Below, in pieces: positions 1 to 64,000 of a DNA stretch of 64,000 nucleotides; position 1 is the first letter of the stretch, and each line of letters begins with the position of its first letter. This DNA comes from Comamonadaceae bacterium. GTDB lineage: Bacteria > Pseudomonadota > Gammaproteobacteria > Burkholderiales > Burkholderiaceae_C. The notes under the pieces were generated by a model. That model was not told the origin of the DNA. It worked only from the letters and a program-made list of their open reading frames with translations, and searched no databases. A program made the position numbers and the translations under genes. Where the stretch lies: contig CANJPU010000007.1 in assembly GCA_947476285.1 (NCBI GenBank), positions 62,001 to 126,000 of the forward strand, written 5' to 3'.

Positions 1-1095
1 GGCGCTATTGCCGCAGGCACTATGGCGGGCAGCGCCGGTGGAATCGCCGCAGGCGCCATGGTCTTGAACTTGGCCGGCGTGCTATTGGCCCCGGTGGGCT
101 CCTTCCTTGGCGGGTACCTCACCAAGACCATCGAGCAAAAGATCTGGCGAGACTTCACTGCCGGGCCTGCCTTGGGTATTGTTGGCAGCAGCCCGACAGA
201 AGCCAAAGAGCCAACGTTCAAGGCGGATCAATTCGACGAGCGCATGTCGCAGGTCTGCAGTCGCAGTACGCGTGCTCTGGTGAGCAAGCGCACCGGAAGA
301 TACTTGGGCAAGTTCTTGCTGACAAAGGCAACATGGCAGGCGGCCAAGGATTCGGTGAAGGCCTTTGGCACGGCGGTCAAGCGCGTGGCGCGTGAACCCA
401 CTCGGGCGAATGTTCGGGCGCTGGCCACAAACCAGTGGTTGCAAAACACGACTGCTCTGGCGGGCGGTGCGATAGTGGGCGGATTAGCCGGGGCGGGTGT
501 TTCGTTTGGCGGACCTGGAGGCGTCGGTGTGGCTGCCGCGCCTGCGGTGCAGAACAACACAGGCGGCAAGCCCGGATGGGGCCTGGGCAGTCTGATTCTT
601 TCCACGATACGACTGTTGGCTGTGATTTTGCCGTGGGGCGTTACACGTCCGTTTCATAAGCATCCGAAGTCGTTGGGGGAGGTGATTGCGGCTGAGCGTA
701 GGGGGCGGGAGGGGCGGGTGGCGACGGAGCCGGTGGTTGCTCCGGGGCCTCCGACTGAGCGTTCCGCGGGCACTGAGGTGCGCGGCCCTCGGCCCGTCGC
801 AGTCGGCCTAGTGCCAGTGCCAGCGATTTCCAAAGAGATTGTGCGGGCGTCGGGCAGTCACGCGAGCGGATCGGAGCCGGCGAGCCCCGGAGCGGTCGCT
901 GCGGCTTATCCTCGTCCGCGCAGTGACGCTGGCAGCGGGTCGGATTCGTCTTCAGGTTCATCTGGGCGGCCGCGATCACCCGTCGCGGCCGAGCGGCCGA
1001 TCCTCCGGCCACTGGGCTTGCCGTTGGGCACGGGCCGTCGGCGCACCAGCACTCCACGGGGTGGTGCCCAAACCGCCCGCCCCGCCAGCCCCTGA
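1..1095 (+). CDS. Gly-rich hydrophobic hypothetical protein, 5' end probably cut
   Basis: I do not recognise this family. The reading frame is open from the first base of the window, so the first ATG (22) may be internal and the gene may begin upstream. Counting from that ATG, residues 1-35 and 145-175 are Gly/Ala-rich hydrophobic stretches with closely spaced small residues, as in glycine-zipper membrane helices, and a third hydrophobic segment lies at about 188-206. A basic, helical-looking segment (80-140) lies between the first two. The last 130 residues are Pro/Ser/Gly/Arg-rich low-complexity sequence, and the GC content rises sharply there. The hydrophobic layout suggests a membrane-associated or membrane-inserting protein, but no catalytic motif is visible. 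That the low-complexity tail is translated is the least certain part. Confidence 0.5.
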   Translation, partial: GAIAAGTMAGSAGGIAAGAMVLNLAGVLLAPVGSFLGGYLTKTIEQKIWRDFTAGPALGIVGSSPTEAKEPTFKADQFDERMSQVCSRSTRALVSKRTGRYLGKFLLTKATWQAAKDSVKAFGTAVKRVAREPTRANVRALATNQWLQNTTALAGGAIVGGLAGAGVSFGGPGGVGVAAAPAVQNNTGGKPGWGLGSLILSTIRLLAVILPWGVTRPFHKHPKSLGEVIAAERRGREGRVATEPVVAPGPPTERSAGTEVRGPRPVAVGLVPVPAISKEIVRASGSHASGSEPASPGAVAAAYPRPRSDAGSGSDSSSGSSGRPRSPVAAERPILRPLGLPLGTGRRRTSTPRGGAQTARPASP

Positions 1096-1187
1096 CCCAC
1101 CACGCCACGCGCTACGCCACATTCAGAGCAAGCGCCTCGTAGCTCGACAGCAAGCCAAGCCCCGAGCCCGGTTTTGTAGAATCTCGA

Positions 1188-2246
1188 ATGATTCAACACG
1201 CCCCCCTTATCCTGGACATCGCCGGGCTCGCACTCACCCGGGCAGACCGCCGCCGCCTGGCACACCCCCTCACTGCCGGCCTGATCCTCTTCGCCCGCAA
1301 CTGGCAAGACCGCGCCCAGCTCACCGCCCTGTGCGCCGACATCAAATCAGTGCGCCATGACCTGCTGATTTGCGTGGACCATGAAGGCGGCAGGGTGCAG
1401 CGCTTTCGCAGCGATGGCTTCACTCACTTGCCGCCCATGCGCAAACTGGGTGAGTTGTGGATGCAAGACGCGCTGGCTGCCACCAATGCCGCCACCGCCA
1501 CCGGCTATGTGCTGGGCGCCGAGCTGCGCGCCTGCGGTGTGGATTTGAGCTTCACGCCGGTGCTCGATCTTGATTGGGGCGGCAGCGGCGTCATCGGCGA
1601 CCGCGCCTTTCATGGTGACGCCCGCGTGGTGACCCTGCTGGCCAAGAGCCTGATGCACGGCCTGCTGCTTTCGGGCATGGCCAACTGCGGCAAGCATTTC
1701 CCCGGCCACGGCTTCGTCAAGGCTGACTCGCATACGGACATTCCCATTGACCGGCGCAGCCTCAAGGCCATTTTGGCCGACGACGCCGCGCCCTACCAGT
1801 GGCTCAGCACCAGCTTGAGCAGCGTGATGCCAGCGCATGTGGTCTACCCCAAAGTCGATGCGCGCCCCGCAGGCTTTTCCAGCCGGTGGCTCAATGACAT
1901 CTTGCGCGCCAAGCTGGGCTTTGGCGGCGCCATTTTCAGCGACGATTTGAGCATGGCCGGCGCCCGCCTGATCGACGGCCGCGAGGTGAGCTACACCCAG
2001 GCCGCAGTGGCCGCGCTGGGCGCCGGCTGCGACATGGTGCTGCTGTGCAATCAGTCAGTCGATGGCGGCCAGGCGGTGGACGAGTTGCTCGATGGCCTGG
2101 CCGAAGCCTCGCTCAAACATGGGTGGCATTTCAACCCTGCGAGTGAATCACGTCGGCTGGCACTGCTGCCGGCCAAACCCGCGATGCCGTGGGACGAACT
2201 CATGACAGACTCGGGCTACGTGCGGGCGCTGGATTTTTTACTTTAG
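1188..2246 (+). CDS. nagZ: Beta-N-acetylhexosaminidase NagZ (GH3), peptidoglycan recycling
   Basis: Cytoplasmic glycoside hydrolase family 3 enzyme that removes GlcNAc from GlcNAc-anhydroMurNAc peptides during cell-wall recycling. The 352-residue length fits the single-domain TIM-barrel NagZ type. Visible signatures are DHEGGRVQRF (64-73, substrate binding), KHFPGHG (169-175) followed by DSH (180-182), which is the NagZ-specific Asp/His catalytic loop, and SDDLSM (251-256), which carries the nucleophilic Asp. No signal peptide is seen, as expected. The ATG at 1188 directly precedes the hydrophobic first strand. The 3' end overlaps the convergent hypothetical gene by 47 bases. In many proteobacteria NagZ activity influences AmpC beta-lactamase induction through anhydro-muropeptides; nothing in this window shows that link here. 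Confidence 0.95.
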   Translation: MIQHAPLILDIAGLALTRADRRRLAHPLTAGLILFARNWQDRAQLTALCADIKSVRHDLLICVDHEGGRVQRFRSDGFTHLPPMRKLGELWMQDALAATNAATATGYVLGAELRACGVDLSFTPVLDLDWGGSGVIGDRAFHGDARVVTLLAKSLMHGLLLSGMANCGKHFPGHGFVKADSHTDIPIDRRSLKAILADDAAPYQWLSTSLSSVMPAHVVYPKVDARPAGFSSRWLNDILRAKLGFGGAIFSDDLSMAGARLIDGREVSYTQAAVAALGAGCDMVLLCNQSVDGGQAVDELLDGLAEASLKHGWHFNPASESRRLALLPAKPAMPWDELMTDSGYVRALDFLL

Positions 2247-3513
2247 GCCGCGCGCCTGCGGGCCATAGCCAATCCTTCCAGCTTTTTGGTGCACCAGCCG
2301 ATTCGGCCGACGCGTCTTGCAAGGGCCGCGCACTCGAGCTCACAAGTGCAGCACTGAACTCTTTAGGCCGCCTCGCGGCCGCGCGACTGAGCGCCAGATG
2401 CGCCGCGGCCAGCGTTGTCGTTGCGCCATACGTGGCGCATGGCGGACGGAGAAAGTCTTCATGGGCGATGCCAAGCGGCATGTACGGGTTCCAGGGGCAA
2501 ATGACGATGTCAATTTCCCGACACTGCCGGGGCGCAGCCACCTGGTTAAATGAAAGCGCCACGCCGAGCGAAGGGGCCGAACTCATCTTGCCCTTCAGAG
2601 CTGGAGGCAGCACGATGCGCGCACCCGCGAGCGCGCCGACATGCCGCTCCAGCGCGGACTGAATCGCTCCATTGAACAGATTGAGGGCCTGCTCTTTTTG
2701 CGCCTCATCCAGAAGCGAAATGGTGCGTGCGAGGCCGAAATCCGTCACGACGATGCGGCCCTGTCTATCTTGAAGCGCAAGTTGATGGGCCGCCATCTCC
2801 ATGGCATTGCCCATCATGTGGTCGAGGAAGTCTTTGTACTTTGCGCTGTCCAGAACACGCTTGCCTTCCCAGTCTGTGAGGATGAAACAGCGGCTGAGTT
2901 GCGAGGCATCGCGGTCCAGCGGCGGTGCCCAGGCGTTAATCAGGTAGACCGAGAAGGGGAGAGTGGACGTGAGTGTCTCCACCGGCGGGCCCAGGCTGGG
3001 CAATACCCTGGCCTTGAGCCCAACACAATAGTTCAGGGCTTGTGCGCCTTCGTCACCTGCGTCACAGAGCGCGCCGGAAGAGCCAACAAACTGCGTGCTG
3101 CGCAGATGAGGGGCTCGACTGTGTTCTGTGGTTTGTTCGTCTTGACCGGCCGGAAATCGCCCTAGAAAGTGTTGGAGCACCGATGGCATGGCTTGGCTCG
3201 TGCCGATGCGCAGTTGCAAGGCTTTGATCAACTCCGCTGGCTCACGAGACATTGGCAAGCGAAAGAGCTGCACAAATGCCCAGGTAAGTTCGTCAACGCG
3301 GCTGGGCGCCCGGCCGCCGAACATCTCAGTCCAGCCGGATTGGTGGGTTGTGAGGCCTTCAGGGTCGCGTTGTTCTTGTGCTGGATCTTGTGGCATGGGG
3401 GAAGCGGTTAGGGGCGGGGTGGTCAACCCTTTGGAAATGGAGGCGGCCAGTGCGCATGGCCCTTGCATCTGATGAGTTCTATTGGAGAAAAATGGGCTCT
3501 GACTGTAACCCAT
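2200..3513 (-). CDS. Hypothetical protein, unknown family
   Basis: A 437-residue soluble protein that I do not recognise. It has no signal peptide or membrane segment. Residues about 185-250 alternate hydrophobic strands and charged turns, a VVTDFGLARTISLLDEAQ region follows at about 256-273, and a hydrophobic Ala-rich helix lies near 365-385. The N-terminal 60 residues (Ser/Thr/Pro/Gln-rich) and the last 40 (Pro/Lys/Ser-rich) look disordered. A second Met at residue 16 is an alternative start; neither start has a strong ribosome-binding site. It lies downstream of and convergent with nagZ, overlapping it by 47 bases. A Ser/Pro-rich N-terminus on a lineage-restricted protein also occurs in secreted effectors, but no secretion genes are nearby, so that is only a possibility. 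Confidence 0.6.
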   Translation of the reverse strand: MGYSQSPFFSNRTHQMQGPCALAASISKGLTTPPLTASPMPQDPAQEQRDPEGLTTHQSGWTEMFGGRAPSRVDELTWAFVQLFRLPMSREPAELIKALQLRIGTSQAMPSVLQHFLGRFPAGQDEQTTEHSRAPHLRSTQFVGSSGALCDAGDEGAQALNYCVGLKARVLPSLGPPVETLTSTLPFSVYLINAWAPPLDRDASQLSRCFILTDWEGKRVLDSAKYKDFLDHMMGNAMEMAAHQLALQDRQGRIVVTDFGLARTISLLDEAQKEQALNLFNGAIQSALERHVGALAGARIVLPPALKGKMSSAPSLGVALSFNQVAAPRQCREIDIVICPWNPYMPLGIAHEDFLRPPCATYGATTTLAAAHLALSRAAARRPKEFSAALVSSSARPLQDASAESAGAPKSWKDWLWPAGARPKVKNPAPARSPSLS

Positions 3514-3552
3514 AGAGACTCGTTTTCAGACGCATCTAGATGCGCAGCAGCG

Positions 3553-4056
3553 TCAACAATTCCAAACCGCCCCGCCACCCGCATCCAGATGCGTCAAGTA
3601 CACACGCAGCTCAAATTCATACTGATGGTATTGCGGCTCCATGCGCGTGCAAAGCTGATAGAAGGCCTTGTCGTGTGCTTTCTCTTTGCTGTGCGCCAGC
3701 TCGTGCACGCACAGCATGCGAAGAAACTCCAGTGGTCCTTCGCGCAGTTGTGCCGCGACCCGAATCTCGCGTTTGGCCTTCAGTTTGTTGCCCTGCACCC
3801 GCGACACGGTGGTGTGGGTGCCCAGCGCATGCTGCACCACATGCAACTTGCTGTCGTAGACGATTTTCGATAGCGGGCCGGTATTGCGCAGGAAGGTGTT
3901 CTTGAGCTCCATCACATAGTCGTATAGAGCCTTGTCGGTGCGAACGCCGTGGGCCTGCGGATATTTCTGCAGCAACCAAGCGCGCAGCCTGTCCTGCTCC
4001 AGCAGTGTCTGCACCTGTGCCAGAGTCGCTGCCGGATAGCCTGCGAGGTATTTCAT
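3553..4056 (-). CDS. YgjP-like (M48-type) zinc metallopeptidase domain protein
   Basis: A 167-residue protein whose C-terminal half carries a gluzincin-type zinc site, VHELAHSKEKAHDKAFY, with the HExxH-like HELAH pair and a downstream His (HELAHxxxxxH). This is the arrangement of the YgjP/WLM metallopeptidase family; the function of that family is poorly known, so substrate and role are open. The N-terminal half is a helical region with no membrane segment or signal peptide, which points to a cytoplasmic protein. It follows lysS on the same strand with 56 bases between them, and a 10-bp hairpin occupies most of that gap, so co-transcription is possible but may be attenuated. The start at 4056 is the only good ATG before the conserved region. 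Confidence 0.8.
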   Translation of the reverse strand: MKYLAGYPAATLAQVQTLLEQDRLRAWLLQKYPQAHGVRTDKALYDYVMELKNTFLRNTGPLSKIVYDSKLHVVQHALGTHTTVSRVQGNKLKAKREIRVAAQLREGPLEFLRMLCVHELAHSKEKAHDKAFYQLCTRMEPQYHQYEFELRVYLTHLDAGGGAVWNC

Positions 4057-4085
4057 TTCAACCTAGGTTCAAGCCCGGTGCGACG

Positions 4086-4110
4086 ACAAGCCACCGGTGA
4101 GGTGGCTTGT
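4086..4110 (-). terminator. Hairpin just downstream of lysS
   Basis: A perfect 10-bp stem (ACAAGCCACC pairing with GGTGGCTTGT) with a 5-base loop begins 3 bases beyond the lysS stop codon. There is no U-tract on either side, so it is not a classical intrinsic terminator. It may protect the lysS 3' end or partly attenuate read-through into the metallopeptidase gene. Confidence 0.4.
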
Positions 4111-4112
4111 GG

Positions 4113-5663
4113 TCAGCCCTGGTGTCGCAAGGCCGGGAACAAAATCACGTCGCGAATGCTGGGGCTGTCGGTCAGCAGCATCATCAGCCGGTCTATGCCG
4201 ATGCCGCAGCCGCCGGTGGGCGGCATGCCGTATTCGAGGGCGCACACAAAGTCATGGTCGTAGAACATGGCTTCGTCGTCGCCAGAGTCTTTGGCATTGA
4301 CTTGCGCCGCAAAACGCGCGGCCTGGTCTTCGGCGTCGTTCAGCTCTGAGAAGCCATTGCCGAATTCGCGGCCGGTGATGTAGAGCTCAAAGCGCTCGGT
4401 CACTTCGGGCCGGGTGTCGTTGGCGCGCGCCAGCGGAGAAATCTCGGTGGGGTGCTCCATGATGAAGGTGGGGTTCCACAGCTTGTCTTCCACCGTCTCT
4501 TCAAAATACATCACCTGCAGCGCGGCCACTGTGCGTGACGACAGCCGGTTTTTCTCTTCGCTCAAGCCCAACTTGCGCAGCGCGGCGATCAGCCACTCGC
4601 GGTCATCGGCGCCGGCGCCGGCCTCGGTGTGTTTGGCGATGGCTTCGCGTATCGTCAGGCGCTCGAAGGGCTGGTCCAAGTCCACCGGCTTGCCACCGTA
4701 ACTCAAGTGCAGCGTGCCCATGGCTTTGTGCGCCGCGTCGCGCACCAGCGCTTCGGCGAAGTTCATCAGGTCTTGATAATTCCAGTAGGCCGCGTAGAAC
4801 TCCATCATGGTGAACTCGGGGTTGTGCCGCACCGAGATGCCTTCATTGCGGAAGCTGCGGTTGATCTCGAACACCCGCTCAAAGCCGCCCACAATCAGGC
4901 GCTTGAGGTACAGCTCAGGCGCGATGCGCAGAAACATCTGTTGGTCCAGCGCGTTGTGGTGCGTCACGAAAGGCTTGGCATTGGCACCGCCTGGAATGGG
5001 GTGCAGCATGGGCGTTTCCACTTCCAGAAAATCATGCGACACCATGAACTCGCGCAGGCTGGCCACCGCCTTGCTGCGCGCCACAAAGCGGTCGCGCGTG
5101 GCTGGGTCCATCATCAGGTCCAGATAGCGCTGGCGGTACTTCACCTCCTGGTCGGCCACGCCGTGAAACTTGTCCGGCATGGGGCGCAGATTCTTGGTGA
5201 GCAGGCGAATGCGGCTGGCGTGCAGCGACAACTCACCAGTGCGCGTCTTGAACAGCTTGCCCTCGGCGCCAATGATGTCGCCCAGGTCCCAGTGCTTGAA
5301 GGCGGCGTAGGTTTCCTCGCCTACTTCGTCACGGGTGATGTAGATCTGAAAGCGGCCGGTCGAATCTTGCACCGTGGCAAAGCTGGCTTTGCCCATCACC
5401 CGCTTGAGCATCATGCGCCCGGCCACGCTGACCGGTATGCCCTGCTCGGCCAGGTGCTCGGTGCTCTTGGCACCATGGTGCGCCAGCAAGTCGGCCGCAT
5501 GGTGGCCGGGCTTGAAATCATTGGGGAAAGCCACCCCATTGCCCTGTTGCTGTGATTCGCGCAGCGCCTTGAGCTTCTCGCGCCGCTCGGCAATCAGCTG
5601 GTTTTCGTCAATGGGGGCCGTGGGTGCGGTGGGGGTGGCGGCGGGGGTGTTTTTGTCGGACAT
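4113..5663 (-). CDS. lysS: Lysyl-tRNA synthetase, class II
   Basis: Charges tRNA-Lys with lysine in the cytoplasm. The 516-residue protein has an N-terminal OB-fold anticodon-binding domain (about 60-190, including [14 protein letters not shown]) and the class II catalytic core with motif 2 ([20 protein letters not shown]) and motif 3 ([14 protein letters not shown]) near the C-terminus. The first 35 residues are an Ala/Pro/Thr-rich then charged extension, common in bacterial LysS. The ATG at 5663 is the first in frame and has only a weak purine stretch upstream. The gene is intact and of normal length. The metallopeptidase gene follows on the same strand after a hairpin. Confidence 0.98.
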
Positions 5664-5742
5664 GAAGGGGGCAGGTAGGGGATTGGGCGGGCCAAACCCC
5701 GAATTTTAAATTCTTGTGCGATGGGTCAGGCGCCCCGCAGGG

Positions 5743-6072
5743 TCAAGCGGGCTCGGCATGGAACTTCACACCGAGCGCGCGCACCACTTTAAGGACGGTA
5801 GCGAAAGTCGGGTTGCCGTTCTCGCCCAGTGCTTTGTACAAGCTCTCACGGCTGAGTCCCGCGTCGCGGGCCACTTGCGTCATGCCCCGTGCGCGTGCGA
5901 TGTCACCCAAAGCCCGCGCTATGCCAGCCGCATCTTCGGGTGCCTCTGCCAACCACGCATCCAGATAGGCAGCCATTTCTTCCGGGGTGCGTAGTTGTTC
6001 CGACACGTCATACGCGAGGGTCTTTGTCCGACCTGTCGTTGTCACTTTTGGCTTTGATACTGCTTTGACCAT
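5743..6072 (-). CDS. Addiction-module antidote-type HTH protein without visible toxin
   Basis: A 109-residue DNA-binding protein of the HI1420-like antidote family, recognised from the C-terminal half: GDIARARGMTQVARDAGLS then SLYKALGENGNPTFATVLKVVRALGV, a helix-turn-helix followed by the family's characteristic ending. The N-terminal YDVSEQLRTPEEMAAYLDAWL is also typical. Family members normally sit directly downstream of a RelE/HigB-like toxin. Upstream here (6073-6347) there is no toxin reading frame, only a MITE-like inverted repeat beginning 19 bases before the start codon. It is therefore either an orphan antitoxin-derived regulator or the remnant of a pair whose toxin was lost. Basic residues fill the first 15 positions. 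The gene itself is intact. Confidence 0.85.
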   Translation of the reverse strand: MVKAVSKPKVTTTGRTKTLAYDVSEQLRTPEEMAAYLDAWLAEAPEDAAGIARALGDIARARGMTQVARDAGLSRESLYKALGENGNPTFATVLKVVRALGVKFHAEPA

Positions 6073-6090
6073 AGTAAACCGCTCCTAATG

Positions 6091-6248
6091 GGGATGGCAC
6101 TTACTTAAGCCGTCAATTCCCAAGACACCTGTCATCCCGGACTCGATCCGGGATCCACTTCACTATGACAGATAGGTGGGCGAAGGTGACATGGATCCCG
6201 GCTCAAGGCCGGGATGACAGCATTTTTTGCTTAAGTAAGTGCCATTCC
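6091..6248. repeat. MITE-like nested inverted repeat
   Basis: Two nested inverted repeats make a roughly 155-bp palindromic unit. The outer arms are 17 bp and perfect (6094-6110 with 6229-6245; ATGGCACTTACTTAAGC type). The inner arms are 29 bp with 3 mismatches (6129-6157 with 6192-6220), each starting CTGTCATCCCGG when read inward, and each is itself partly palindromic (CCCGG...CCGGG). No transposase is encoded. The unit fills the divergent gap between the antidote-like gene and the MurJ-like gene and so probably influences both promoters. Size and structure fit a non-autonomous element or a large REP-type repeat; copies elsewhere in the genome cannot be checked here. Confidence 0.75.
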
Positions 6249-6347
6249 TCCTACTGGGGCTTGGTCTTCTCAGTTTGCATACGCAGAGTGTATCTCATGG
6301 GATACATAGGCGTCAAAGCCCACCAGCCCACCCCGATAATCCACGCT

Positions 6348-7811
6348 ATGTTCCTCAAAGCCGGTGCTCTGTCCCTGGCCCTGTTGCTGGTCAGCCGGCT
6401 GCTGGGGCTGCTGCGCGAATCCGCGCAGGCGGCGGCGTTTGGCGCCTCGGGGCTGGGCGATGTGGTGGTGTTGATGCTCACACTGCCCGACTGGCTGACC
6501 GGTGTGCTGGCCAGTGGTGCGCTGGCCTATGTGTTGGTGCCGGCCTGGGCCGGGCGTGCGAGTGCGCAGGTGGTGGCCATGCAGCGTGTGGTGGCCTGGT
6601 CGCTGCTGGCCGTCGGTGGCGTGCTGGCTTTGCTGCTGATTGGGTGGCGTTTGCCGGCTCTGGCCTGGCTGGCGCGCGGCTTGCCGGCCGGTTTGCAGCA
6701 GTCGGCGGCGGGTGCCTTGATCTGGAGCGCGCTGGCGCTGCCGGCGGCCTTGCTGGCGGCCCTGTGGAGCACGCGACTGCAGCATGAACGCGATTTTGCT
6801 GGCATGTACGGCGCCAACCTGGTGGTCAATGGCACGCTGATTGCGGTGATGGCCGGTGTGGCGCTCAGCGTGCCGGCGGCCGATGCACTGATCTGGATGG
6901 GCGCGGGTTTGATGACGGCGATGCTGTTGCGGCTGTTTTGGCTACGCTGGCGCATGCCTTTATCGCTCGCTGTGGCGTCGCCCGAAACAGCGTTGCCGCG
7001 CCCCTCGGTGTGGGCATGGGCAGCCCTCTCGGCCGGCTTGCCGCTGGCCTTGCCGTTCGCGGCCCGCTCCATTGCATCGCAAGCGGGTGAAGGCGCGTTG
7101 TCCACTTTCAATTACGCCTGGAAGCTGGTCGAACTGCCCCAGATGCTGGCCATTCAACTGGTGGCCGCCCTGGCTTTCCCGGCCATTGCCAAGGCGATGG
7201 CGCAGGACGACCACGCCGCTGCGGGGCGCGCAGTGCGCAGTGCCTTTGCGCTGGCCTTTGCGCTGGCGTGCGCGGCTGCCGCAGGCTTGCTGGTGGGTGC
7301 GCCTGCCCTTGCTTCGTTGCTCTTTGGTTGGGGTCGCATGGACAGCGCCGCATTGGCGCGGGTGGCGCAGTGGGGCGCACTGGGCGCTTGGGGCCTGTTA
7401 CCGCAGGCCTTGATTGCAGTGGCCCTCACGGTGCTGGCTGCGCGCAAGGGCATGAGATCCGCGGTGCTGGCCTATGCCCTCGCGCTGGCCTTGCTGCTGT
7501 CATATGCCGCATGGGGTGCGGCCTGGGTACCGGTGAGCGGTGCGCGCCTGATGCTGCTGCTCAATCTGCTGCAGGCTGCGGTGGCGGTGGCCGTGCTGGC
7601 CGCCTTGGGCGCACAGGTGCAGGCCTGGCTGCCCTGGCGTGCCATGGCGATCTCGGCGCTGGTGCTGCTGGCGTGGGTGGCGGTGCTGCCCTTGCTGGCG
7701 CACATCACGGCCCTGTGGGCTGGCCTCGCCCTGGCTGGTCTGGCCGCTGCCGTCGTGTTGGGTGCCACCTGGTTGGGCAGCGCGCAATTGCGCTCGGCCC
7801 TCGCGCGCTGA
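6348..7811 (+). CDS. MurJ/MviN-family lipid-linked sugar flippase
   Basis: A 487-residue polytopic membrane protein of the MviN/MurJ branch of the MOP flippase superfamily, which moves undecaprenyl-linked sugars across the inner membrane. The N-terminus (SLALLLVSRLLGLLRES, then AAAFGASGLGDVVVLMLTLP) matches the first two helices of MurJ, including the Arg and Gly residues of the central cavity, and about 12-14 hydrophobic helices follow. The start is placed at the ATG at 6348; an upstream in-frame ATG (6165) lies inside the inverted repeat and would add an unrelated hydrophilic stretch. It heads a glycan cluster with no Wzx of ordinary type, so it may export that glycan rather than lipid II. 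A housekeeping MurJ role cannot be excluded. Confidence 0.85.
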   Translation: MFLKAGALSLALLLVSRLLGLLRESAQAAAFGASGLGDVVVLMLTLPDWLTGVLASGALAYVLVPAWAGRASAQVVAMQRVVAWSLLAVGGVLALLLIGWRLPALAWLARGLPAGLQQSAAGALIWSALALPAALLAALWSTRLQHERDFAGMYGANLVVNGTLIAVMAGVALSVPAADALIWMGAGLMTAMLLRLFWLRWRMPLSLAVASPETALPRPSVWAWAALSAGLPLALPFAARSIASQAGEGALSTFNYAWKLVELPQMLAIQLVAALAFPAIAKAMAQDDHAAAGRAVRSAFALAFALACAAAAGLLVGAPALASLLFGWGRMDSAALARVAQWGALGAWGLLPQALIAVALTVLAARKGMRSAVLAYALALALLLSYAAWGAAWVPVSGARLMLLLNLLQAAVAVAVLAALGAQVQAWLPWRAMAISALVLLAWVAVLPLLAHITALWAGLALAGLAAAVVLGATWLGSAQLRSALAR

Positions 7812-7839
7812 CCTCGCGCGATAATCGACGCGCTTTCCC

Positions 7840-8646
7840 ATGCTTGAACTTCTACAGATTACCAACGACCCAGCCTTCGGGCGCCGCTGCGATGCCCTGG
7901 GCGGATTCCGGCTTTTCGTTGACCTGGAGCGCATGGGCAAGGCCGAGCGCCAAGCCGGGCGCAACACCTTCATCAGTGTGCACGCAATGCAAGACGTGGG
8001 CCGCATCCAGCAAGTGCTGAGGCATTCGCCGCTGATGGTGCGCGTCAATCCGCTGCACGAGGGCAGTGCCGCCGAGGTCGAAGCGGTGCTGGCCCAAGGC
8101 GCCGATCAATTGATGCTGCCCATGTTCAGCCGGGCCGATGAGCTGCGTGATTTCTCTCGCCTGGTCGCGGGCCGGGTGCCTATCGTTGCCTTGCTGGAGA
8201 CAGCGGCGGCGCTCGAATCTCTGGAAGATTGGATCACCACGCCGGGCCTGGCCGAAGTGTTTGTCGGCCTCAATGATCTGCATGTGTCGCTGGGTTGCCA
8301 CTTCATGTTCGAGCCGCTCGCGCAAGGCCTGGTCGAGCGCGTTGCAGCAGCCACCAAGAAGCATGGATTGCGATTTGGGTTTGGCGGCATCGCGCGGCTC
8401 GATGAAGGCGAACTCCCCGGCCGCGATGTGCTGGCCGAGCATCTGCGTCTGGGCTCTGGCGCAGTCATTTTGTCGCGCACATTTCATCGCGCGGGCGACG
8501 GCGATGATTTCGAGGCCGAAGTCGCCAAACTGCGCCAGGCCGAGCTTGAGCTCGCGCAGCGCAGCCCGGCCCAGGTGCAGGCCGATGCCCGGCGCATCGC
8601 GGCGCTGATCGAGCAGATCGCGGCGCGCAATGCCGCAGCCCAATGA
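7840..8646 (+). CDS. HpcH/HpaI aldolase/citrate lyase-family protein
   Basis: A 268-residue TIM-barrel protein of the HpcH/HpaI-CitE group, metal-dependent enzymes that make or break C-C bonds of 2-oxo acids and CoA esters. The family pattern is seen in PLMVRVNPLH (Arg-containing strand), GADQLMLPMF, IVALLETAAALE (metal-binding Glu) and VFVGLNDLHVSLG (metal-binding Asp). It begins 28 bases after the MurJ-like gene and overlaps the next gene by 4 bases (ATGA), so it belongs to the glycan operon. Its reaction in glycan synthesis is unknown; it might supply or modify an acyl or keto-acid building block. No signal peptide is present. Confidence 0.85.
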   Translation: MLELLQITNDPAFGRRCDALGGFRLFVDLERMGKAERQAGRNTFISVHAMQDVGRIQQVLRHSPLMVRVNPLHEGSAAEVEAVLAQGADQLMLPMFSRADELRDFSRLVAGRVPIVALLETAAALESLEDWITTPGLAEVFVGLNDLHVSLGCHFMFEPLAQGLVERVAAATKKHGLRFGFGGIARLDEGELPGRDVLAEHLRLGSGAVILSRTFHRAGDGDDFEAEVAKLRQAELELAQRSPAQVQADARRIAALIEQIAARNAAAQ

Positions 8647-9197
8647 AGCGCCTGCTGGACCTGCTGATGTCCTGCGTTGCCCTGGTCTTGCTGTCGCCGC
8701 TGCTGCTGGCCGCGGCGCTTGCCATTGCACTGGAGGACGGGCGGCCCATCTTTTTCCGCCAGGTGCGGGTGGGGCAGGGCGGGCGCGAATTTTTCATGCT
8801 CAAGTTTCGCAGCATGGTCAAGAATGCGGCGAGCATTGGCCCCTATCACACCGCGCAAGACGACCCGCGCATCACCCGCACCGGCCGCTTCCTGCGCCGC
8901 AGCAGCATCGACGAGTTGCCGCAACTGCTCAATGTGCTCACGGGCGACATGAGCCTGGTCGGCCCGCGCCCTGACGTGCCCGCGCAGCGCGCCCTCTACA
9001 GCCAGGCCGACTGGGCCGAGCGTTGCAGCGTGCGCCCGGGCATTACCGGCCTGGCGCAGGCACAGCTCAGGTCAGAAGCCACACCTGCCCAGCGCCTGGC
9101 GCTGGACCTGCGCTACGCCCGAGAACACAGCCTGTGGCTTGATCTGAAAATCATCTTCTGGACCTTGGGCCGCATCACCGGCCGGGGCAGCAACTGA
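8643..9197 (+). CDS. PglC-like monotopic phosphoglycosyl transferase
   Basis: Transfers a sugar phosphate from a UDP-sugar to undecaprenyl phosphate, the first membrane step of glycan assembly. The 184-residue length is that of the minimal PglC-type catalytic domain, without the extra N-terminal helices of WcaJ. It has one re-entrant N-terminal helix ([19 protein letters not shown]), the LKFRSM motif, the catalytic Asp-Glu pair in SSIDELPQ (D90-E91) and the [10 protein letters not shown] block. It overlaps the aldolase by 4 bases and its stop codon abuts the asnB start. Because the cluster can make UDP-diNAc-bacillosamine through its PglF-, PglE- and PglD-like proteins, that sugar is a reasonable substrate guess, not shown by sequence. 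Confidence 0.92.
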
Positions 9198-10988
9198 ATG
9201 TGCGGCATCTTTGGGTATTGGGACCGAGCGCGCAAGGCCATGCCGGGCGACGCGCTCCTGGCCATGGCGCAAAAGCTGGTGCACCGCGGCCCGGATGACC
9301 AAGGCATCTGGCAGCAGCCGCAGCGCGGTGTGGCCATAGGCAACCGGCGCTTGTCCATCATTGACATCGGCGGCGGGCATCAGCCATTTGTGTCCGACGA
9401 CGGCCAGGTGGCGGTGGTGCAAAACGGCGAGATCTTCAACCATGTGGAACTCGCCGATGAACTGCGCGCACAAGGCGTGGTGATGCGCACGCATTCGGAT
9501 ACCGAAGTAATCCTGCGGCTGTACGAGCGCGAAGGCATCGCCTGCCTGCGCCGGCTCAATGGCATGTTCGCCATTGCGATTGACGACGCACGTGAAGACG
9601 CGATGTACCTTGCCCGCGATCGCATCGGCGTCAAGCCTTTGTATGTGGCCGACGACGGGCAACGCGCGGTGTTTGCTTCAGAGATCAAAGCACTTTTGCC
9701 GTGGACGTCAGCGCGCCAGGGCCTGGACGGCGTGGATCTGCAAGCCATTGATCATTACCTGACGTTCAACTACATTCCCGCGCCCTGGACCATCTGGCGC
9801 GGCCTGCGCCATGTGATGCCCGGCACCTGGATGAAGTTCACCCGCACCGGTGTGCAGACCCAGCGTTGGTGGAGCCTGGCCGCGCAGCAAGAGCGCGACT
9901 ACGCTTTCGACGAATGGGCGCAGGAGTTCATGGGCATCCTGGACGACGCCACGCGTATTCGCCTGCGCGCCGATGTGCCCTTCGGTGCCTTTCTATCGGG
10001 TGGCGTGGATTCGAGCACCATCGTGGGCCTGATGGCGCGCCATGTGGCTCAGCCGGTCAAAACCTTCTGCATCGGCTTTGCCGACCCGCGCTATGACGAG
10101 TCGGCCTTTGCCGCGTTGGCGGCGCAACGCTTTGGCTGCCAGCACACCAGCGAGATCGCGCAGCTCAATATGCTGGAGCGCTGGCCCCATGTGCTGTACC
10201 ACCTGGATCAACCACACGGCGATGCGTCCTTCATGCCAACCCTGCGGGTCAGCGAACTCGCGGCCCGGCATGTGAAGGTGGTGCTCACCGGCGACGGTGG
10301 CGATGAGCTCTTTGCGGGCTACGACAAATACGAGAGTTTCTTTGCCAGGCCCGATGCGCAGGCGCTGGACGCGGCCAGTTTTCAGCGTGCCTACTTCGAT
10401 TCCATTTCGCTCTTTCAGCCGGCCGCCAAGCAGGCGCTCTACCAGCCGGGCATCGCGGCGCAACTGCAAGGCATCGACAGCTTCGACGCCGCAGCCAAAC
10501 CCTGGTTCGACGAAGCCGCCCACTTCGACCGCCTCAACCAGGCCTTGTACCTGGACATGCAGCTGCTGCTCTCGGGCAATAACCTGGTCAAGCCCGATCG
10601 CATGGGCATGGCTGTCTCGATCGAGGCGCGCACGCCCTTTCTGGATTGGCGGATGATGGAGCTGGCTTTTCGCTCGCGCGGCAGCACAAAGATCCATGAG
10701 GGCGACAAGAAGCATTGGTACAAGCGCGCGGCGGCGCCGCTCATTGGCCAAGACCTGGCCTACCGCAAGAAGCAGATGTTCACCGTGCCGGTGGGCGACT
10801 GGTTTCGCGGCGAGAGCTATCCGTGGCTCGCGCAGACGCTGCAATCAAGCGAGCTGCTGGCGCGCCTGTTCCGACCTGAAGTCATCAACACCATGCTTGC
10901 CAGCCACTTGGACGGCACCGCCAACCACACCCGTGAGCTGCGCGCCCTGGTGGCGCTGGCGCTGTGGGCGCAGACCATTGGCCCCTGA
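9198..10988 (+). CDS. asnB: Asparagine synthase (glutamine-hydrolysing)-family amidotransferase
   Basis: A 596-residue two-domain enzyme. The N-terminal class II glutaminase domain starts with Cys at position 2 (MCGIFGYWD), with HRGPDDQG, NRRLSIID and NGEIFNH. The C-terminal PP-loop synthetase has FLSGGVDSSTIVGLM (ATP binding) and LTGDGGDELFAGYDKY. It therefore transfers glutamine-derived ammonia to an adenylated carboxylate. AsnB-like proteins in polysaccharide clusters are thought to amidate a sugar uronic acid or another acid rather than make free asparagine. The ATG directly follows the stop codon of the phosphoglycosyl transferase (TGAATG), indicating translational coupling. All catalytic motifs are intact. 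Confidence 0.93.
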   Translation: MCGIFGYWDRARKAMPGDALLAMAQKLVHRGPDDQGIWQQPQRGVAIGNRRLSIIDIGGGHQPFVSDDGQVAVVQNGEIFNHVELADELRAQGVVMRTHSDTEVILRLYEREGIACLRRLNGMFAIAIDDAREDAMYLARDRIGVKPLYVADDGQRAVFASEIKALLPWTSARQGLDGVDLQAIDHYLTFNYIPAPWTIWRGLRHVMPGTWMKFTRTGVQTQRWWSLAAQQERDYAFDEWAQEFMGILDDATRIRLRADVPFGAFLSGGVDSSTIVGLMARHVAQPVKTFCIGFADPRYDESAFAALAAQRFGCQHTSEIAQLNMLERWPHVLYHLDQPHGDASFMPTLRVSELAARHVKVVLTGDGGDELFAGYDKYESFFARPDAQALDAASFQRAYFDSISLFQPAAKQALYQPGIAAQLQGIDSFDAAAKPWFDEAAHFDRLNQALYLDMQLLLSGNNLVKPDRMGMAVSIEARTPFLDWRMMELAFRSRGSTKIHEGDKKHWYKRAAAPLIGQDLAYRKKQMFTVPVGDWFRGESYPWLAQTLQSSELLARLFRPEVINTMLASHLDGTANHTRELRALVALALWAQTIGP

Positions 10989-10993
10989 AGCCC

Positions 10994-12193
10994 ATGAAGA
11001 AAGTGCTGTTCGTCTGCTATGGCTCGGGACATGTGCGCATGGTGGTGCCGGTGGCCCACGCGCTGCAGGCGGCCGGGTTGGCCCAGGTGCAGGTGCTGGG
11101 CCTGACCACCGCAGCGCGAGTGGTGCGAGCGGCCGGTCTGCCGCTCTTGCAGTTCAAGGATTTCTTGTTGCCGGGCGACGAAGCAGCGCTGGCCCTGGGG
11201 CAAGAGCTGCTGGCGGACATGGGTGCCGTGCAAGACCCGGCCGAAAGTGCAGCCTACCTGGGCCTGTGCTTTGCCGAACTGCAGGCCGAAGTCGGCCCGC
11301 AGGAAGCACGGGCGCGCTACGCCCGGCTGGGGCGGCAGGCCTTCTTGCCTGTCAACACACTGCGGCGCATTCTTCAGGTGGTGCAGCCCGATCTGCTGGT
11401 GGTCACCAATTCACCTCGGGCCGAGCGGGCAGCAGTGCTGGCTGCCGCTTCCATCGGGCTGCCCAGCGTGTGCATCGTCGATCTGTTTGCCATCGACGAA
11501 GTACGCTGGATCGGCGCGCCCGACTACGCCCAGCGGGTTTGTGTGCTCAACGAAGAAGTCAAGCAGTTCCTGATTTCCGCTGGCCGCAAGCCAGAGCAAG
11601 TGGTGGTCACAGGTAACCCGGCCTTCGATGTTCTGCAGGGTCCCCACCCTGTGCGCGCCGGCCGCGAGCTGCGCCACAGCCAAGGCTGGGACGACAAACG
11701 CGTATTGCTCTGGCCCAGCCAGACCGAGCCCGCCGTGCATCCCTTTGATGGCCGACCGGGTGACCCCAGCCTACCCGAGCAGGTGCTGGCCCAACTGGTG
11801 GCCTGGGTGCAAGACCATGCCGACGCGGTGCTGTGCGTGCGCCCACGTGCGGGCGAGCCCATGCCTGCGTTGCCATCCGACCCGCGCATCGTGGTGACTG
11901 GCCAAGACTGGCCTCTGCCGGAGCTGCTGCACGCGGTCAACACCGTCGTCACCTTGAGCTCCACGGTGGGGCTGGAGGGGCATTTGTGCGGCACGCGCCT
12001 GATTCAGGTGCTGGGGTCGGTGTTTGAAGACGCCATGCCCTTGGCGCGTTTCGGCGTGGCCGATGCGGCCGTGCCCTTGCCAGGCTTGCACCAGGCCCTG
12101 GACACATGGGCTGGCGCGCCAAGGCGGCCCGCCTCGGGGGCGCATCAGGCGGCTACTGCGCTTGTTATCGATGTTCTGGCCGAATTTCTATAA
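10994..12193 (+). CDS. GT-B-fold glycosyltransferase/epimerase-like protein
   Basis: A 399-residue soluble protein with the GT-B pattern: N-terminal VLFVCYGSGHVRMVVPVAHAL (Gly-rich nucleotide-sugar fold), a second Rossmann half starting near VLLWPSQTEP, and a C-terminal TLSSTVGLEGHLCGTRL that resembles the donor-binding segment of UDP-GlcNAc 2-epimerases and of capsule and polysialyl transferases. The start is set at ATG 10994, five bases after the asnB stop; an earlier ATG lies inside asnB. As the only clear glycosyltransferase-like gene in the cluster other than the PglC-like enzyme, it is the best candidate for transferring the nonulosonate made downstream. Donor and acceptor cannot be read from the sequence. 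Confidence 0.7.
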   Translation: MKKVLFVCYGSGHVRMVVPVAHALQAAGLAQVQVLGLTTAARVVRAAGLPLLQFKDFLLPGDEAALALGQELLADMGAVQDPAESAAYLGLCFAELQAEVGPQEARARYARLGRQAFLPVNTLRRILQVVQPDLLVVTNSPRAERAAVLAAASIGLPSVCIVDLFAIDEVRWIGAPDYAQRVCVLNEEVKQFLISAGRKPEQVVVTGNPAFDVLQGPHPVRAGRELRHSQGWDDKRVLLWPSQTEPAVHPFDGRPGDPSLPEQVLAQLVAWVQDHADAVLCVRPRAGEPMPALPSDPRIVVTGQDWPLPELLHAVNTVVTLSSTVGLEGHLCGTRLIQVLGSVFEDAMPLARFGVADAAVPLPGLHQALDTWAGAPRRPASGAHQAATALVIDVLAEFL

Positions 12194-12250
12194 TTGCTCG
12201 TTTCCAGGGCGGCCTTTCCTTTTTGCCACAACTGCCGCCAAATCCACCTG

Positions 12251-13564
12251 ATGCAACTCATCCCCAATCCCCAGCCGGTTGACCTCGGTGCATTCGATGC
12301 CCCCGAAGATCAGGCCGACATCAAGTACGGCCTGCCGCGCTATGTGCATTTTTGCAAGCACTGCGTCATCTCCAACCAGCGGCCCAATTCGGCCGTGGAG
12401 TATGAGCACACCAAGGCCAGCAAGAAAGCCACCATCGCGTTCGACGCACAAGGCGTGTGCGACGCCTGCCGCTTTGCCGAGCAAAAGCGCGGCACCATCG
12501 ACTGGAAGGTTCGCGAAGACCAACTGGCAGCGCTGTGCGATCGTTTTCGCAGCAAGTCAGGCTACGACTGTCTCGTGCCCGGCTCAGGCGGCAAGGACAG
12601 CTTCTATGCCTCACACATCTTGAAGACCCGCTTTGGCATGCACCCGCTCACCTGCACCTGGGCACCCCATGTGTACACCGAGTGGGGCTGGAAGAATTTC
12701 GAATCATGGTTGCATGCCGGTTTTGATAATTACCTCATGACGCCCAATGGCCGGGTGCACAGGCTGCTCACCCGGCTGGCGGTGGAAAATCTCTTCCATC
12801 CTTTCCAGGCTTTCATCTTTGGCCAGAAATCGCTTGCGCCCAAGATGGCGCTGCTGCACGACATTCCCTTCGTGATCTACGGCGAGAACGAAGCCGAGTA
12901 CGGCAACCCCATCGGTGACACCAGCAGTGCCAAGCGCGACTGGTCTTACTTCACCTCATCAGACAAATCGCAGATCTACCTGGGCGGCACCTCGCTGGCC
13001 AGCCTGTACCAGGACTACGGCCTCGAAGAGCAAGACCTGTTGCCTTACCTGCCGGCTGATCCGCTGCAAATTGAGAAGAAGCAGGTGGAAGTGCACTACC
13101 TGGGCTACTACCTCAAGTGGCATCCGCAAAGCTGCTACTACTACGCGGTCGAGCACGGCGGCTTCGAGGCCTCGCCCGAGCGCACGCCCGGCACCTACAG
13201 CAAGTACAACAGCATCGATGACCGCATCGACGACTTCCACTACTACACCACCTTCACCAAGTTCGGCATTGGCCGCGCCACCTACGACGCGGCGCAGGAG
13301 ATCCGCTCAGGCGACATCACCCGCGACGAAGGTGTGGCCCTGGTGCGCCGCTATGACGGCGAGTTTCCCGAACGCTTCGCCGAAGAAATCTTCCGCTACC
13401 TCAGCATCCCCGAAAAAGAATTTCCCCAGGCCCACAAGATGTTTGAGTCCCCGGTGATGGACCGCGAGCACTTCATGCGCCTGGCCGACACCTTCCGCTC
13501 GCCCCACCTCTGGACGCGTGAGGGCGGGCAGTGGAAGCTGCGGCACACGGTGTGGCAGCCGTGA
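12251..13564 (+). CDS. N-acetyl sugar amidotransferase (WbpG/PseA type)
   Basis: A PP-loop ATPase that converts an acetamido group on a nucleotide- or nonulosonate sugar into an acetamidino group using ammonia delivered by HisH/HisF paralogues. Support: the PP-loop VPGSGGKDSFYASHIL (about residues 109-124), an upstream Cys cluster (CKHCVIS, then GVCDACRF) typical of this family, and the adjacent hisF and hisH paralogues. I place the start at ATG 12251 (MQLIPN), giving 437 residues; the earlier TTG at 12194 would overlap nothing conserved. A 57-base gap separates it from the preceding gene, the longest gap within the cluster, so an internal promoter is possible. Its GTGA overlap with the HisF paralogue makes a coupled three-gene amidination module. 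Confidence 0.92.
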   Translation: MQLIPNPQPVDLGAFDAPEDQADIKYGLPRYVHFCKHCVISNQRPNSAVEYEHTKASKKATIAFDAQGVCDACRFAEQKRGTIDWKVREDQLAALCDRFRSKSGYDCLVPGSGGKDSFYASHILKTRFGMHPLTCTWAPHVYTEWGWKNFESWLHAGFDNYLMTPNGRVHRLLTRLAVENLFHPFQAFIFGQKSLAPKMALLHDIPFVIYGENEAEYGNPIGDTSSAKRDWSYFTSSDKSQIYLGGTSLASLYQDYGLEEQDLLPYLPADPLQIEKKQVEVHYLGYYLKWHPQSCYYYAVEHGGFEASPERTPGTYSKYNSIDDRIDDFHYYTTFTKFGIGRATYDAAQEIRSGDITRDEGVALVRRYDGEFPERFAEEIFRYLSIPEKEFPQAHKMFESPVMDREHFMRLADTFRSPHLWTREGGQWKLRHTVWQP

Positions 13565-14337
13565 GCCACGTTCGCATCATCGCCCGCCTGGACATCAAGG
13601 GCCCCAACCTGATCAAGGGGGTGCACCTGGAAGGGCTGCGGGTGGTGGGCGATCCGCATGAGCATGCGCTGCGCTACTACGAAGAGGGCGCCGACGAACT
13701 GCTCTTCATCGACATCGTCGCCAGCCTCTATCAGCGCAACAACCTCACCGACATCATCAAGCGCGCCGCCGATCGCATCTACGTGCCCATCACAGTGGGC
13801 GGTGGCATCAGGTCGCTGGACAACGTGAGCCAGATGATGCACTCGGGCGCCGACAAAGTGGCCGTCAACACCGCTGCCATCGCCCGCCCTGAGTTGATAG
13901 GCGAGGTCGCCCGCCGCTACGGTTCGCAGTGCATGGTGTTGGGCATTGAGGCCAAGCGCATCGCGCCGGGAAAATGGGAGGCCTACACCGACAATGGGCG
14001 CGAGCGCACTGGGCTGGACGTGGTGCAGTGGGCACGCTGCGCAGTAGACATGGGGGCCGGCGAGATTCTCCTCACATCGGTTGACCAGGAAGGCACCCGC
14101 AAGGGTTTTGATCTGCCGCTCGTTCAACAAGTGTGCGACGCGGTCAATGTGCCAGTCACCGCCAGCGGAGGTTTTGGCAAGGCGCAGGACTTGGCGGCGG
14201 TTGGCGCCACCGGCGTCAGCGGCATCGCGATTGCCGATGCCTTGCACTGGAAACGCATGAGCCTGGCCGAGATCAAGGCCCATGCGGCAGCCGCTGGACT
14301 GGATGTGCGCCGTGGTGATGGGCGGGTGACGCCATGA
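13561..14337 (+). CDS. hisF2: HisF paralogue (WbuZ/HisF2-type) of the acetamidino module
   Basis: A 258-residue (beta-alpha)8 barrel related to imidazole-glycerol-phosphate synthase HisF. With the GTG start at 13561, which overlaps the preceding TGA (GTGA), the first catalytic Asp falls at position 11 (IARLDIKG), as in HisF. At the second catalytic position, Asp130 in HisF (AIDAKR), this protein has Glu (GIEAKR, residue 130). The phosphate-binding GGGIRS and ASGGFGK loops remain. The Asp-to-Glu change, together with the neighbouring amidotransferase, supports a role as an ammonia channel for sugar amidination rather than histidine biosynthesis. No other his genes are nearby. It overlaps hisH2 by 4 bases. 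Confidence 0.9.
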   Translation: MSHVRIIARLDIKGPNLIKGVHLEGLRVVGDPHEHALRYYEEGADELLFIDIVASLYQRNNLTDIIKRAADRIYVPITVGGGIRSLDNVSQMMHSGADKVAVNTAAIARPELIGEVARRYGSQCMVLGIEAKRIAPGKWEAYTDNGRERTGLDVVQWARCAVDMGAGEILLTSVDQEGTRKGFDLPLVQQVCDAVNVPVTASGGFGKAQDLAAVGATGVSGIAIADALHWKRMSLAEIKAHAAAAGLDVRRGDGRVTP

Positions 14338-14972
14338 GCCTAGAGGTCACCGTGCTCGACTACGGCATAGGCAACCAGCTCAATGTGTTGCGCGCCCTGG
14401 AGCATTGCGGCGCGACGGTCAAGGTGGTGCAGAAGGCATCGGCCGCCGATGTAGATGCACCGCGCATGGTGCTGCCCGGCGTGGGCGCCTTTGGCGATGG
14501 CATGGCCGAGTTGCACGCACGTGGCTTCGATGATCTGGTCAAGCGCTTTGCGCAAACCAGCCGCCCCTTCCTGGGCATCTGCGTTGGCATGCAGGTGATG
14601 TTCGAAGCCAGCGAAGAGATGGGTGAGCATCAGGGCCTGGGTCTGCTGCAGGGCCGGGTGTGCGCCGTGCCAGCGGTGGGTGTCAATGGGTTGCCGCACC
14701 GCATACCGCACATCGGCTGGCGGCGGCTGCTGCCGGTTGCGCCCTGGGAGGGTACCATCCTGGCCAGGGTGCAGCCGAAGGAGCGCGTGTACTTCGTGCA
14801 CTCGTTCTCAGCGCAGCCCAGCCGACCCGGTGTGCGCCTGGCTGAGGTCGATTACGACGGCATCCCGGTGTGCGCTGCAGTGCATCAGGACAATCTCTAT
14901 GGTTGCCAGTTCCACCCCGAGCGCAGCGCCGAGACCGGGCTCAATGTGTTGCGGAAATTCCTACAATTGTGA
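14334..14972 (+). CDS. hisH2: HisH paralogue, glutaminase subunit of the acetamidino module
   Basis: A 212-residue class I glutamine amidotransferase of the HisH type that releases ammonia from glutamine for its HisF-like partner. The catalytic Cys is C83 in FLGICVGMQ and the His is in GCQFHPERS near residue 195, with Glu two residues later; LPGVGAFGDGM forms the oxyanion region. The ATG overlaps the hisF2 stop (ATGA), and its own TGA is overlapped by the next GTG. Intact active-site residues imply a working glutaminase. Context ties it to the amidotransferase at 12251 rather than to histidine synthesis. Confidence 0.92.
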   Translation: MSLEVTVLDYGIGNQLNVLRALEHCGATVKVVQKASAADVDAPRMVLPGVGAFGDGMAELHARGFDDLVKRFAQTSRPFLGICVGMQVMFEASEEMGEHQGLGLLQGRVCAVPAVGVNGLPHRIPHIGWRRLLPVAPWEGTILARVQPKERVYFVHSFSAQPSRPGVRLAEVDYDGIPVCAAVHQDNLYGCQFHPERSAETGLNVLRKFLQL

Positions 14973-15694
14973 ACAACACCACCACGCCCGGCCTGATCAT
15001 CGCGACCATCTGCGCGCGCGGCGGCAGCAAGGGCTTGCCGGGCAAGAACATCCGAGACTTTGCAGGGCGCCCCTTGATCGCGCAGACCATTGCGCAAGCA
15101 TTGGCCTGTTCTGACATCAATGGCGTGTATGTCTCCACCGACGATGCGCAAATCGCCGACGCGGCCCGCGCCGCCGGCGCTACCGTGCCCTACATTCGTC
15201 CCGCCGAGCTTGCGACCGACGAGGCTGGCAAGCTGCCCGTGATCGAACACCTGGTGCGCCACCTGGAGATGCAAGGCCAGCGCATCGCGCGCATCGTTGA
15301 TCTGCAGCCCACCTCGCCACTGCGTGACGCGGGCGACATCGCCGCCGCGCTGCGCACCCGCGCCGATGCGCCGCTGGTGGTCAGCGTGGTGGAGGCGGCG
15401 GACAATCCGTACTTCAACATGGTCGAGCCCGGGCCCGATGGCTGGATGCATCTGTGCAAAGGGCAGGGCAGCGACCGGCGCCAGGACACGCCGCCCGTGT
15501 ATGCGCTCAATGGCGCGATCTATGTGTGGCAACGCAGCGCGTTGTCGCATGCGGCGCTGCACGGCCTATGGAGCGTGAACATCGCGCCCTATGTGATGCC
15601 AAGATGGAAGTCGGTGGACATCGACACTCTTGACGATTTTGACTACGCGCTCTGGTTGCATGGGCGGCATGTCAAGAACAAGGCGGCGTCATGA
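14969..15694 (+). CDS. CMP-nonulosonate cytidylyltransferase (NeuA/LegF-like)
   Basis: Activates a sialic-acid-like sugar with CTP to CMP-sugar. The 241-residue protein opens with ICARGGSKGLPGKNIR, the nucleotide-binding signature of CMP-sialate synthetases, followed by VYVSTDDAQIA, LQPTSPLRD and a closing SVDIDTLDDFDYAL (metal and sugar binding). The start is the GTG at 14969, overlapping the hisH2 stop (GTGA); an upstream in-frame ATG (14870) would extend deep into hisH2. It lacks the C-terminal phosphatase or esterase domains of some NeuA proteins. With the other genes here it best fits CMP-legionaminate synthetase, though Pse or Neu5Ac specificity cannot be read by eye. Confidence 0.9.
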   Translation: MNNTTTPGLIIATICARGGSKGLPGKNIRDFAGRPLIAQTIAQALACSDINGVYVSTDDAQIADAARAAGATVPYIRPAELATDEAGKLPVIEHLVRHLEMQGQRIARIVDLQPTSPLRDAGDIAAALRTRADAPLVVSVVEAADNPYFNMVEPGPDGWMHLCKGQGSDRRQDTPPVYALNGAIYVWQRSALSHAALHGLWSVNIAPYVMPRWKSVDIDTLDDFDYALWLHGRHVKNKAAS

Positions 15695-16740
15695 CGGCAA
15701 GCACCAGCGCAACCCCAGTCTTCATCATTGCCGAAGCCGGCGTCAACCACAACGGCGATCTGGCGCTGGCGCTGCGCTTGTGCGATGCGGCGCATGCGGC
15801 AGGCGCCGACGCGGTGAAGTTCCAGACCTTTCGCGCACTAGACCTGGTGGTGCCCGGTGCACCCACCGCGCAGTACCAGGCCAGGCAAACCGGCGAGCAA
15901 GACCAATACGCCATGCTGCAAAAGCTGGAGCTGTCCAAGGCGCAACACGAAGCCATCAAGGCGCACTGCGACAGCATAGGCATTGAATTCTTCTCCACGC
16001 CATTTTCGGTGGACGCGGTGGACATGCTGGTGGCCCTGGGCGTGCGCCGCATCAAGCTCTCATCGGGTGAGATCACTCACCGCGCATTGGTTGAGCGTGC
16101 GGCCGCCACGCAGTTGCCGCTGCTGGTGTCTACCGGCATGGCCACGATGCAAGAAATTCGCGAGGCGCTGCAATGGATTGGCGCCGCGCGTGGCAGTCTG
16201 CAGCAAGTCACGGTGTTTCATTGCACATCGGCCTACCCCGCGCCTGATGAGGCGCTCAACCTTCGCGCGCTGCTCTCCATGGCGCGCGACTTACCCGGTG
16301 TGTCCATAGGCTACTCCGACCACAGCCTGGGCATAGAAGCGCCGCTCGCCTGCGTGGCCCTGGGCGCCACCGTGATAGAGAAGCACCTCACGCTGGACCG
16401 CACCATGCCGGGCCCCGACCATGCGGCCTCACTGGAGCCAGCCGAGTTCGCGCACATGTGCGCGGGCATCCGCCGCGTCAGCGCCATGCTGGGCGACGGC
16501 ATCAAGGCGCCCAGCGCGCAGGAGCGCGACACCGCGCGGGTGGCACGCCGCAGCATCGTGGCCGCAGTGGATATTCCCGCTGGCACGCGCATCACGCAGG
16601 ACATGCTGATTTGCCGCCGCCCCGCCACCGGCATCGCACCACGCGAGTTGCCACGCGTCATCGGCCGAGTGGCACACACGCCGATCGCTGCTGCCACAGT
16701 GTTGCAGTGGGATCAACTCGAAGGCGGGGCAGTGCAGTGA
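15691..16740 (+). CDS. neuB: N-acetylneuraminate/legionaminate synthase (NeuB/LegI family)
   Basis: Condenses an N-acylated mannosamine-type sugar with phosphoenolpyruvate to a nonulosonic acid. The 349-residue protein has a TIM barrel (EAGVNHNGDLALAL, ADAVKFQTF, FFSTPFS, KLSSGEITH, GYSDHSLG) and a C-terminal SAF/antifreeze-like domain starting near RSIVAAVDIPAGTRI, the normal NeuB order. The barrel carries the metal-binding histidines and the active-site Lys and Glu. The ATG overlaps the preceding stop (ATGA) and its TGA is overlapped by the NeuC-like GTG. Given the upstream UDP-diNAcBac-type enzymes, the likely substrate is 2,4-diacetamido-2,4,6-trideoxymannose, giving legionaminic acid. 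Confidence 0.95.
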   Translation: MTASTSATPVFIIAEAGVNHNGDLALALRLCDAAHAAGADAVKFQTFRALDLVVPGAPTAQYQARQTGEQDQYAMLQKLELSKAQHEAIKAHCDSIGIEFFSTPFSVDAVDMLVALGVRRIKLSSGEITHRALVERAAATQLPLLVSTGMATMQEIREALQWIGAARGSLQQVTVFHCTSAYPAPDEALNLRALLSMARDLPGVSIGYSDHSLGIEAPLACVALGATVIEKHLTLDRTMPGPDHAASLEPAEFAHMCAGIRRVSAMLGDGIKAPSAQERDTARVARRSIVAAVDIPAGTRITQDMLICRRPATGIAPRELPRVIGRVAHTPIAAATVLQWDQLEGGAVQ

Positions 16741-17882
16741 ACGCAGCCGCATCGCGCCGCATCATCTACTTGTCGGGCACGCGTGCCGATTTTGGTTTGA
16801 TGCAGTCCACGCTGCAGCGCATTGCCGCGACGCCGGGCCTGAGCTTGCAGATCGCGGTGACCGGCATGCACCTGAGCGCGGCGCATGGGCACACCGTGGA
16901 TGAAGTGCAAGCCAGTGGTCTACCTATCTGCGCTCGCATTTCGTTGGATACCAGCACCCGCAGCGGCGCCAGCATGGCCAATGGCATTGCCGATTGTCTG
17001 CGTGGCATGACCGATCTGCTGGCGCGCGAGCAGCCTGATCTTTTGTTGGTGTTGGGCGACCGCGGAGAAATGCTGGCCGGCGCCATCGCTGCGCTGCACA
17101 CCGGCGTGCCCTGCGTGCACATCCACGGCGGGGAGCGCTCAGGTACGGTGGATGAGCCGGTGCGCCACGCCATCAGCAAGTTGTGCAGCTACCACTTTGT
17201 TGCCACCACGGGCTCGCGTGATCGCCTGGTGCAAATGGGCGAACACCCAGAGCGCATCTTCGTCACCGGTGCACCCGGGCTGGACGGTCTAAGCGAGTTG
17301 GCCGCCATGCGCAAAGACGATTGCCTGCACGCGCTGGGGCTGGCACCGGGTCAGGCCTTCATCCTGGCGCTGTTTCATCCAGTGGTGCAGCAAGCTGGCC
17401 AGGCGCGCGAGCAGACCCTGGCTTTGCTCGAAGCACTGCAAGGCATCGGTCTGCCGGTGGTATGGCTGGACCCCAATGCCGATGCAGGCTCGCGCGAGAT
17501 ACTCGCGGCGCTCGATGCCGGTGGCTTGCCGGCCGGCTCAGTGCGACTCGCGCACATGGCTCGGCCATTGTTCGCAGCAGCCATGCGTCATTGCGAAGTT
17601 CTGGTCGGTAATTCATCGGCCGGCATCATCGAAGCCGCGAGCTTGGGCACATCGGTGGTCAACATCGGCGACCGCCAGCACCTGCGCGAGCGCAATGCGA
17701 ATGTCATCGACGTTTCCGCCGAGCGCGAAGCCATAGAAGCCGCCCTGCGCCAAGCCCTGGCCCACGGAAAATGGCCGTGTGACAATCTCTGGGGCGATGG
17801 CCGCGCTGGCGAGCGCATCGCCAGCCTGCTGGCCAGCTTGCCAGTGGGTCCCCAATTGCTGGAAAAGGTGAACTGCTATTGA
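16737..17882 (+). CDS. neuC: Hydrolysing UDP-sugar 2-epimerase (NeuC/LegG family)
   Basis: Inverts C2 and hydrolyses UDP from UDP-GlcNAc or UDP-diacetamido-trideoxyglucose to give the free mannose-configured sugar for the NeuB-like synthase. The 381-residue GT-B fold begins YLSGTRADFGLMQSTL, with LVLGDRGEMLAGAIAA, IHGGERSGTVDE and the C-terminal VGNSSAGIIEAASLG, all characteristic of the NeuC/LegG/NnaA group. The start is the GTG at 16737 overlapping the neuB stop (GTGA); the earlier in-frame ATG lies within neuB. A 19-base gap separates it from the acetyltransferase gene. Cluster content favours the LegG role over classical NeuC. Confidence 0.93.
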   Translation: MNAAASRRIIYLSGTRADFGLMQSTLQRIAATPGLSLQIAVTGMHLSAAHGHTVDEVQASGLPICARISLDTSTRSGASMANGIADCLRGMTDLLAREQPDLLLVLGDRGEMLAGAIAALHTGVPCVHIHGGERSGTVDEPVRHAISKLCSYHFVATTGSRDRLVQMGEHPERIFVTGAPGLDGLSELAAMRKDDCLHALGLAPGQAFILALFHPVVQQAGQAREQTLALLEALQGIGLPVVWLDPNADAGSREILAALDAGGLPAGSVRLAHMARPLFAAAMRHCEVLVGNSSAGIIEAASLGTSVVNIGDRQHLRERNANVIDVSAEREAIEAALRQALAHGKWPCDNLWGDGRAGERIASLLASLPVGPQLLEKVNCY

Positions 17883-17901
17883 CGCTGAGGATTCTTCGGG
17901 C

Positions 17902-18513
17902 ATGAACACCTTGCTGATTTTCGGCGCCGGTGGGCATGGTCGCGTGGTCGCCGATGCAGCGCTGTGCAGCGGGCAGTGGCAGACCGTTGCCGCCAGCGAT
18001 CGTGATCGTGCGCGTTGCCAGGGCCAATTGATCGCAGGGGTGAATTTGATCGCTTCCGATCAAGCCTTGGTCAGCGCTCAATGCATTCATGTGGCCATAG
18101 GCAACGCGGCCGCCCGCGAGAAGGAATCAGCGAGTCTGCCAGCAGACAAGCTCGCCACGGTGATTCACCCCAGGGCCAGTGTGTCCGCACAGGCCAGTGT
18201 GGCAGCCGGCTGCTTCATCGCCGCGCAGGCGGTGGTGGCGCCCATGGCGCGCCTGGGCCGCGCAGTCATCGTCAACCATGGTGCGGTGGTGGACCACGAC
18301 GTGATCGTCGGCGATTTTTCACACATCGCGCCCTTGGCTGCGCTTGGCGGTGCGGTGCGCATCGGGCAACGCGTGCTGATCGGCAGCGGCGCCAGCGTGC
18401 TGCCTGGTATTCGCATCGGTGACGACGTGACGGTGGGCGCCGGCTCGGTGGTCTGCAGCGATTTGCCAGACGCGGGCGTTTATGCTGGTGTCCCCGCCAG
18501 GAGACTGAAGTGA
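17902..18513 (+). CDS. NeuD/PglD-family sugar N-acetyltransferase (LegH-like)
   Basis: A 203-residue left-handed beta-helix acetyltransferase. The N-terminal Rossmann-like part (LLIFGAGGHGRVVADAA) is typical of PglD/NeuD, and the hexapeptide region contains NHGAVVDHDVIVGDFSHIAP with the catalytic His, ending in YAGVPARRLK. PglD/LegH acetylates the 4-amino group of UDP-4-amino-4,6-dideoxy-GlcNAc made by the preceding aminotransferase step, using acetyl-CoA. O-acetylation of a sialic acid (the NeuD role) is the alternative. It overlaps the CBS-aminotransferase gene by 4 bases (GTGA), so the acetyltransferase and the transaminase are translated together. Confidence 0.88.
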   Translation: MNTLLIFGAGGHGRVVADAALCSGQWQTVAASDRDRARCQGQLIAGVNLIASDQALVSAQCIHVAIGNAAAREKESASLPADKLATVIHPRASVSAQASVAAGCFIAAQAVVAPMARLGRAVIVNHGAVVDHDVIVGDFSHIAPLAALGGAVRIGQRVLIGSGASVLPGIRIGDDVTVGAGSVVCSDLPDAGVYAGVPARRLK

Positions 18514-19997
18514 CAGCCGACGAATTCAAAGCCTTGTGTGTGCCCGCCAGTTGCACGCTGCGCCAGGCCCTGGCCGCGCTCAATGACACCGGGCGCGGGG
18601 TGCTGCTGGTGCTGCACCCGGACGGTCGGCTGCGCCGCACCCTGACCGACGGTGACTTGCGCCGCGCCGCGCTCCAATCGCTTGGCGACAGCACGCAAGT
18701 TGCGCAGTTGCCCGAGCAAGCCCCCATCACCGTGGGCACGGACGCTACGCTCGCCAGTGGCCTGGCCGTGCTCGACCAGCACCAGATAGACCACCTGCCC
18801 ATAGTCGATGCGCAAGGCCGCGTGGTCGACGTGATGTTTCGCCGCGAGCTCTCGCAACGCATCTGGCTCTCATCGCCGCACCTGGGTGAAGAAGAGACCG
18901 CCTTTGTCGAAGACGCCTTCAAGACCAACTGGATTGCGCCGCTCGGCCCGCATGTGGATGGCTTCGAGCGCGAGCTTGCGGCGCATGTGGGCGTTAAGCA
19001 CGCCGCCGCGCTCAGCTCGGGCACGGCGGCGATTCACCTGGCGCTGCTGCTGCTGGGCGTGAAGCCCGGCGACCCGGTGTTCTGCTCATCGCTGACCTTC
19101 GTTGGCAGTTGCAATCCGATTCTTTATTGCGCCGCGCAGCCAGTCTTCATCGACTCCGAGCCGCACACCTGGAACATGTCGCCCAGTGCACTTCTGCACG
19201 CCTTCGAAGCGGCCCGGCGCGAAGGCCGCATGCCGCGCTGCGTGATCGTGGTCAATCTCTACGGCCAGAGCGCCGACATCGACGCCATTGCGCCGCTCTG
19301 CGAGCGTTACGGCGTGCCGCTGCTCGAAGACGCCGCCGAATCGCTCGGCGCTTTGTACAAGGGCCGCGCCAGCGGCAGCTTTGGCCGCATCGGCATCTAT
19401 TCTTTCAACGGCAACAAGATCATCACCACATCGGGTGGTGGCATGCTGGTGGCCGACGACCCGGCCTTGGTCGAGCGTGCCCGCAAGCTCGCCACCCAGG
19501 CGCGCGAACCCGCGGCTCACTATGAGCATGTGGAAGTCGGCTTTAACTACCGTATGAGCAATGTGCTGGCCGGCATAGGCCGCGGTCAGTTGCGGGTGCT
19601 GGAGCAAAGAGTGATGCAGCGCCGGCAGGTGTTCGAGACCTATCGAAGCGCGCTGCTGGATCAGACGCAGATTCAGTGGATGCCCGAGCCCGAGGGCTAT
19701 CGCTCCACCCGTTGGCTCACCTGCTTCACGCTGGCCGGAGTCAATGCCCAGGCGCGGCGAAATCTGGTGCTGCGCGCGCTGGAGCGCCATTCCATTGAAG
19801 CGCGGCCGGTGTGGAAGCCGATGCACCTGCAGCCCTTGTTTCAGGGCGCGCCCTTCTTTGGCCATGAGGGCGGCGATGTGTCCGCCGGCATGTTCGAAGC
19901 GGGCATCTGCCTGCCCTCGGGTTCCAACCTTACGGCCGACCAGCAGACCCGCGTGATTGAGCAATTGCGGCGGGCCTTGGCGTTGGCAGCGGCCTGA
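18510..19997 (+). CDS. CBS-pair / DegT-family aminotransferase fusion (LegC/PglE-like)
   Basis: A 495-residue fusion. Residues about 1-120 form a pair of CBS motifs (GRGVLLVLHPDGRLRRTLTD and HLPIVDAQGRVVDV), the kind found N-terminally in PtmE/LegF-type sugar nucleotidyltransferases. Residues about 125-490 are a complete DegT/DnrJ/EryC1 PLP aminotransferase: SSGTAAIHLAL, CSSLTFVGSCNPI, LLEDAAESLGA and the PLP lysine in FNGNKIITTSGGG (K303, equal to about K184 of PglE after removing the CBS part). It should convert UDP-4-keto-6-deoxy-GlcNAc to the 4-amino sugar. The GTG start at 18510 overlaps the acetyltransferase stop. The CBS pair may sense a nucleotide and regulate the enzyme; that is inference. 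Confidence 0.92.
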   Translation: MTADEFKALCVPASCTLRQALAALNDTGRGVLLVLHPDGRLRRTLTDGDLRRAALQSLGDSTQVAQLPEQAPITVGTDATLASGLAVLDQHQIDHLPIVDAQGRVVDVMFRRELSQRIWLSSPHLGEEETAFVEDAFKTNWIAPLGPHVDGFERELAAHVGVKHAAALSSGTAAIHLALLLLGVKPGDPVFCSSLTFVGSCNPILYCAAQPVFIDSEPHTWNMSPSALLHAFEAARREGRMPRCVIVVNLYGQSADIDAIAPLCERYGVPLLEDAAESLGALYKGRASGSFGRIGIYSFNGNKIITTSGGGMLVADDPALVERARKLATQAREPAAHYEHVEVGFNYRMSNVLAGIGRGQLRVLEQRVMQRRQVFETYRSALLDQTQIQWMPEPEGYRSTRWLTCFTLAGVNAQARRNLVLRALERHSIEARPVWKPMHLQPLFQGAPFFGHEGGDVSAGMFEAGICLPSGSNLTADQQTRVIEQLRRALALAAA

Positions 19998-20012
19998 GGG
20001 TCACGGCGTGAT

Positions 20013-21860
20013 ATGTCCGCATTCCATCGCATGAAGAGCCTTGGCAAAACCACGCTGATGCTCCTGGCCATCGACCTGGCGCTGGTCCTGGTGGCCCTGT
20101 GGGCTGCCTTCTGGTTGCGTTTCAACTTCGACATCCCCGACGAATACGCGCGTCTGGCAATGCAGGCCGTCCCCTGGTGCCTTGCTGGCTATGGCGCGGG
20201 CCTGAGCTTTGCGCGGGTGTACCGCCACGTCTGGAGCTACATCGGTCTGCCAGAATTGCGCCAGCTTGGCCTTGGCATCCTGTTCGGTGGCCTGCTCACG
20301 GCGGCGGCGGTGCTGATGCAGCGCATGCCCTCGTTCCCGCGCTCAGTGCTCTTGCTGCAACCCTTGATCGCGCTTTTGCTACTGGGCGCGGCGCGTGCCG
20401 GCTGGCGCACCTTGGTCGAGCGGCGCGCACTGGGCGGAGCAATGGGCCGCAGACTCATCATCGTCGGACTGCTGCAAGACGCATCCGACGCGCTGCGTGC
20501 GCTCAAGGGTTCGCAGCAGTGGAACCCCGTTGGCATCGTCTCGCCCTCAGCCGCAGAAGTAGGCCGCACGCTGCAGAACGTGCGTGTGCTGGGGCAGACC
20601 GCCGCGTTGGCCGAGATCTGCGAGCAGGAGCAAGCCCACGCCGCACTGATCGCCAGCCCACCGGGGTCAGAGGCGCGGCGTGACGCACTGATGAGCGCCG
20701 CCGGCTCGCGTGTGGCCTTGCTCACCATGCCCCGCCCGGACGAATGGCTCAAGACCGAGAGCGCCGGCCCGCGCAAGATCGAGCTGGAAGACCTGCTGGG
20801 CCGCACGCAAGTGCAACTGGACGAAGCTGGCCTGGCCGACTTGATGTCGGGCCAGACTGTACTGGTCACCGGTGCGGGCGGCTCCATAGGCTCTGAGCTG
20901 TGCCGCCAGGTCGCGCGCTTTGGCATTGCCCGCCTAGTTTGCGTGGATGTCTCTGAATACGCTGTCTATCAGCTTGAGCAAGAGATGCGCGCCAGTCATC
21001 CGCAGATGCATGGCCACTACTACACAGCCAATGTGCGTGAAGCAGATCGCCTGCGCGCCATCGCCATGCGGCACCGGCCCGCCGTGGTGCTGCACGCCGC
21101 CGCCTACAAGCATGTGCCCTTGATGGAGGAGCTCAACGAAATCGAGGCCTTGCGCACCAACGTACAAGGCACGCTCAACGCCGCGCGCGTGGCCGGTGAA
21201 TGCGGCGCCCGCCGCTTCGTCATGATCTCCACCGACAAGGCCGTCAACCCCACCAATGTCATGGGCGCGAGCAAGCGCTTGGCCGAGCTGATGGTGCAAG
21301 GCGTGGCCACCGAATATGCAGGCACGCAATATGTGTCGGTGCGCTTTGGCAATGTGCTGGGCTCCAGCGGCTCTGTCGTGCCCCTGTTCACCGCGCAGAT
21401 CGCACGCGGCGGCCCCGTCACCGTCACCCACCCTGAGATCGTCCGCTACTTCATGACCATCCCCGAGGCGGCGCAACTGGTGCTGCAGGCCGGGCTGATG
21501 GGCCGCTCGGGCCAGATCTTCGTGCTGGACATGGGCGAACCCATGAAAATCGTCGAACTCGCGCGCATGCTCATTCGCCTGTCCGGCAAGACCGAAGAAG
21601 AAATCCCCATCAGCTACACCGGCCTGCGCCCCGGCGAAAAACTCTACGAAGAGCTGCTCGCCGACGACGAAACCACCGAGCCCACGCCGCACCCCAAACT
21701 GCGCATCGCCAAGAGCGCGGGCCAGCGGCTTGACATAGCGGCGGTGACACACTGGATCACCCAGGCCGGGCCGCTGCCGGCTGAAGATGCGTTGCGGCAA
21801 TGGCTGCATGAGCAGGTGCCGGAGTATGGGCCGCGGACCGTGCCCTTGCGGCGAGGCTAA
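20013..21860 (+). CDS. PglF/WbpM-type UDP-GlcNAc 4,6-dehydratase (LegB-like)
   Basis: A 615-residue membrane-anchored nucleoside-diphosphate-sugar dehydratase. The N-terminus holds four hydrophobic helices (about 15-115), then a CoA-binding-like Rossmann domain (about 140-260), then the extended SDR domain with VTGAGGSIGSELCRQ (NAD binding, about 290) and the altered catalytic segment STDKAVNPTNVMGASKR, where TDK and MxxxK replace the usual Ser-Tyr-Lys. This is the signature of PglF, WbpM and CapD. It makes UDP-4-keto-6-deoxy-GlcNAc, the substrate of the aminotransferase just upstream. The start at 20013 is 15 bases after that gene. It is the last gene of the glycan cluster and is full length. 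Confidence 0.95.
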   Translation: MSAFHRMKSLGKTTLMLLAIDLALVLVALWAAFWLRFNFDIPDEYARLAMQAVPWCLAGYGAGLSFARVYRHVWSYIGLPELRQLGLGILFGGLLTAAAVLMQRMPSFPRSVLLLQPLIALLLLGAARAGWRTLVERRALGGAMGRRLIIVGLLQDASDALRALKGSQQWNPVGIVSPSAAEVGRTLQNVRVLGQTAALAEICEQEQAHAALIASPPGSEARRDALMSAAGSRVALLTMPRPDEWLKTESAGPRKIELEDLLGRTQVQLDEAGLADLMSGQTVLVTGAGGSIGSELCRQVARFGIARLVCVDVSEYAVYQLEQEMRASHPQMHGHYYTANVREADRLRAIAMRHRPAVVLHAAAYKHVPLMEELNEIEALRTNVQGTLNAARVAGECGARRFVMISTDKAVNPTNVMGASKRLAELMVQGVATEYAGTQYVSVRFGNVLGSSGSVVPLFTAQIARGGPVTVTHPEIVRYFMTIPEAAQLVLQAGLMGRSGQIFVLDMGEPMKIVELARMLIRLSGKTEEEIPISYTGLRPGEKLYEELLADDETTEPTPHPKLRIAKSAGQRLDIAAVTHWITQAGPLPAEDALRQWLHEQVPEYGPRTVPLRRG

Positions 21861-21864
21861 AATA

Positions 21865-21891
21865 CAAATCCAAGATTGAAACGTGGATTTG
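21865..21891. promoter_or_regulatory. Palindrome upstream of the AAA/DUF4143 gene
   Basis: A perfect 8-bp inverted repeat CAAATCCA-n11-TGGATTTG ends four bases before the ATG at 21896, in the 35-bp gap after the PglF-like gene. No Shine-Dalgarno sequence is visible between it and the ATG. Position and symmetry suggest an operator for autoregulation, or an mRNA hairpin blocking translation initiation. Confidence 0.5.
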
Positions 21892-21895
21892 CAAA

Positions 21896-23059
21896 ATGAT
21901 CCCTCGCCAAGCAGCACCCACCCTGGAACGACTGGCCAAGGGCTTCCCGATCGTGGCCCTGACCGGGCCACGGCAGTCCGGCAAGACCACGCTGGCGCGG
22001 CAGGTGTTTCCAGCCAAACCTTATGTGAGTCTGGAGAACCCGGAAGAGCGCAGCTTCGCCGATGAAGACCCGCGCCGCTTTCTCGCCAGATTCCCCGACG
22101 GCGCTGTGCTGGACGAAGTGCAGCGTTGCCCGGCGCTCCTGTCCTGGTTGCAGGGACTGGTCGATGAGCGTCGCCGCATGGGCGACTTCGTGCTCACGGG
22201 GTCGGCACAACTCGATCTGATGGCCGGTATGGGCCAGTCGCTTGCCGGCAGAGTGGGGCGGGTTGAATTGCTTCCCTTGTCAGGCGCTGAATTGGGGTCT
22301 GCCCATTGCCCGGCCTCCCTGGATGCGCTCTTGCTCAAAGGTGCTTACCCAGCCCTCTATGACCGTGATCTGAGTTCGGCCGACTGGTTTTCGAACTATG
22401 TGGCCACCTACGTCGAGCGTGACGTGCGTCAGCTCATCGCAGTGCGCGACCTGGGGCAGTTTCAGCGCTTCATTCGCATGTGCGCGGCGCGCTCGGGCCA
22501 ACTGCTCAACCTCAACGCCTTGGGCGCGGACTGCGGCATTTCAGCCACCACTGCGCGTGAATGGGTTTCGGTGCTGGAGACCAGCTATCTGGTCACCCGG
22601 CTACTGCCGCACCATCGAAATTTTGGCAAGCGACTGGTCAAGACGCCCAAGCTGTATTTTCTGGATGTCGGCCTGCTGGCCTGGCTGCTTGGCATCCGCG
22701 ATGAGCAATCCCTGCAGACCCATGCCGCGCGCGGCGCCCTGTTTGAGACCTGGGTTGTCACCGAACTTATCAAGCGCAGCTTCAACGCCGGGCACAGCGC
22801 GGACATTTACTTCTGGCGTGACAGCCAGGGCCATGAGATCGACGTAGTGTCCGAGACGCCGCAAGGCCTGCAGGCCATCGAGATCAAGTCTGGCAGCACC
22901 GTGGCCAGCGACTGGGCCGACGCCCCACGCCGCTGGCTGGCGCTGGCCCAGCGTGATGTACAGGCCATGCCAATGCCGCAACTCGTCTTCGGAGGCACGG
23001 GTCACATTGAACGACAGGGCTGCGAGATGCTGGGTTGGCGGGAGTTTGCGCAGATCTGA
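21896..23059 (+). CDS. AAA_14/DUF4143-family ATPase
   Basis: A 387-residue cytoplasmic protein of a very widespread, poorly characterised family. The N-terminal AAA domain has Walker A GPRQSGKTTLAR, Walker B AVLDEVQRCP and the sensor segment FVLTGSAQ. The C-terminal DUF4143 domain contains YVATYVERDVRQL, KLYFLDVGLLAWLLG and the nuclease-like RGALFETWVVTEL followed by FWRDSQGHEIDVV and IEIKSG, a pattern resembling PD-(D/E)xK folds. The biological role of these proteins is unknown; they are often strain-variable. It is preceded by a palindrome and followed after 57 bases by the helicase gene on the same strand, and may be expressed with it. It marks the start of an accessory block distinct from the glycan genes. 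Confidence 0.9.
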   Translation: MIPRQAAPTLERLAKGFPIVALTGPRQSGKTTLARQVFPAKPYVSLENPEERSFADEDPRRFLARFPDGAVLDEVQRCPALLSWLQGLVDERRRMGDFVLTGSAQLDLMAGMGQSLAGRVGRVELLPLSGAELGSAHCPASLDALLLKGAYPALYDRDLSSADWFSNYVATYVERDVRQLIAVRDLGQFQRFIRMCAARSGQLLNLNALGADCGISATTAREWVSVLETSYLVTRLLPHHRNFGKRLVKTPKLYFLDVGLLAWLLGIRDEQSLQTHAARGALFETWVVTELIKRSFNAGHSADIYFWRDSQGHEIDVVSETPQGLQAIEIKSGSTVASDWADAPRRWLALAQRDVQAMPMPQLVFGGTGHIERQGCEMLGWREFAQI

Positions 23060-23116
23060 TGGGAGCTACGAGCGAGGCGCCACGACTGAGAAATCGAACG
23101 ACTATCATCTGCGCCC

Positions 23117-26095
23117 ATGCGATTCCTTCTCTACAAAGACCTCGATACGCGCCGAGTCAAAGCTGCGTTCACCAAGGTGCGCAGCGCCATAGAGTCCGGC
23201 GACTTCCGTAGCGCCGACATCAAGAAGCTCACGCCCACACCCTACTGGCGCGCCAAGCTCGACTACGCCAACCGGCTGCTGCTGCAGTTCGCCCGCTGTG
23301 GCGACGAAACCGTTTGTCTGGCGCTTGAAGTTATCGAAAACCACGCCTATGAGAAGTCGCGTTTTCTTCGAGGTGCGATCATTGACGAGAGCAAGATCGA
23401 GCACGAAGCCTTGGCGGCTGATCCGGCCACCGCAGGCGCCGAAAAAATCGCAGGCACCCTGGCGCTGCGCTGGATTCATCCCCTGCGGGCAGAGTTTGAG
23501 TTGCTCGACAAGCCCATTGTGTTCGACGACACCCAGGAGGCGGTGCGCCGCATGCCGGCACCTGTTGTCGTCGTGGGCTCGGCCGGGTCCGGCAAGACGG
23601 CAGTCACGCTGGCCAAGCTGCGCGAGGCCGAAGGCCGGGTGCTCTATGTCACGCAATCGGCCTACCTGGCGCAGTCGGCGCGGGCTTTGTACGACGCCCA
23701 TGGTTACGAGAACATGGCGCAAGAGGTTGACTTCCTGAGCTACCTCGAATTTGTCGAGACATTGCGCGTGCCCACCGGCCGCGAAGTGAGCTTCCCAGCC
23801 TTTCGCGGCTGGTTTGAGCGGCATCGCCAGACCTTGCGCAGCAGTCTGGGCGATCTTGATGCGCATGCTGTATTCGAGGAATTTCGCGGCGTGCTCAGCG
23901 CCAGCGCGCAAGGCCCGCTCGATCTGCCGACCTACCTTGACTTGGGGCCGCGCCAGTCCTTGCTCGCTGCCGGCGCCCGTGAATCGGCATACGCGCTTTT
24001 CGCGCGATACCGGCAGTGGTTGGCAGACTCGGGCTTGTTTGACTTGAACCTGGTGGCGCATGAGTGGAGACCCCTGGCGACGCCGCAATACGACTTTGTC
24101 GTGATTGACGAAGTCCAGGACCTGACCAGTGTGCAACTGGCACTGGTGCTGCTGTGCCTGAAGAAGCCCGGACAATTTCTGCTGTGCGGCGACTCCAACC
24201 AGATTGTTCACCCCAATTTCTTCTCTTGGGCGGCAGTGCGCACGCTGTTTTGGCATGGTCTGGCCGGCGAAGCCGCTCAGCACCAAACGCTTTCAGTGCT
24301 CAAGGCGAATTTCCGCAACACGCGCGCTGTGACCGATCTGGCCAACGCCCTGCTCAAGATTAAGCAAGTTCGCTTTGGCTCTATCGATCGCGAAAGCAAC
24401 TTCTTGGTCGAGAGCGCTTCGTCGCAAGACGGGCAGGTGCGATTGTTGCCAGCGCGCACGGCGGCGCTGCGCGAACTGGACACCCAAACCAGAGCCTCTG
24501 TGCATCATGCGGTCATCGTGCTGCGCGACGAAGACAAGCCTGCGGCCCGCGAGCACTTTCGCACCCCGCTCGTATTCTCGGTGCATGAAGCCAAAGGGCT
24601 GGAATACCCGCACGTTATTCTCCACGCGCTGGTGTCCGGCCAGCGCGCCGCCTATGCCGAGGTCTGCGACGGCGTGACGCAGGCCGACCTGCAAATCGAG
24701 CAGCTCGCCTATCGGCGCGCCCGCGACAAGAGCGACAAGTCACTCGAACTCTACAAGTTCTACGTCAATGCCTTGTACGTAGCGATGACGCGCGCCGTCG
24801 AGACGCTGGTGATTGTGGAGTCCGACACCGGACACCCCTTGTTCAGTCTGCTGGGCCTGCAAGCCTCAGAGGCCTTGGCCGCATTGCCGGTGCAGACCTC
24901 CTCGCGCGACGAATGGGCGCAGGAGGCGCGCAAGCTTGAGCTGCAAGGCAAGGACGAACAGGCACGCGCCATTCGCCAGACTTTTCTTCAGACCAAGCCT
25001 GTTCCGTGGGTGCCGTGGTCCGAAGCCACGATGCGCGAGTTTCTGCCACGGGCGCTGGACCGTGCGCAGCCTTCGAACAAACCTCGTCAGGCCCTGCTGG
25101 ACTATGGGCTTTGGCATGGTCAGCAGACTTGGGTGGAACAACTGGCAAGCCAGGCCAAGTTTGCACAGGCACTGCGCCTTGCGCCCAGTGGTGCCTTCGG
25201 TTGGTCGGAATCGGACTTCGGACTGGACTTCAAGTTTGTCCAGGAGCAGGCGTGGCGTGATGTGGCGGTGCAGAGGCAGCGACACTTGCAGCCCTACGTT
25301 ACGCGTCATTTCAAAGACTTGCTGCGCCTGTGCGATCAATATGGCGTGGACCACCGCTGCCCCACAGGCGGCACCCCATTGATGATGGCTGCACGTGCCG
25401 GTAATGCCGCTTTGGTCGATGCGTTGTTGGCGCGCGGTGCCAACCCCTTGCTCCAAGACGAATTCGGACACACGCCGTGGCTCTTTGCACTGAACCGGGC
25501 GAGCGAAGACTCTGAATTCGCCAATCAGTCAATCGGACTGCTGTACGACCGAATTGCGCCACCGGTTCTGGATGTGCAGACCGATGGGCGCCTGGTGCGA
25601 CTTGAGCGCCATCAAGGTGAGTATTGGGTCTTGAGCCTGATGCTGGCCGGCTTCAAGACACAGCGCACGATGTGCGTGCAGCGTCCCTACGACATGTACA
25701 AATACAGCAAGGGATTCTTCGCCGATGCGCTCAATGCGACTTTGACCTGCTTGCCCGAGTACCTCTGGAAGGCAAAGCGGCACAAACGCAGCTACGTCAA
25801 TCAGGTGCTCGCACGCGCTGAAGTCAACAGTGCCTATTCGCCCTCGCGTCGCCTGTGGGTGCGAGTATCCAATGGCCATTACCTGCCGAACCCGGACATG
25901 CAGTTGCGAACCCATGCGGTCGATGATGCGCCGGCATGGCGTCCTGTGTACGAGGTGATGAATTTGGACTGGGTGGACGAAGGTACGGCCGACCAGCAAG
26001 GGTGGTCGCAGGGCTTGAAAGATACCGTGGAAGCGATTTCGTCGGCATCGCAAAGTGAGCGCGTTAGTGATGTCGCGTGCTCTGCCCGGGTCTGA
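23117..26095 (+). CDS. RelE-like / UvrD-type helicase / ankyrin multidomain protein
   Basis: A 992-residue protein with three parts. Residues 1-95 look like a RelE/ParE toxin fold (ADIKKLTPTPYWRAKLDYAN, then ALEVIENHAYEKSRFL). Residues about 130-610 are a superfamily I UvrD/Rep-like ATPase with motif I GSAGSGKTAVTLAKL (154 onward), motif II VIDEVQDL (329-336), motif III LLCGDSNQI, motif IV ANFRNTRAVTDL, motif V VHEAKGLEYPHVI and motif VI ALYVAMTRAVETL. Residues about 740-795 hold one to two ankyrin repeats (GGTPLMMAARAGNAALVDALLARGANP), and the last 200 residues are unassigned. It may act on RNA or DNA, possibly in stress or phage defence; that is inference. It lies between the AAA/DUF4143 gene and a convergent Fic gene. 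All helicase motifs appear intact. Confidence 0.88.
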   Translation: MRFLLYKDLDTRRVKAAFTKVRSAIESGDFRSADIKKLTPTPYWRAKLDYANRLLLQFARCGDETVCLALEVIENHAYEKSRFLRGAIIDESKIEHEALAADPATAGAEKIAGTLALRWIHPLRAEFELLDKPIVFDDTQEAVRRMPAPVVVVGSAGSGKTAVTLAKLREAEGRVLYVTQSAYLAQSARALYDAHGYENMAQEVDFLSYLEFVETLRVPTGREVSFPAFRGWFERHRQTLRSSLGDLDAHAVFEEFRGVLSASAQGPLDLPTYLDLGPRQSLLAAGARESAYALFARYRQWLADSGLFDLNLVAHEWRPLATPQYDFVVIDEVQDLTSVQLALVLLCLKKPGQFLLCGDSNQIVHPNFFSWAAVRTLFWHGLAGEAAQHQTLSVLKANFRNTRAVTDLANALLKIKQVRFGSIDRESNFLVESASSQDGQVRLLPARTAALRELDTQTRASVHHAVIVLRDEDKPAAREHFRTPLVFSVHEAKGLEYPHVILHALVSGQRAAYAEVCDGVTQADLQIEQLAYRRARDKSDKSLELYKFYVNALYVAMTRAVETLVIVESDTGHPLFSLLGLQASEALAALPVQTSSRDEWAQEARKLELQGKDEQARAIRQTFLQTKPVPWVPWSEATMREFLPRALDRAQPSNKPRQALLDYGLWHGQQTWVEQLASQAKFAQALRLAPSGAFGWSESDFGLDFKFVQEQAWRDVAVQRQRHLQPYVTRHFKDLLRLCDQYGVDHRCPTGGTPLMMAARAGNAALVDALLARGANPLLQDEFGHTPWLFALNRASEDSEFANQSIGLLYDRIAPPVLDVQTDGRLVRLERHQGEYWVLSLMLAGFKTQRTMCVQRPYDMYKYSKGFFADALNATLTCLPEYLWKAKRHKRSYVNQVLARAEVNSAYSPSRRLWVRVSNGHYLPNPDMQLRTHAVDDAPAWRPVYEVMNLDWVDEGTADQQGWSQGLKDTVEAISSASQSERVSDVACSARV

Positions 26096-26163
26096 ACACT
26101 TCTCGTGCCTGTGGGATGCAGAACCAGGGCCGCGCGCGGATGCATCGACCATGTGTCAATAAT

Positions 26164-27672
26164 TCATGTCATCGGCTCCAGTTGAGACGGCAATAGCAGC
26201 TTGTATTGAATGGGCGACCGCTCGAACGCATTGCATCTTGTCATCATGGCGATGACGCTGTCCAGATCCTCATAGTCGAAAGCAGCGGTCCACTCGTGGA
26301 TGCGCTGCATCGCGTTCATGTACGGTACCGGGTCTGCTGCGCGCGTCAGATTTCGCAAGCAGTCCAGGTACTCTTCGCGATACAGCGTCGGCACGATGAT
26401 TCGGCAACTGCCCACCACATTGAGCTCGGCGTTCATCACGAGACGCGCAAGACGGCCATTCCCATCCACGAAGGGGTGCACTTCTGAGATGAGAAACATT
26501 GCCAGCACCGCCCGCGCCGTTCCTTCCGGAACGGTTGGCAGAAGACGAGATCCCTCCACCAGCGTTCCTCGAACCAGTCTTGGGTGAACGAACTCGGTGT
26601 TCCCTGCCCGATTCGCTGTGGTCTTGAACTCTCCCGGATGAACCTCCGGGCGCTCCTTCATCTGGTCTGCGTGTCGAGCTCTTAGCTGCTCTTGTACCGA
26701 CTCGCCGACGGCGAGCGTTTGATTTGCCCATCCGGGATTGATGGCCTGTCTGAAAACCCCAAGGATGTCGTGCGAATCTTTCGGCCGCTCGGTAATGGGC
26801 CTGCCTTCAAGCACGAAGCCGCGTGCCTCGCTGACGTCAAATTCGGTTCCTTCGATGAAGTTGCTGAAGTAAGACTCCAGGAACGCGAAGTGGGTGCGAG
26901 CACGTTCAGTTCTGGCTACGGCTGCGGGCTGCTTCAGGGGCTTGGCGCGCAGTTCAGCCGCCAATCGTTCAAACAGCGCCAGGCGCTTCGAATCGTAGGG
27001 GATCCTGGCTGCCATCGCTTTGCCTTGGACGGTAGCCATTTCGGCTTTGCGAGTGCCCAAGATGCCGCCGGTGATTTCGTCCAGGTGAGCAAACTCTCTT
27101 GCCATGTCAAGGATGGGGGCCAGCGCCCTGGCTTCCTCACGCAGCCGATTGAGAGCCTCTTCCCCGCGAGCGTCACAGATTTCAATGAGTCGCTTCTCGA
27201 CGGCCTCTTGGCCCGCAGACCTGGCGTTCTTTCCGCGACTTGGCAGCAGGTTTTCCAACAGAACGCGTGACTGCGAGGGGAAGTACAGGTTTCGCCCCAT
27301 CATGGGTGCGTCGCCGTGTACTGCTGGGGGGCCAACATGCGTCTGGACCATCATGCCTGGTAGCTCGACTTTGCGCCGCCAGGTGTGCGTCAGGTGAAAG
27401 ACTCCGTCGGCGGGTGCTCCGCCCATGAAGGCGCTCTTGAAGCCCACAACGGCTCCCGGGAACAGGGCGGCGAGAATCCGGATCCGATGCCGCGCGAGAA
27501 GCTCCGGCCACTCTTGCGCAGGCCGGCTAGAGACGACGCCGGGAAGAATGCGCGTGAGCACCCCTTCCTTCATCCTGCGCTGGATGGCGCGAACGTCTGC
27601 CGCACCGAGCTCAGCGTAGAGCACCAAAGACTCGTCGAGTGTCGTCTTTTGCTTCATTTGAATTGCGCTCAT
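26164..27672 (-). CDS. Fic-domain AMPylator with AbiEi-like winged-helix N-terminus
   Basis: A 502-residue protein. The C-terminal Fic domain has the complete catalytic motif HPFVDGNGRLAR (399-410), including the His, the anion-hole residues and the terminal Arg, so AMP transfer from ATP to a protein target is expected. The autoinhibitory motif S-x-x-x-E-G is present at 270-275 (SNFIEG) before the Fic core, placing it in the class whose inhibitory helix is N-terminal to Fic in the same chain. Residues about 10-150 resemble the winged-helix AbiEi/type IV antitoxin regulator domain (RRMKEGVLTRILPGVV, AAMFPGAVVGFKSA-like pattern), suggesting DNA binding. Its upstream region is unusually AT-rich. 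It is convergent with the helicase gene, 68 bases apart. The target is unknown. Confidence 0.9.
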   Translation of the reverse strand: MSAIQMKQKTTLDESLVLYAELGAADVRAIQRRMKEGVLTRILPGVVSSRPAQEWPELLARHRIRILAALFPGAVVGFKSAFMGGAPADGVFHLTHTWRRKVELPGMMVQTHVGPPAVHGDAPMMGRNLYFPSQSRVLLENLLPSRGKNARSAGQEAVEKRLIEICDARGEEALNRLREEARALAPILDMAREFAHLDEITGGILGTRKAEMATVQGKAMAARIPYDSKRLALFERLAAELRAKPLKQPAAVARTERARTHFAFLESYFSNFIEGTEFDVSEARGFVLEGRPITERPKDSHDILGVFRQAINPGWANQTLAVGESVQEQLRARHADQMKERPEVHPGEFKTTANRAGNTEFVHPRLVRGTLVEGSRLLPTVPEGTARAVLAMFLISEVHPFVDGNGRLARLVMNAELNVVGSCRIIVPTLYREEYLDCLRNLTRAADPVPYMNAMQRIHEWTAAFDYEDLDSVIAMMTRCNAFERSPIQYKLLLPSQLEPMT

Positions 27673-28255
27673 GGGTTGTTTCGTCGCTAATCAGTGTATT
27701 AATATGGATATTATGTCGTGAATCACAACTTAATTTAGCTCCTGTCCGTCAGGCTGTCGTTTTTCGCTGTAACATTAATGAGTGATTGTCGTAAATTACA
27801 TCTTAATCATTCTGACTTTGCCAGCCTCACCCGAGTGACCCGCCCCCTCCTGGCCGCACCGGCGTAATTCCCAGGAAGTCCGCCCCGTCAGCAAAAAAGC
27901 CCCAAATAACTCGCCCCCATCGGCTCATACACCGAGGACGCGATCCATGCATGGCCGCCGCTTGAGGCAGACGAAGAGTAGGCCCAGGAGGCGACGGTCT
28001 TCATCGTCTGCGTGTCAGCGACAACACCGGCGTCAAATCCGATCTGCGCCAGGTCGTCCATTCTTGGACGGTCAGGCGCTGCAGGCCTTTGCATGCGTGC
28101 GCGCTTCGCAGCCGCCGGAAGCGACAGTGCGGCTCGAATCGATGCCCGGCGCAGCTCCACAGTCTGAAGCTGCCCAGTCACGCGGCAGGCTAAAATTCGC
28201 CCGCCGCCGCGCCCCAGGCGGCATTTCATTTTCCGGGGCCATGTAGAGGACCACC
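27673..28255. other. 583-bp intergenic region, AT-rich at the left
   Basis: No convincing gene is seen. The first ~140 bases (27680-27820) are markedly AT-rich compared with the rest of the window and probably hold the Fic promoter reading left. The remainder is GC-rich with no good coding frame; it should contain the promoter of the BMP-type gene, whose ribosome-binding site AGAGGA is at 28244-28249. No repeat or terminator with a U-tract was found. Confidence 0.6.
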
Positions 28256-29326
28256 ATGTACAAAAACCTCGTAGCCGCGCTTGCGGCCGCCTGTTTTTTC
28301 TCTCCCACTTATTCGCAAACCAAAGAGCCGCTCAAGGTCGGCTTCGTCTATGTTGCGCCGATTACCGAGGCCGGTTGGGTGCGTCAGCATGAAGAGGGCC
28401 GCAAGGCCGTCGACGCGGCTCTTGGCGACAAGGTCAAGACCACCTATGTCGAGAACGTGCCCGAAGGTGCGGACGCCGAGCGCGTGATTCGCGATCTGGC
28501 CCAGCAGGGCAACAAGCTGATTTTCACTCCCAGTTTTGGCTACATGGAGCCGACTCTGAAAGTGGCCAAGGAATTTCCGGATGTGAAGTTCGAGTCCATC
28601 ACCGGCTACAAGACGGCGCCCAATGTGGCCACTGCCAATGCCCGCTACTACGAAGGCCGCTATCTCGCAGGCATCGCAGCAGGGCGCATGACGCAGTCGA
28701 ACCTGGCGGGTTATGTGGCGGGCTTTCCTATTCCAGAAGTACTGCAGGGCATCAATGCCTTCACTCTGGGCATGCGCTCTGTCAATGCCAAGGCGCAGGT
28801 CAAGGTGGTCTGGCTCAACGCGTGGTTCGATCCGCCTCGTGAGCGCGATGCAGCCATGACATTGTTCAACCAAGACGTGGACGTGATCGCCTTTCACACT
28901 GGTTCCAATGCGGTGATGGCCGCCGCGCAAGAGCGCGGCAAGCTGGCCATTGCCTACCACTCCGACATGCGCAAGGCCGGGCCCGATGCACAGATACTGG
29001 CGGTGACGCACCAATGGGGCGACTACTACACCCAGCGCACGCAGGCCGTGCTGGCCGGTAGCTGGAAGCCAGGCTCCGTGTGGGGCGGCGTCAAGCAGGG
29101 CATGATCCGCGTGGGTGACTTCGGTGCCAAGGTGCCCAAGGCGGTGCAGGCCGAAGTACTGGCGCGTCAGCGCGACATCGCGTCGGGCAAACTGCGGCCG
29201 TTCACTGGCCCGATTTTCGATAACGAGGGCGCGCAGGTGCTGGGCAAGGGCCAGGCCATGACCGACGAAAAAATACTGGGCATGAATTTCTTTGTGGCCG
29301 GTGTGCAGGGGAAGCCTGCAAAATAG
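28256..29326 (+). CDS. BMP-family (PnrA-like) ABC substrate-binding protein
   Basis: A 356-residue periplasmic receptor with an N-terminal export signal (LVAALAAACFFS, mature start about residue 21) and the basic-membrane-protein fold: GFVYVAPITEAGWVRQHEEG, FTPSFGYMEPT, ARYYEGRYLAGIAAG and FHTGSNAVMAAAQERG. Family members bind purine nucleosides or related bases for ABC transporters. The guanine deaminase gene starts four bases after the stop, which supports a purine ligand. No permease or ATPase genes of the transporter lie in the window, so it either uses a system encoded elsewhere or the locus is split. A purine-rich ribosome-binding site precedes the ATG. Confidence 0.92.
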   Translation: MYKNLVAALAAACFFSPTYSQTKEPLKVGFVYVAPITEAGWVRQHEEGRKAVDAALGDKVKTTYVENVPEGADAERVIRDLAQQGNKLIFTPSFGYMEPTLKVAKEFPDVKFESITGYKTAPNVATANARYYEGRYLAGIAAGRMTQSNLAGYVAGFPIPEVLQGINAFTLGMRSVNAKAQVKVVWLNAWFDPPRERDAAMTLFNQDVDVIAFHTGSNAVMAAAQERGKLAIAYHSDMRKAGPDAQILAVTHQWGDYYTQRTQAVLAGSWKPGSVWGGVKQGMIRVGDFGAKVPKAVQAEVLARQRDIASGKLRPFTGPIFDNEGAQVLGKGQAMTDEKILGMNFFVAGVQGKPAK

Positions 29327-29330
29327 GCGG

Positions 29331-30668
29331 ATGCAAGCCTATCGCGCCGCCATTCTCCGATTCGCCGAGGATCAATCAGCCGTTTACGAACAGGATGGCC
29401 TGCTGGTCATCGGTGCTGATGCCGCTGGTCGGCAGGTGGTGCGTGCGGTGGGCGCTTATGCGGACTTGGTGCAGCAGCACGCTGGTGTAGAGACAGTCCA
29501 TTTGCCCGGTCGCATCATCGCCCCGGGCTTCATCGATCTGCACATTCACTTTCCGCAGGTCGACGTGATCGGTTCGCCCGCGCCGGGGCTTCTGCCCTGG
29601 CTGGAGAATTACACCTTTCCGCAGGAGGCGAAGTTTGCCGACGATGCGCATGCGCAAGCGCTCGCAAGTTTCTTCCTGGACGAGTTGCTGCGCCACGGCG
29701 TCACCACTCCGCTGGCCTTCGCCACCTCACACCCCGCATCGGTCAACGCCTTGATGGGCCAGGCGCAGCAGCGCGGCCTGCGCCTGATCGCGGGCAAGGT
29801 TTTGCAAGACCGGCATTCGCCAGATGGTGTGCGTGACAACACCGAGCAATCACTCATCGACACCGAATCGCTCATTGCGCGTTGGCACGGTCTTGGGCGC
29901 CTGGGCTATGCCATCACGCCGCGCTTCGCGCCCAGTTGCAGCCAGGCGCAGTTGCGCGGCGCGGGCGAGCTGGCTGCGCGCTACCCGGATGTGTGGATTC
30001 AATCGCACGTGGCCGAGAACCTGGACGAAGTGAAATGGGCGCGCGAGCTGTTTCCATCGTCCCGCAGCTACTTGTCTGTGTACGATGATTTTGGCCTGAT
30101 GCGCGAGCGCGCCATCTACGCCCACTGCATTCACTTTGACGACGACGACCGCAGGCTGATGCGCGCCACTGGGGCGGCTGCCGCAGTCAGCCCCACCAGC
30201 AATCTATTTCTGGGCAGCGGGTTTTTTGATTACGAAGGCGCGCAGCGCATCGGATTCAAATACGGCCTGGCCAGCGATGTGGGCGGCGGCACCAGCTTCA
30301 GCCCCTTTCACACCATGCTGGCCGCCTACTACGTGGGCCGCGAGGGTCAGACCAAGCCGGGCATCTCGCTCTCGCCGCAAAATCTATGGTGGCAGCACAC
30401 AGCAGGCGCGGCGCAGGCGCTTGGGTTGAAGGGTGTCATTGGCAATCTGCAGCCGGGCTGCGAAGCTGATTTCGTGGTGCTCAATCCCGCCGCCACGCCA
30501 TTGCTGGCGCGCAAGACCGCGCAGGCCGCCAGCCTCGATGAACTCCTGTTCTCGCTCATCGTGCTGGGTGATGATCGGGTGATCGATCGGGTGTTCGTCG
30601 GGGGCACAAGCGGTGCTTTGGCAGCAGGTGAAATCGTGGAGGTAAGCAATGACAACGACCCATCGTAA
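29331..30668 (+). CDS. guaD: Guanine deaminase
   Basis: Hydrolyses guanine to xanthine and ammonia in purine catabolism. A 445-residue amidohydrolase with the metal-binding PGFIDLHIHFPQ, the guanine-deaminase segment LPWLENYTFPQEAKF, QSHVAENLDEV (metal His), YAHCIHFDDDD (metal His) and GLASDVGGGTSFSPF (metal Asp plus the family's GGG-S-F loop). The start is ATG 29331, four bases after the BMP-type receptor gene; a longer frame upstream overlaps that gene. It probably forms a two-gene purine uptake and degradation unit. Its 3' end overlaps the following small HTH gene by 20 bases. Confidence 0.95.
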   Translation: MQAYRAAILRFAEDQSAVYEQDGLLVIGADAAGRQVVRAVGAYADLVQQHAGVETVHLPGRIIAPGFIDLHIHFPQVDVIGSPAPGLLPWLENYTFPQEAKFADDAHAQALASFFLDELLRHGVTTPLAFATSHPASVNALMGQAQQRGLRLIAGKVLQDRHSPDGVRDNTEQSLIDTESLIARWHGLGRLGYAITPRFAPSCSQAQLRGAGELAARYPDVWIQSHVAENLDEVKWARELFPSSRSYLSVYDDFGLMRERAIYAHCIHFDDDDRRLMRATGAAAAVSPTSNLFLGSGFFDYEGAQRIGFKYGLASDVGGGTSFSPFHTMLAAYYVGREGQTKPGISLSPQNLWWQHTAGAAQALGLKGVIGNLQPGCEADFVVLNPAATPLLARKTAQAASLDELLFSLIVLGDDRVIDRVFVGGTSGALAAGEIVEVSNDNDPS

Positions 30669-30969
30669 GAGCCGCATCCTGGACGAGATGCATGAGACCG
30701 CACGTGGGCTGCACAGTGCCGGGCTTATCAGCAAACGACGCATGGGCGAGTTTGATGCGCTCTGTCATCTCGACGTCCACGAGATGCCGCCGCAGCGAAT
30801 TAAAACGCTGCGCAGGCAGGTGCATCTCAGTCAGGCGGTGTTTGCCGCCGTGCTCAACACCAGTTTATCTACTGTGCAAAAGTGGGAGGCAGGAGACAAG
30901 AGGCCGAGCGGCCCGTCTCTGAAGCTGCTCAACATCATCGAGCGAAAAGGCCTGGAAGCTGTGCTCTAG
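30649..30969 (+). CDS. HigA/XRE-type antitoxin-like HTH protein without visible toxin
   Basis: A 106-residue protein whose second half is a Cro/C1-type helix-turn-helix ([21 protein letters not shown], then [17 protein letters not shown]), the pattern of HigA/NadS-type antitoxins that pair with RelE/HigB-like toxins. The ATG at 30649 has a strong ribosome-binding site (GGAGG at 30638-30642, spacing 6) inside the end of guaD. The usual upstream toxin position is occupied by guaD, and no toxin follows (dcd begins 52 bases downstream), so this is a second antitoxin-like gene without a partner in the window. It could act as an ordinary regulator. Confidence 0.85.
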
Positions 30970-31021
30970 GAGCCTGTCGGACTTTGGGCGTCGCCTAAAA
31001 TACCCTCGCAGGAGCACCACA

Positions 31022-32725
31022 ATGAGCATCAAGAGCGATAAATGGATACGCCGCATGTCCGAGCAGCACGGCATGATCGAGCCTTTCGAGCCCGGACAAA
31101 TCCGCGAGCGCGACGGCCACAAGATCATCAGCTACGGCACCAGCAGCTACGGCTACGACATCCGCTGCGCACCCGAATTCAAGGTCTTTACCAACATCCA
31201 CAGCACCGTGGTCGACCCGAAGAATTTCGACGAGAAAAGCTTCGTCGACATGAATGGCGACTACTGCATCATCCCGCCCAACAGCTTTGCTTTGGCGCGC
31301 ACGATGGAATACTTCCGCATCCCGCGCAATGTGCTGACCATCTGCCTGGGCAAGAGCACCTATGCGCGTTGTTTTCGCGGCGACACGCGCGTGGCGCTCG
31401 TCGATGGGACGTCTCCTACCCTGGAGGACATGGCCCGCCGCCATGATGCGGGCGAAGTCTTTTGGGGCTACAGCATCGGCCCCCACGGCCGTCTGATCGT
31501 CACGCTGCTGGACGCACCGCGATTCATCGGCCGTGACTCGCTGATGGAAGTGGAGCTTGACAGCGGCGAGTTGATCCACGCGACGCCGGATCACCTCTTC
31601 ATGCGGCGCGACGGCCTGATGACCACGGCCTCGGACTTGCGGCCGGGTGATTCGCTGATGCCCTTGTATCGCGATCTGGCGCGTGGCTACGAGATGGTCT
31701 ACCAGCCGCTGAACGGGCACATGCTGGCCACACACCGACTGGCGGACGATTGGAACCTGCGCAACGGCATTTACGCCGCCGTGCCAGATACCCGCCGGCA
31801 CCACATCGATTTCGATCGCAGGAACAACCGGCCGCCGAACATCGAGCGCATGCCGTCTGGTGAGCACATCCGGTTGCACAACGCCGAGAGTTACGGTGTT
31901 GATTTCGACCCGCAGGCGCATGGGTTGGCCATTCGTGATTCCCTCGCCCGGCGAGCTCTTGATCCGCAGTGGAAGGAACGTTTCGCTGCGCTCCAGTCCG
32001 AGCGGGCCGGAGCGTTCTGGCGCGAGGAGCGCTATGACAACATCCGTCGCCGCCTGATCGAGGCACGTCGAAATCCAAGTGATGCCACGCGCGAAGCGCA
32101 TCGCGCGGCGACCCTCGCCCGCTACGCCGATCCGGCGCAGCGGATTCGGCACGCGGAACTGATGCGCACCGCCTGGGCGCAGGACGACGGTGCCCGGCGT
32201 CGTGCGCAGGCTGAGGTGGCACGGCGCATCAATCTTCGCGATGAAATCACAGCCGAGAGCGTGCGGGAGGCACTCGACGAAACGGGCTCGATTCGCGGCG
32301 CGGCGCGATTGCTGCAGTGCGACCGATCGGTGTTTCGGCGTTTTCCGGAACAGGTTGCGAAATTCAGGGGCGTGGAGGCTGCGGGAACCTACCGCAACCA
32401 CAAGGTGGCGCGCGTCCGGGAACTGCCCGGTGACCACGATGTGTACTGTCTCACGGTGCCCGAGGCGGGCAACTTCGCGCTTGAGGCTGGTGTGTTCGTC
32501 AAGAATTGCGGCATCATAGTCAACGTCACGCCCTTCGAGCCCGAGTGGGAAGGCTACGTCACGCTGGAGTTCTCCAACACCACGCCGCTACCGGCCAAGA
32601 TCTACGCTGGCGAAGGCTGCGCCCAGGTGTTGTTCTTCGAGAGCGATGAAGTCTGCGAAACCAGCTACAAGGACCGTGGCGGCAAGTACCAGGGACAAAA
32701 GGGCGTGACCCTACCCAAGGCGTGA
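31022..32725 (+). CDS. dcd: dCTP deaminase precursor interrupted by an intein
   Basis: The 567-codon frame splits cleanly into a normal 188-residue dCTP deaminase and a 379-residue intein. The N-extein (1-116) ends LGKSTYAR, and the C-extein (72 residues) resumes [22 protein letters not shown]; joined, they give the standard Dcd active-site motif and standard length. Dcd converts dCTP to dUTP in the thymidylate pathway. The insertion point directly follows the Arg equivalent to catalytic Arg115 of E. coli Dcd, with the Ser four residues earlier and the catalytic Glu in TLEF after the junction, so the unspliced protein should be inactive. The ribosome-binding site AGGAG (31011-31015) supports the ATG. 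The following small gene starts four bases after the stop. Confidence 0.95.
31370..32506 (+). mobile_element. Class 1-type intein with HNH homing endonuclease in Dcd
   Basis: A 379-residue in-frame element. It begins with Cys1 ([10 protein letters not shown], block A), has block [14 protein letters not shown] with the TxxH pair, and ends with block [21 protein letters not shown] then VKN, followed by Cys as the +1 extein residue. The central part contains an HNH nuclease motif around 31799-31885 ([16 protein letters not shown], then EHIRLHN), a long Arg/Ala-rich helical stretch, and an HTH-like [20 protein letters not shown] as in NUMOD-type DNA-binding tails. The penultimate residue is Lys instead of the usual His. 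That change occurs in some inteins, but splicing here is inferred, not shown. The presence of the endonuclease suggests recent mobility. Confidence 0.93.
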
Positions 32726-32729
32726 GTGC

Positions 32730-33029
32730 ATGATCAACCCCAACGCACTGAGCGACCAGGTCATTGAGTCTTGCCTCGAAAGCGGGAAGAAGCACGACGC
32801 ATTTGTCAGGGCTGCGCACCAGTCCCTGCGTGAGGCGCGTGCCAGTGGCAATGTATACGACGGTGACGAGTATCTCGCCTACGCCCGGGCGCGACTTCAG
32901 GGCAAACACGTCTCCGTACCGCAGCTAGCTGTAAGGAACCTGCGAAAAGCCGGTGCGAAGCCGGCTACCCCTGAGCCGTCGCCACCCTGGCCGCCGCCAG
33001 ATCCCACCCCGCCCAGCCGCAGCTCTTGA
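32730..33029 (+). CDS. Small hypothetical protein, antitoxin-like helices
   Basis: A 99-residue protein starting four bases after the dcd stop with an AAGG ribosome-binding stretch, so probably co-transcribed with dcd. Residues 5-60 are predicted-helical and charged, with EARASGNVYDGDEYLAYARARL resembling the C-terminal part of ParD/CopG-type antitoxins. Residues 75-99 are Pro/Ser-rich. The last 65 bases overlap the convergent ornithine-cyclodeaminase-family gene, so the true end of a conserved protein may be shorter. No partner toxin is adjacent. The family is not recognised with certainty. Confidence 0.5.
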   Translation: MINPNALSDQVIESCLESGKKHDAFVRAAHQSLREARASGNVYDGDEYLAYARARLQGKHVSVPQLAVRNLRKAGAKPATPEPSPPWPPPDPTPPSRSS

Positions 33030-33876
33030 ACAGCACCGGGCCCCGGCGCGGCGCAAGCGACACCTTGGCGCACACTTCGCGCAGGCTGGCAAAGCCAGAC
33101 ACATCCAGTCCCGCCTGCAGCAGATCGCCCGCTTCATGCGCTGCATCGGGCGTGTCCAGCACGATGCGGCCGTGCGCTGCAATGTGGCGGCACAACTGCG
33201 CATCGAGTTCCACCATCTCAGGGGTGAAGGCGCCCACGGCCGCGATGAAAGCGTCATCACGCGGCATCGCGCGCAACACCACCTCATTGGCCGGTGTGCA
33301 GGTGACGATCAGCGGGCACTCGGCCATTGCCTGGTTCGGATCGTTCACTACCTTGGCCCGCAAACCCAGCTTGGCCGCATGGCTGGCCAGCGCCTGCGCG
33401 CTGCGCTCGCCGTTGGACGCAATCTGCACCTCCTGCAGCTTCAGGCCCTGCGCGAAGGCTTCCAGGTGGGCCTTGCCTTGCGCACCAGCACCCACAATCA
33501 GCAGCGGGCCTTGTGGGCTGGGCGCCAGGCGTTGCGCCGCCAGCAAGGACACTGCGGCGGTGCGGCGCGCGGTAATGGTGGGCCCGTCCAGAATCAAACG
33601 CCGCTCGCCGGTGGCGATGTCGAACACCACCACATCGCCCTGAATGGTGGCGCGACGCGTGCCAGCATTGGCCGGCGTGAAAGTGATCAGCTTGGTGATG
33701 GCGATGCGCGCATCCAGCGCCGGCATCACGAACAGGCTACCGCCGCCGGGCAGCGCCTGCACGAGGCGCGGTGGCACTTGCACCGACGCATCGGCCAGTA
33801 GCGCGCGCAGTTCGGTCACCAGAGCCAGGTAGGGAAGGGCGGCGGCAGTTTCGCGCGCGGCGAGAAGTTGGGTCAT
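32965..33876 (-). CDS. Ornithine cyclodeaminase/delta1-pyrroline-2-carboxylate reductase family
   Basis: A 303-residue NAD(P)-dependent enzyme of the OCD/mu-crystallin family. The NAD-binding loop is LLIVGAGAQGKAHLEAF (about 125-141); substrate-binding features are KLITFTPANAG, LILDGPTITARRTAAVS and the late GAFTPEMVELD block. Members with this short form often reduce delta1-pyrroline-2-carboxylate or delta1-piperideine-2-carboxylate (L-proline and D-lysine or hydroxyproline metabolism); ornithine cyclodeamination is less likely but not excluded. It is divergent from no gene: the next gene downstream is the convergent small hypothetical, and a Bug receptor gene lies 69 bases upstream on the same strand, so it may be read through from the catabolic operon. 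Confidence 0.85.
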   Translation of the reverse strand: MTQLLAARETAAALPYLALVTELRALLADASVQVPPRLVQALPGGGSLFVMPALDARIAITKLITFTPANAGTRRATIQGDVVVFDIATGERRLILDGPTITARRTAAVSLLAAQRLAPSPQGPLLIVGAGAQGKAHLEAFAQGLKLQEVQIASNGERSAQALASHAAKLGLRAKVVNDPNQAMAECPLIVTCTPANEVVLRAMPRDDAFIAAVGAFTPEMVELDAQLCRHIAAHGRIVLDTPDAAHEAGDLLQAGLDVSGFASLREVCAKVSLAPRRGPVLFKSCGWAGWDLAAARVATAQG

Positions 33877-33945
33877 GGGTGATGGGCGCGCGAGTGATCT
33901 GAGGATGGCCTAGGGGCACGCCCCTGTGCTGATGACTGTCGAGTT

Positions 33946-34935
33946 TTACTTGCTTTTGCCAGACTTGACCAGAGCCGTCCACTTGTCGGCCTCTGTGCCC
34001 ATCTGAGTGGCAAATTCAGCGGGGCTTGAGGGCGCCGATTCGAATCCGTTCTTCGCGATGCCCTCCATCACGGTCGGCGCTTGCGAGGCGCGCGTGATGG
34101 CCGCATTGAGCTGCGCCACTATTTCGGGCGGAGTTCCCTTGGGCGCGACGAAGCCATACCAGATGAGCGCCTCATAGCCGGGCAGGCCGGCCGCCTCTGC
34201 CACGGGGGGCACATCGGGCAGGGCCTGCGTCGCGCGGCTTGCCCCGACGCCCAGGGCGCGCAGCTTGCCCGCCTTCAGGTTGGCCAGCGTGGTCGACTGC
34301 ACCGTGTAGTACATGGACACCGTGCCGCCGATGAGGTCGGTGAGGGCCTGGGCGTTGCTCTTGTATGGAATCTCTCGAATGTCGATGCCCAGCAATGACT
34401 TGAGCGATTCCATCTCAAGCTGACTGGGCGTGCCCGGCCCGGAGGATGCGTAGGTGAGCGCACCGGGGTTAGACCGAGCATAGGCGATCAAGTCTTTCAT
34501 GGTCTTGGCGGGCACGTTTGGATTAACGGCCAGTGCCAGCGGATTGGTGGCCAGGCGAGAGACTGCCACGAAATCCTTGATGGGGTCATAGGCGGCATTG
34601 CCCTGAGAGATCGGCCCAACCACGAATGGTGTGGTGGCCACCAGCAGGCTGTAGCCGTCGGCTGGCAGCTTGGCGACATAGGCCGCGCCAATCATGCCGC
34701 CCGCGCCTTCGCGGTTCTCCACGACCACGGGCACCTTCAGTTGTTCTGACAACTGCTGCGCATACATGCGCGCGATCGCGTCCACGCCGCTGCCCGCGCT
34801 GAAAGGCGCGACGATACGAATTGGCTTGGACGGAAAGGCTGCCTGGGCCTGCGCCTGGGCCGTACCCAGGCCCAGCAGGACCGCCGTCGCGCTCAGTGTC
34901 AGCAGGACGCGACGTGTGTGACGAAATGGATTCAT
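33946..34935 (-). CDS. Bug/TctC-type periplasmic solute receptor (left arm)
   Basis: A 329-residue receptor of the tripartite tricarboxylate transporter substrate-binding family, abundant in Burkholderiales. A Tat- or Sec-like signal (RRVLLTLSATAVLLGLG...AQA, cleaved about residue 33) is followed by FPSKPIRIVAPFSAGSGVDA, VVVENREGAGGMIGA, LTYASSGPGTPSQLEME and YGFVAPKGTPPEIV, the standard family blocks. The ligand is unknown; the operon suggests a carboxylic acid that is then activated to a CoA thioester. It is the last gene of the leftward operon and overlaps the upstream acyl-CoA dehydrogenase by 4 bases (ATGA). Confidence 0.93.
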   Translation of the reverse strand: MNPFRHTRRVLLTLSATAVLLGLGTAQAQAQAAFPSKPIRIVAPFSAGSGVDAIARMYAQQLSEQLKVPVVVENREGAGGMIGAAYVAKLPADGYSLLVATTPFVVGPISQGNAAYDPIKDFVAVSRLATNPLALAVNPNVPAKTMKDLIAYARSNPGALTYASSGPGTPSQLEMESLKSLLGIDIREIPYKSNAQALTDLIGGTVSMYYTVQSTTLANLKAGKLRALGVGASRATQALPDVPPVAEAAGLPGYEALIWYGFVAPKGTPPEIVAQLNAAITRASQAPTVMEGIAKNGFESAPSSPAEFATQMGTEADKWTALVKSGKSK

Positions 34936-36104
34936 AAGGCTGTCTCCTTCTTGTCCTCGCGAGCGAGGGGGTTGTCAAAAGCGGTTTGAGCCAGCGCATT
35001 GGCTTCAAGCATGCGCACGATTTGTTCGCGCTGGTGCGCGGGTGAGCCGAGTAACTGCGCGTTGCCCCGGGCTCGCTTGAAATAGAGATGGTTCTTCATC
35101 TCCCAGGTAAAACCGATTGCGCCGAAGACCTGGATGCTTCGGTGCGTGGCGTCGCGATAGGCTTCGCTGGCGTAGGCCTGTGCCATCGCGGCAGCCAGCG
35201 GCGCGGCGTGAGGGTCATCCGACAAGGCCCAGGCGGCATACAGCACTGCGGTGGATGTACATTCTGTCAGTGCGAGCAGATCGGCCAGCGCATGCTTGAT
35301 CGCTTGATAGGCGCCAATCGGTTTGCCAAAGGCCACGCGTTCGCGCGCGTAGGCAGCGGTGTCGTCCAGCACAGCTTGCAGGCCGCCCGCGCTTTCAGCG
35401 GCCAGCACCAGGTAAAGCCTGTCGCGAATCCAGGGCCAGACATCGTGCCCATCGCCGCTCAGTAAATGCGCGGGCACATCGGACAGGCCCACGGTGCAGA
35501 CCTGCCGCGTGATGTCGCGCCAATCGAGCAGCGTGACTTCCACACCCGGGGCCCGGCGATCGATGACGAAAAAACGTCTGCGTGCTTCATGGAGTGCCGC
35601 CACCACGATGCGGTCTGCGGTGGTGGCGTCCACCACATAGTGGCAGGTGCCACTAAGCCGCAAGCCTTCGCTAGAGGTCATGACCTTGACGTTGCCGTGC
35701 GGCGTCTGGCAGTCGCCATCTTGCGCGGCAACGGCCAAGGCGAGTTTGCACTGGCCGACGGCCACCGGGCCCAGGTAGTGCGCTTGCTGTGGCGCCGTGC
35801 CGGCCGCCACGATGGCCCAGGTTCCGGCCAGGGTGCCGAACAGGGGGGAGGGTGCGAGAAAACGCCCGCACTCTTTCACGATCAAGGACAAGTCGATGAC
35901 GGACATGCCCAGGCCGCCATAGTCCTGCGGCACGATCATGCCGGGCCAGCCCAGGGCGGCGATTCGAGTCCACATGGCCTCATAGCCGGCCTGCAGCGAC
36001 GAGGCGCCCGGCGTCAGCAGGGGGGCAAGGTCCACCTCGCGGCGCAGAAAATCATGGGCCGAATCGCGCAGCAGAATGTGTTCGTCGCTGAGAGAGAAAT
36101 TCAT
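34932..36104 (-). CDS. Acyl-CoA dehydrogenase, small-type partner
   Basis: A 390-residue flavin acyl-CoA dehydrogenase. The N-terminal helical domain (DEHILLRDSAHDFLRRE), the middle beta domain and the C-terminal helical domain (YARERVAFGKPIGAYQAIKH, then QVFGAIGFTWEMKNHLYFKR) follow the family order. The middle domain is diverged (weak T-x-P/A-x-x-GSD block), as is common in one member of heteromeric pairs of the PimC/PimD or FadE28/29 kind. It overlaps both neighbours by 4 bases, and the adjacent 406-residue dehydrogenase supports a heteromer. It would introduce a double bond into a CoA thioester whose identity is unknown. Confidence 0.9.
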   Translation of the reverse strand: MNFSLSDEHILLRDSAHDFLRREVDLAPLLTPGASSLQAGYEAMWTRIAALGWPGMIVPQDYGGLGMSVIDLSLIVKECGRFLAPSPLFGTLAGTWAIVAAGTAPQQAHYLGPVAVGQCKLALAVAAQDGDCQTPHGNVKVMTSSEGLRLSGTCHYVVDATTADRIVVAALHEARRRFFVIDRRAPGVEVTLLDWRDITRQVCTVGLSDVPAHLLSGDGHDVWPWIRDRLYLVLAAESAGGLQAVLDDTAAYARERVAFGKPIGAYQAIKHALADLLALTECTSTAVLYAAWALSDDPHAAPLAAAMAQAYASEAYRDATHRSIQVFGAIGFTWEMKNHLYFKRARGNAQLLGSPAHQREQIVRMLEANALAQTAFDNPLAREDKKETAL

Positions 36105-37321
36105 GGCCGGTGCTCCGCTGCAGGCTTGTCAGCGGAGCCCGCCGTCACGACCTGCGACCAGGGCAGGCGCCGCGTGGGATCACCCTCGCGCGGCAGGCCC
36201 AGCACGCGTTCCGCCACCAGGTTTTTGAGGATTTCCTGCGTGCCCACGCCCAGCGTCACGGCTGGGCTCCACCAGTAAGCGTGGTCCCAGTTGGAGTAGG
36301 GCCCGCGCTCGCCGTGAGTCATGGGCAGCACGTCGCGGCTCTTGACCATGCCGGCGACGCCCTGGCTGCGCTTGGCCAGGTCCAGCAGGCGCTGGCCATG
36401 CGGTGCTGCGATCATTTTGCGCACAGCACCTTCATGGCCCGAGGGCTTGGCGTTCATGCGGTCGCTGAGCGAGCGAAACGCCAGCAGTCGCAGGATCTCG
36501 CCTTCGATGTAGATGCGTGCCGCTTCATCTCGCAGCAACGGGTCGGCGATGCGCCGCGAGCGGATCAGACCGTCCATGAGTTCGCGCGCCGAAGGCCCCG
36601 AGCCCCAGATGGCGCCCGGGCGCGAGAGGGCGACGCGCTCGGTTTGCAACTGCTGCATGCTGAGCTTCCATCCGTCGCCTTCCTTGCCCAGCAAGCGGTC
36701 GGCTGGCACGATCACGTCGTCGAAGAACACCTCGTTGTATTCGCCGCGTTCGCCCGTCATGTCGATGATGGGGCGGGTCGTGATGCCGGGGCTGTTCATG
36801 TCCACCAGAAACTGCGACAGCCCGGCATGCTTGGGCACGCTGGCATCGGTGCGTGCCACCAGCACGCCAATCTGCGCCTTGTCTGCAAGTGAAGTCCAGA
36901 TCTTCTGGCCGCGCACCACATAGTGGTCACCCTCGCGCCGGGCGCTGGTGCGAAGCGCGCCCACGTCCGAGCCGGCTGAGGGTTCGCTGAACAGCATGCA
37001 CCAGATTTCCTCGCAGGCCAGCGCAGGCGCGAGAAAGCGCTCGCGCTGCTCTGGCGTGCCGAAGCGCAGGAGCGACTGGCCGCAGTTATTGATGGGCACC
37101 GGATTGACGTGGTAGGGCGCGCGTATACCGGCGCGGGCAATCTCATCGTCGATGATCAACTGCAGATGTGCATCCGCGCCCAGGCCCCAGGGCCGCGGCC
37201 AGTGCGGCACTGCATAACCGTGCTCGGCCAGCTCCTTGTAGCTGCGCCGCGGCTGGTGCGCGAGCCAGGCGCGCAACTCCAGCCGGCGAGGGTCGTCCGC
37301 TGCGGGTAGATTGAAGTCCAT
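36101..37321 (-). CDS. Acyl-CoA dehydrogenase, large-type partner
   Basis: A 406-residue acyl-CoA dehydrogenase with well-conserved FAD and substrate motifs: EEIWCMLFSEPSAGSDVG (flavin site), VRGQKIWTSLADKAQIG (FAD-stacking Trp), VFFDDVIVPADRLLG and a C-terminal GTQEILKNLVAERVLGLP that contacts the flavin in the tetramer. It has the features of the large subunit of two-subunit dehydrogenases that act on bulky or dicarboxylic CoA esters. It overlaps the smaller dehydrogenase by 4 bases. It lies 33 bases downstream of the enoyl-CoA hydratase gene, so the set is one operon. The substrate is not deducible from the sequence. Confidence 0.93.
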   Translation of the reverse strand: MDFNLPAADDPRRLELRAWLAHQPRRSYKELAEHGYAVPHWPRPWGLGADAHLQLIIDDEIARAGIRAPYHVNPVPINNCGQSLLRFGTPEQRERFLAPALACEEIWCMLFSEPSAGSDVGALRTSARREGDHYVVRGQKIWTSLADKAQIGVLVARTDASVPKHAGLSQFLVDMNSPGITTRPIIDMTGERGEYNEVFFDDVIVPADRLLGKEGDGWKLSMQQLQTERVALSRPGAIWGSGPSARELMDGLIRSRRIADPLLRDEAARIYIEGEILRLLAFRSLSDRMNAKPSGHEGAVRKMIAAPHGQRLLDLAKRSQGVAGMVKSRDVLPMTHGERGPYSNWDHAYWWSPAVTLGVGTQEILKNLVAERVLGLPREGDPTRRLPWSQVVTAGSADKPAAEHRP

Positions 37322-37354
37322 GGGGCGATCCCTTTTGTGTCGGCCGTTTCGCTT

Positions 37355-38233
37355 TCAGTCCGAAGACGGCTTGGGCTTGGCGTAAAAATTCTCGCGTCCG
37401 TGGCTGGCCGCGCGCACGCCGCTGACGCGCCGCTCCTTCATGAAGTTGAACTCGCCGGGCTCATAGCGCATGTTGGTCGCCAAGGTGTGCAGGATGTGGC
37501 CGTAGCCAAACTGGTTGTGTACGCCCAGTGCCTGCAGCGCCAAGGTGGTGGCGGCGCGGCCCAGGGCGATGCCGTCGCGCGGCAGGCGCACGATGCGCTC
37601 GGCCCATTCCTCGCCGCATTGATCCAGGTCGGCCAGAGGCACAACTTTGTTCACCAGGCCGTTGGCGTGTGCCTCCTGGGCCGACCAGACATCGGCCATC
37701 AGCAGCAGTTCGCGCGCCTTGCGCGCGCCCAGGGTGATGATCTCCCAGGCGTCGAAATAGGCGGCGCCGGACAAACCGAGCTTTTGCTCGGGGTGCCCCA
37801 TGCGCGCTGTGTCGGCGGCGATCACCAGATCGCAGGACTCAGCCAAGTAAAGACCGCCACCCAGGCAGAAGCCCTTGACCAGCGCCAGCGTCGGCTTGAG
37901 CGATGTAAAGATGCGCTGGTAGCGCTCAATGTAGGCCTTGTCGTATTTCAGCCGCGCGCGTTGGCTCGGGCGCCGCTTGCGGCCGTCTTTGTCGGGGCCG
38001 CCGTCATCGTACTGGTTGCCCACTTCGGACAGATCGTGCCCGGCGCAGAAGTCGTCCCCGGCGCCACGTAGCACCACTAGGCGAACATCGTCGTCGGCCT
38101 CAGCGCGGTCATAGCATGCCATGAGCTGCACCCACATGGCGTCGCTCATCGCGTTCTTTTTGTCGGGGCGATTCAAGGTGACATAGGCCCGGCCGTTCGC
38201 TGCCCGGTAGTCCACTGATCCTGCAGTCCTCAT
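37355..38233 (-). CDS. Enoyl-CoA hydratase/isomerase family (left arm)
   Basis: A 292-residue crotonase-fold protein. Signatures are VTLNRPDKKNAMSDAMWVQL, LRGAGDDFCAGHDLSEVG (CoA-binding and oxyanion-hole region) and KGFCLGGGLYLAESCDLVIA (second oxyanion loop). It has an insertion of charged residues after residue 70 (DDGGPDKDGRKRRPSQRAR) not usual for simple EchA, which suggests a specialised substrate. It probably hydrates or otherwise processes the unsaturated CoA ester made by the two dehydrogenases. It is nine bases from the CoA-transferase gene and is in the same leftward operon. Confidence 0.92.
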   Translation of the reverse strand: MRTAGSVDYRAANGRAYVTLNRPDKKNAMSDAMWVQLMACYDRAEADDDVRLVVLRGAGDDFCAGHDLSEVGNQYDDGGPDKDGRKRRPSQRARLKYDKAYIERYQRIFTSLKPTLALVKGFCLGGGLYLAESCDLVIAADTARMGHPEQKLGLSGAAYFDAWEIITLGARKARELLLMADVWSAQEAHANGLVNKVVPLADLDQCGEEWAERIVRLPRDGIALGRAATTLALQALGVHNQFGYGHILHTLATNMRYEPGEFNFMKERRVSGVRAASHGRENFYAKPKPSSD

Positions 38234-38242
38234 GTGTTTTCC

Positions 38243-39448
38243 TCAGAGTTCGACAGGAGCCACTTTGACCCTTGGACTGACGGCGCCGGCCGCAGTGGTG
38301 GTGTCGGCCAGCCCGCACTCGGCCAGAATTTCCTGAGTGTGCTGCCCTAGCAGCGGGGGCGCACTGCGGATGCGGGTGGGATTACGCTGCAGCTTGATCG
38401 GGCTGCGCAGCAGGGGCACCTCGCCCGCGGTCGGGTGCGTCACGGTTTGCACCAATGAATCGCGCACCACCGGATCGGAGAAGACCTCGTGCAAGTCGCG
38501 CACTGGAGAGAACAGCACTTCATGCTCGGTCAACCGGCGCGTCCAATGTGCCAGCGAATCTTGCGCGAAGGCGGCTGCCAGCAGCGCATCCAGCGCGTCG
38601 CGGTGGCGCAGGCGCGCGGCGTTGTCGCAGAACCGGGGGTCGGTGGCCAGTGAGGCCTGGCCCGTGGCCGCCAGCAGATTGAGCCAGTACTTCTGGTTGT
38701 GCGACACCACCATCAGGTGGCGCTCGTCGCTGGTGGCGTAGGTGTTCCAGGGGGCTAGCTGGTAGTGGGCGTTGCCCAGGCGCTCCGGGGTCTTGCCGGT
38801 GGCGAAATAGTATTGTTCTCGCGGCACCATGGAGAACACAGTCGCGTCCAGCATGGAGACATCGACCCGCTGGCCCAGGCCGCTGGCATCACGCGCGCGC
38901 AGGGCGGCCATGATGCCGATGACACCGAACAGCGGCGGCACGAAGTCCGACATTAACAGTCCCATCTTCAGAGGCCCGCTGGTGGCGGTGCCGGTCAGTT
39001 GCATCACGCCTGACATGGCCTGGATCACCGGGTCCAATGCCGGGCGGTCGCGGTAGGGCCCTTCGGTGCCAAAACCGGTGAGCCCGCAATAAATCAGCCC
39101 GGAGTTGGTCTCCAGCAGTGATTCATAGCCTATGCCTAGTTTTTCCATGGTGCCCGGCCGGAAGTTTTCGACCAGGATGTCCGACTGGGCTGCCAGTGCC
39201 TTGAGCACTTCGATGCCTCGGGTCGTCTTCAAGTCGAGCACGATGCTCCGCTTGTTGCGGTTCATGCTCAGGAAATAATCGCTCTCGCCGCCCGGCCGGT
39301 TGATGCCGATATGCCGGCTGGTTTCGCCCTCGGGGGGTTCGACCTTCACCACGTCAGCGCCCAGGTCACCTAGCAGCAGCGTGCACAGGGGGCCGGCCAC
39401 CATCTGGGTGAGGTCCAGCACGCGAACACCATCAAGTACACCGTTCAT
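38243..39448 (-). CDS. CaiB/BaiF family III CoA transferase (left arm)
   Basis: A family III CoA transferase that moves CoA between carboxylic acids. Characteristic blocks are VRVLDLTQMVAGPLCTLLLG near the N-terminus, containing the region of the catalytic Asp fold, GADVVKVEPPEGETSR, NRNKRSIVLDLKT and ENFRPGTMEKLGIGYE. I choose the ATG at 39448 because GGAG lies six bases upstream; ATGs at 39460 and 39466 are alternatives, and the frame extending to 39679 overlaps the upstream acyl-CoA synthetase and is not conserved. The length from this start is 401 residues, normal for the family. It gives a second route of CoA activation beside the synthetase. Confidence 0.92.
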   Translation of the reverse strand: MNGVLDGVRVLDLTQMVAGPLCTLLLGDLGADVVKVEPPEGETSRHIGINRPGGESDYFLSMNRNKRSIVLDLKTTRGIEVLKALAAQSDILVENFRPGTMEKLGIGYESLLETNSGLIYCGLTGFGTEGPYRDRPALDPVIQAMSGVMQLTGTATSGPLKMGLLMSDFVPPLFGVIGIMAALRARDASGLGQRVDVSMLDATVFSMVPREQYYFATGKTPERLGNAHYQLAPWNTYATSDERHLMVVSHNQKYWLNLLAATGQASLATDPRFCDNAARLRHRDALDALLAAAFAQDSLAHWTRRLTEHEVLFSPVRDLHEVFSDPVVRDSLVQTVTHPTAGEVPLLRSPIKLQRNPTRIRSAPPLLGQHTQEILAECGLADTTTAAGAVSPRVKVAPVEL

Positions 39449-39467
39449 CTTGTTCTCCATGACCATC

Positions 39468-41066
39468 TCAGGCTGTTTGCGGCCAGCCGGCCAACACTTC
39501 GCTCTTGACCACTTTGCCTGTCGCGTTGGTGGGCAGCGGTTCGTGCGTGAGCCACCAGCGCGAGGGGATTTCGAACTTCGCCAACTGCCCCGCGACATGG
39601 CTGCGCAACTCGTCGATGCTGACTTGCGCGCCCGGGCGCAGCACCACGGCCGCACCCACTTCCTCGCCCAGGTCGGCATGGGGCAGCGGCACTACGGCGA
39701 CCTCGGCGACGCTGGGGTGCGTGCGCAGGCAGCGCTCCACATGCACGCTGGCGATGTTCTCGCCGCCGCGGATGATCATGTCCTTGGCGCGGCCCACGAT
39801 GTAGAGGCGGCCGTCTTCGTCAAAGCGGCCCAGATCGCCCGAGCTGATCCACCCCTGCTCGTCGGCGATGGGTGTGGGGTCGCCCAGATAGCCGCTGCTG
39901 GCGCTGGGCGTGCGGGCCATGATCTCGCCCACGCCTTCGGTGTTGGGGTTGGTGAGGCGGATTTCCGCCGCCGGCAGGGGCCGACCTACACAGCCGGGCC
40001 GGCCGTCGATGTCGCTGCCCGCTCCGGTGGCGACCACGCCAGTTTCGGTCAGACCGTACATGCTGCCCACGCGTTTGCTCGAATTGGGAAAGCTCTGCTG
40101 CACCTGTGCGCGCAGCTCGTGCGGAATGGGTGCGCCGCCCATCTGCACGCTGGAGACACTGCGGGTGTCGTAATCGGCGAACTTCTCGTGCGCAATGACC
40201 CGCGCCACCATGGTCGGCACACTGCCCCAGGCGCGCACCTTTTCAGCCTGCATCAGTTGCAGCACCTCCAGCGGATCGAACTTGCCTTCGAGGAAGACGA
40301 TGGTGCCACCCGAGAGCATGGTCATCAGCGAGATCTGCATGCCGCCCTGGTGGAACAGCGGCATGGTCACCAGACTGACCGTGCCTGGATGAGAAGGGTC
40401 GAGGTCGCTGGGAAGTCTGCCGGTCATGCGCATCAAGTTGTGGATGTTGGCGATCACCGCGCGGTGCGACATCACCACGCCCTTGGCCTTGCCGGTGGTA
40501 CCCGAACTGAAGATCACCACCGCTGGCCTCTGCTCGTCCACCTCGACAATCTCCAGCGGCACGTCGTCCGAGTGACCCTCTTGCTGGTCGACCTGCGCGC
40601 GGATGCTCGCGAAGCCCAGGTGCGCAACGCCGCTGCGGTCCGCGGGGTCTTGAGGCGCGTCGGTGATGAGTAGTTGCGGGCGGACCAGTTCAATCGCGTC
40701 AGCGGTTTCCTGGGGGCTCCACCAGGCGTTGCCCATCGCCACGATGGCGCCCAGGCAATGCAGGGCCCAGAAGGTAACCAGCCATTCGATGTGGTTGAAG
40801 CCCTGCACCAGCACAAGGTCACCGTGCCGAACGCCCAGGCGTTGCAGTTCACGCGCCACGCGCGCTACCGCAGCCGCGTGCTGTCGCGCGCTGAGCCGGC
40901 GTTGCCCCTGAACCAAAAAAGGCCGCTGCCCCCAGCGCTGGGCGTCTTGCAGTAGCTCGGCCATCGCATGCGCCCTGTCCGAATACATGCGGCAAGGGTG
41001 GCCGTTGACCGTGCCGACTTCGATCTCGGTGCCCCAGCGCACGAGAGATGCGGTGGCGACACTCAT
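39468..41066 (-). CDS. AMP-forming acyl-CoA synthetase
   Basis: An ANL-superfamily ligase that activates a carboxylate with ATP to acyl-AMP and then acyl-CoA. Core motifs are VVIFSSGTTGKAKGVVMSHR (P-loop), YGLTETGVV (A5), SGDLGRFDEDGRLYIVGRAKDMIIRGGE (hinge Asp and Arg, written here as one block of conserved motifs A7-A8 in parts) and the C-terminal Lys in NATGKVVKSE. I place the start at ATG 41066 (533 residues); ATGs at 41087 and 41099 are possible, while the frame reaching 41312 crosses the promoter and operators and cannot be translated from that promoter. It is the first gene of the leftward operon; expression is probably repressed by the adjacent GntR protein. Confidence 0.9.
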   Translation of the reverse strand: MSVATASLVRWGTEIEVGTVNGHPCRMYSDRAHAMAELLQDAQRWGQRPFLVQGQRRLSARQHAAAVARVARELQRLGVRHGDLVLVQGFNHIEWLVTFWALHCLGAIVAMGNAWWSPQETADAIELVRPQLLITDAPQDPADRSGVAHLGFASIRAQVDQQEGHSDDVPLEIVEVDEQRPAVVIFSSGTTGKAKGVVMSHRAVIANIHNLMRMTGRLPSDLDPSHPGTVSLVTMPLFHQGGMQISLMTMLSGGTIVFLEGKFDPLEVLQLMQAEKVRAWGSVPTMVARVIAHEKFADYDTRSVSSVQMGGAPIPHELRAQVQQSFPNSSKRVGSMYGLTETGVVATGAGSDIDGRPGCVGRPLPAAEIRLTNPNTEGVGEIMARTPSASSGYLGDPTPIADEQGWISSGDLGRFDEDGRLYIVGRAKDMIIRGGENIASVHVERCLRTHPSVAEVAVVPLPHADLGEEVGAAVVLRPGAQVSIDELRSHVAGQLAKFEIPSRWWLTHEPLPTNATGKVVKSEVLAGWPQTA

Positions 41067-41163
41067 TGCGCGTTGTTCCTGGCGCATGCCGACTGCCATG
41101 GGCAGCGGTTGGTCTTGCGGTTCATGCTTGCTCCTCGCGCGGGCCGCGCCCGTCGACAGAATT

Positions 41164-41174
41164 TGGTCCAACCA
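41164..41174. promoter_or_regulatory. GntR-type operator copy 1 (TGGTCCAACCA)
   Basis: A perfect TGGT-n3-ACCA palindrome about 100 bases upstream of the acyl-CoA synthetase start, in its predicted 5' leader. It is identical in sequence to the copy at 41301. Confidence 0.7.
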
Positions 41175-41219
41175 TCGTTGAGATGACTTTTCTCTCGATG
41201 CGGATATCGAGTTTGACAT

Positions 41220-41248
41220 ATGGTAGAACCACAACTTAAGAAAGTCAA
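41220..41248 (-). promoter_or_regulatory. Promoter of the leftward operon with operator copy 2
   Basis: Reading leftward, TTGACT (-35, 41243-41248) and TACCAT (-10, 41220-41225) are separated by 17 bases. The perfect operator TGGTAGAACCA (41221-41231) covers the -10 box, so a bound GntR/FCD protein would block RNA polymerase. The layout matches the rightward promoter at 42157. Confidence 0.65.
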
Positions 41249-41300
41249 GAGCAGTAGGACAACGCTGAATGGGTTGAGGCCTCAACCGGCTGCGAAGTTG

Positions 41301-41311
41301 TGGTCCAACCA
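41301..41311. promoter_or_regulatory. GntR-type operator copy 3 (TGGTCCAACCA)
   Basis: A third perfect TGGT-n3-ACCA site, between the end of the regulator gene and the leftward promoter, about 80 bases upstream of its predicted transcription start. It could support looping or cooperative binding with the copy at 41221. Confidence 0.65.
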
Positions 41312-41338
41312 AACTCGGTCGAAGGCCGAGCGCGTGAG

Positions 41339-42139
41339 CTACTCCTGTTCGGCGCGCTCGAAGTAGATGCGCTGGGCGCGTTCAAGGTAGTCGCTCATTT
41401 CCTTGGCTGCGGCCTCGCCGTCACGCGCACGCAGATGCTCCAGCATGCGCAGGCGAGAGGCCAGCGCGAACTTGTTGGGCATGGCGCCCAACACCTGCAG
41501 GAATTCGCGCACCATCTCCACCAGGGCGTTGGTCATCAAAATCAGGATGGGATTGCGCGAGGCCTGGGCCAGCAGTTTGTGAAATTCGATGTTGTTGTGG
41601 GCGCGCGTCACATGGTCGCCGCGCTCTGCGGCTTCGCGGGTCTTGCGCACGTTGTCTTCCAGTGCCTGCATGTCGGCCGGCTCCCATCGTTCGCAGGCGA
41701 GCTTGGCTACTTCGCGCCCCAGAATGAGCCGCGCCTCCGTCAGGTGGGCAGGCCCGACCGAGCCCAGCCGGTACAAATCCGAAAATGCCTTTGTGACCGT
41801 GTCGCCGCTGCCGCTGTGGATGAAGGCTCCGCGATTGACGCCTTTGCGCAGCAGCACCACTCCCGCGTTCTCCAGGGCCCTCAAGGCTTCGCGCACGGTG
41901 TTGCGGCTGACGCCGATCTGCAAAGCCAACTCCCGCTCGGATGGCAGGCGGTCGCCCTCGCGCAGGATCCCATCTCCGATCTGACGGCGAATCTGATCCA
42001 CTACTTCCTCGAAGGAGCGCCTGGTTGCCAACTTGTTGAAGCTGGTCTTGGGCGCCGTCGCAGGGGTGACCTTCGCTGCCACCTTCGGGATGGATCTCGG
42101 GGCCGATCTCGGGGTGGCTGGCTTGCTTGCGGTGCTCAT
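41339..42139 (-). CDS. GntR/FadR-family (FCD) transcriptional repressor
   Basis: A 266-residue regulator. After a 35-residue Ala/Pro/Lys-rich leader comes the winged helix-turn-helix (GDRLPSERELALQIGVSRNTVREALRAL cut into its usual blocks, about 60-90) and then the all-helical FCD ligand domain (about 130-255) with candidate metal-binding Asp/Glu and His residues (EFHKLLAQAS, HLRARDG). FCD repressors typically sense a carboxylic acid and bind TNGTNNNACNA palindromes; five such sites surround this gene. It is transcribed leftward from the region holding operator copy 4, so it is likely autoregulated. It should control both catabolic arms. The inducer is unknown but presumably the pathway acid or its CoA ester. 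Confidence 0.93.
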   Translation of the reverse strand: MSTASKPATPRSAPRSIPKVAAKVTPATAPKTSFNKLATRRSFEEVVDQIRRQIGDGILREGDRLPSERELALQIGVSRNTVREALRALENAGVVLLRKGVNRGAFIHSGSGDTVTKAFSDLYRLGSVGPAHLTEARLILGREVAKLACERWEPADMQALEDNVRKTREAAERGDHVTRAHNNIEFHKLLAQASRNPILILMTNALVEMVREFLQVLGAMPNKFALASRLRMLEHLRARDGEAAAKEMSDYLERAQRIYFERAEQE

Positions 42140-42156
42140 GGCTCAATCATAGCCGC

Positions 42157-42186
42157 TTGACATTTCGTGGATTTTGGTTCTACCAT
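42157..42186 (+). promoter_or_regulatory. Promoter of the rightward operon with operator copy 4
   Basis: A perfect TTGACA (-35, 42157-42162) and TACCAT (-10, 42181-42186) with an 18-base spacer, upstream of the right-arm Bug gene. The perfect operator TGGTTCTACCA (42175-42185) overlaps the -10 box. The same site may also repress the leftward regulator gene. Confidence 0.7.
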
Positions 42187-42231
42187 AATATCCTGCGTCA
42201 ATCAAATAGAAAATGTGGGAATAGGAATATT

Positions 42232-42242
42232 TGGCCCAACCA
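42232..42242. promoter_or_regulatory. GntR-type operator copy 5, one mismatch
   Basis: TGGCCCAACCA differs from the TGGT-n3-ACCA consensus at one base and extends to TTGG...CCAA. It lies downstream of the rightward promoter, in the leader of the Bug gene, mirroring copy 1 in the leftward leader. Confidence 0.55.
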
Positions 42243-42311
42243 AATGACGAAAACCCATTCGACGCCTTGCCCCCGCTGCACCGTCCACTGAACACCGCAA
42301 GGAGACAAACC

Positions 42312-43301
42312 ATGAATTCCATTTGCCGACTGCTCACGGCTGTGGCCGCCACGGCCGCCTTGTGCCTGCCCGTATCCATCGCACAGGCGCAGGGCGCCTA
42401 TCCCAGTCGCTCGGTCAAGATCGTCGTTCCCTTTGGTCCGGGCACCGGGCTGGACGTGGTGGCCCGTGGCTATGCCGAGCGCCTGACGGAGCAGATGAAG
42501 ACGCCCGTGGTGGTGGAAAACCGCGAAGGCGCCGGCGGCACGATAGGCGCCGTTGCAGTGGCCAAGGCCGCGCCGGACGGCTACACCATCGTTTTTACCG
42601 CCAACGGCCCGTTCGCTGTCACGCCCTACATGCAGGGTGGCGCACCCTACGACCCGCTGACCGATTTCGTGCCCATCACCAAGGTGGCGGTCATTCCCAT
42701 GGTGCTGGTCAGCGGCCAGAAGGCACCGTTCACCAACTTCGAGGAAATGGCTGCCTACGCCCGGGCCAATCCCGGCAAGCTCGACTATGCGTCGTCCGGC
42801 ATAGGCACGCCCAGCCAGCTCAATGTGGAGCGGATCAAACAGGCGCTCAATCTGGACATCGCATCGGTGCCCTACAAGAGCACAGCGCAAGCCATGACCG
42901 ACGTGATCAGCGGCCAGCTTCCGCTGTACATGCCTTCCTTCCCGGCGGCGCTCGGGCAGCTCAAGAGCGGCCAGGTTCGCGCCCTGGCCATTGGCCTGTC
43001 AAAGCGCTCCACCGTGATGCCCGACATTCCCACAGTGGCCGAAGTGCTCAGGCAACCGGGCTTCGAGGCCAATGTCTGGTACGGCTTTCTCGCGCCGCGC
43101 GGCACGCCGCAGGAGGTGGTTGGCAAATTGCACGCCGAAATCGCGACAGCCGCAGCGTCGCCGCAAATCAGGGCCATGATCGACAAGCTGGGCGCTGAAG
43201 CGGTGATGCAGGCCTCGGCTGAATTTGCCAGCCAGTTGCGCCAGGACGCCGACAGCGCGCGCAAGCTGCTGTCTTCCCTGGGCGTCAAACCCGGTCAGTG
43301 A
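42312..43301 (+). CDS. Bug/TctC-type periplasmic solute receptor (right arm)
   Basis: A 329-residue receptor with a clear signal peptide (LLTAVAATAALCLPVSIAQA, cleaved about residue 26) and the Bug blocks YPSRSVKIVVPFGPGTGLDV, VVVENREGAGGTIGAVAV, LDYASSGIGTPSQLNVE and YGFLAPRGTPQEVVG. The ATG at 42312 has an excellent ribosome-binding site (AAGGAGA, 42299-42305, spacing 6). It is closely similar in layout to the left-arm receptor (33946), so the two may be duplicates serving the same or related acids. It is the first gene of the rightward operon under the operator at 42175. The next gene overlaps its stop codon. Confidence 0.95.
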   Translation: MNSICRLLTAVAATAALCLPVSIAQAQGAYPSRSVKIVVPFGPGTGLDVVARGYAERLTEQMKTPVVVENREGAGGTIGAVAVAKAAPDGYTIVFTANGPFAVTPYMQGGAPYDPLTDFVPITKVAVIPMVLVSGQKAPFTNFEEMAAYARANPGKLDYASSGIGTPSQLNVERIKQALNLDIASVPYKSTAQAMTDVISGQLPLYMPSFPAALGQLKSGQVRALAIGLSKRSTVMPDIPTVAEVLRQPGFEANVWYGFLAPRGTPQEVVGKLHAEIATAAASPQIRAMIDKLGAEAVMQASAEFASQLRQDADSARKLLSSLGVKPGQ

Positions 43302-44188
43302 CGACGGGCGCCACCTGTCTCATCAAGGAACTCAACTTGGAACTCAAAGTTACCACCCTGGACACCGACGCCGACGGCGTGGCCACCGTGCGCTTCAACC
43401 GGCCGGGCCGCGGCAACTCATGGACCGGGCGCATGAATGCCGAATACCGCCACATCATGGCGCAGTTGGACGATGACTCGGCCGTGCGCGTGATCGTGCT
43501 GACCGGTGCGGGCAAGCAGTTCTGCGTGGGTGCCGACTTCAAGGCCCTGGACCACTACGTCGATGGCGATGCAGACTATCTGGAGAGCGTACGCAATGCC
43601 GATTTCGCCAGGCCGGGCTTCGGTGTGCGCAAGGAATTCGATCACGACCTGGTGTGGCACTGGGGCATGAAAAAGCCCGTAGTCTGCGCGATCAACGGAG
43701 CTTGCGCCGGCATCGCGGTGGCCATCGCAGGCTATTGCGATTTGCGTTACGCGGTGGCGGGCGCCAAGTTCACCACGGCCGCGGCCCGGCTGGGCCTGCC
43801 GGCCGAGTACGGCATGGCCTGGTTGCTGCCGCGTTTGATGGGTGTCACCCACGCGGCTGACGTGCTGATCACTGGCCGCATCTTCACCGCCCAAGAGGCA
43901 AAGGAGATGGGATTCTTGAACGATGTGTTCGCCGCCGAAGAATTCGAGGCACGCATCGCGGCCATCGCGCGATCCATTGCGACCACGGTCTCGCCGGCCG
44001 CAGCCTTGACGACCAAGCGCCAGTTGTACGCGGAACTGATGGAGCTGGACGTGGGCGAGTGCCTGGAAGACTCCAAGCGATTGATCGGCGAACACATGAA
44101 GAGCGAGGACTACAAAGAAGGTGTCGCGGCGCTACAGGAGCGCAGGCCAGCGCGATTCAAGGGAATCGGCAGATTGAAGATTAACTGA
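43298..44188 (+). CDS. Enoyl-CoA hydratase/isomerase family (right arm)
   Basis: A crotonase-fold protein of about 283-296 residues: VRFNRPGRGNSWTGRMNAEY, LTGAGKQFCVGADFKALD and NGACAGIAVAIAGYCDLRYA carry the two oxyanion-hole loops, and the Glu in LPAEYGMAWLLPRL occupies the region of a catalytic acid. Two starts are possible: GTG 43298, overlapping the receptor stop (GTGA), or TTG 43337, which has AAGGA seven bases upstream. I report the longer. It is different in sequence from the left-arm hydratase. It likely acts on the same pathway's CoA esters. Confidence 0.92.
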   Translation: MTTGATCLIKELNLELKVTTLDTDADGVATVRFNRPGRGNSWTGRMNAEYRHIMAQLDDDSAVRVIVLTGAGKQFCVGADFKALDHYVDGDADYLESVRNADFARPGFGVRKEFDHDLVWHWGMKKPVVCAINGACAGIAVAIAGYCDLRYAVAGAKFTTAAARLGLPAEYGMAWLLPRLMGVTHAADVLITGRIFTAQEAKEMGFLNDVFAAEEFEARIAAIARSIATTVSPAAALTTKRQLYAELMELDVGECLEDSKRLIGEHMKSEDYKEGVAALQERRPARFKGIGRLKIN

Positions 44189-44218
44189 GCCAAGCCCCAA
44201 CTACGCCTGACACTGCCG

Positions 44219-45466
44219 ATGACAAGTCCCTCCAGTCCGCCCGTTCTTCCGCCGCCGGTACGCCGCCCCGCCAATGCGCCCCTGGCACTTGAGGGCATAC
44301 GCGTACTTGACTTCACCCGCTACCTGTCCGGGCCGGTGGGCACCATGTTCCTGGCCGATATGGGCGCCGATGTCATCAAGGTCGAGCATCCCGATGGCGG
44401 CGACGAGGCGCGCAAGCTGCCGGCCTTCACTGCCGGCGGAGTCGGCAGCGTCTTCTTGTATGGCAACCGGAACAAGCGCAGCATCACGCTGGATCTGAAC
44501 CGGCCGCAGGCGCAGCAAGTGGTGCTCGATCTGGTGGCCAAGGTGGACGTGGTGGTCGAGAATTTTCTTCCAGGTGTGATGGATCGCGTCGGCCTGTCAT
44601 ATGAGCGGCTGGCGCAGATCAATCCGCGCCTGATCTATTGCTCGGTATCGGCCTTTGGTCGGGAAGGCAAGTTCGCGCGACGCCCCGGCTACGATCAGAT
44701 CGCCCAGGCTGAGAGCGGATTCATCTCGCTGTCGGGCGAAGCCGACGGGCAACCCCAGAAGTCGGCCTCGCCGGTGATGGACATCTCCACCGGCATGATG
44801 ACATCCAGTGCCATTCTGGGCGCGCTGATGGCGCGCGAGCGGGGTCGGGCCGCAGGGCAGTTTGTCGAGGTCTGCCTCTATGACACCGCTGTGTTCATGA
44901 CGGGGCAATATGGCATGAACTATCTGGTCACCGGACAGGCGCCGCAGCGCCACGGCAATGGCTCGCGCACGGCCGAGCCCACGGGCTTGTTCGAGGCCAG
45001 CGACGGCCCGCTCTACTTGTCATGCCCGACTGACCGCAGCTTCCAGAGCCTGGCGCGGCGCGTGCTCGAGATGCCCGAGTTGATCGAAGACGAACGCTTT
45101 GCCACAACCACTGCGCGCTGCCAGCACCGCACGGCCCTGCATGCCCTGTTGATCACGGCATTTGCCCGGCGTGGCAAGGAGGAATGGCTGGACCTTGCCT
45201 TGCAGGCTAGCGTGCCGCTGGGCGTGGTGCGAACAGTGCCCGAGACGATGAGCTCCGACGTGATGCAGGTGCGCCGCCTGGTCTCGCAGATCGATGCGGG
45301 CGAGCGGGGCATGGTGCCCAACATCGCGGCACCGATGCGCTTTGGCGCCACGCCGCTGCGCGACCCACAGGCCGCGCCCGCGCTGGGGCAGGATACGCAC
45401 GATGTGCTGCGCGAGTTGTTGGGCTGGGACGATGCGCGCATTGACCAGTTACTGGCTGGCGGGTGA
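44219..45466 (+). CDS. CaiB/BaiF family III CoA transferase (right arm)
   Basis: A 415-residue CoA transferase with IRVLDFTRYLSGPVGTMFLA, GADVIKVEHPDGGDEAR, NRNKRSITLDLNRPQ and VENFLPGVMDRVGLSYERL. The conserved Asp-containing middle block (GYDQIAQAESGFISLSG, then SPVMDISTGMM) is also present. Together with the left-arm transferase it gives the locus two family III enzymes, which may use different acceptors or act at entry and at a later step. It begins 30 bases after the hydratase gene. A 170-base gap follows before the molybdenum enzyme. Confidence 0.92.
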   Translation: MTSPSSPPVLPPPVRRPANAPLALEGIRVLDFTRYLSGPVGTMFLADMGADVIKVEHPDGGDEARKLPAFTAGGVGSVFLYGNRNKRSITLDLNRPQAQQVVLDLVAKVDVVVENFLPGVMDRVGLSYERLAQINPRLIYCSVSAFGREGKFARRPGYDQIAQAESGFISLSGEADGQPQKSASPVMDISTGMMTSSAILGALMARERGRAAGQFVEVCLYDTAVFMTGQYGMNYLVTGQAPQRHGNGSRTAEPTGLFEASDGPLYLSCPTDRSFQSLARRVLEMPELIEDERFATTTARCQHRTALHALLITAFARRGKEEWLDLALQASVPLGVVRTVPETMSSDVMQVRRLVSQIDAGERGMVPNIAAPMRFGATPLRDPQAAPALGQDTHDVLRELLGWDDARIDQLLAGG

Positions 45467-45636
45467 TGACGCGCCTGGCGGGACCAAAGCCCGATGCCGA
45501 ACACTGGGTCAGGCGCCGATTGATCTGCGCGGGCGATCGCATCATCGCCGTGGATGCCCTCGTGGCACTGAAGCCGCAGTGACTGACAATGGCCACAGTA
45601 TTGTGCAGGTCTGAATTCAACAGAGAGGGGTCGTCC

Positions 45637-47814
45637 GTGGAGCAAACCGTTCCCAGCATCTGCCGCAACTGCCTTGCCTACTGCCCCATCCTGGTGACTG
45701 TCAAAGATGGCCGGGCAATGAAGGTAGCCGGCGATCCGCAGGCGCCCGCCTTCGATGCCTATACCTGTCCAAAGGGCCGGGCCTTGCCAGCCCAACACAA
45801 TGATCCGCAGCGCGTGCTGCGCTGCCTGCGGCGCACGCCGCAAGGTGGCTTTGCGGAAATCGCATCTGGCGATGCGGTCGCTGAGGTGGCACGGCGGGTG
45901 CAGGCGATTCTGGCCGCGCATGGTCCGCGCGCCATTGCCATGTACACCGGTACCGGCCCGGTCTCGCACCCTGCGGGGGCGAACATCGCCCGGGCCTGGA
46001 TGCGCGCCATCGGCTCGCGCATGATCTTCTCGGCCGCCACCATCGACAAGCCGGCCGAGTACACCAGCGTGGCGCTGCACGGCAACTGGGTCGCGGGGCT
46101 GCAGACCTTCGAGACGTCCGACACCTGGATCATCGTCGGTGCCAATCCGGTGATCTCCAAGTCCAATGGCGCGCCACTGAACAACCCGGGCATGCGGCTC
46201 AAGCAGGCCTGCGAGCGCGGCATGAAGATGATCGTGATCGATCCGCGCCGCACCGAGACCGCCAGGCGTGCCCATGTGCATCTGCAGGCCCGTCCCGGTG
46301 AAGACCCCGCAATCCTGGCTGGCCTGATCCACATCATCATCGAAGAGAAGCTGGTGGATGAGGGCTTTGTGCGGGTCAATGCCCAAGGCCTGGACGCGCT
46401 CAAGCAGGCGGTGGCAGATTACACCCCGGCCTATGTGGCCGAACGTGCGGGCGTGCCGGTGGCGCATTTGCTGGAAGCGGCCCGAAGCTTTGGCCGCGGG
46501 AAGCGCGGCGGTGTCGTGTGCTCGACCGGACCGAGCTTTTCCACGCACAGCAATCTCTCCTACTACCTGGCGCTGTGCCTGAACACGCTGTGCGGGCGCT
46601 GGGCACGCGAGGGTGAGCGCGCGCCATATCCCAATGTGCTGCTTCCGGCATTCACACCCAAGGCCCAGCCCTACGCACCTTATGCGGTCAAAAGCGACAC
46701 GCCGATGCGCGTGCTGGATCTGCATGAGAACGCCAGCGGCATGCCCACAGCGGCGTTGGCCGATGAAATTCTGCTCGGCGGAGCCGGTCAAGTGAAGGCC
46801 TTGTTCTGCCTGGGCGGCAATCCGGTGTTGGCCTGGCCTGATCAGCAAAAGGCCGAGCAGGCCATGCGCGAATTGGAGTTGCTGGTGGTGCTGGACTACC
46901 GCCTCACGGCCACCGCGCAGTTCGCGCACTATGTCATCCCGCCGCCCCTGTCGCTGGAGGTGGCGGGCTCATCGCAGAAGGTGGAGTCGCTCAAGTACAG
47001 CGGCGTCTCGCGCGGCTACGCGTTTGCGTGGGCGCAGCACACGCCTGCCGTGGTGCCGACGCCGGCAGGTGCTGATCTGATGGACGATGCCGGTTTCTTC
47101 TTCCATCTGGCACAGCAGATGAAGCTGCAGCTCGAATGGATCAATCTGCGCGGGCAGGGGCCCAATCTTGAAAGCCCCACCGAGCGGGTCGCGCTGGACA
47201 TGACCCGCATGCCCAGCACCGAAGAGTTGATCGAACTGTCTTGCAACAATTCGCGCGTGCCTCTGGATGAGGTCAAGAAGCATCCACATGGCCATGTCTG
47301 GGACATCGATGTTCTCGTGACGCCGCGTGATGCGGATTGCACGGCGCGCCTGGAACTGGGCGCTCCAATAATGATGCAAGAGCTGCGGCAGATTCGCGCG
47401 CAGGACGCCTGGAGTCCACGAGCGGACCTGGCTCACCCTTTCCTCATGGTCTGCCGTCGCGCCAATCATCTGATGAATTCGGTCGGCCAGTCGCTCCCCC
47501 TTTTGAACGACACCCAGGAGACGCCTGCCTCCATGCACCCAGCCGACCTGAGCACGCTGGGCATCGCACCCGGCGCACTTGCCACAGTGCGCTCTGCCCA
47601 CGCTGCCATTCAGGTGCGGATGGCGGCGGACGAATCGCTGCGTCCGGGCGTGATCTCACTGGTGCATGGATTCGGTGGCTCGATTGCACAAGGCGGCGAG
47701 CGCGCGGCTTCGGTCAATCGACTCCTGAACATGCAAGAGCGCGACCCGATCAGCGGCATTCCGAGAATGAGCGCGGTGCCGGTGGCGGTGGAGCGCGCTC
47801 CCAGTCCGGGGTGA
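45637..47814 (+). CDS. Molybdopterin-dependent oxidoreductase, DMSO-reductase family
   Basis: A 725-residue cytoplasmic enzyme. The N-terminal Cys motif CRNCLAYCP plus TCPKG (Cys 9, 12, 16 and 44 from the GTG) binds a [4Fe-4S] cluster. The molybdo-bis-PGD core follows (YTGTGPVSHPAG, KMIVIDPRRTETARRA, FCLGGNPVLAWPDQ), and the C-terminal dinucleotide-binding domain contains RRANHLMNSVGQSLP. I choose GTG 45637 because AGAGGGG lies six bases upstream; ATG 45589 is the alternative. There is no Tat signal and no small electron-transfer subunit nearby, so the electron acceptor is unknown. The position suggests hydroxylation, oxidation or reduction of the acid degraded by the neighbouring CoA enzymes. 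Confidence 0.9.
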   Translation: MEQTVPSICRNCLAYCPILVTVKDGRAMKVAGDPQAPAFDAYTCPKGRALPAQHNDPQRVLRCLRRTPQGGFAEIASGDAVAEVARRVQAILAAHGPRAIAMYTGTGPVSHPAGANIARAWMRAIGSRMIFSAATIDKPAEYTSVALHGNWVAGLQTFETSDTWIIVGANPVISKSNGAPLNNPGMRLKQACERGMKMIVIDPRRTETARRAHVHLQARPGEDPAILAGLIHIIIEEKLVDEGFVRVNAQGLDALKQAVADYTPAYVAERAGVPVAHLLEAARSFGRGKRGGVVCSTGPSFSTHSNLSYYLALCLNTLCGRWAREGERAPYPNVLLPAFTPKAQPYAPYAVKSDTPMRVLDLHENASGMPTAALADEILLGGAGQVKALFCLGGNPVLAWPDQQKAEQAMRELELLVVLDYRLTATAQFAHYVIPPPLSLEVAGSSQKVESLKYSGVSRGYAFAWAQHTPAVVPTPAGADLMDDAGFFFHLAQQMKLQLEWINLRGQGPNLESPTERVALDMTRMPSTEELIELSCNNSRVPLDEVKKHPHGHVWDIDVLVTPRDADCTARLELGAPIMMQELRQIRAQDAWSPRADLAHPFLMVCRRANHLMNSVGQSLPLLNDTQETPASMHPADLSTLGIAPGALATVRSAHAAIQVRMAADESLRPGVISLVHGFGGSIAQGGERAASVNRLLNMQERDPISGIPRMSAVPVAVERAPSPG

Positions 47815-47820
47815 GCGCCA

Positions 47821-49530
47821 TCAAATCTCTGCGCCCTCCACCAAAAAACGCACTCGCCGCACGCCGTTCCATTCATCGGCATCCAGCCTGAAGGCCAGCT
47901 TCACCCGGGTGGGCAGCGGCTCAGTGTGGCCGAACCAGATGCCGTCGACGGGTTGGCCCTGGTGCTTGAGCTTGATCTGCAAATGCTTCTCGCCCACCAG
48001 GCGCTGCGAAATGATCTCCACCTCTTCGCTGAACACCGGTGGTGCAAAGCCCTGGCCCCACACTTCACGATGCAAGGTGTCCACCAGATCGGGCCGGCGG
48101 TACTCGGCGGCCAATGGTCCGTCGGTGTCCAGGCGGCGCAACAGCGTGGGCGCATCCAGCCACTCTTGCGCGACCAGGCTCAATGCCTGTTCAAACACAT
48201 CGAAGTGCTCCTCGGCAATGGTACAGCCAGCCGCCATCGCGTGGCCACCAAAGCGCAGCAGCACACCGGGGTGGCGCTTGGCCACCAGGTCGAGCGCATC
48301 GCGCAGATGAAAGCCGGGGATGGATCGGCCAGAGCCTTTGAGCTCATGCTCCTTGCCGGGTGCTGCGCTGGCGGCGAAAACGAAGGTGGGTCTATGCAGC
48401 TTGTCCTTGACGCGCGAAGCCACGATGCCGACCACGCCTTCATGAAAATCCGGGTCGAACACGCAGATGGCTGGCGGCGGGTCTTCGCTCTCGTCGAACA
48501 TGGCGTCCACGATCTGCATCGCCTGATCGCGCATGCCGACTTCGATGTCGCGCCGCTGGCGGTTGATCGCGTCGAGTGCACGCGCCAATTCATCGGCGCG
48601 CGCAGCATCGTCAGTCAGCAGGCATTCAATGCCCAGGGTCATGTCGGCCAGGCGGCCGGCGGCATTGATGCGCGGGCCCAGTGCGAAACCGAAATCGAAA
48701 GTGGTGGCGACGCGTGGGTCGCGGCCCGCAGCCTTGAACAGACTGGCCAGGCCGCAAGGCAGTGCACCGGCACGTATGCGCTTGAGGCCTTGCGCCACCA
48801 GGCGCCGGTTGTTGGCATCGAGCTTGACCACGTCGGCCACGGTACCCAGGGCGACCAAGGGAAGCAGCGCGTCGAGCTTGGGCTGGCTGGCCTGATCGAA
48901 CATGCCGCGCTGGCGCAACTCAGAGCGCAGCGCCAGCAGCACGTAGAACATCACGCCCACACCAGCGATGGATTTGCTTTCAAACGGGCAGCCGGGCTGG
49001 TTGGGGTTGACGATGACGGCTGCAGCCGGTAGCTCGGAGCCGGGCAGGTGGTGGTCGGTCACCAGCACTTGCAGGCCCAGGGCGTTGGCGGTGGCCACGC
49101 CTTCCACGCTGGCGATACCGTTGTCCACCGTGATCAGCACATCGGCGCCGCGGTCCTTGACACGCTGCGCGATGGGCGGTGTCAGGCCGTAGCCATCGAC
49201 CACGCGGTCGGGCACCAGGTAGTCGATGGCGCGCGCGCCCAGGAGTTTGAGGCCGCGCAGGCCCACCGCGCAGGCGGTGGCGCCGTCGCAGTCATAGTCG
49301 GCGACGACGCACAGCTTCTTGCCCGCGGCCATCGCGTCGGCCAGCAGCACGGCGGCTTCTTGCAGCCCCTTCATGCCAGAGAGTGGCAGCAGCCGGGCCA
49401 GGCCGTCGTCGAGTTCTTCCTTGGCCGAGATGCCGCGCGCGGCGAACAGGCGCGCGAGCAGCGGGTGCACGCCCGCCTGCTCCAGCGCCCAGGCGGCGCG
49501 TGGCGGGATGTCGCGGGTGATGATCTTCAT
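47821..49530 (-). CDS. recJ: Single-stranded-DNA-specific 5'-3' exonuclease RecJ
   Basis: Degrades single-stranded DNA 5'-3' in recombination and mismatch repair. The 569-residue protein shows the DHH-family metal motifs VVADYDCDGATACAVGL (motif I), ITVDNGIAS (II), VLVTDHHLPG (III, the DHH motif) and the later GPRINAAGRL, with the DHHA1 domain containing GSGRSIPGFHLRDAL and RFGGHAMAAGCTI. The OB-fold lies near the C-terminus. Length and order are normal. It ends six bases from the convergent molybdenum-enzyme gene and starts within 4 bases of the upstream unknown gene on the same strand (ATGA-type overlap). Confidence 0.97.
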   Translation of the reverse strand: MKIITRDIPPRAAWALEQAGVHPLLARLFAARGISAKEELDDGLARLLPLSGMKGLQEAAVLLADAMAAGKKLCVVADYDCDGATACAVGLRGLKLLGARAIDYLVPDRVVDGYGLTPPIAQRVKDRGADVLITVDNGIASVEGVATANALGLQVLVTDHHLPGSELPAAAVIVNPNQPGCPFESKSIAGVGVMFYVLLALRSELRQRGMFDQASQPKLDALLPLVALGTVADVVKLDANNRRLVAQGLKRIRAGALPCGLASLFKAAGRDPRVATTFDFGFALGPRINAAGRLADMTLGIECLLTDDAARADELARALDAINRQRRDIEVGMRDQAMQIVDAMFDESEDPPPAICVFDPDFHEGVVGIVASRVKDKLHRPTFVFAASAAPGKEHELKGSGRSIPGFHLRDALDLVAKRHPGVLLRFGGHAMAAGCTIAEEHFDVFEQALSLVAQEWLDAPTLLRRLDTDGPLAAEYRRPDLVDTLHREVWGQGFAPPVFSEEVEIISQRLVGEKHLQIKLKHQGQPVDGIWFGHTEPLPTRVKLAFRLDADEWNGVRRVRFLVEGAEI

Positions 49531-50483
49531 AAATTCTCAAGTTGTGTGGCCACGCTCTTGGGCTGCAACAGGTTTGCGATGCGCCGCTGCCAGGTGCCGC
49601 TGGTCTGGCTGACCCAGGTGCGTGCGCTTCGTTCGCCGCACAGCGTCAAGCGCAGTGGCGCGCCATCGTGGGCGAGTTCGAGCAGGCGCGTACATTCTCC
49701 CGCATCCAGTCGCTGCCAGGCGCTGGCCCAGGCTTGCCAGTCGCCGCGCAGTGCAGCCTCGCGCAGTGTCAGATCGATGGTCAGGCCAGGCGGCATCGCG
49801 GCGCTGTGCGTGGCTGGCAGTGCGCCTGTGCCGCTGACCCAGAATGAATTGACAGGCAGCAGCCCGCGGCCAATGCGATCTTCATTCGTCGCGTGGGTGT
49901 ACATGAGCATCTGCATTTCCTGCTGCAGCCGCCGCAGGCTGCGCGCCTGCGCTGAGCGGGGCATCCAGCCGTCGACGCTATGGCCGACAGCGCGGTCCAG
50001 TGAGGCGGTGGGCAAATCGCGAAAGACTGCGCCGCGCGCCAGCCAGCAAGTGGGCGCCTGGTATTGCAGCGCGATGCCGTCTTGCTCGAAATAGGTTTGC
50101 ATCGCTGCCAGCAATGCCCGCGATTGGGCTTCGTCCAGCAGCAGGTCTTCTGGAAGGCCCATGCTGATGTGCGCGCTGGCCACTTGCCAGTGGCAAGGTG
50201 TGATGAAGGCCCAGGCCTCGCCCTGCGTGTCCTGGCCGCTCAGATGCACTTGCCAGGCCGCCCAGGGAATGCAGCCATCGGTTGTGGGCAGTGCGCATTC
50301 GCGCGCGATCACCCGCTCATGCGCAAGCGACAAAGTGGTTTCGTCGCCAGCGTCAAGGTCTTGCGGCACCAGCCGCGCCAGCAGTTTTTCCAGGTGAGGA
50401 AGGCGCAGCGCATGCAGCGTCCGAACGCACTCGGGCACTGCGCTATACGCAAATGGAATCAACAGGTGAACACCGTCTGACAT
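49527..50483 (-). CDS. Conserved-looking hypothetical protein upstream of recJ
   Basis: A 318-residue cytoplasmic protein of unknown function. It begins DGVHLLIPFAYSAVPEC and contains several Trp-rich stretches (AWQVHLSGQD, DWQAWASAWQRLD) and CHWQVASAHISM, with no signal peptide or membrane segment. Similar proteins in Burkholderiales are sometimes labelled as phosphoglycerate-mutase-like, but I see no catalytic motif that would support this. I place the start at ATG 50483 rather than 50525 because the shorter form avoids overlap with the divergent lolC start at 50524, leaving 40 bases for two promoters. The 3' end overlaps recJ by 4 bases, so the pair is translationally coupled. Confidence 0.75.
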   Translation of the reverse strand: MSDGVHLLIPFAYSAVPECVRTLHALRLPHLEKLLARLVPQDLDAGDETTLSLAHERVIARECALPTTDGCIPWAAWQVHLSGQDTQGEAWAFITPCHWQVASAHISMGLPEDLLLDEAQSRALLAAMQTYFEQDGIALQYQAPTCWLARGAVFRDLPTASLDRAVGHSVDGWMPRSAQARSLRRLQQEMQMLMYTHATNEDRIGRGLLPVNSFWVSGTGALPATHSAAMPPGLTIDLTLREAALRGDWQAWASAWQRLDAGECTRLLELAHDGAPLRLTLCGERSARTWVSQTSGTWQRRIANLLQPKSVATQLENL

Positions 50484-50523
50484 GGGCCTATTGTCCGGGA
50501 TGTCACAATCGCGGCACGACACC

Positions 50524-51777
50524 ATGACAATTCCCTACGAACTCGTACTTGGTTGGCGCTACACGCGCGCTGGCCGCGCCACCCGGCGCAACGGCTTTAT
50601 CTCCTTCATCTCCGGCGTTTCCATGCTGGGGATTTCGCTGGGCGTGGCCGCGTTGATCATCGTCTTGTCGGTGATGAACGGCTTTCAGAAGGAAGTGCGT
50701 GACCGCATGCTGGGCGTGGTTTCGCACATCGAGATTTTCGGTCCTGGCGGGGGCATGCTGGCCGATGTGAACCGCACCATGACCGAAGCCCTGCGCCAAC
50801 CGCAGGTCATAGGCGCAGCGCCTTTCATCGCGTCGCAGGCTTTGTTGGCCCGTGGCGAGGACATGCGCGGTGCGATTGTGCGTGGCATTGACCCTGTGCG
50901 CGAGCCGGAGGTCACCGACATGGCAGCGGGCATGAAGCCGGTGCTGGCACGGCTGGTGCCGGGGCAATTTGGTGTGGTGCTGGGTGTGGAGCTGGCGCGC
51001 CAGCTTGGCGTGCGCCAGGGCGATCCGGTCACATTGATCGCGCCCAGCGGGCAGGTCACGCCAGCTGGTGTGGTGCCGCGTCTGAAGCAGATGACCGTGG
51101 TCGGTACATTTGATTCCGGACATTTTGAATACGACAGCGGGCTGGTGCTGCTGCATCAGGACGATGCCGCGCGCATCTTTCGCCTGGAAGGGCCCACCGG
51201 TATTCGCCTGAAGCTGCGTGATCTGCATCAGGCCCGCGAAGTGGCTGCGGCATTGGGCAAGACGCTGAGCGACCCGGTGCTCATTCGCGACTGGACGCGC
51301 CAGAACCGCACCTGGTTTGCCGCTGTACAGCTTGAAAAGCGCATGATGTTCATCATCCTCACGCTGATCGTGGCGGTGGCGGCGTTCAATCTGGTCAGCA
51401 CGCTGGTGATGACTGTCACTGACAAGCGCGCCGACATCGCCATCTTGCGCACCCTGGGCGCGAGTCCAGGCAGCATCATGGGCATCTTCATGGTGCAGGG
51501 GGCTGCAGTGGGCGTCATCGGCACGCTGGCGGGCTTGCTGCTGGGCCTAGGCATCGCGGTGAACATCGATGTGCTGGTGCCAGCGCTGGAGCACGCGCTG
51601 GGCGCGAGCTTCTTGCCAAAGGATATTTATCTCATCAGCAGGATGCCCAGCGATCCGCAGCGCGATGACATCTTGCCCATCGCTCTGATTTCATTGCTGC
51701 TCTCGTTCTTGGCCACCATCTATCCAAGCTGGCGCGCCAGCCGCGTCAACCCGGCGGAGGCACTGCGCTATGAATGA
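50524..51777 (+). CDS. lolC: Lipoprotein-releasing ABC transporter permease LolC/LolE
   Basis: Inner-membrane subunit of the LolCDE machine that extracts lipoproteins for transfer to LolA. The 417-residue protein has the typical topology: one N-terminal helix ([25 protein letters not shown] split around residues 25-50), a large periplasmic domain (about 50-270) and three C-terminal helices. Family blocks include [36 protein letters not shown] and [18 protein letters not shown]. The start is ATG 50524; an upstream ATG (50482) adds a non-conserved peptide and runs into the divergent gene. Only one permease gene is present beside lolD, fitting the LolF-type single-permease or a LolC/E-homodimer arrangement. 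Confidence 0.95.
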
Positions 51778-52459
51778 TTCAGCCCGCATCGTGCTCAAGG
51801 CCGAGGGCCTGTGCAAGCGCTTCACCGAAGGCGGTCTGGATGTGGAAGTCCTGCGCGGTGTCGATCTGCAGGTGCATGCTGGCGAGACGGTGGCCATTGT
51901 GGGTGCATCTGGATCGGGCAAGAGCACGCTGCTTCACTTGCTGGGCGGGCTGGACGCGCCCACCAGTGGCAGCGTGGAGCTGATGGGCCATTCGTTCTCG
52001 CAAATGGATGCAGCAGCCCAGGGGCGGCTTCGCAACCAGCACCTGGGCTTTGTCTATCAGTTCCATCACCTGCTGCCAGAATTCAGCGCACTGGACAACG
52101 TGGGCATGCCGCTGCGCATTCGCAGGCAGGCGCCCGAGTTGTGTGCCCAGGAGGCCAGGCGCGCGCTTGAGGCAGTGGGCATGGGCGCCCGGCTGGATCA
52201 TCGACCCGCAGAGCTCTCAGGCGGCGAGCGTCAGCGGGTGGCGATTGCCCGCGCCCTGGTGACGCGCCCCGCGTGCGTGATGGCCGATGAGCCCACCGGC
52301 AACCTGGACCGCGCAACGGCCGACGGCGTATTCGAGCTCATGCTGGGGCTGGCCGCCGATCAAGGCACGGCATTCATCCTGGTGACGCACGACGATTCTC
52401 TGGCGCGGCGCTGTGGCCGGCAGTTGCGGCTGGATGCGAATATGGCGCTGCGGGTTTGA
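51770..52459 (+). CDS. lolD: Lipoprotein-releasing ABC transporter ATPase LolD
   Basis: A 229-residue ABC ATPase with Walker [18 protein letters not shown]-loop region [13 protein letters not shown] (the LolD-type HHLLPEFSA sequence), signature [15 protein letters not shown], Walker [12 protein letters not shown] and H-loop VTHDDSLA. It powers lipoprotein extraction with the permease encoded just upstream, whose last 8 bases it overlaps. It is full length and catalytically intact. The stop codon's last base is also the first base of a nested inverted repeat. Confidence 0.97.
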
Positions 52460-52696
52460 ACCTAGAAACGGCAGTTGGACGCGCTCGAGTGGGTGTCTGG
52501 CAAGCCCGATGGCAAGGCGTGACGACGCAGCAGGCTAATGCCTGCAAGGAGGAGCAACGCCGCCAGCGGGTTTGCCAGACACCCAATCGAGTGCGTAGCG
52601 CTCTCACCCAATCGGTGAAGAGCTTCAAGGCCAAAAAGCTCAATGCCCACGGGTACTTCCTGCTGAAAACAAGCGGTCAACTGCCGTTTCTAGGTT
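52459..52696. repeat. Nested inverted repeat, MITE-like
   Basis: The outer arms are a perfect 19-bp inverted repeat (52459-52477 with 52678-52696; AACCTAGAAACGGCAGTTG). The inner arms are 29 bp with 3 mismatches (52480-52508 with 52567-52595; GGGTGTCTGGCAA core). The unit of about 238 bp exactly fills the gap between lolD and the convergent VWA gene. It encodes no transposase. A 72-codon frame on the minus strand lies inside it but has no recognisable features. It resembles a non-autonomous element and may also act as a two-way transcription block. Confidence 0.8.
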
Positions 52697-52720
52697 GAGC
52701 CGTACCCGGTGTCGCGCCGG

Positions 52721-53761
52721 TCAAAGAATCCGGTTGAACCAGAGCAGTGACAAGCCGGCCGAAGCCAGCGCCAGCGCGGCGGCGGCCAGGGCCAGAAGTG
52801 CAGAGACTTCGGTCTCTTTCTTCTCAACCGTCAGGCGCGAGCTGAGGGTTTCATAAACCTTCTTCAGGTCGCTCGCAGTGCCCGCGTAGAAATACTCAGC
52901 GTTGGTCTTTACCGCAATCGCCTTGAGGGTTTCCTCATCAAGCCGCACCCGCATGGACCAGCCTTCAAAGCCAATGGTCTCGCCATTGACTGTGCCCACG
53001 CCTACTGTGTAGACGCGCACGCCGCGATCAGCCGCCATCTTGGCTGCCTCAAGTGGGTCCACCCCAGTGGTGCGCTGGCCATCGGTCAGCATGATGATGG
53101 CCGCGGATGTGAACGAGCCTGGCGCAACGGGTGTGAATTCTTTCTTCTCTTTTGGAGGCGCCCCGAGGGCATAGCCGCGCATACGGTCGCGCCCGCCTTG
53201 CATGGACTGTAGGTCGATGCCCGCATCAGGGAACAAGGTGGCCAGGGAAATCACAATCGCATTGCCAGTGGCGGTGGCGCGCTGCAACTGGAAGCGGTCA
53301 ATCGCCGTGACCAGATCTTCGCGGTTGACGGTGGGCAATTGCGCCACCTGCGCCGAGCCTGCAAAGGCCACGATGCCCACCTTCACATGGCGCGGCAGAT
53401 CGGCCAGGAAAGACTTGGCTGCATTTTGCGCGGCAACCATTCGGTTGGGCTGCACATCGGTGGCCCGCATGCTGCCCGAAACATCCATGGCCAAAATGAT
53501 GGTCTGATTGTTCGAGGGCAGGGTGACCACTGCCACCGGCCGTGATGCCGCCAGCAGCATGGCCGCCATGGCAGCCAGGAACAGCGCGGGCGGAATATGC
53601 CGCCTGACAGTCTGCCCGGCACCCATGGCCTCTCTGACGATGGACAGCGAGGCGTAGCGCAGCGCCATTTTTTTCTTGCGCCGCATCAGCCAGAGGTACA
53701 GCCACAGCAACAGCGGAAGCGCCAGCATCATCCAGAGAAATTGGGGCCAGAGGAAATGCAT
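52721..53761 (-). CDS. VWA-domain membrane protein (BatA/BatB-like)
   Basis: A 346-residue inner-membrane protein with an N-terminal helix pair (FLWMMLALPLLLWLYLWLM, residues about 8-27, and a second near 55-75), a von Willebrand A domain with the MIDAS motif DVSGSM (about 93-98) and ITDLG-like IIMLTDGQRTTGV, and a C-terminal helix (about 320-342). This is the BatA/BatB architecture, associated with MoxR ATPases and DUF58 proteins in envelope stress or chaperone-like roles. It is the last gene of the leftward moxR-DUF58-VWA set. A metal-dependent protein-protein contact through the VWA domain is expected. Confidence 0.93.
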   Translation of the reverse strand: MHFLWPQFLWMMLALPLLLWLYLWLMRRKKKMALRYASLSIVREAMGAGQTVRRHIPPALFLAAMAAMLLAASRPVAVVTLPSNNQTIILAMDVSGSMRATDVQPNRMVAAQNAAKSFLADLPRHVKVGIVAFAGSAQVAQLPTVNREDLVTAIDRFQLQRATATGNAIVISLATLFPDAGIDLQSMQGGRDRMRGYALGAPPKEKKEFTPVAPGSFTSAAIIMLTDGQRTTGVDPLEAAKMAADRGVRVYTVGVGTVNGETIGFEGWSMRVRLDEETLKAIAVKTNAEYFYAGTASDLKKVYETLSSRLTVEKKETEVSALLALAAAALALASAGLSLLWFNRIL

Positions 53762-53782
53762 GTGAGTTGGATCCTTTTGGCT

Positions 53783-54800
53783 TTATGCAGCCCGCCGCAG
53801 GTGCGCGGGCAGGCCACCGCCTGCGGCAAGGCGGGTGCGACGCTTGCGCATGTCGGTGAAGCGGACCACTGATTCGACGAGATCGGAATCGGTGGACAGC
53901 TCCAGCGCGTCCACCCCCGCACGCACAAAACCTTCGCGCAACTCGGCTTCCCGTTGCGCCGCGATGCGGGCAAAGCGCTTGCGAAAACCCGGATCGTGGG
54001 TGTCAACCAGCAACTGTTCGCCAGTCTCGCTGTCGCGAATGGTCAGCAGCCCCAGATCGGGCAGCTCCAGCTCCAGCGGATCGATCAGCCGCACGGCCAC
54101 CACCTCGTGGCGCCTGGCCAGCAAGGCGAGCGAGCGTTCCCATCCTGGCGCGCTGATGAAGTCAGACACAACGAAGATGGTGGAGCGCCGCTTGATGATG
54201 CCGGCGGCCGATTCAAGCAGCTCGCGCAAATCGGTGGTGCCGGCTTCCACCTGAGCGGGCCGGTTCTGAATGCTGTGCAGGATGTGCAGCACATGGCGGC
54301 GGCCACCCCGTGTGGGTATCACGGTGTCCACGCCCGCGCCATACAGCATGGCGCCCACGCGGTTGCCGTGCCGGGTAAGCAGGCGAGCCAACACGGTGAC
54401 GAAATCGGCCGATACATTGCGCTTGCGCTGATCGCCCGATCCGAAATCGACTGAAGGGCTCAGGTCCAGCAGGAACCAGGCGGCCATCTCGCGGTCTTCA
54501 GTGAAGACGCGCACATGGGGCACTTGCAGCCGAGCGGTGACGTTCCAGTCGATGTGGCGCACGTCGTCGTGATGCTGGTATTCGCGCAGGTCGGCCAGGT
54601 CCAGCCCCGCGCCGCGCATCAGCGTGCGGTAGTCACCCTGCAGCAAGCCATCGAGCCGGCGAATGGTGGTCCACTCCAGCCGGCGCAGCACATGCTCGGC
54701 GCCTTCAGGCTGCGCGCCTGTGACGGCGGCTGCCGCCTCAGGCTGGGCCTTTGGCTTGCGGCGAAACCACCCGGCTAGCCGCGAGCTCTTGGCTGTGTTG

Positions 54801-54820
<20 letters not shown>
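53783..54820 (-). CDS. DUF58-domain protein of the MoxR/Bat operon
   Basis: A 345-residue cytoplasmic protein of the DUF58 family: GAGLDLADLREYQHHDDVRHIDWNVTAR broken into its usual blocks near residues 60-90, FTEDREMAAWFLLDLSPSVDFG and a VWA-like fold with VVSDFISAPGWER. The start is set at ATG 54820 (MKNSPPD), overlapping the moxR end by 20 bases; a longer frame to 54937 overlaps moxR and lacks similarity. DUF58 proteins accompany MoxR ATPases, possibly as adaptors between the ATPase and VWA partners. The N-terminal 35 residues are Ala/Pro/Lys-rich. Confidence 0.92.
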
Positions 54821-55808
<988 letters not shown>

Positions 55809-55831
55809 GTTGGATAGTGGCCTTGTTGAAT

Positions 55832-55865
<34 letters not shown>

Positions 55866-56906
55866 TCAGAAAGGTGGCAGCCCCGCCGCCCGCGCCGCGT
55901 TTTCGATGGGCACCGCGAAACCGATGCCCAGGAAGGTTCGTGCCGGCGTGGGGTTGAGGATGGCAGTGACGATGCCCACCACCTCGCCGTCCATGGTGAC
56001 CAGTGGCCCGCCGGAATTGCCCGGATTGGCTGCTGCGTCGAACTGGATCAAGTTGGTCATTTCCTGCTTGCCTTCGGGCGAGCGAAACGCGCGCTTGAGG
56101 CCCGAGACAACACCGCCCGATGCAGATGGCCCAATGCCGAATGGGAAGCCCACCGCCAGCACCTTGTCGCCAGGGGCCAGGTCATTGGTGGAGCGCATGG
56201 TGGCGGCGATCATGTCGTCCGGAATCTTGCTGGCCTGCAACACGGCCAGGTCGTCCTCGGCTTGTACGCCGGTGATGCGGGCTTCTGATTCCAGGCCATC
56301 TGAGAAGATGACCTTGATACGGTCGGCGCCCGACACCACATGAAGGTTGGTCAGGATCACGCCCTTGTCGATGATCACCACGCCGGTGCCCACACCATAC
56401 TCAACCTCTTCGTCGTCCTTGGGGTCAGCCGGCTTGACGATGGCCGGGGCTGGTGGCTTGGGCTTGACCTTGGGCTTGGATGGGTCCAGGGCGGCCTGCT
56501 TTTCCTTTTCTCTTTCTTTTTCTCGTTCCTTTTCCGCCCTGAGTCGGCCGGCCTTGATGTAGCTGACCACGCGCACCACCGAGGGCTGGATTTTTTCGTA
56601 GGCGCGGGCGTACTCGGAGGGCATCACCTGGGTTTCCATGGTCTTGAGCACGGCCGAATCGATGTCTTCCTGCGTCAGCTTGCGCTGGCCCATTCGCAGA
56701 CTCAGGCTGATGCTCAATGCCAGCATGGCCGCCAGCAACACGATGGCGCTCCACAGCAGCTTTGGATTGGACGGGGAGACGCGACGCCAGATGCGCGGCT
56801 TGGCGGATGCCTGCGCGCCCGGTGCGTTCAATTGCGCGCCGGTGGGCTGGGAGCTTTGTGCCGTCCGCGCGGGACGGCTTGAGCTGTAGAGGGCAGGCCT
56901 TCGCAT
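55866..56906 (-). CDS. Membrane-anchored trypsin-like serine protease (HtrA-like, no PDZ)
   Basis: A 346-residue S1C-type protease. One membrane helix (about 50-70) anchors it, placing the protease in the periplasm. The catalytic triad is visible as His in ILTNLHVVSGA, Asp in AEDDLAVLQ and Ser in NPGNSGGPL. No PDZ domain follows; the chain ends shortly after the protease fold. A charged linker with repeated KERE/KEK units and then Lys/Pro-rich sequence (about 125-165) separates the helix region from the protease. It lies just upstream of moxR on the same strand, suggesting a joint role in envelope protein quality control. Confidence 0.93.
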   Translation of the reverse strand: MRRPALYSSSRPARTAQSSQPTGAQLNAPGAQASAKPRIWRRVSPSNPKLLWSAIVLLAAMLALSISLSLRMGQRKLTQEDIDSAVLKTMETQVMPSEYARAYEKIQPSVVRVVSYIKAGRLRAEKEREKEREKEKQAALDPSKPKVKPKPPAPAIVKPADPKDDEEVEYGVGTGVVIIDKGVILTNLHVVSGADRIKVIFSDGLESEARITGVQAEDDLAVLQASKIPDDMIAATMRSTNDLAPGDKVLAVGFPFGIGPSASGGVVSGLKRAFRSPEGKQEMTNLIQFDAAANPGNSGGPLVTMDGEVVGIVTAILNPTPARTFLGIGFAVPIENAARAAGLPPF

Positions 56907-57010
56907 TCGTTCACCTCAAAATAATGCGACGAGAAACGCCAAGAAGAATCCGAAATCGCAAGGTATCACGGTTTGCGCCGGGCTGCACGAGCTTGGGGCA
57001 TCATCGGCCC

Positions 57011-57850
57011 ATGACGAGTTGGATTGACACACACTGCCACCTGGACGCAGCCGAATTCGCCGGTAATGCACAGTCGGTGCGCGCGCGGGCCACTGAACAA
57101 GGCGTGGTGCATTGCGTGATACCGGCGGTTGAGGTCGGCAACTTCGCCGTGGTGCGCGAGCTTGCCCATCGGTTTGGCGACAGTTATGCGCTGGGCATTC
57201 ACCCGATGTACACCGACCGCGCCCGCGATGAAGATCTCGATTCGCTGGATCAGGCGCTGGACCTGCACCGGGATGACCCGCGCCTTGTGGCGGTCGGTGA
57301 GATAGGCCTGGACTACTTCGTGCCGGGCCTGGACCCGCAGCGCCAAGAGCGCTTCTACGCCGCCCAACTGTCGATTGCCCGCCGTCACGGCCTGCCGGTG
57401 ATACTGCATGTGCGACGCTCGGCCGATCAACTCCTGCGACAGTTGCGCACAGCCGGCGTGGGTGGCATCGCCCACGCATTCAACGGCAGCGGGCAGCAGG
57501 CGCTGGAATTCGTGCGCCTGGGCTTCAAGCTGGGTTTTGGCGGCACCGTCACCTTCGAGCGGGCCCTGCAGGTGCGCCGCCTGGCCGCGCAGTTACCGAT
57601 CGATGCCCTGGTGCTGGAGACCGACGCGCCCGACATCCCGCCGCAGTGGCTCTATCGCACCGCGCAGCAGCGTGCGCAAGGGCAACCCCAGGGGCGTAAC
57701 GAGCCTGCGCAGTTGCCTCGCATTGCCCAGGTGGTGGCGCAGTTGCGCGGCATGGAGTTGCAAGAGTTGGCTCGGGTGACCTTCCAGAACGCGGGTCAAG
57801 CCTTGCCGCGGCTGGCTGGTCTGCTGGGTCGTCATAATCCTGCGCAGTGA
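57011..57850 (+). CDS. tatD: TatD-family metal-dependent hydrolase
   Basis: A 279-residue TIM-barrel metallohydrolase: WIDTHCHLDAAEF (metal His pair), AVGEIGLDYFVPG (metal Glu), LPVILHVRRSADQLL (metal His), GIAHAFNGSG (His) and VLETDAPDIPP (metal Asp). TatD proteins act as 3'-5' nucleases on DNA or RNA, and related YcfH/YjjV forms are common; substrate class cannot be set by eye. The start is ATG 57011, since the frame extending to 56717 runs into the divergent protease promoter. Its stop overlaps the next gene's GTG (GTGA). Confidence 0.95.
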   Translation: MTSWIDTHCHLDAAEFAGNAQSVRARATEQGVVHCVIPAVEVGNFAVVRELAHRFGDSYALGIHPMYTDRARDEDLDSLDQALDLHRDDPRLVAVGEIGLDYFVPGLDPQRQERFYAAQLSIARRHGLPVILHVRRSADQLLRQLRTAGVGGIAHAFNGSGQQALEFVRLGFKLGFGGTVTFERALQVRRLAAQLPIDALVLETDAPDIPPQWLYRTAQQRAQGQPQGRNEPAQLPRIAQVVAQLRGMELQELARVTFQNAGQALPRLAGLLGRHNPAQ

Positions 57851-58599
57851 AGCCGCAACCTACCCGACTGCCCGAAGTCAATTTCTCCGACGCCGGCGAC
57901 GTCCGGTATCTGCATCTGGGAACCGAATGGGTGCAGGGGTCGATGCTGCTGGACAAGCCGTTTGACATCGAATTGGAGTATGTGCAGCGCATGATGGCCT
58001 GGCTGTTGTTCACCGATCCTGCGGGGGTTTCAAAGCGCCATGCGATGCAGTTGGGTCTGGGCGCGGCTTCCCTCACCAAGTTCTGCCGCAAGAGGCTGCG
58101 CATCAAGACCACCGCCATTGAGATCAACCCCCAGGTGATCGCCGCCTGCCGGCTGTGGTTCAAATTGCCGGCTGATGATGAGCGCTTGTCGGTGGTGCTG
58201 GGGGATGCGGCCGAGGTGGCGGCCCACGAACACTGGCGCGGGCAGATCGACGCGCTGCAGGTCGACTTGTACGATCACGAGGCAGCAGCACCGGTGCTGG
58301 ACAGCGAGGCGTTCTACGCCGACTGCCGCAAGCTGCTGACTGAAGACGGCTGCATGACGGTCAATTTGTTTGGCCGGTCTTCCAGCTATGCGCGCAGTGT
58401 GGAAAAAATCAGCGCGGCTTTCGGCGCCGACGCAGTTTGGTCCTTCAAGCCCACGCGAGAGGGCAACACCATCGTGCTGGCGCTTCGCACGCCGCAACAC
58501 CCGAGCCGCGAGCAGCTTGCCGAACGCGCCCAAACCATTGAAACTCGGTGGGGCTTGCCGGCCCGCAAATGGTTGCGGGTGTTCAAGCCAGTCACTTGA
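57847..58599 (+). CDS. Spermidine-synthase-like methyltransferase-fold protein
   Basis: A 250-residue protein with the class I nucleotide-binding fold of spermidine synthases: AMQLGLGAASLTKF (glycine-rich loop), TTAIEINPQVIAAC (acidic end of strand 2) and IDALQVDLYDHEAAAPVL in the active-site region. The N-terminal YLHLGTEWVQGSMLL resembles the usual beta-hairpin. True aminopropyltransferase residues are not all evident, so polyamine synthesis is a family-based guess. The GTG start overlaps the tatD stop. The GspE-like gene follows after 18 bases. Confidence 0.8.
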   Translation: MKPQPTRLPEVNFSDAGDVRYLHLGTEWVQGSMLLDKPFDIELEYVQRMMAWLLFTDPAGVSKRHAMQLGLGAASLTKFCRKRLRIKTTAIEINPQVIAACRLWFKLPADDERLSVVLGDAAEVAAHEHWRGQIDALQVDLYDHEAAAPVLDSEAFYADCRKLLTEDGCMTVNLFGRSSSYARSVEKISAAFGADAVWSFKPTREGNTIVLALRTPQHPSREQLAERAQTIETRWGLPARKWLRVFKPVT

Positions 58600-58617
58600 G
58601 TCTGAACCCGTCCTTCG

Positions 58618-60408
58618 ATGAGCACCACCGCCAAGTCCCGAACTTCCGCCCGGTCCGCGCCGCGCGGTCCGTTGGAATGGCGCGCCGTGGTCGAGTGGCT
58701 TGGTGCGGACGGCGTGATCTCCCCTGAGGAAGCGCAGCGAACGATCGCACGCTGTTCGCAGGCTGAAAGCGCTCAGCATCCCCTGGTGAGGCTGGCGGCG
58801 GTGGCCATGCAGCGCGCAGTGGACGGCAAGCCGCTGGACATCGAGTCACTGACTCAGTGGCTGGCCGGTCGCGCTGGCATGGACTATCTTCGCATCGATC
58901 CACTGCGTGTGGATGTGGCCAAAGTGGCCGACACCATGAGCGCGGCCTATGCCGAGCGCCACCGGGTGCTTCCGGTGCAGGTCAGTGCCAGCGAAGTGGT
59001 AGTTGCCACCTCAGAGCCTTTCCTGGTGGACTGGGTTGAGGAAGTCGAGCGGCAGTCGCGGCGCGCTGTGCGCCGGGTGCTGGCCAATCCGCAAGATATT
59101 CACCGCTACACGGCGGAATTTTTCGCTTTGGCCAAGTCGGTGCGGGCCGCCCAGAAGGCGGGCGGCAGCGCCGGGGCGGCGAGCTTCGAGCAACTGGTCG
59201 AGCTGGGCCGCAGCAACAAGCAGCTCGACGCCAACGACCAGGGCGTGGTGCAAGTGGTCGACTGGCTCTGGAACTACGCCTTTGACCAGCGCGCCAGCGA
59301 CATCCATCTGGAGCCTCGGCGCGAACAAGGCGTGATTCGTTTTCGCATCGATGGCATCCTGCATCCGGTCTACCAGATGCCCATGGGTGTGCTCAACGCG
59401 ATGATCGCGCGCATCAAGTTGCTCGGCCGCATGGACGTGGTGGAAAAACGCCGCCCGCAGGATGGCCGCATCAAGACCCGAAAAGCGCATGGCGACGAGA
59501 TCGAGATGAGGCTGTCCACCTTGCCCACCGCCTTCGGCGAAAAGATGGTGATGCGGATATTCGATCCAGACACCGCCGTGAAGGATCTGGATGCGCTGGG
59601 CTTTTCACCACATGATTCGCAGCGCTGGGAGGCGCTGGTCAAGCGCCCCCACGGCATCATTTTGGTGACAGGGCCTACCGGCTCGGGCAAGACCACCACG
59701 CTTTACTCTACCCTCAAGCGCGTCGCCACCGAAGAGGTGAACGTGAGCACGGTGGAAGACCCGATCGAGATGATCGAGCCTTCATTCAATCAGACTCAGG
59801 TGCAGCCCCAGCTTGACTTTGGCTTTGCCGAGGGCTTGCGCGCCTTGATGCGGCAAGACCCAGACATCATCATGGTGGGCGAGATACGCGATCTGCAAAC
59901 CGCTGAGATGGCGGTGCAGGCCGCGCTCACCGGCCACCTGGTGTTCTCGACCCTGCACACCAACGACGCGCCTTCGGCCGTGACGCGCATGATGGAGCTG
60001 GGCGTGCCGGCCTATCTGATCAATGCCACGCTGCTGGGTGTGCTGGCCCAGCGTTTGGTGCGCACTTTGTGCAAGCAATGCCGTCTGCCCGACCCCGATG
60101 CGTCTCGCGATGCGCTTGACGCCAGCGTGCGGCCCTGGAAAGTCAGTGGCCCGTATAAACCCTTTAAGCCAATTGGTTGCGTGGACTGCCGCATGACAGG
60201 CTTTCTCGGGCGCATGGGTTTGTACGAACTCTTGACGGTGAGCCAGGCGACCAAGGAAAAACTGATGCGTGAACCCGACGCCGATGCGCTGCGCCGCCAA
60301 GCCGTGGCCGATGGCATGAGGCCGCTGCGGCTGGCCGGTGCCTTGCGGGTGGCCGAAGGCCTGACCACACTGGAAGAAGTGCTCATCGCCACGCCACAGC
60401 TTGAGTGA
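58618..60408 (+). CDS. GspE/PulE-family secretion or pilus assembly ATPase
   Basis: A 596-residue hexameric ATPase of the type II secretion/type IV pilus family. An N-terminal GspE-N-like domain (about 60-170) is followed by the N2 domain (RASDIHLEPRREQGVIRFRIDG in conserved blocks) and the RecA-like core: Walker A GPTGSGKTTTLYS, Asp box, Walker B DIIMVGEIRDLQTA and His box VFSTLHTNDAP. The C-terminal zinc motif is CKQCRL with CVDCRMTGFLGRMGLYEL. No other secretion or pilus genes are adjacent, so its partner machine lies elsewhere. The protein is complete; the ATG at 58618 is the first in frame. Confidence 0.93.
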   Translation: MSTTAKSRTSARSAPRGPLEWRAVVEWLGADGVISPEEAQRTIARCSQAESAQHPLVRLAAVAMQRAVDGKPLDIESLTQWLAGRAGMDYLRIDPLRVDVAKVADTMSAAYAERHRVLPVQVSASEVVVATSEPFLVDWVEEVERQSRRAVRRVLANPQDIHRYTAEFFALAKSVRAAQKAGGSAGAASFEQLVELGRSNKQLDANDQGVVQVVDWLWNYAFDQRASDIHLEPRREQGVIRFRIDGILHPVYQMPMGVLNAMIARIKLLGRMDVVEKRRPQDGRIKTRKAHGDEIEMRLSTLPTAFGEKMVMRIFDPDTAVKDLDALGFSPHDSQRWEALVKRPHGIILVTGPTGSGKTTTLYSTLKRVATEEVNVSTVEDPIEMIEPSFNQTQVQPQLDFGFAEGLRALMRQDPDIIMVGEIRDLQTAEMAVQAALTGHLVFSTLHTNDAPSAVTRMMELGVPAYLINATLLGVLAQRLVRTLCKQCRLPDPDASRDALDASVRPWKVSGPYKPFKPIGCVDCRMTGFLGRMGLYELLTVSQATKEKLMREPDADALRRQAVADGMRPLRLAGALRVAEGLTTLEEVLIATPQLE

Positions 60409-60525
60409 GCCTTTTCGTCCGATAGACGTTTGTCAACTGGGCATATACGTGAAACCCACTACAGACGAGTTGCATGCGTCCCCTCAGAATCCGATTGTCG
60501 AAAATCATTTCGAGGAGACGACATT

Positions 60526-61014
60526 GTGAAAATCAAGAGTCAGAAGGACTTTTATTCAGGAATCATGTTCCTGGTCATCGGCGGGGCGTTTGCCTGGGGA
60601 GCGACCAACTACAGTATTGGCGAAGCTGCGCGAATGGGGCCGGGGTATTTTCCGCTTCTGCTTGGGGTCCTGCTGGCGGGCATCGGCGCATTCGTGACAT
60701 TCGAGTCGCTGGTGATTGAAACCGAAGATGGCGAGAAGGTAGGCTCGTTCGCCTGGCAACCGCTGTTTTACATCATCGCATCCAACGTAGTCTTCGGGGC
60801 ACTGCTTGGCGGGCTTCCGAAGTTTCGTTTCCCGTCGTTCGGCCTCATGGTGGCCATCTTCGCGCTGACCTTTGTCGCCGCCAAGGCAGGCAACGAGTTC
60901 AAATGGAAGGAAGTTCTGGTGCTGAGTGCCGTTCTGGCTGTCATCAGCTACCTTGCCTTTATCTTGCTGCTCAAGCTTCAATTCCCCGTGTGGCCCAGTT
61001 TCATCGTGGGTTGA
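60526..61014 (+). CDS. tctB: Tripartite tricarboxylate transporter small membrane subunit TctB
   Basis: A 162-residue protein with four predicted membrane helices (DFYSGIMFLVIGGAFAWG, then PGYFPLLLGVLLAGIGAF, and two later pairs), the standard TctB topology and GPGYFP motif. The start is GTG 60526, seven bases after GAGGAGA; the frame extending to 60430 is hydrophilic and not TctB-like. It pairs with TctA 12 bases downstream to form a secondary uptake system for organic acids driven by ion gradients, with a periplasmic TctC-type receptor. Confidence 0.93.
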   Translation: MKIKSQKDFYSGIMFLVIGGAFAWGATNYSIGEAARMGPGYFPLLLGVLLAGIGAFVTFESLVIETEDGEKVGSFAWQPLFYIIASNVVFGALLGGLPKFRFPSFGLMVAIFALTFVAAKAGNEFKWKEVLVLSAVLAVISYLAFILLLKLQFPVWPSFIVG

Positions 61015-61026
61015 AGGAAATAAATC

Positions 61027-62538
61027 ATGGATTTAATCAATAACCTTGCCATCGGATTCGGCGCGGCCATCACGCCCCTCAATCTGCTCTATTGCTTCAT
61101 CGGCTGCCTGCTGGGTACCCTGGTCGGCGTGCTGCCGGGCATCGGCCCGGTGGCGACCATCGCGATGCTGCTGCCTGCCACTTATGCGCTGCCGCCCATC
61201 TCGGCGCTGATCATGTTGGCGGGCATCTACTACGGCTCGCAGTACGGCGGCTCCACCACGGCCATTCTGGTCAACCTACCAGGCGAATCGTCATCGGTGG
61301 TGACCATCATCGATGGCTACCAGATGGCGCGAAACGGTCGAGCCGGGCCTGCGCTGGCTGCCGCCGGCTTGGGCTCGTTCTTCGCCGGTTGTGTGGGCAC
61401 CTTGATTTTGGCGGCCTTCGCTGCGCCCTTGACCGAAGTGGCCTTCAAGTTCGGCCCGGCCGAATACTTCTCGCTGATGGTGCTGGGTCTGATCGGCGCG
61501 GTGGTGCTGGCCTCGGGATCACTCATCAAGGCCGTGGGCATGATCGTGCTGGGCCTGTTGCTGGGCCTGGTGGGCACTGACGTGAACTCCGGCGTGGCGC
61601 GATTCTCTTTTGATGTGCCTGAGCTGACCGACGGCATCGGCTTCATCACCATTGCCATGGGCGTGTTCGGCTACGGCGAAATCATCATGAACCTGGGCAA
61701 GCATGAGGACGAGCGCGAAGTCTTCACTGCCGAGGTGACCGGCCTGTGGCCCACCATGGAAGACTTCAGGAACATGATTCCGGCGGTGATACGCGGCACG
61801 GCTCTGGGCTCCATGCTGGGCATTCTGCCCGGCGGCGGCGCTTTGCTGGCGGCCTTTGCCGCCTACACGGTTGAGAAGAAGACCAAGCTGCGTCCGGGCG
61901 AAGTGCCCTTCGGCAAGGGCAACATCCGCGGTGTGGCCGCGCCTGAGTCGGCCAACAACGCCGGCGCGCAAACTTCCTTCATCCCCTTGCTGACGCTTGG
62001 CATTCCGCCCAACGCAGTGATGGCGCTGATGGTGGGCGCAATGACCATCCACAACATCCAGCCGGGCCCGCAGGTGATGACCAGCAACCCGACCTTGTTC
62101 TGGGGCCTGATCGCTTCCATGTGGATCGGCAACCTGATGCTGATCATCTTGAATTTGCCTTTGATCGGATTGTGGATCAGGCTGTTGAGAGTGCCCTATC
62201 GCTGGTTGTTCCCCGCCATCGTGCTGTTCTGTTCGATCGGCGTGTACTCCACCAACAACAACACATTCGATATCTGGCTGGTCGCTATCTTCGGCTTCGT
62301 GGGCTATATCTTCATCAAGCTGGGGACTGAGCCGGCGCCGCTGTTGCTGGGCTTCATCCTTGGCCCGATGATGGAAGAAAATCTCAGGCGTGCGCTGCTG
62401 CTTTCGCGTGGCGCTTGGAGCGTGTTTGTCACGCGGCCGCTGTCGGTCAGCTTGCTGGCCGTGGCGCTCTTGCTGCTGATCGTCGTGATGCTGCCCTCCA
62501 TGAAGGCCAAGCGCCACGAAGCTTTCGTCGAGGAATAA
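61027..62538 (+). CDS. tctA: Tripartite tricarboxylate transporter large permease TctA
   Basis: A 503-residue polytopic permease with about 11-12 helices. TctA signatures are CLLGTLVGVLPGIGPVATIA near the N-terminus, GIYYGSQYGGSTTAILVNLPGE in conserved blocks, and the internal repeat LGILPGGGALLAAFAAY with PESANNAGAQTSFIPLLTLGIPPN in blocks. It imports a carboxylate captured by a TctC/Bug receptor. The nearest receptor gene is at 63889, after an unrelated transporter. It ends 29 bases before a strong intrinsic terminator, so tctB-tctA is a self-contained operon. Confidence 0.97.
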   Translation: MDLINNLAIGFGAAITPLNLLYCFIGCLLGTLVGVLPGIGPVATIAMLLPATYALPPISALIMLAGIYYGSQYGGSTTAILVNLPGESSSVVTIIDGYQMARNGRAGPALAAAGLGSFFAGCVGTLILAAFAAPLTEVAFKFGPAEYFSLMVLGLIGAVVLASGSLIKAVGMIVLGLLLGLVGTDVNSGVARFSFDVPELTDGIGFITIAMGVFGYGEIIMNLGKHEDEREVFTAEVTGLWPTMEDFRNMIPAVIRGTALGSMLGILPGGGALLAAFAAYTVEKKTKLRPGEVPFGKGNIRGVAAPESANNAGAQTSFIPLLTLGIPPNAVMALMVGAMTIHNIQPGPQVMTSNPTLFWGLIASMWIGNLMLIILNLPLIGLWIRLLRVPYRWLFPAIVLFCSIGVYSTNNNTFDIWLVAIFGFVGYIFIKLGTEPAPLLLGFILGPMMEENLRRALLLSRGAWSVFVTRPLSVSLLAVALLLLIVVMLPSMKAKRHEAFVEE

Positions 62539-62567
62539 TTAGCTTCTCGCGCATTTGTCAGAAGAAC

Positions 62568-62589
62568 AAGGGCACCTTCGGGTGCCCTT
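62568..62589 (+). terminator. Rho-independent terminator after tctBA
   Basis: A 9-bp perfect stem AAGGGCACC / GGTGCCCTT closed by a TTCG tetraloop, followed by TTTC, 29 bases after the tctA stop. It is the clearest intrinsic terminator seen in the window. Confidence 0.9.
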
Positions 62590-62733
62590 TTCTGTGGGCT
62601 GCGTGCTCGGTCACAATCAAGGCTTGAGGCTCATACAAGCAGTGGCCAAGAGGCAGCCAGGGGCGCATCCACAGCGCGTAGCCCTTGCCGAGTGGTGGTC
62701 GCTGCACCAATTGCATTTGAAAGTGTTCAAGGA

Positions 62734-63645
62734 ATGAGCAATCTGCGTGACTCTCGCCTGATGTCCGGCCTGCTCTTCGCTTCGCTGGGGGCGATACTCT
62801 TTAGCGGCAAGGCCATCGTGGTCAAGTTGACCTATCGCTACGGTATCGATGCGGTCACGATCATCATGTACCGCATGTTGTTTGCGCTGCCCTTGTTTGC
62901 TGCGATGGGCTGGTGGGGCAGCCGGGGCAAGGCGCCGCTACCCGGACGCGACTGGGCGCATGTGGTCGGTCTGGGTTTTCTCGGTTACTACGTCGCCATC
63001 ACGCTCAACCTGATGGGGCTGGAGCACGTCACAGCCTCTCTTGAGCGGTTGATCGGCTACCTCAACCCCACGCTTGTCATGTTGCTGTGCTGGCTGTTGT
63101 TTCGCAAGCCCGTTCGTCGCATGCACCTGGTGGGCATTGCGATCAGCTACTGCGGCGTGTTCATTGCCTTCGGTCAGGAGCTGATTCAGATGGGCGCCAG
63201 CGTGACATGGGGCGCGGGGCTGACGCTGGCCAGCGCGATCACCTATTCGTGCTATCTGGTTTACAGCGGCCATCTGGTGCAGCGGCTGGGTTCTTTGCGG
63301 CTGGTAGGCATGGCCACCAGCGTCGCCGCTGTGTTGTGCATTCTTCAGTTCCTTGTTTTGCGGCCACTGGATGTTGCGCTCTCGGTTGCGCCTGAGGTGA
63401 TCTGGTTGTCCATACTCAATGCCACGCTGTGCACCGCCTTGCCCGCGCTGATGCTGATGATGGGCATAGAGCGCGTCGGCCCGGCGATGACTGCGCAGGC
63501 CGGGATGATCGGCCCTTTGTCTACGCTCGCGATGGGCGTGCTGATCCTCAATGAGCCCCTGACTTCATGGCTGGTGGCCGGGACGGTGTTGGTGATTGCC
63601 GGCATCTATGTGTTCAGCCGTGGAGCGGGCACGCCAGCGCGGTGA
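62734..63645 (+). CDS. EamA/DMT-superfamily transporter
   Basis: A 303-residue inner-membrane protein with ten hydrophobic helices in two EamA halves (about 10-140 and 155-295), the drug/metabolite transporter architecture. Typical segments are FSGKAIVVKLTYRYG and YLNPTLVMLLCWLLFRKPV in the first half, and the ending LILNEPLTSWLVAGTVLVIAGI in the second half. Most relatives export amino acids or other metabolites; the substrate is unknown. The start is ATG 62734, shortly after AAGG; a longer frame adds an unconvincing leader. It follows the tct terminator and is separately transcribed. Confidence 0.92.
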   Translation: MSNLRDSRLMSGLLFASLGAILFSGKAIVVKLTYRYGIDAVTIIMYRMLFALPLFAAMGWWGSRGKAPLPGRDWAHVVGLGFLGYYVAITLNLMGLEHVTASLERLIGYLNPTLVMLLCWLLFRKPVRRMHLVGIAISYCGVFIAFGQELIQMGASVTWGAGLTLASAITYSCYLVYSGHLVQRLGSLRLVGMATSVAAVLCILQFLVLRPLDVALSVAPEVIWLSILNATLCTALPALMLMMGIERVGPAMTAQAGMIGPLSTLAMGVLILNEPLTSWLVAGTVLVIAGIYVFSRGAGTPAR

Positions 63646-63888
63646 TTGAGTTTTACTTGACCCGATTCGGGGCATGTTCGGCGAGCGTGATTGGTTGCCA
63701 TGAGCTAGGGTAAGTCTTGGTATGGCAGTAAGTCTCAGTACGGATAGACAAGCTGGCTATCGACGTGTATTGTCGCCATGCACCCCCGCCGCGACCGCGC
63801 GAGGAATTTGTGCAACGCCAGCCGGCATGCGGTCGATCGCTCATAAGTGGCTCTGTATTCAGTGCCCATGACCAAGTGAAGGAGACCC

Positions 63889-64000
63889 ATGAAAATATTG
63901 CCTCATCTGGTGACCCGTGCGCTGATGTTCATGATGATCTGCGCCCCCGGTTTGATCAATGCCCAGGAGGCATACCCCAACCGAGCCGTGCGCCTTATCA
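63889..64000 (+). CDS. Bug/TctC-type periplasmic receptor, 3' end outside window
   Basis: The last 112 bases encode the first 37 residues of a further Bug/TctC receptor: a signal peptide (LVTRALMFMMICAPGLI, ending NAQ) followed by EAYPNRAVRLI, the family's typical mature start. The ATG at 63889 has AAGGAGA at 63878-63884. About 243 bases without a recognisable gene separate it from the EamA gene. It may be the receptor for the TctA/TctB pair upstream. The remainder lies beyond the window. Confidence 0.85.
   Translation, partial: MKILPHLVTRALMFMMICAPGLINAQEAYPNRAVRLI

Follow-up and report, generated by a model that had tools for sequence, protein, structure and literature searches.

The dCTP deaminase gene (dcd) of a Comamonadaceae bacterium is interrupted by an intein, which we read, with a probability of roughly 0.88, as a new instance of the intein allele that Aphanizomenon phage vB_AphaS-CL131 carries in dcd (site b in what follows) and as a homing parasite. 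The gene is the open reading frame at 31022-32725 on the forward strand of the window, by which we mean the whole 64,000-nucleotide stretch that was analysed, and has 567 codons ahead of the stop in the window's list of open reading frames. Residues 117-495 of the product are an in-frame, non-Dcd insert of 379 amino acids (31370-32506). The Dcd structure PDB 4dhk matches residues 1-117 and 496-566 and skips the insert; these matches bracket the foreign stretch and bear out the exact boundaries given for it in an earlier note on this DNA. The two exteins, 116 and 72 residues, add up to the 188-residue Dcd which that note expected once the insert is removed. The whole protein scores 110.3 bits against Pfam DCD and 144.8 bits against TIGR02274, and the 379-residue call (31370..32506) is backed by 51 complete relatives at the same dcd site. 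The window genome has one match to the dcd gene and one to Intein_splicing. According to PMC6293099, 4dhk comes from Burkholderia thailandensis. The features of the gene are listed below, with intein block positions named after PMC4031507.

31022..31369, forward strand: Dcd N-extein, 116 residues, ending ...LGKSTYAR (Pfam DCD, TIGR02274 and 4dhk matches)
31370..32506, forward strand: class 1 HNH intein, 379 residues, CFRGDTRV...GVFVKN (Intein_splicing, intein_Nterm, intein_Cterm and HINT fold matches)
31370..31408, forward strand: block A with the Cys1 nucleophile, intein residues 1-13 (C1 in 52/52 aligned inteins)
31565..31603, forward strand: block B with T72 and H75, intein residues 66-78 (52/52)
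31796..31882, forward strand: HNH motif, intein residues 143-171 (columns invariant in 36/36)
32246..32371, forward strand: helix-turn-helix-like tail, intein residues 293-334 (predicted helices and conservation)
32438..32506, forward strand: blocks F and G with the penultimate Lys and terminal Asn, intein residues 357-379 (C360 and N379 in 52/52)
32507..32725, forward strand: Dcd C-extein, 72 residues plus stop, with the +1 Cys, CGIIVNVTP... (4dhk match to residues 496-566)

Arg115 of E. coli Dcd is catalytic. Seven intein-free Dcds of the genus, three of another subfamily and E. coli K-12 Dcd were aligned, and residue 116 (R) of the mature window protein falls on E. coli R115 and residue 117 (C) on L116, which places the insertion after the Arg115 equivalent, as had been claimed. 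The direct match to the E. coli Dcd chain 1xs1 is weak (E 0.064) and agrees with this placement. Intein-free genus mates encode STYAR-CGIIVN uninterrupted at the 26 DNA junctions read, and the +1 Cys is native to Dcd, being present in all 26 of these genes. Directly upstream of dcd lies a small helix-turn-helix protein (30649-30969, forward strand; HTH_3 over cut-off, MqsA antitoxin below cut-off), and right downstream a 99-residue open reading frame (32730-33029, forward strand) with no Pfam match at E 0.001. A 480-residue antisense frame across dcd (30995-32437, reverse strand) is probably a by-product of GC-rich coding.

The insert is an intein. In the window dcd protein Pfam Intein_splicing reaches 52.3 bits against a cut-off of 35.8, and both NCBIfam profiles are over their cut-offs, intein_Nterm at 29.2 against 24.5 and intein_Cterm at 19.7 against 15.6; with the HNH residues also intact, the earlier description of an intein with an HNH domain stands. 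NCBIfam NF052663 gives 132.4 bits over part of its length and does not reach its cut-off of 1050. Residues C1, T72, H75, C360 and N379 are invariant in 52 inteins (that of the window and 51 others). With Cys1, the block B pair Thr72 and His75, the terminal Asn379 and a +1 Cys, the window intein belongs to class 1; the penultimate His, a trait common in that class and not required, is absent, and Lys stands there. Several inteins that lack the penultimate His still work, according to PMC7664689. The class 3 mechanism, marked by a WCT motif and the lack of Cys1 or Ser1, was considered and rejected: Cys1 is present, and Phe77, not Trp, stands two residues after the block B His in 52/52 inteins. 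Since Cys is second only to Asp in frequency at block F position 4, as given in PMC4031507, Cys360 alone is not diagnostic of class 3.

The predicted model of the intein (mean pLDDT 80.5, pTM 0.42) has the HINT fold: Foldseek ranks intein splicing domains first, among them NpuDnaE (E 2.1e-06) and Mtu RecA, and the titles of its 41 PDB matches at E <= 0.001 name inteins, Hedgehog or bacterial intein-like domains. By sequence, the only PDB matches of the insert at E <= 0.01 are five chains, from the Pho RadA intein and DnaE inteins. For the full-length precursor, the predicted structure (mean pLDDT 71.9, pTM 0.49) is too weak to support an argument. The tail at 32246..32371, where the Pfam scan of the window dcd protein reported no match, is a possible DNA-contact module by its predicted helices. 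A foreign base composition was sought in the intein against the exteins and gave no clear signal, with GC at 0.65 against 0.57 and 0.61, whereas at third positions the intein, at 0.76, falls below the exteins' 0.84 and 0.83. We infer that the window intein is splicing-competent. Cys1, the terminal Asn379 and the +1 Cys of Dcd would excise it after translation and join STYAR to CGIIVN; judging from these residues and the published phage homologue, the product would be a 188-residue Dcd.

That phage homologue is ORF069 of CL131 (PMC6293099), which has the same host protein and the same type of junction: its intein interrupts dcd at GKSTYAR/C and ends in VFVKN/C, as in the window. The two inteins share insertion point and homology (E 5.6e-51 for the intein match, in a small local database), and so count as one allele, although they are only 33% identical and one sits in a cyanophage, the other in a bacterial chromosome. 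When the CL131 gene was expressed in E. coli, the purified tagged product is reported to run at the size of spliced Dcd on SDS-PAGE (PMC6293099). The same source, citing Novikova 2016 and MacGregor 2013, describes self-splicing "intron-containing" dCTP deaminases in two bacteria (Proteobacteria and Chloroflexi). As in the window, dcd is interrupted there by a self-splicing element, and these are very likely the same allele.

The earlier note suspected that the penultimate Lys slows C-terminal cleavage, and one could go further and picture a crippled intein, slow or prone to cleavage in its splicing, in a host whose Dcd is partly inactive. His is indeed the most frequent penultimate residue among the 66 distinct site-b inteins (36, followed by S 19, R 7, K 3 and L 1). 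Even so, S, R, K or L takes this place in 30 of the 66, which speaks against Lys as a defect, and Lys itself occurs in three: the window intein, that of CL131 and that of locus L166. As the CL131 intein, at the same site and with the same VFVKN/C end, is reported to excise itself in E. coli, the Lys is no sign of poor splicing. In addition, the window intein departs from the columns conserved at 85% or more in nine places, none of them a named splicing residue. A crippled intein thus seems very improbable, and the suspicion about the Lys is weak at best.

The HNH residues H144, H145, N152, N153, N157, H166 and H170 are invariant in 36/36 inteins, the window's included, in the alignment that served for structure prediction; 34 of these inteins are full-length, and L063 and L068 are shortened. 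Over all 52 inteins, H145 is kept in 47 of 48 and H166 in 40 of 41 ungapped rows, one departure each. Pfam HNH_3 stays below its cut-off in the window (14.3 against 24.8 bits) and is over it in the CL131 homologue (38.7 bits). The HNH region has a dN/dS of 0.03-0.10 in nine of 12 close full-length pairs (those with finite dS; L047 and L167 are identical, so one of the 12 is counted twice), the splicing region of the same pairs 0.04-0.08 where finite and the helical tail 0.07-0.14, all of them rough values in pairs that exclude the window intein for want of a close enough partner, with dS often near or above 1 and in some pairs infinite. The low HNH-region values in these pairs argue that the endonuclease is under selection across the intein family where it is present. 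The family set, made up of the scan loci, the genome-search loci and CL131, holds 71 rows, of which 66 are distinct (five identical pairs). Of the distinct inteins 43 have at least 360 residues, 3 have 300-359 and 20 fewer than 300, and the label full or mini needs 14 changes on the intein tree. That pattern on the tree is best explained if the endonuclease was lost repeatedly once the intein had reached these relatives.

The genus of the window genome supplies many empty sites. A Dcd match was found in 52 of its 60 genomes, and the intein only in the window's own (1/60). The two dcd halves are directly adjacent, as in an empty allele, in 49 of the 60 genomes; G032 has no room for the insert and G037 is uninformative. 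The comparison with intein-free alleles that had been proposed as a check gives an empty site in 49 genus genomes, with 26 junctions read. In one genus mate the dcd match carries an in-frame TAG (G043:C67:5748-6098). Seven genus mates have Intein_splicing matches elsewhere (L202-L208), four of them over cut-off; by eye, L203-L205, L207 and L208 have frames that look like ribonucleotide reductase, while that of L206 looks like a radical SAM protein.

The suggestion that nucleotide metabolism would depend on splicing proved soft, as eight of the 60 genus genomes (G002, G012, G021, G029, G025, G035, G040 and G044) show no Dcd match, only hits like dUTPase. TIGR02274 is over its cut-off in none of the eight; seven give 22-28 bits and G044 also a 54-bit hit, and these weak hits, that of G044 too, resemble dUTPase by eye. 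Four of the eight genomes are 99-100% complete. In a control of 14 genomes the profile responded in 12 and exceeded its cut-off in 8, leaving true hits below the cut-off in four, so the absence of Dcd is not settled by that cut-off alone.

Beyond the genus, the intein was found in two of 399 genomes of the family, the window's and L121, and the two belong to different intein lineages. A scan of genome contigs gave 58 related loci, and 55 of them lie in dcd at the window junction. These 55 carry at least six phylum labels, many of them from metagenome bins; in 51 both exteins are present and the frame is open, and three (L065, L069 and L082) end at a contig edge. In one locus, L032, on a long metagenome contig, the copy of the intein is frameshifted near its end. 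The other three loci (L086-L088) are distant, at 26-33% identity, with flanks that look like GyrB and GyrA. GyrA, GyrB and RtcB-type inteins are distant relatives of the window intein that differ from it in host protein and site, the gyrase being named from flanking residues. The draft state of the genome, in 117 contigs, might suggest an assembly or sequencing artefact. This is hardly credible: the junctions are exact and lie where 55 of the 58 related loci have theirs, the 567 codons contain no internal stop, and the invariant residues are all retained.

Inteins and their host genes have largely gone separate ways. Over extein identity bands from 0.4-0.5 to 0.9-1.0, the mean identity of the splicing parts is 0.69, 0.67, 0.69, 0.70, 0.72 and 0.85, and the Pearson correlation between the two is 0.30 (71 rows). 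Between the window and L121, from another genus of the same family, the exteins are 94% identical and the splicing parts 71%. The tree groups the window intein with L031, L073 and L068 (support 95/94) and puts L121 in another supported clade; a single clade of window and L121 was rejected in the AU test at p = 0.018, a moderate value for a pair chosen after the tree was seen. Inteins nevertheless cluster by labelled phylum (8 changes against 25 when shuffled), so much of the spread was within groups or is old, and the cyanobacterial inteins form one clade. A co-conversion tract was sought round the site and not found against 26 genus mates, the same-length genes among 29 loci (two lacked an intact pattern and one had another length): codon differences between window and mates were 0.27 in codons 101-116, against 0.23 among mates, and 0.21 in codons 117-132, against 0.23. 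Our reading is that the intein moved horizontally inside groups and at times across them, long enough ago for such tracts to have blurred. The sporadic pattern could come in part from repeated loss.

Sporadic presence and the decoupling of intein from extein make the homing parasite, which the earlier note had offered as one option, the best reading. The HNH domain should cleave dcd at its conserved empty site, and repair of the cut gene would copy the intein into it. The intein would persist by moving horizontally, a parasite whose landing place is an invariant catalytic motif, its endonuclease apparently being lost again and again after arrival in relatives.

The earlier note's other option was a redox switch. 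In such a case an oxidised C1, C360 or +1 Cys would hold Dcd as an inactive precursor and tune dCTP and dUTP to stress. The insertion does lie within the catalytic motif, and C1 and C360 are present in 52/52 inteins, beside the +1 Cys. Disulfides of active-site cysteines make other inteins redox-sensitive, as described in PMC4031507, and stress-responsive splicing is reported for a mycobacterial DnaB intein in PMC6195587. Yet Cys is, by PMC4031507, the second commonest residue at block F position 4 and hence not special there. The window intein has three cysteines in all, C1, C317 (45 of 46 ungapped rows) and C360. The three are conserved across the family and the +1 Cys belongs to Dcd itself, so the switch has no specific support in them. 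There is also no sign that hosts keep a switch, with one of 60 genus genomes occupied and eight of 60 without Dcd, and inteins and exteins are largely decoupled. Conditional splicing is therefore unlikely, though a little less so than the crippled intein, and the homing parasite stays the preferred account.

Viruses carry the same allele. Of the 104 phage records that matched, CL131 alone covers 80% or more of the query. A viral scan with the intein alignment gave one locus in dcd, on an IMG/VR contig (L209:2436-3386), at the same junction and 51% identical, and four in other proteins. These four viral contigs (L210-L213) hold related inteins in proteins that are by eye portal-like (L210-L212) and baseplate-like (L213). 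Viral scans with the window intein alone as query, or with an intein of a neighbouring dcd site (intein a, below), returned no match, and a plasmid search returned no dcd intein and one weak match in a gyrB.

Relatives have two further dcd intein sites within 20 codons, which we call a (GK/S) and c (before W). In the Dcd alignment site a follows E. coli position 110, site b position 115 and site c position 129; inteins at site c lie immediately ahead of the conserved W or two residues short of it. The three sites and their stacking are seen in the gene sequences of relatives. A bin of Thermoflexales (Chloroflexota) has a 1315-residue dcd frame with three inteins (L037:3429-7376): a after GK (412 residues, with a LAGLIDADG_3 match), b after STYAR (376) and c after TPFEP (341), a and b being separated by the five residues STYAR only. 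Chromatium okenii DSM 169 (L081:3423-5921) has intein a and a shortened b, with STYAR between them, and a genome labelled C. okenii LaCa (L079) has the shortened b alone. A cyanobacterium (L156:1483-3111, reverse strand) has an intein at c alone, with a +1 Ser. All 11 of the a-bearing genes tried have Cys first, Asn last and STYAR after.

Group searches at E <= 1e-60, whose counts are lower bounds, found site b in at least two of 244 cyanobacterial genomes, site a only in at least two, site c only in at least one and other genes in at least two. Among 195 genomes of the order of Chromatium, at least ten had b only, at least seven a only and at least one both; among 251 Chloroflexota genomes, at least seven had b only, at least one all three and at least eight other genes. 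No Dcd extein match was found in the ten "other genes" (two cyanobacterial and eight from Chloroflexota). When 350 Chloroflexota were scanned with TIGR02274 for an interrupted dcd, the best rows among the matches listed were another Dcd subfamily. The literature searched contained no report of dcd sites a or c, the two most relevant papers being outside its scope.

These genes lead us to suspect, at somewhat better than even odds, that the catalytic part of Dcd is a hot spot for inteins across phyla, with three sites (a of LAGLIDADG type, b of HNH type, and c) whose inteins move independently, can stack and block each other's homing. Inteins a and c are predicted to be mobile, and an occupied site should block its neighbour's homing, since each occupied site splits the neighbour's target DNA. 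A comparable case is haloarchaeal MCM, where several inteins also occupy nearby sites in the active region of the host protein, and where neighbouring inteins are reported to hinder each other's homing (PMC10643990). MCM differs in being an archaeal helicase with LAGLIDADG inteins, and in dcd just five codons lie between sites a and b. In L037 both ends of the five-residue extein STYAR have to be ligated, and if the hot spot is real, dcd would be a compact natural test of intein competition.

The window intein is itself of an ordinary kind, a homing intein whose host protein and insertion site were both known before. Its boundaries in dcd are clear, and the genus supplies many naturally empty alleles against which homing could be assayed. 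Counted with its relatives, it takes the dcd inteins from a handful of reports to 66 distinct sequences that share one site, in a family that spans full and endonuclease-free forms. The stacked sites in relatives are of more interest than the window intein. Dcd is a small soluble enzyme, and assays of its adjacent sites should be simpler than in helicases or polymerases; the order of multiple splicing events and the competition of neighbouring homing elements would become testable.
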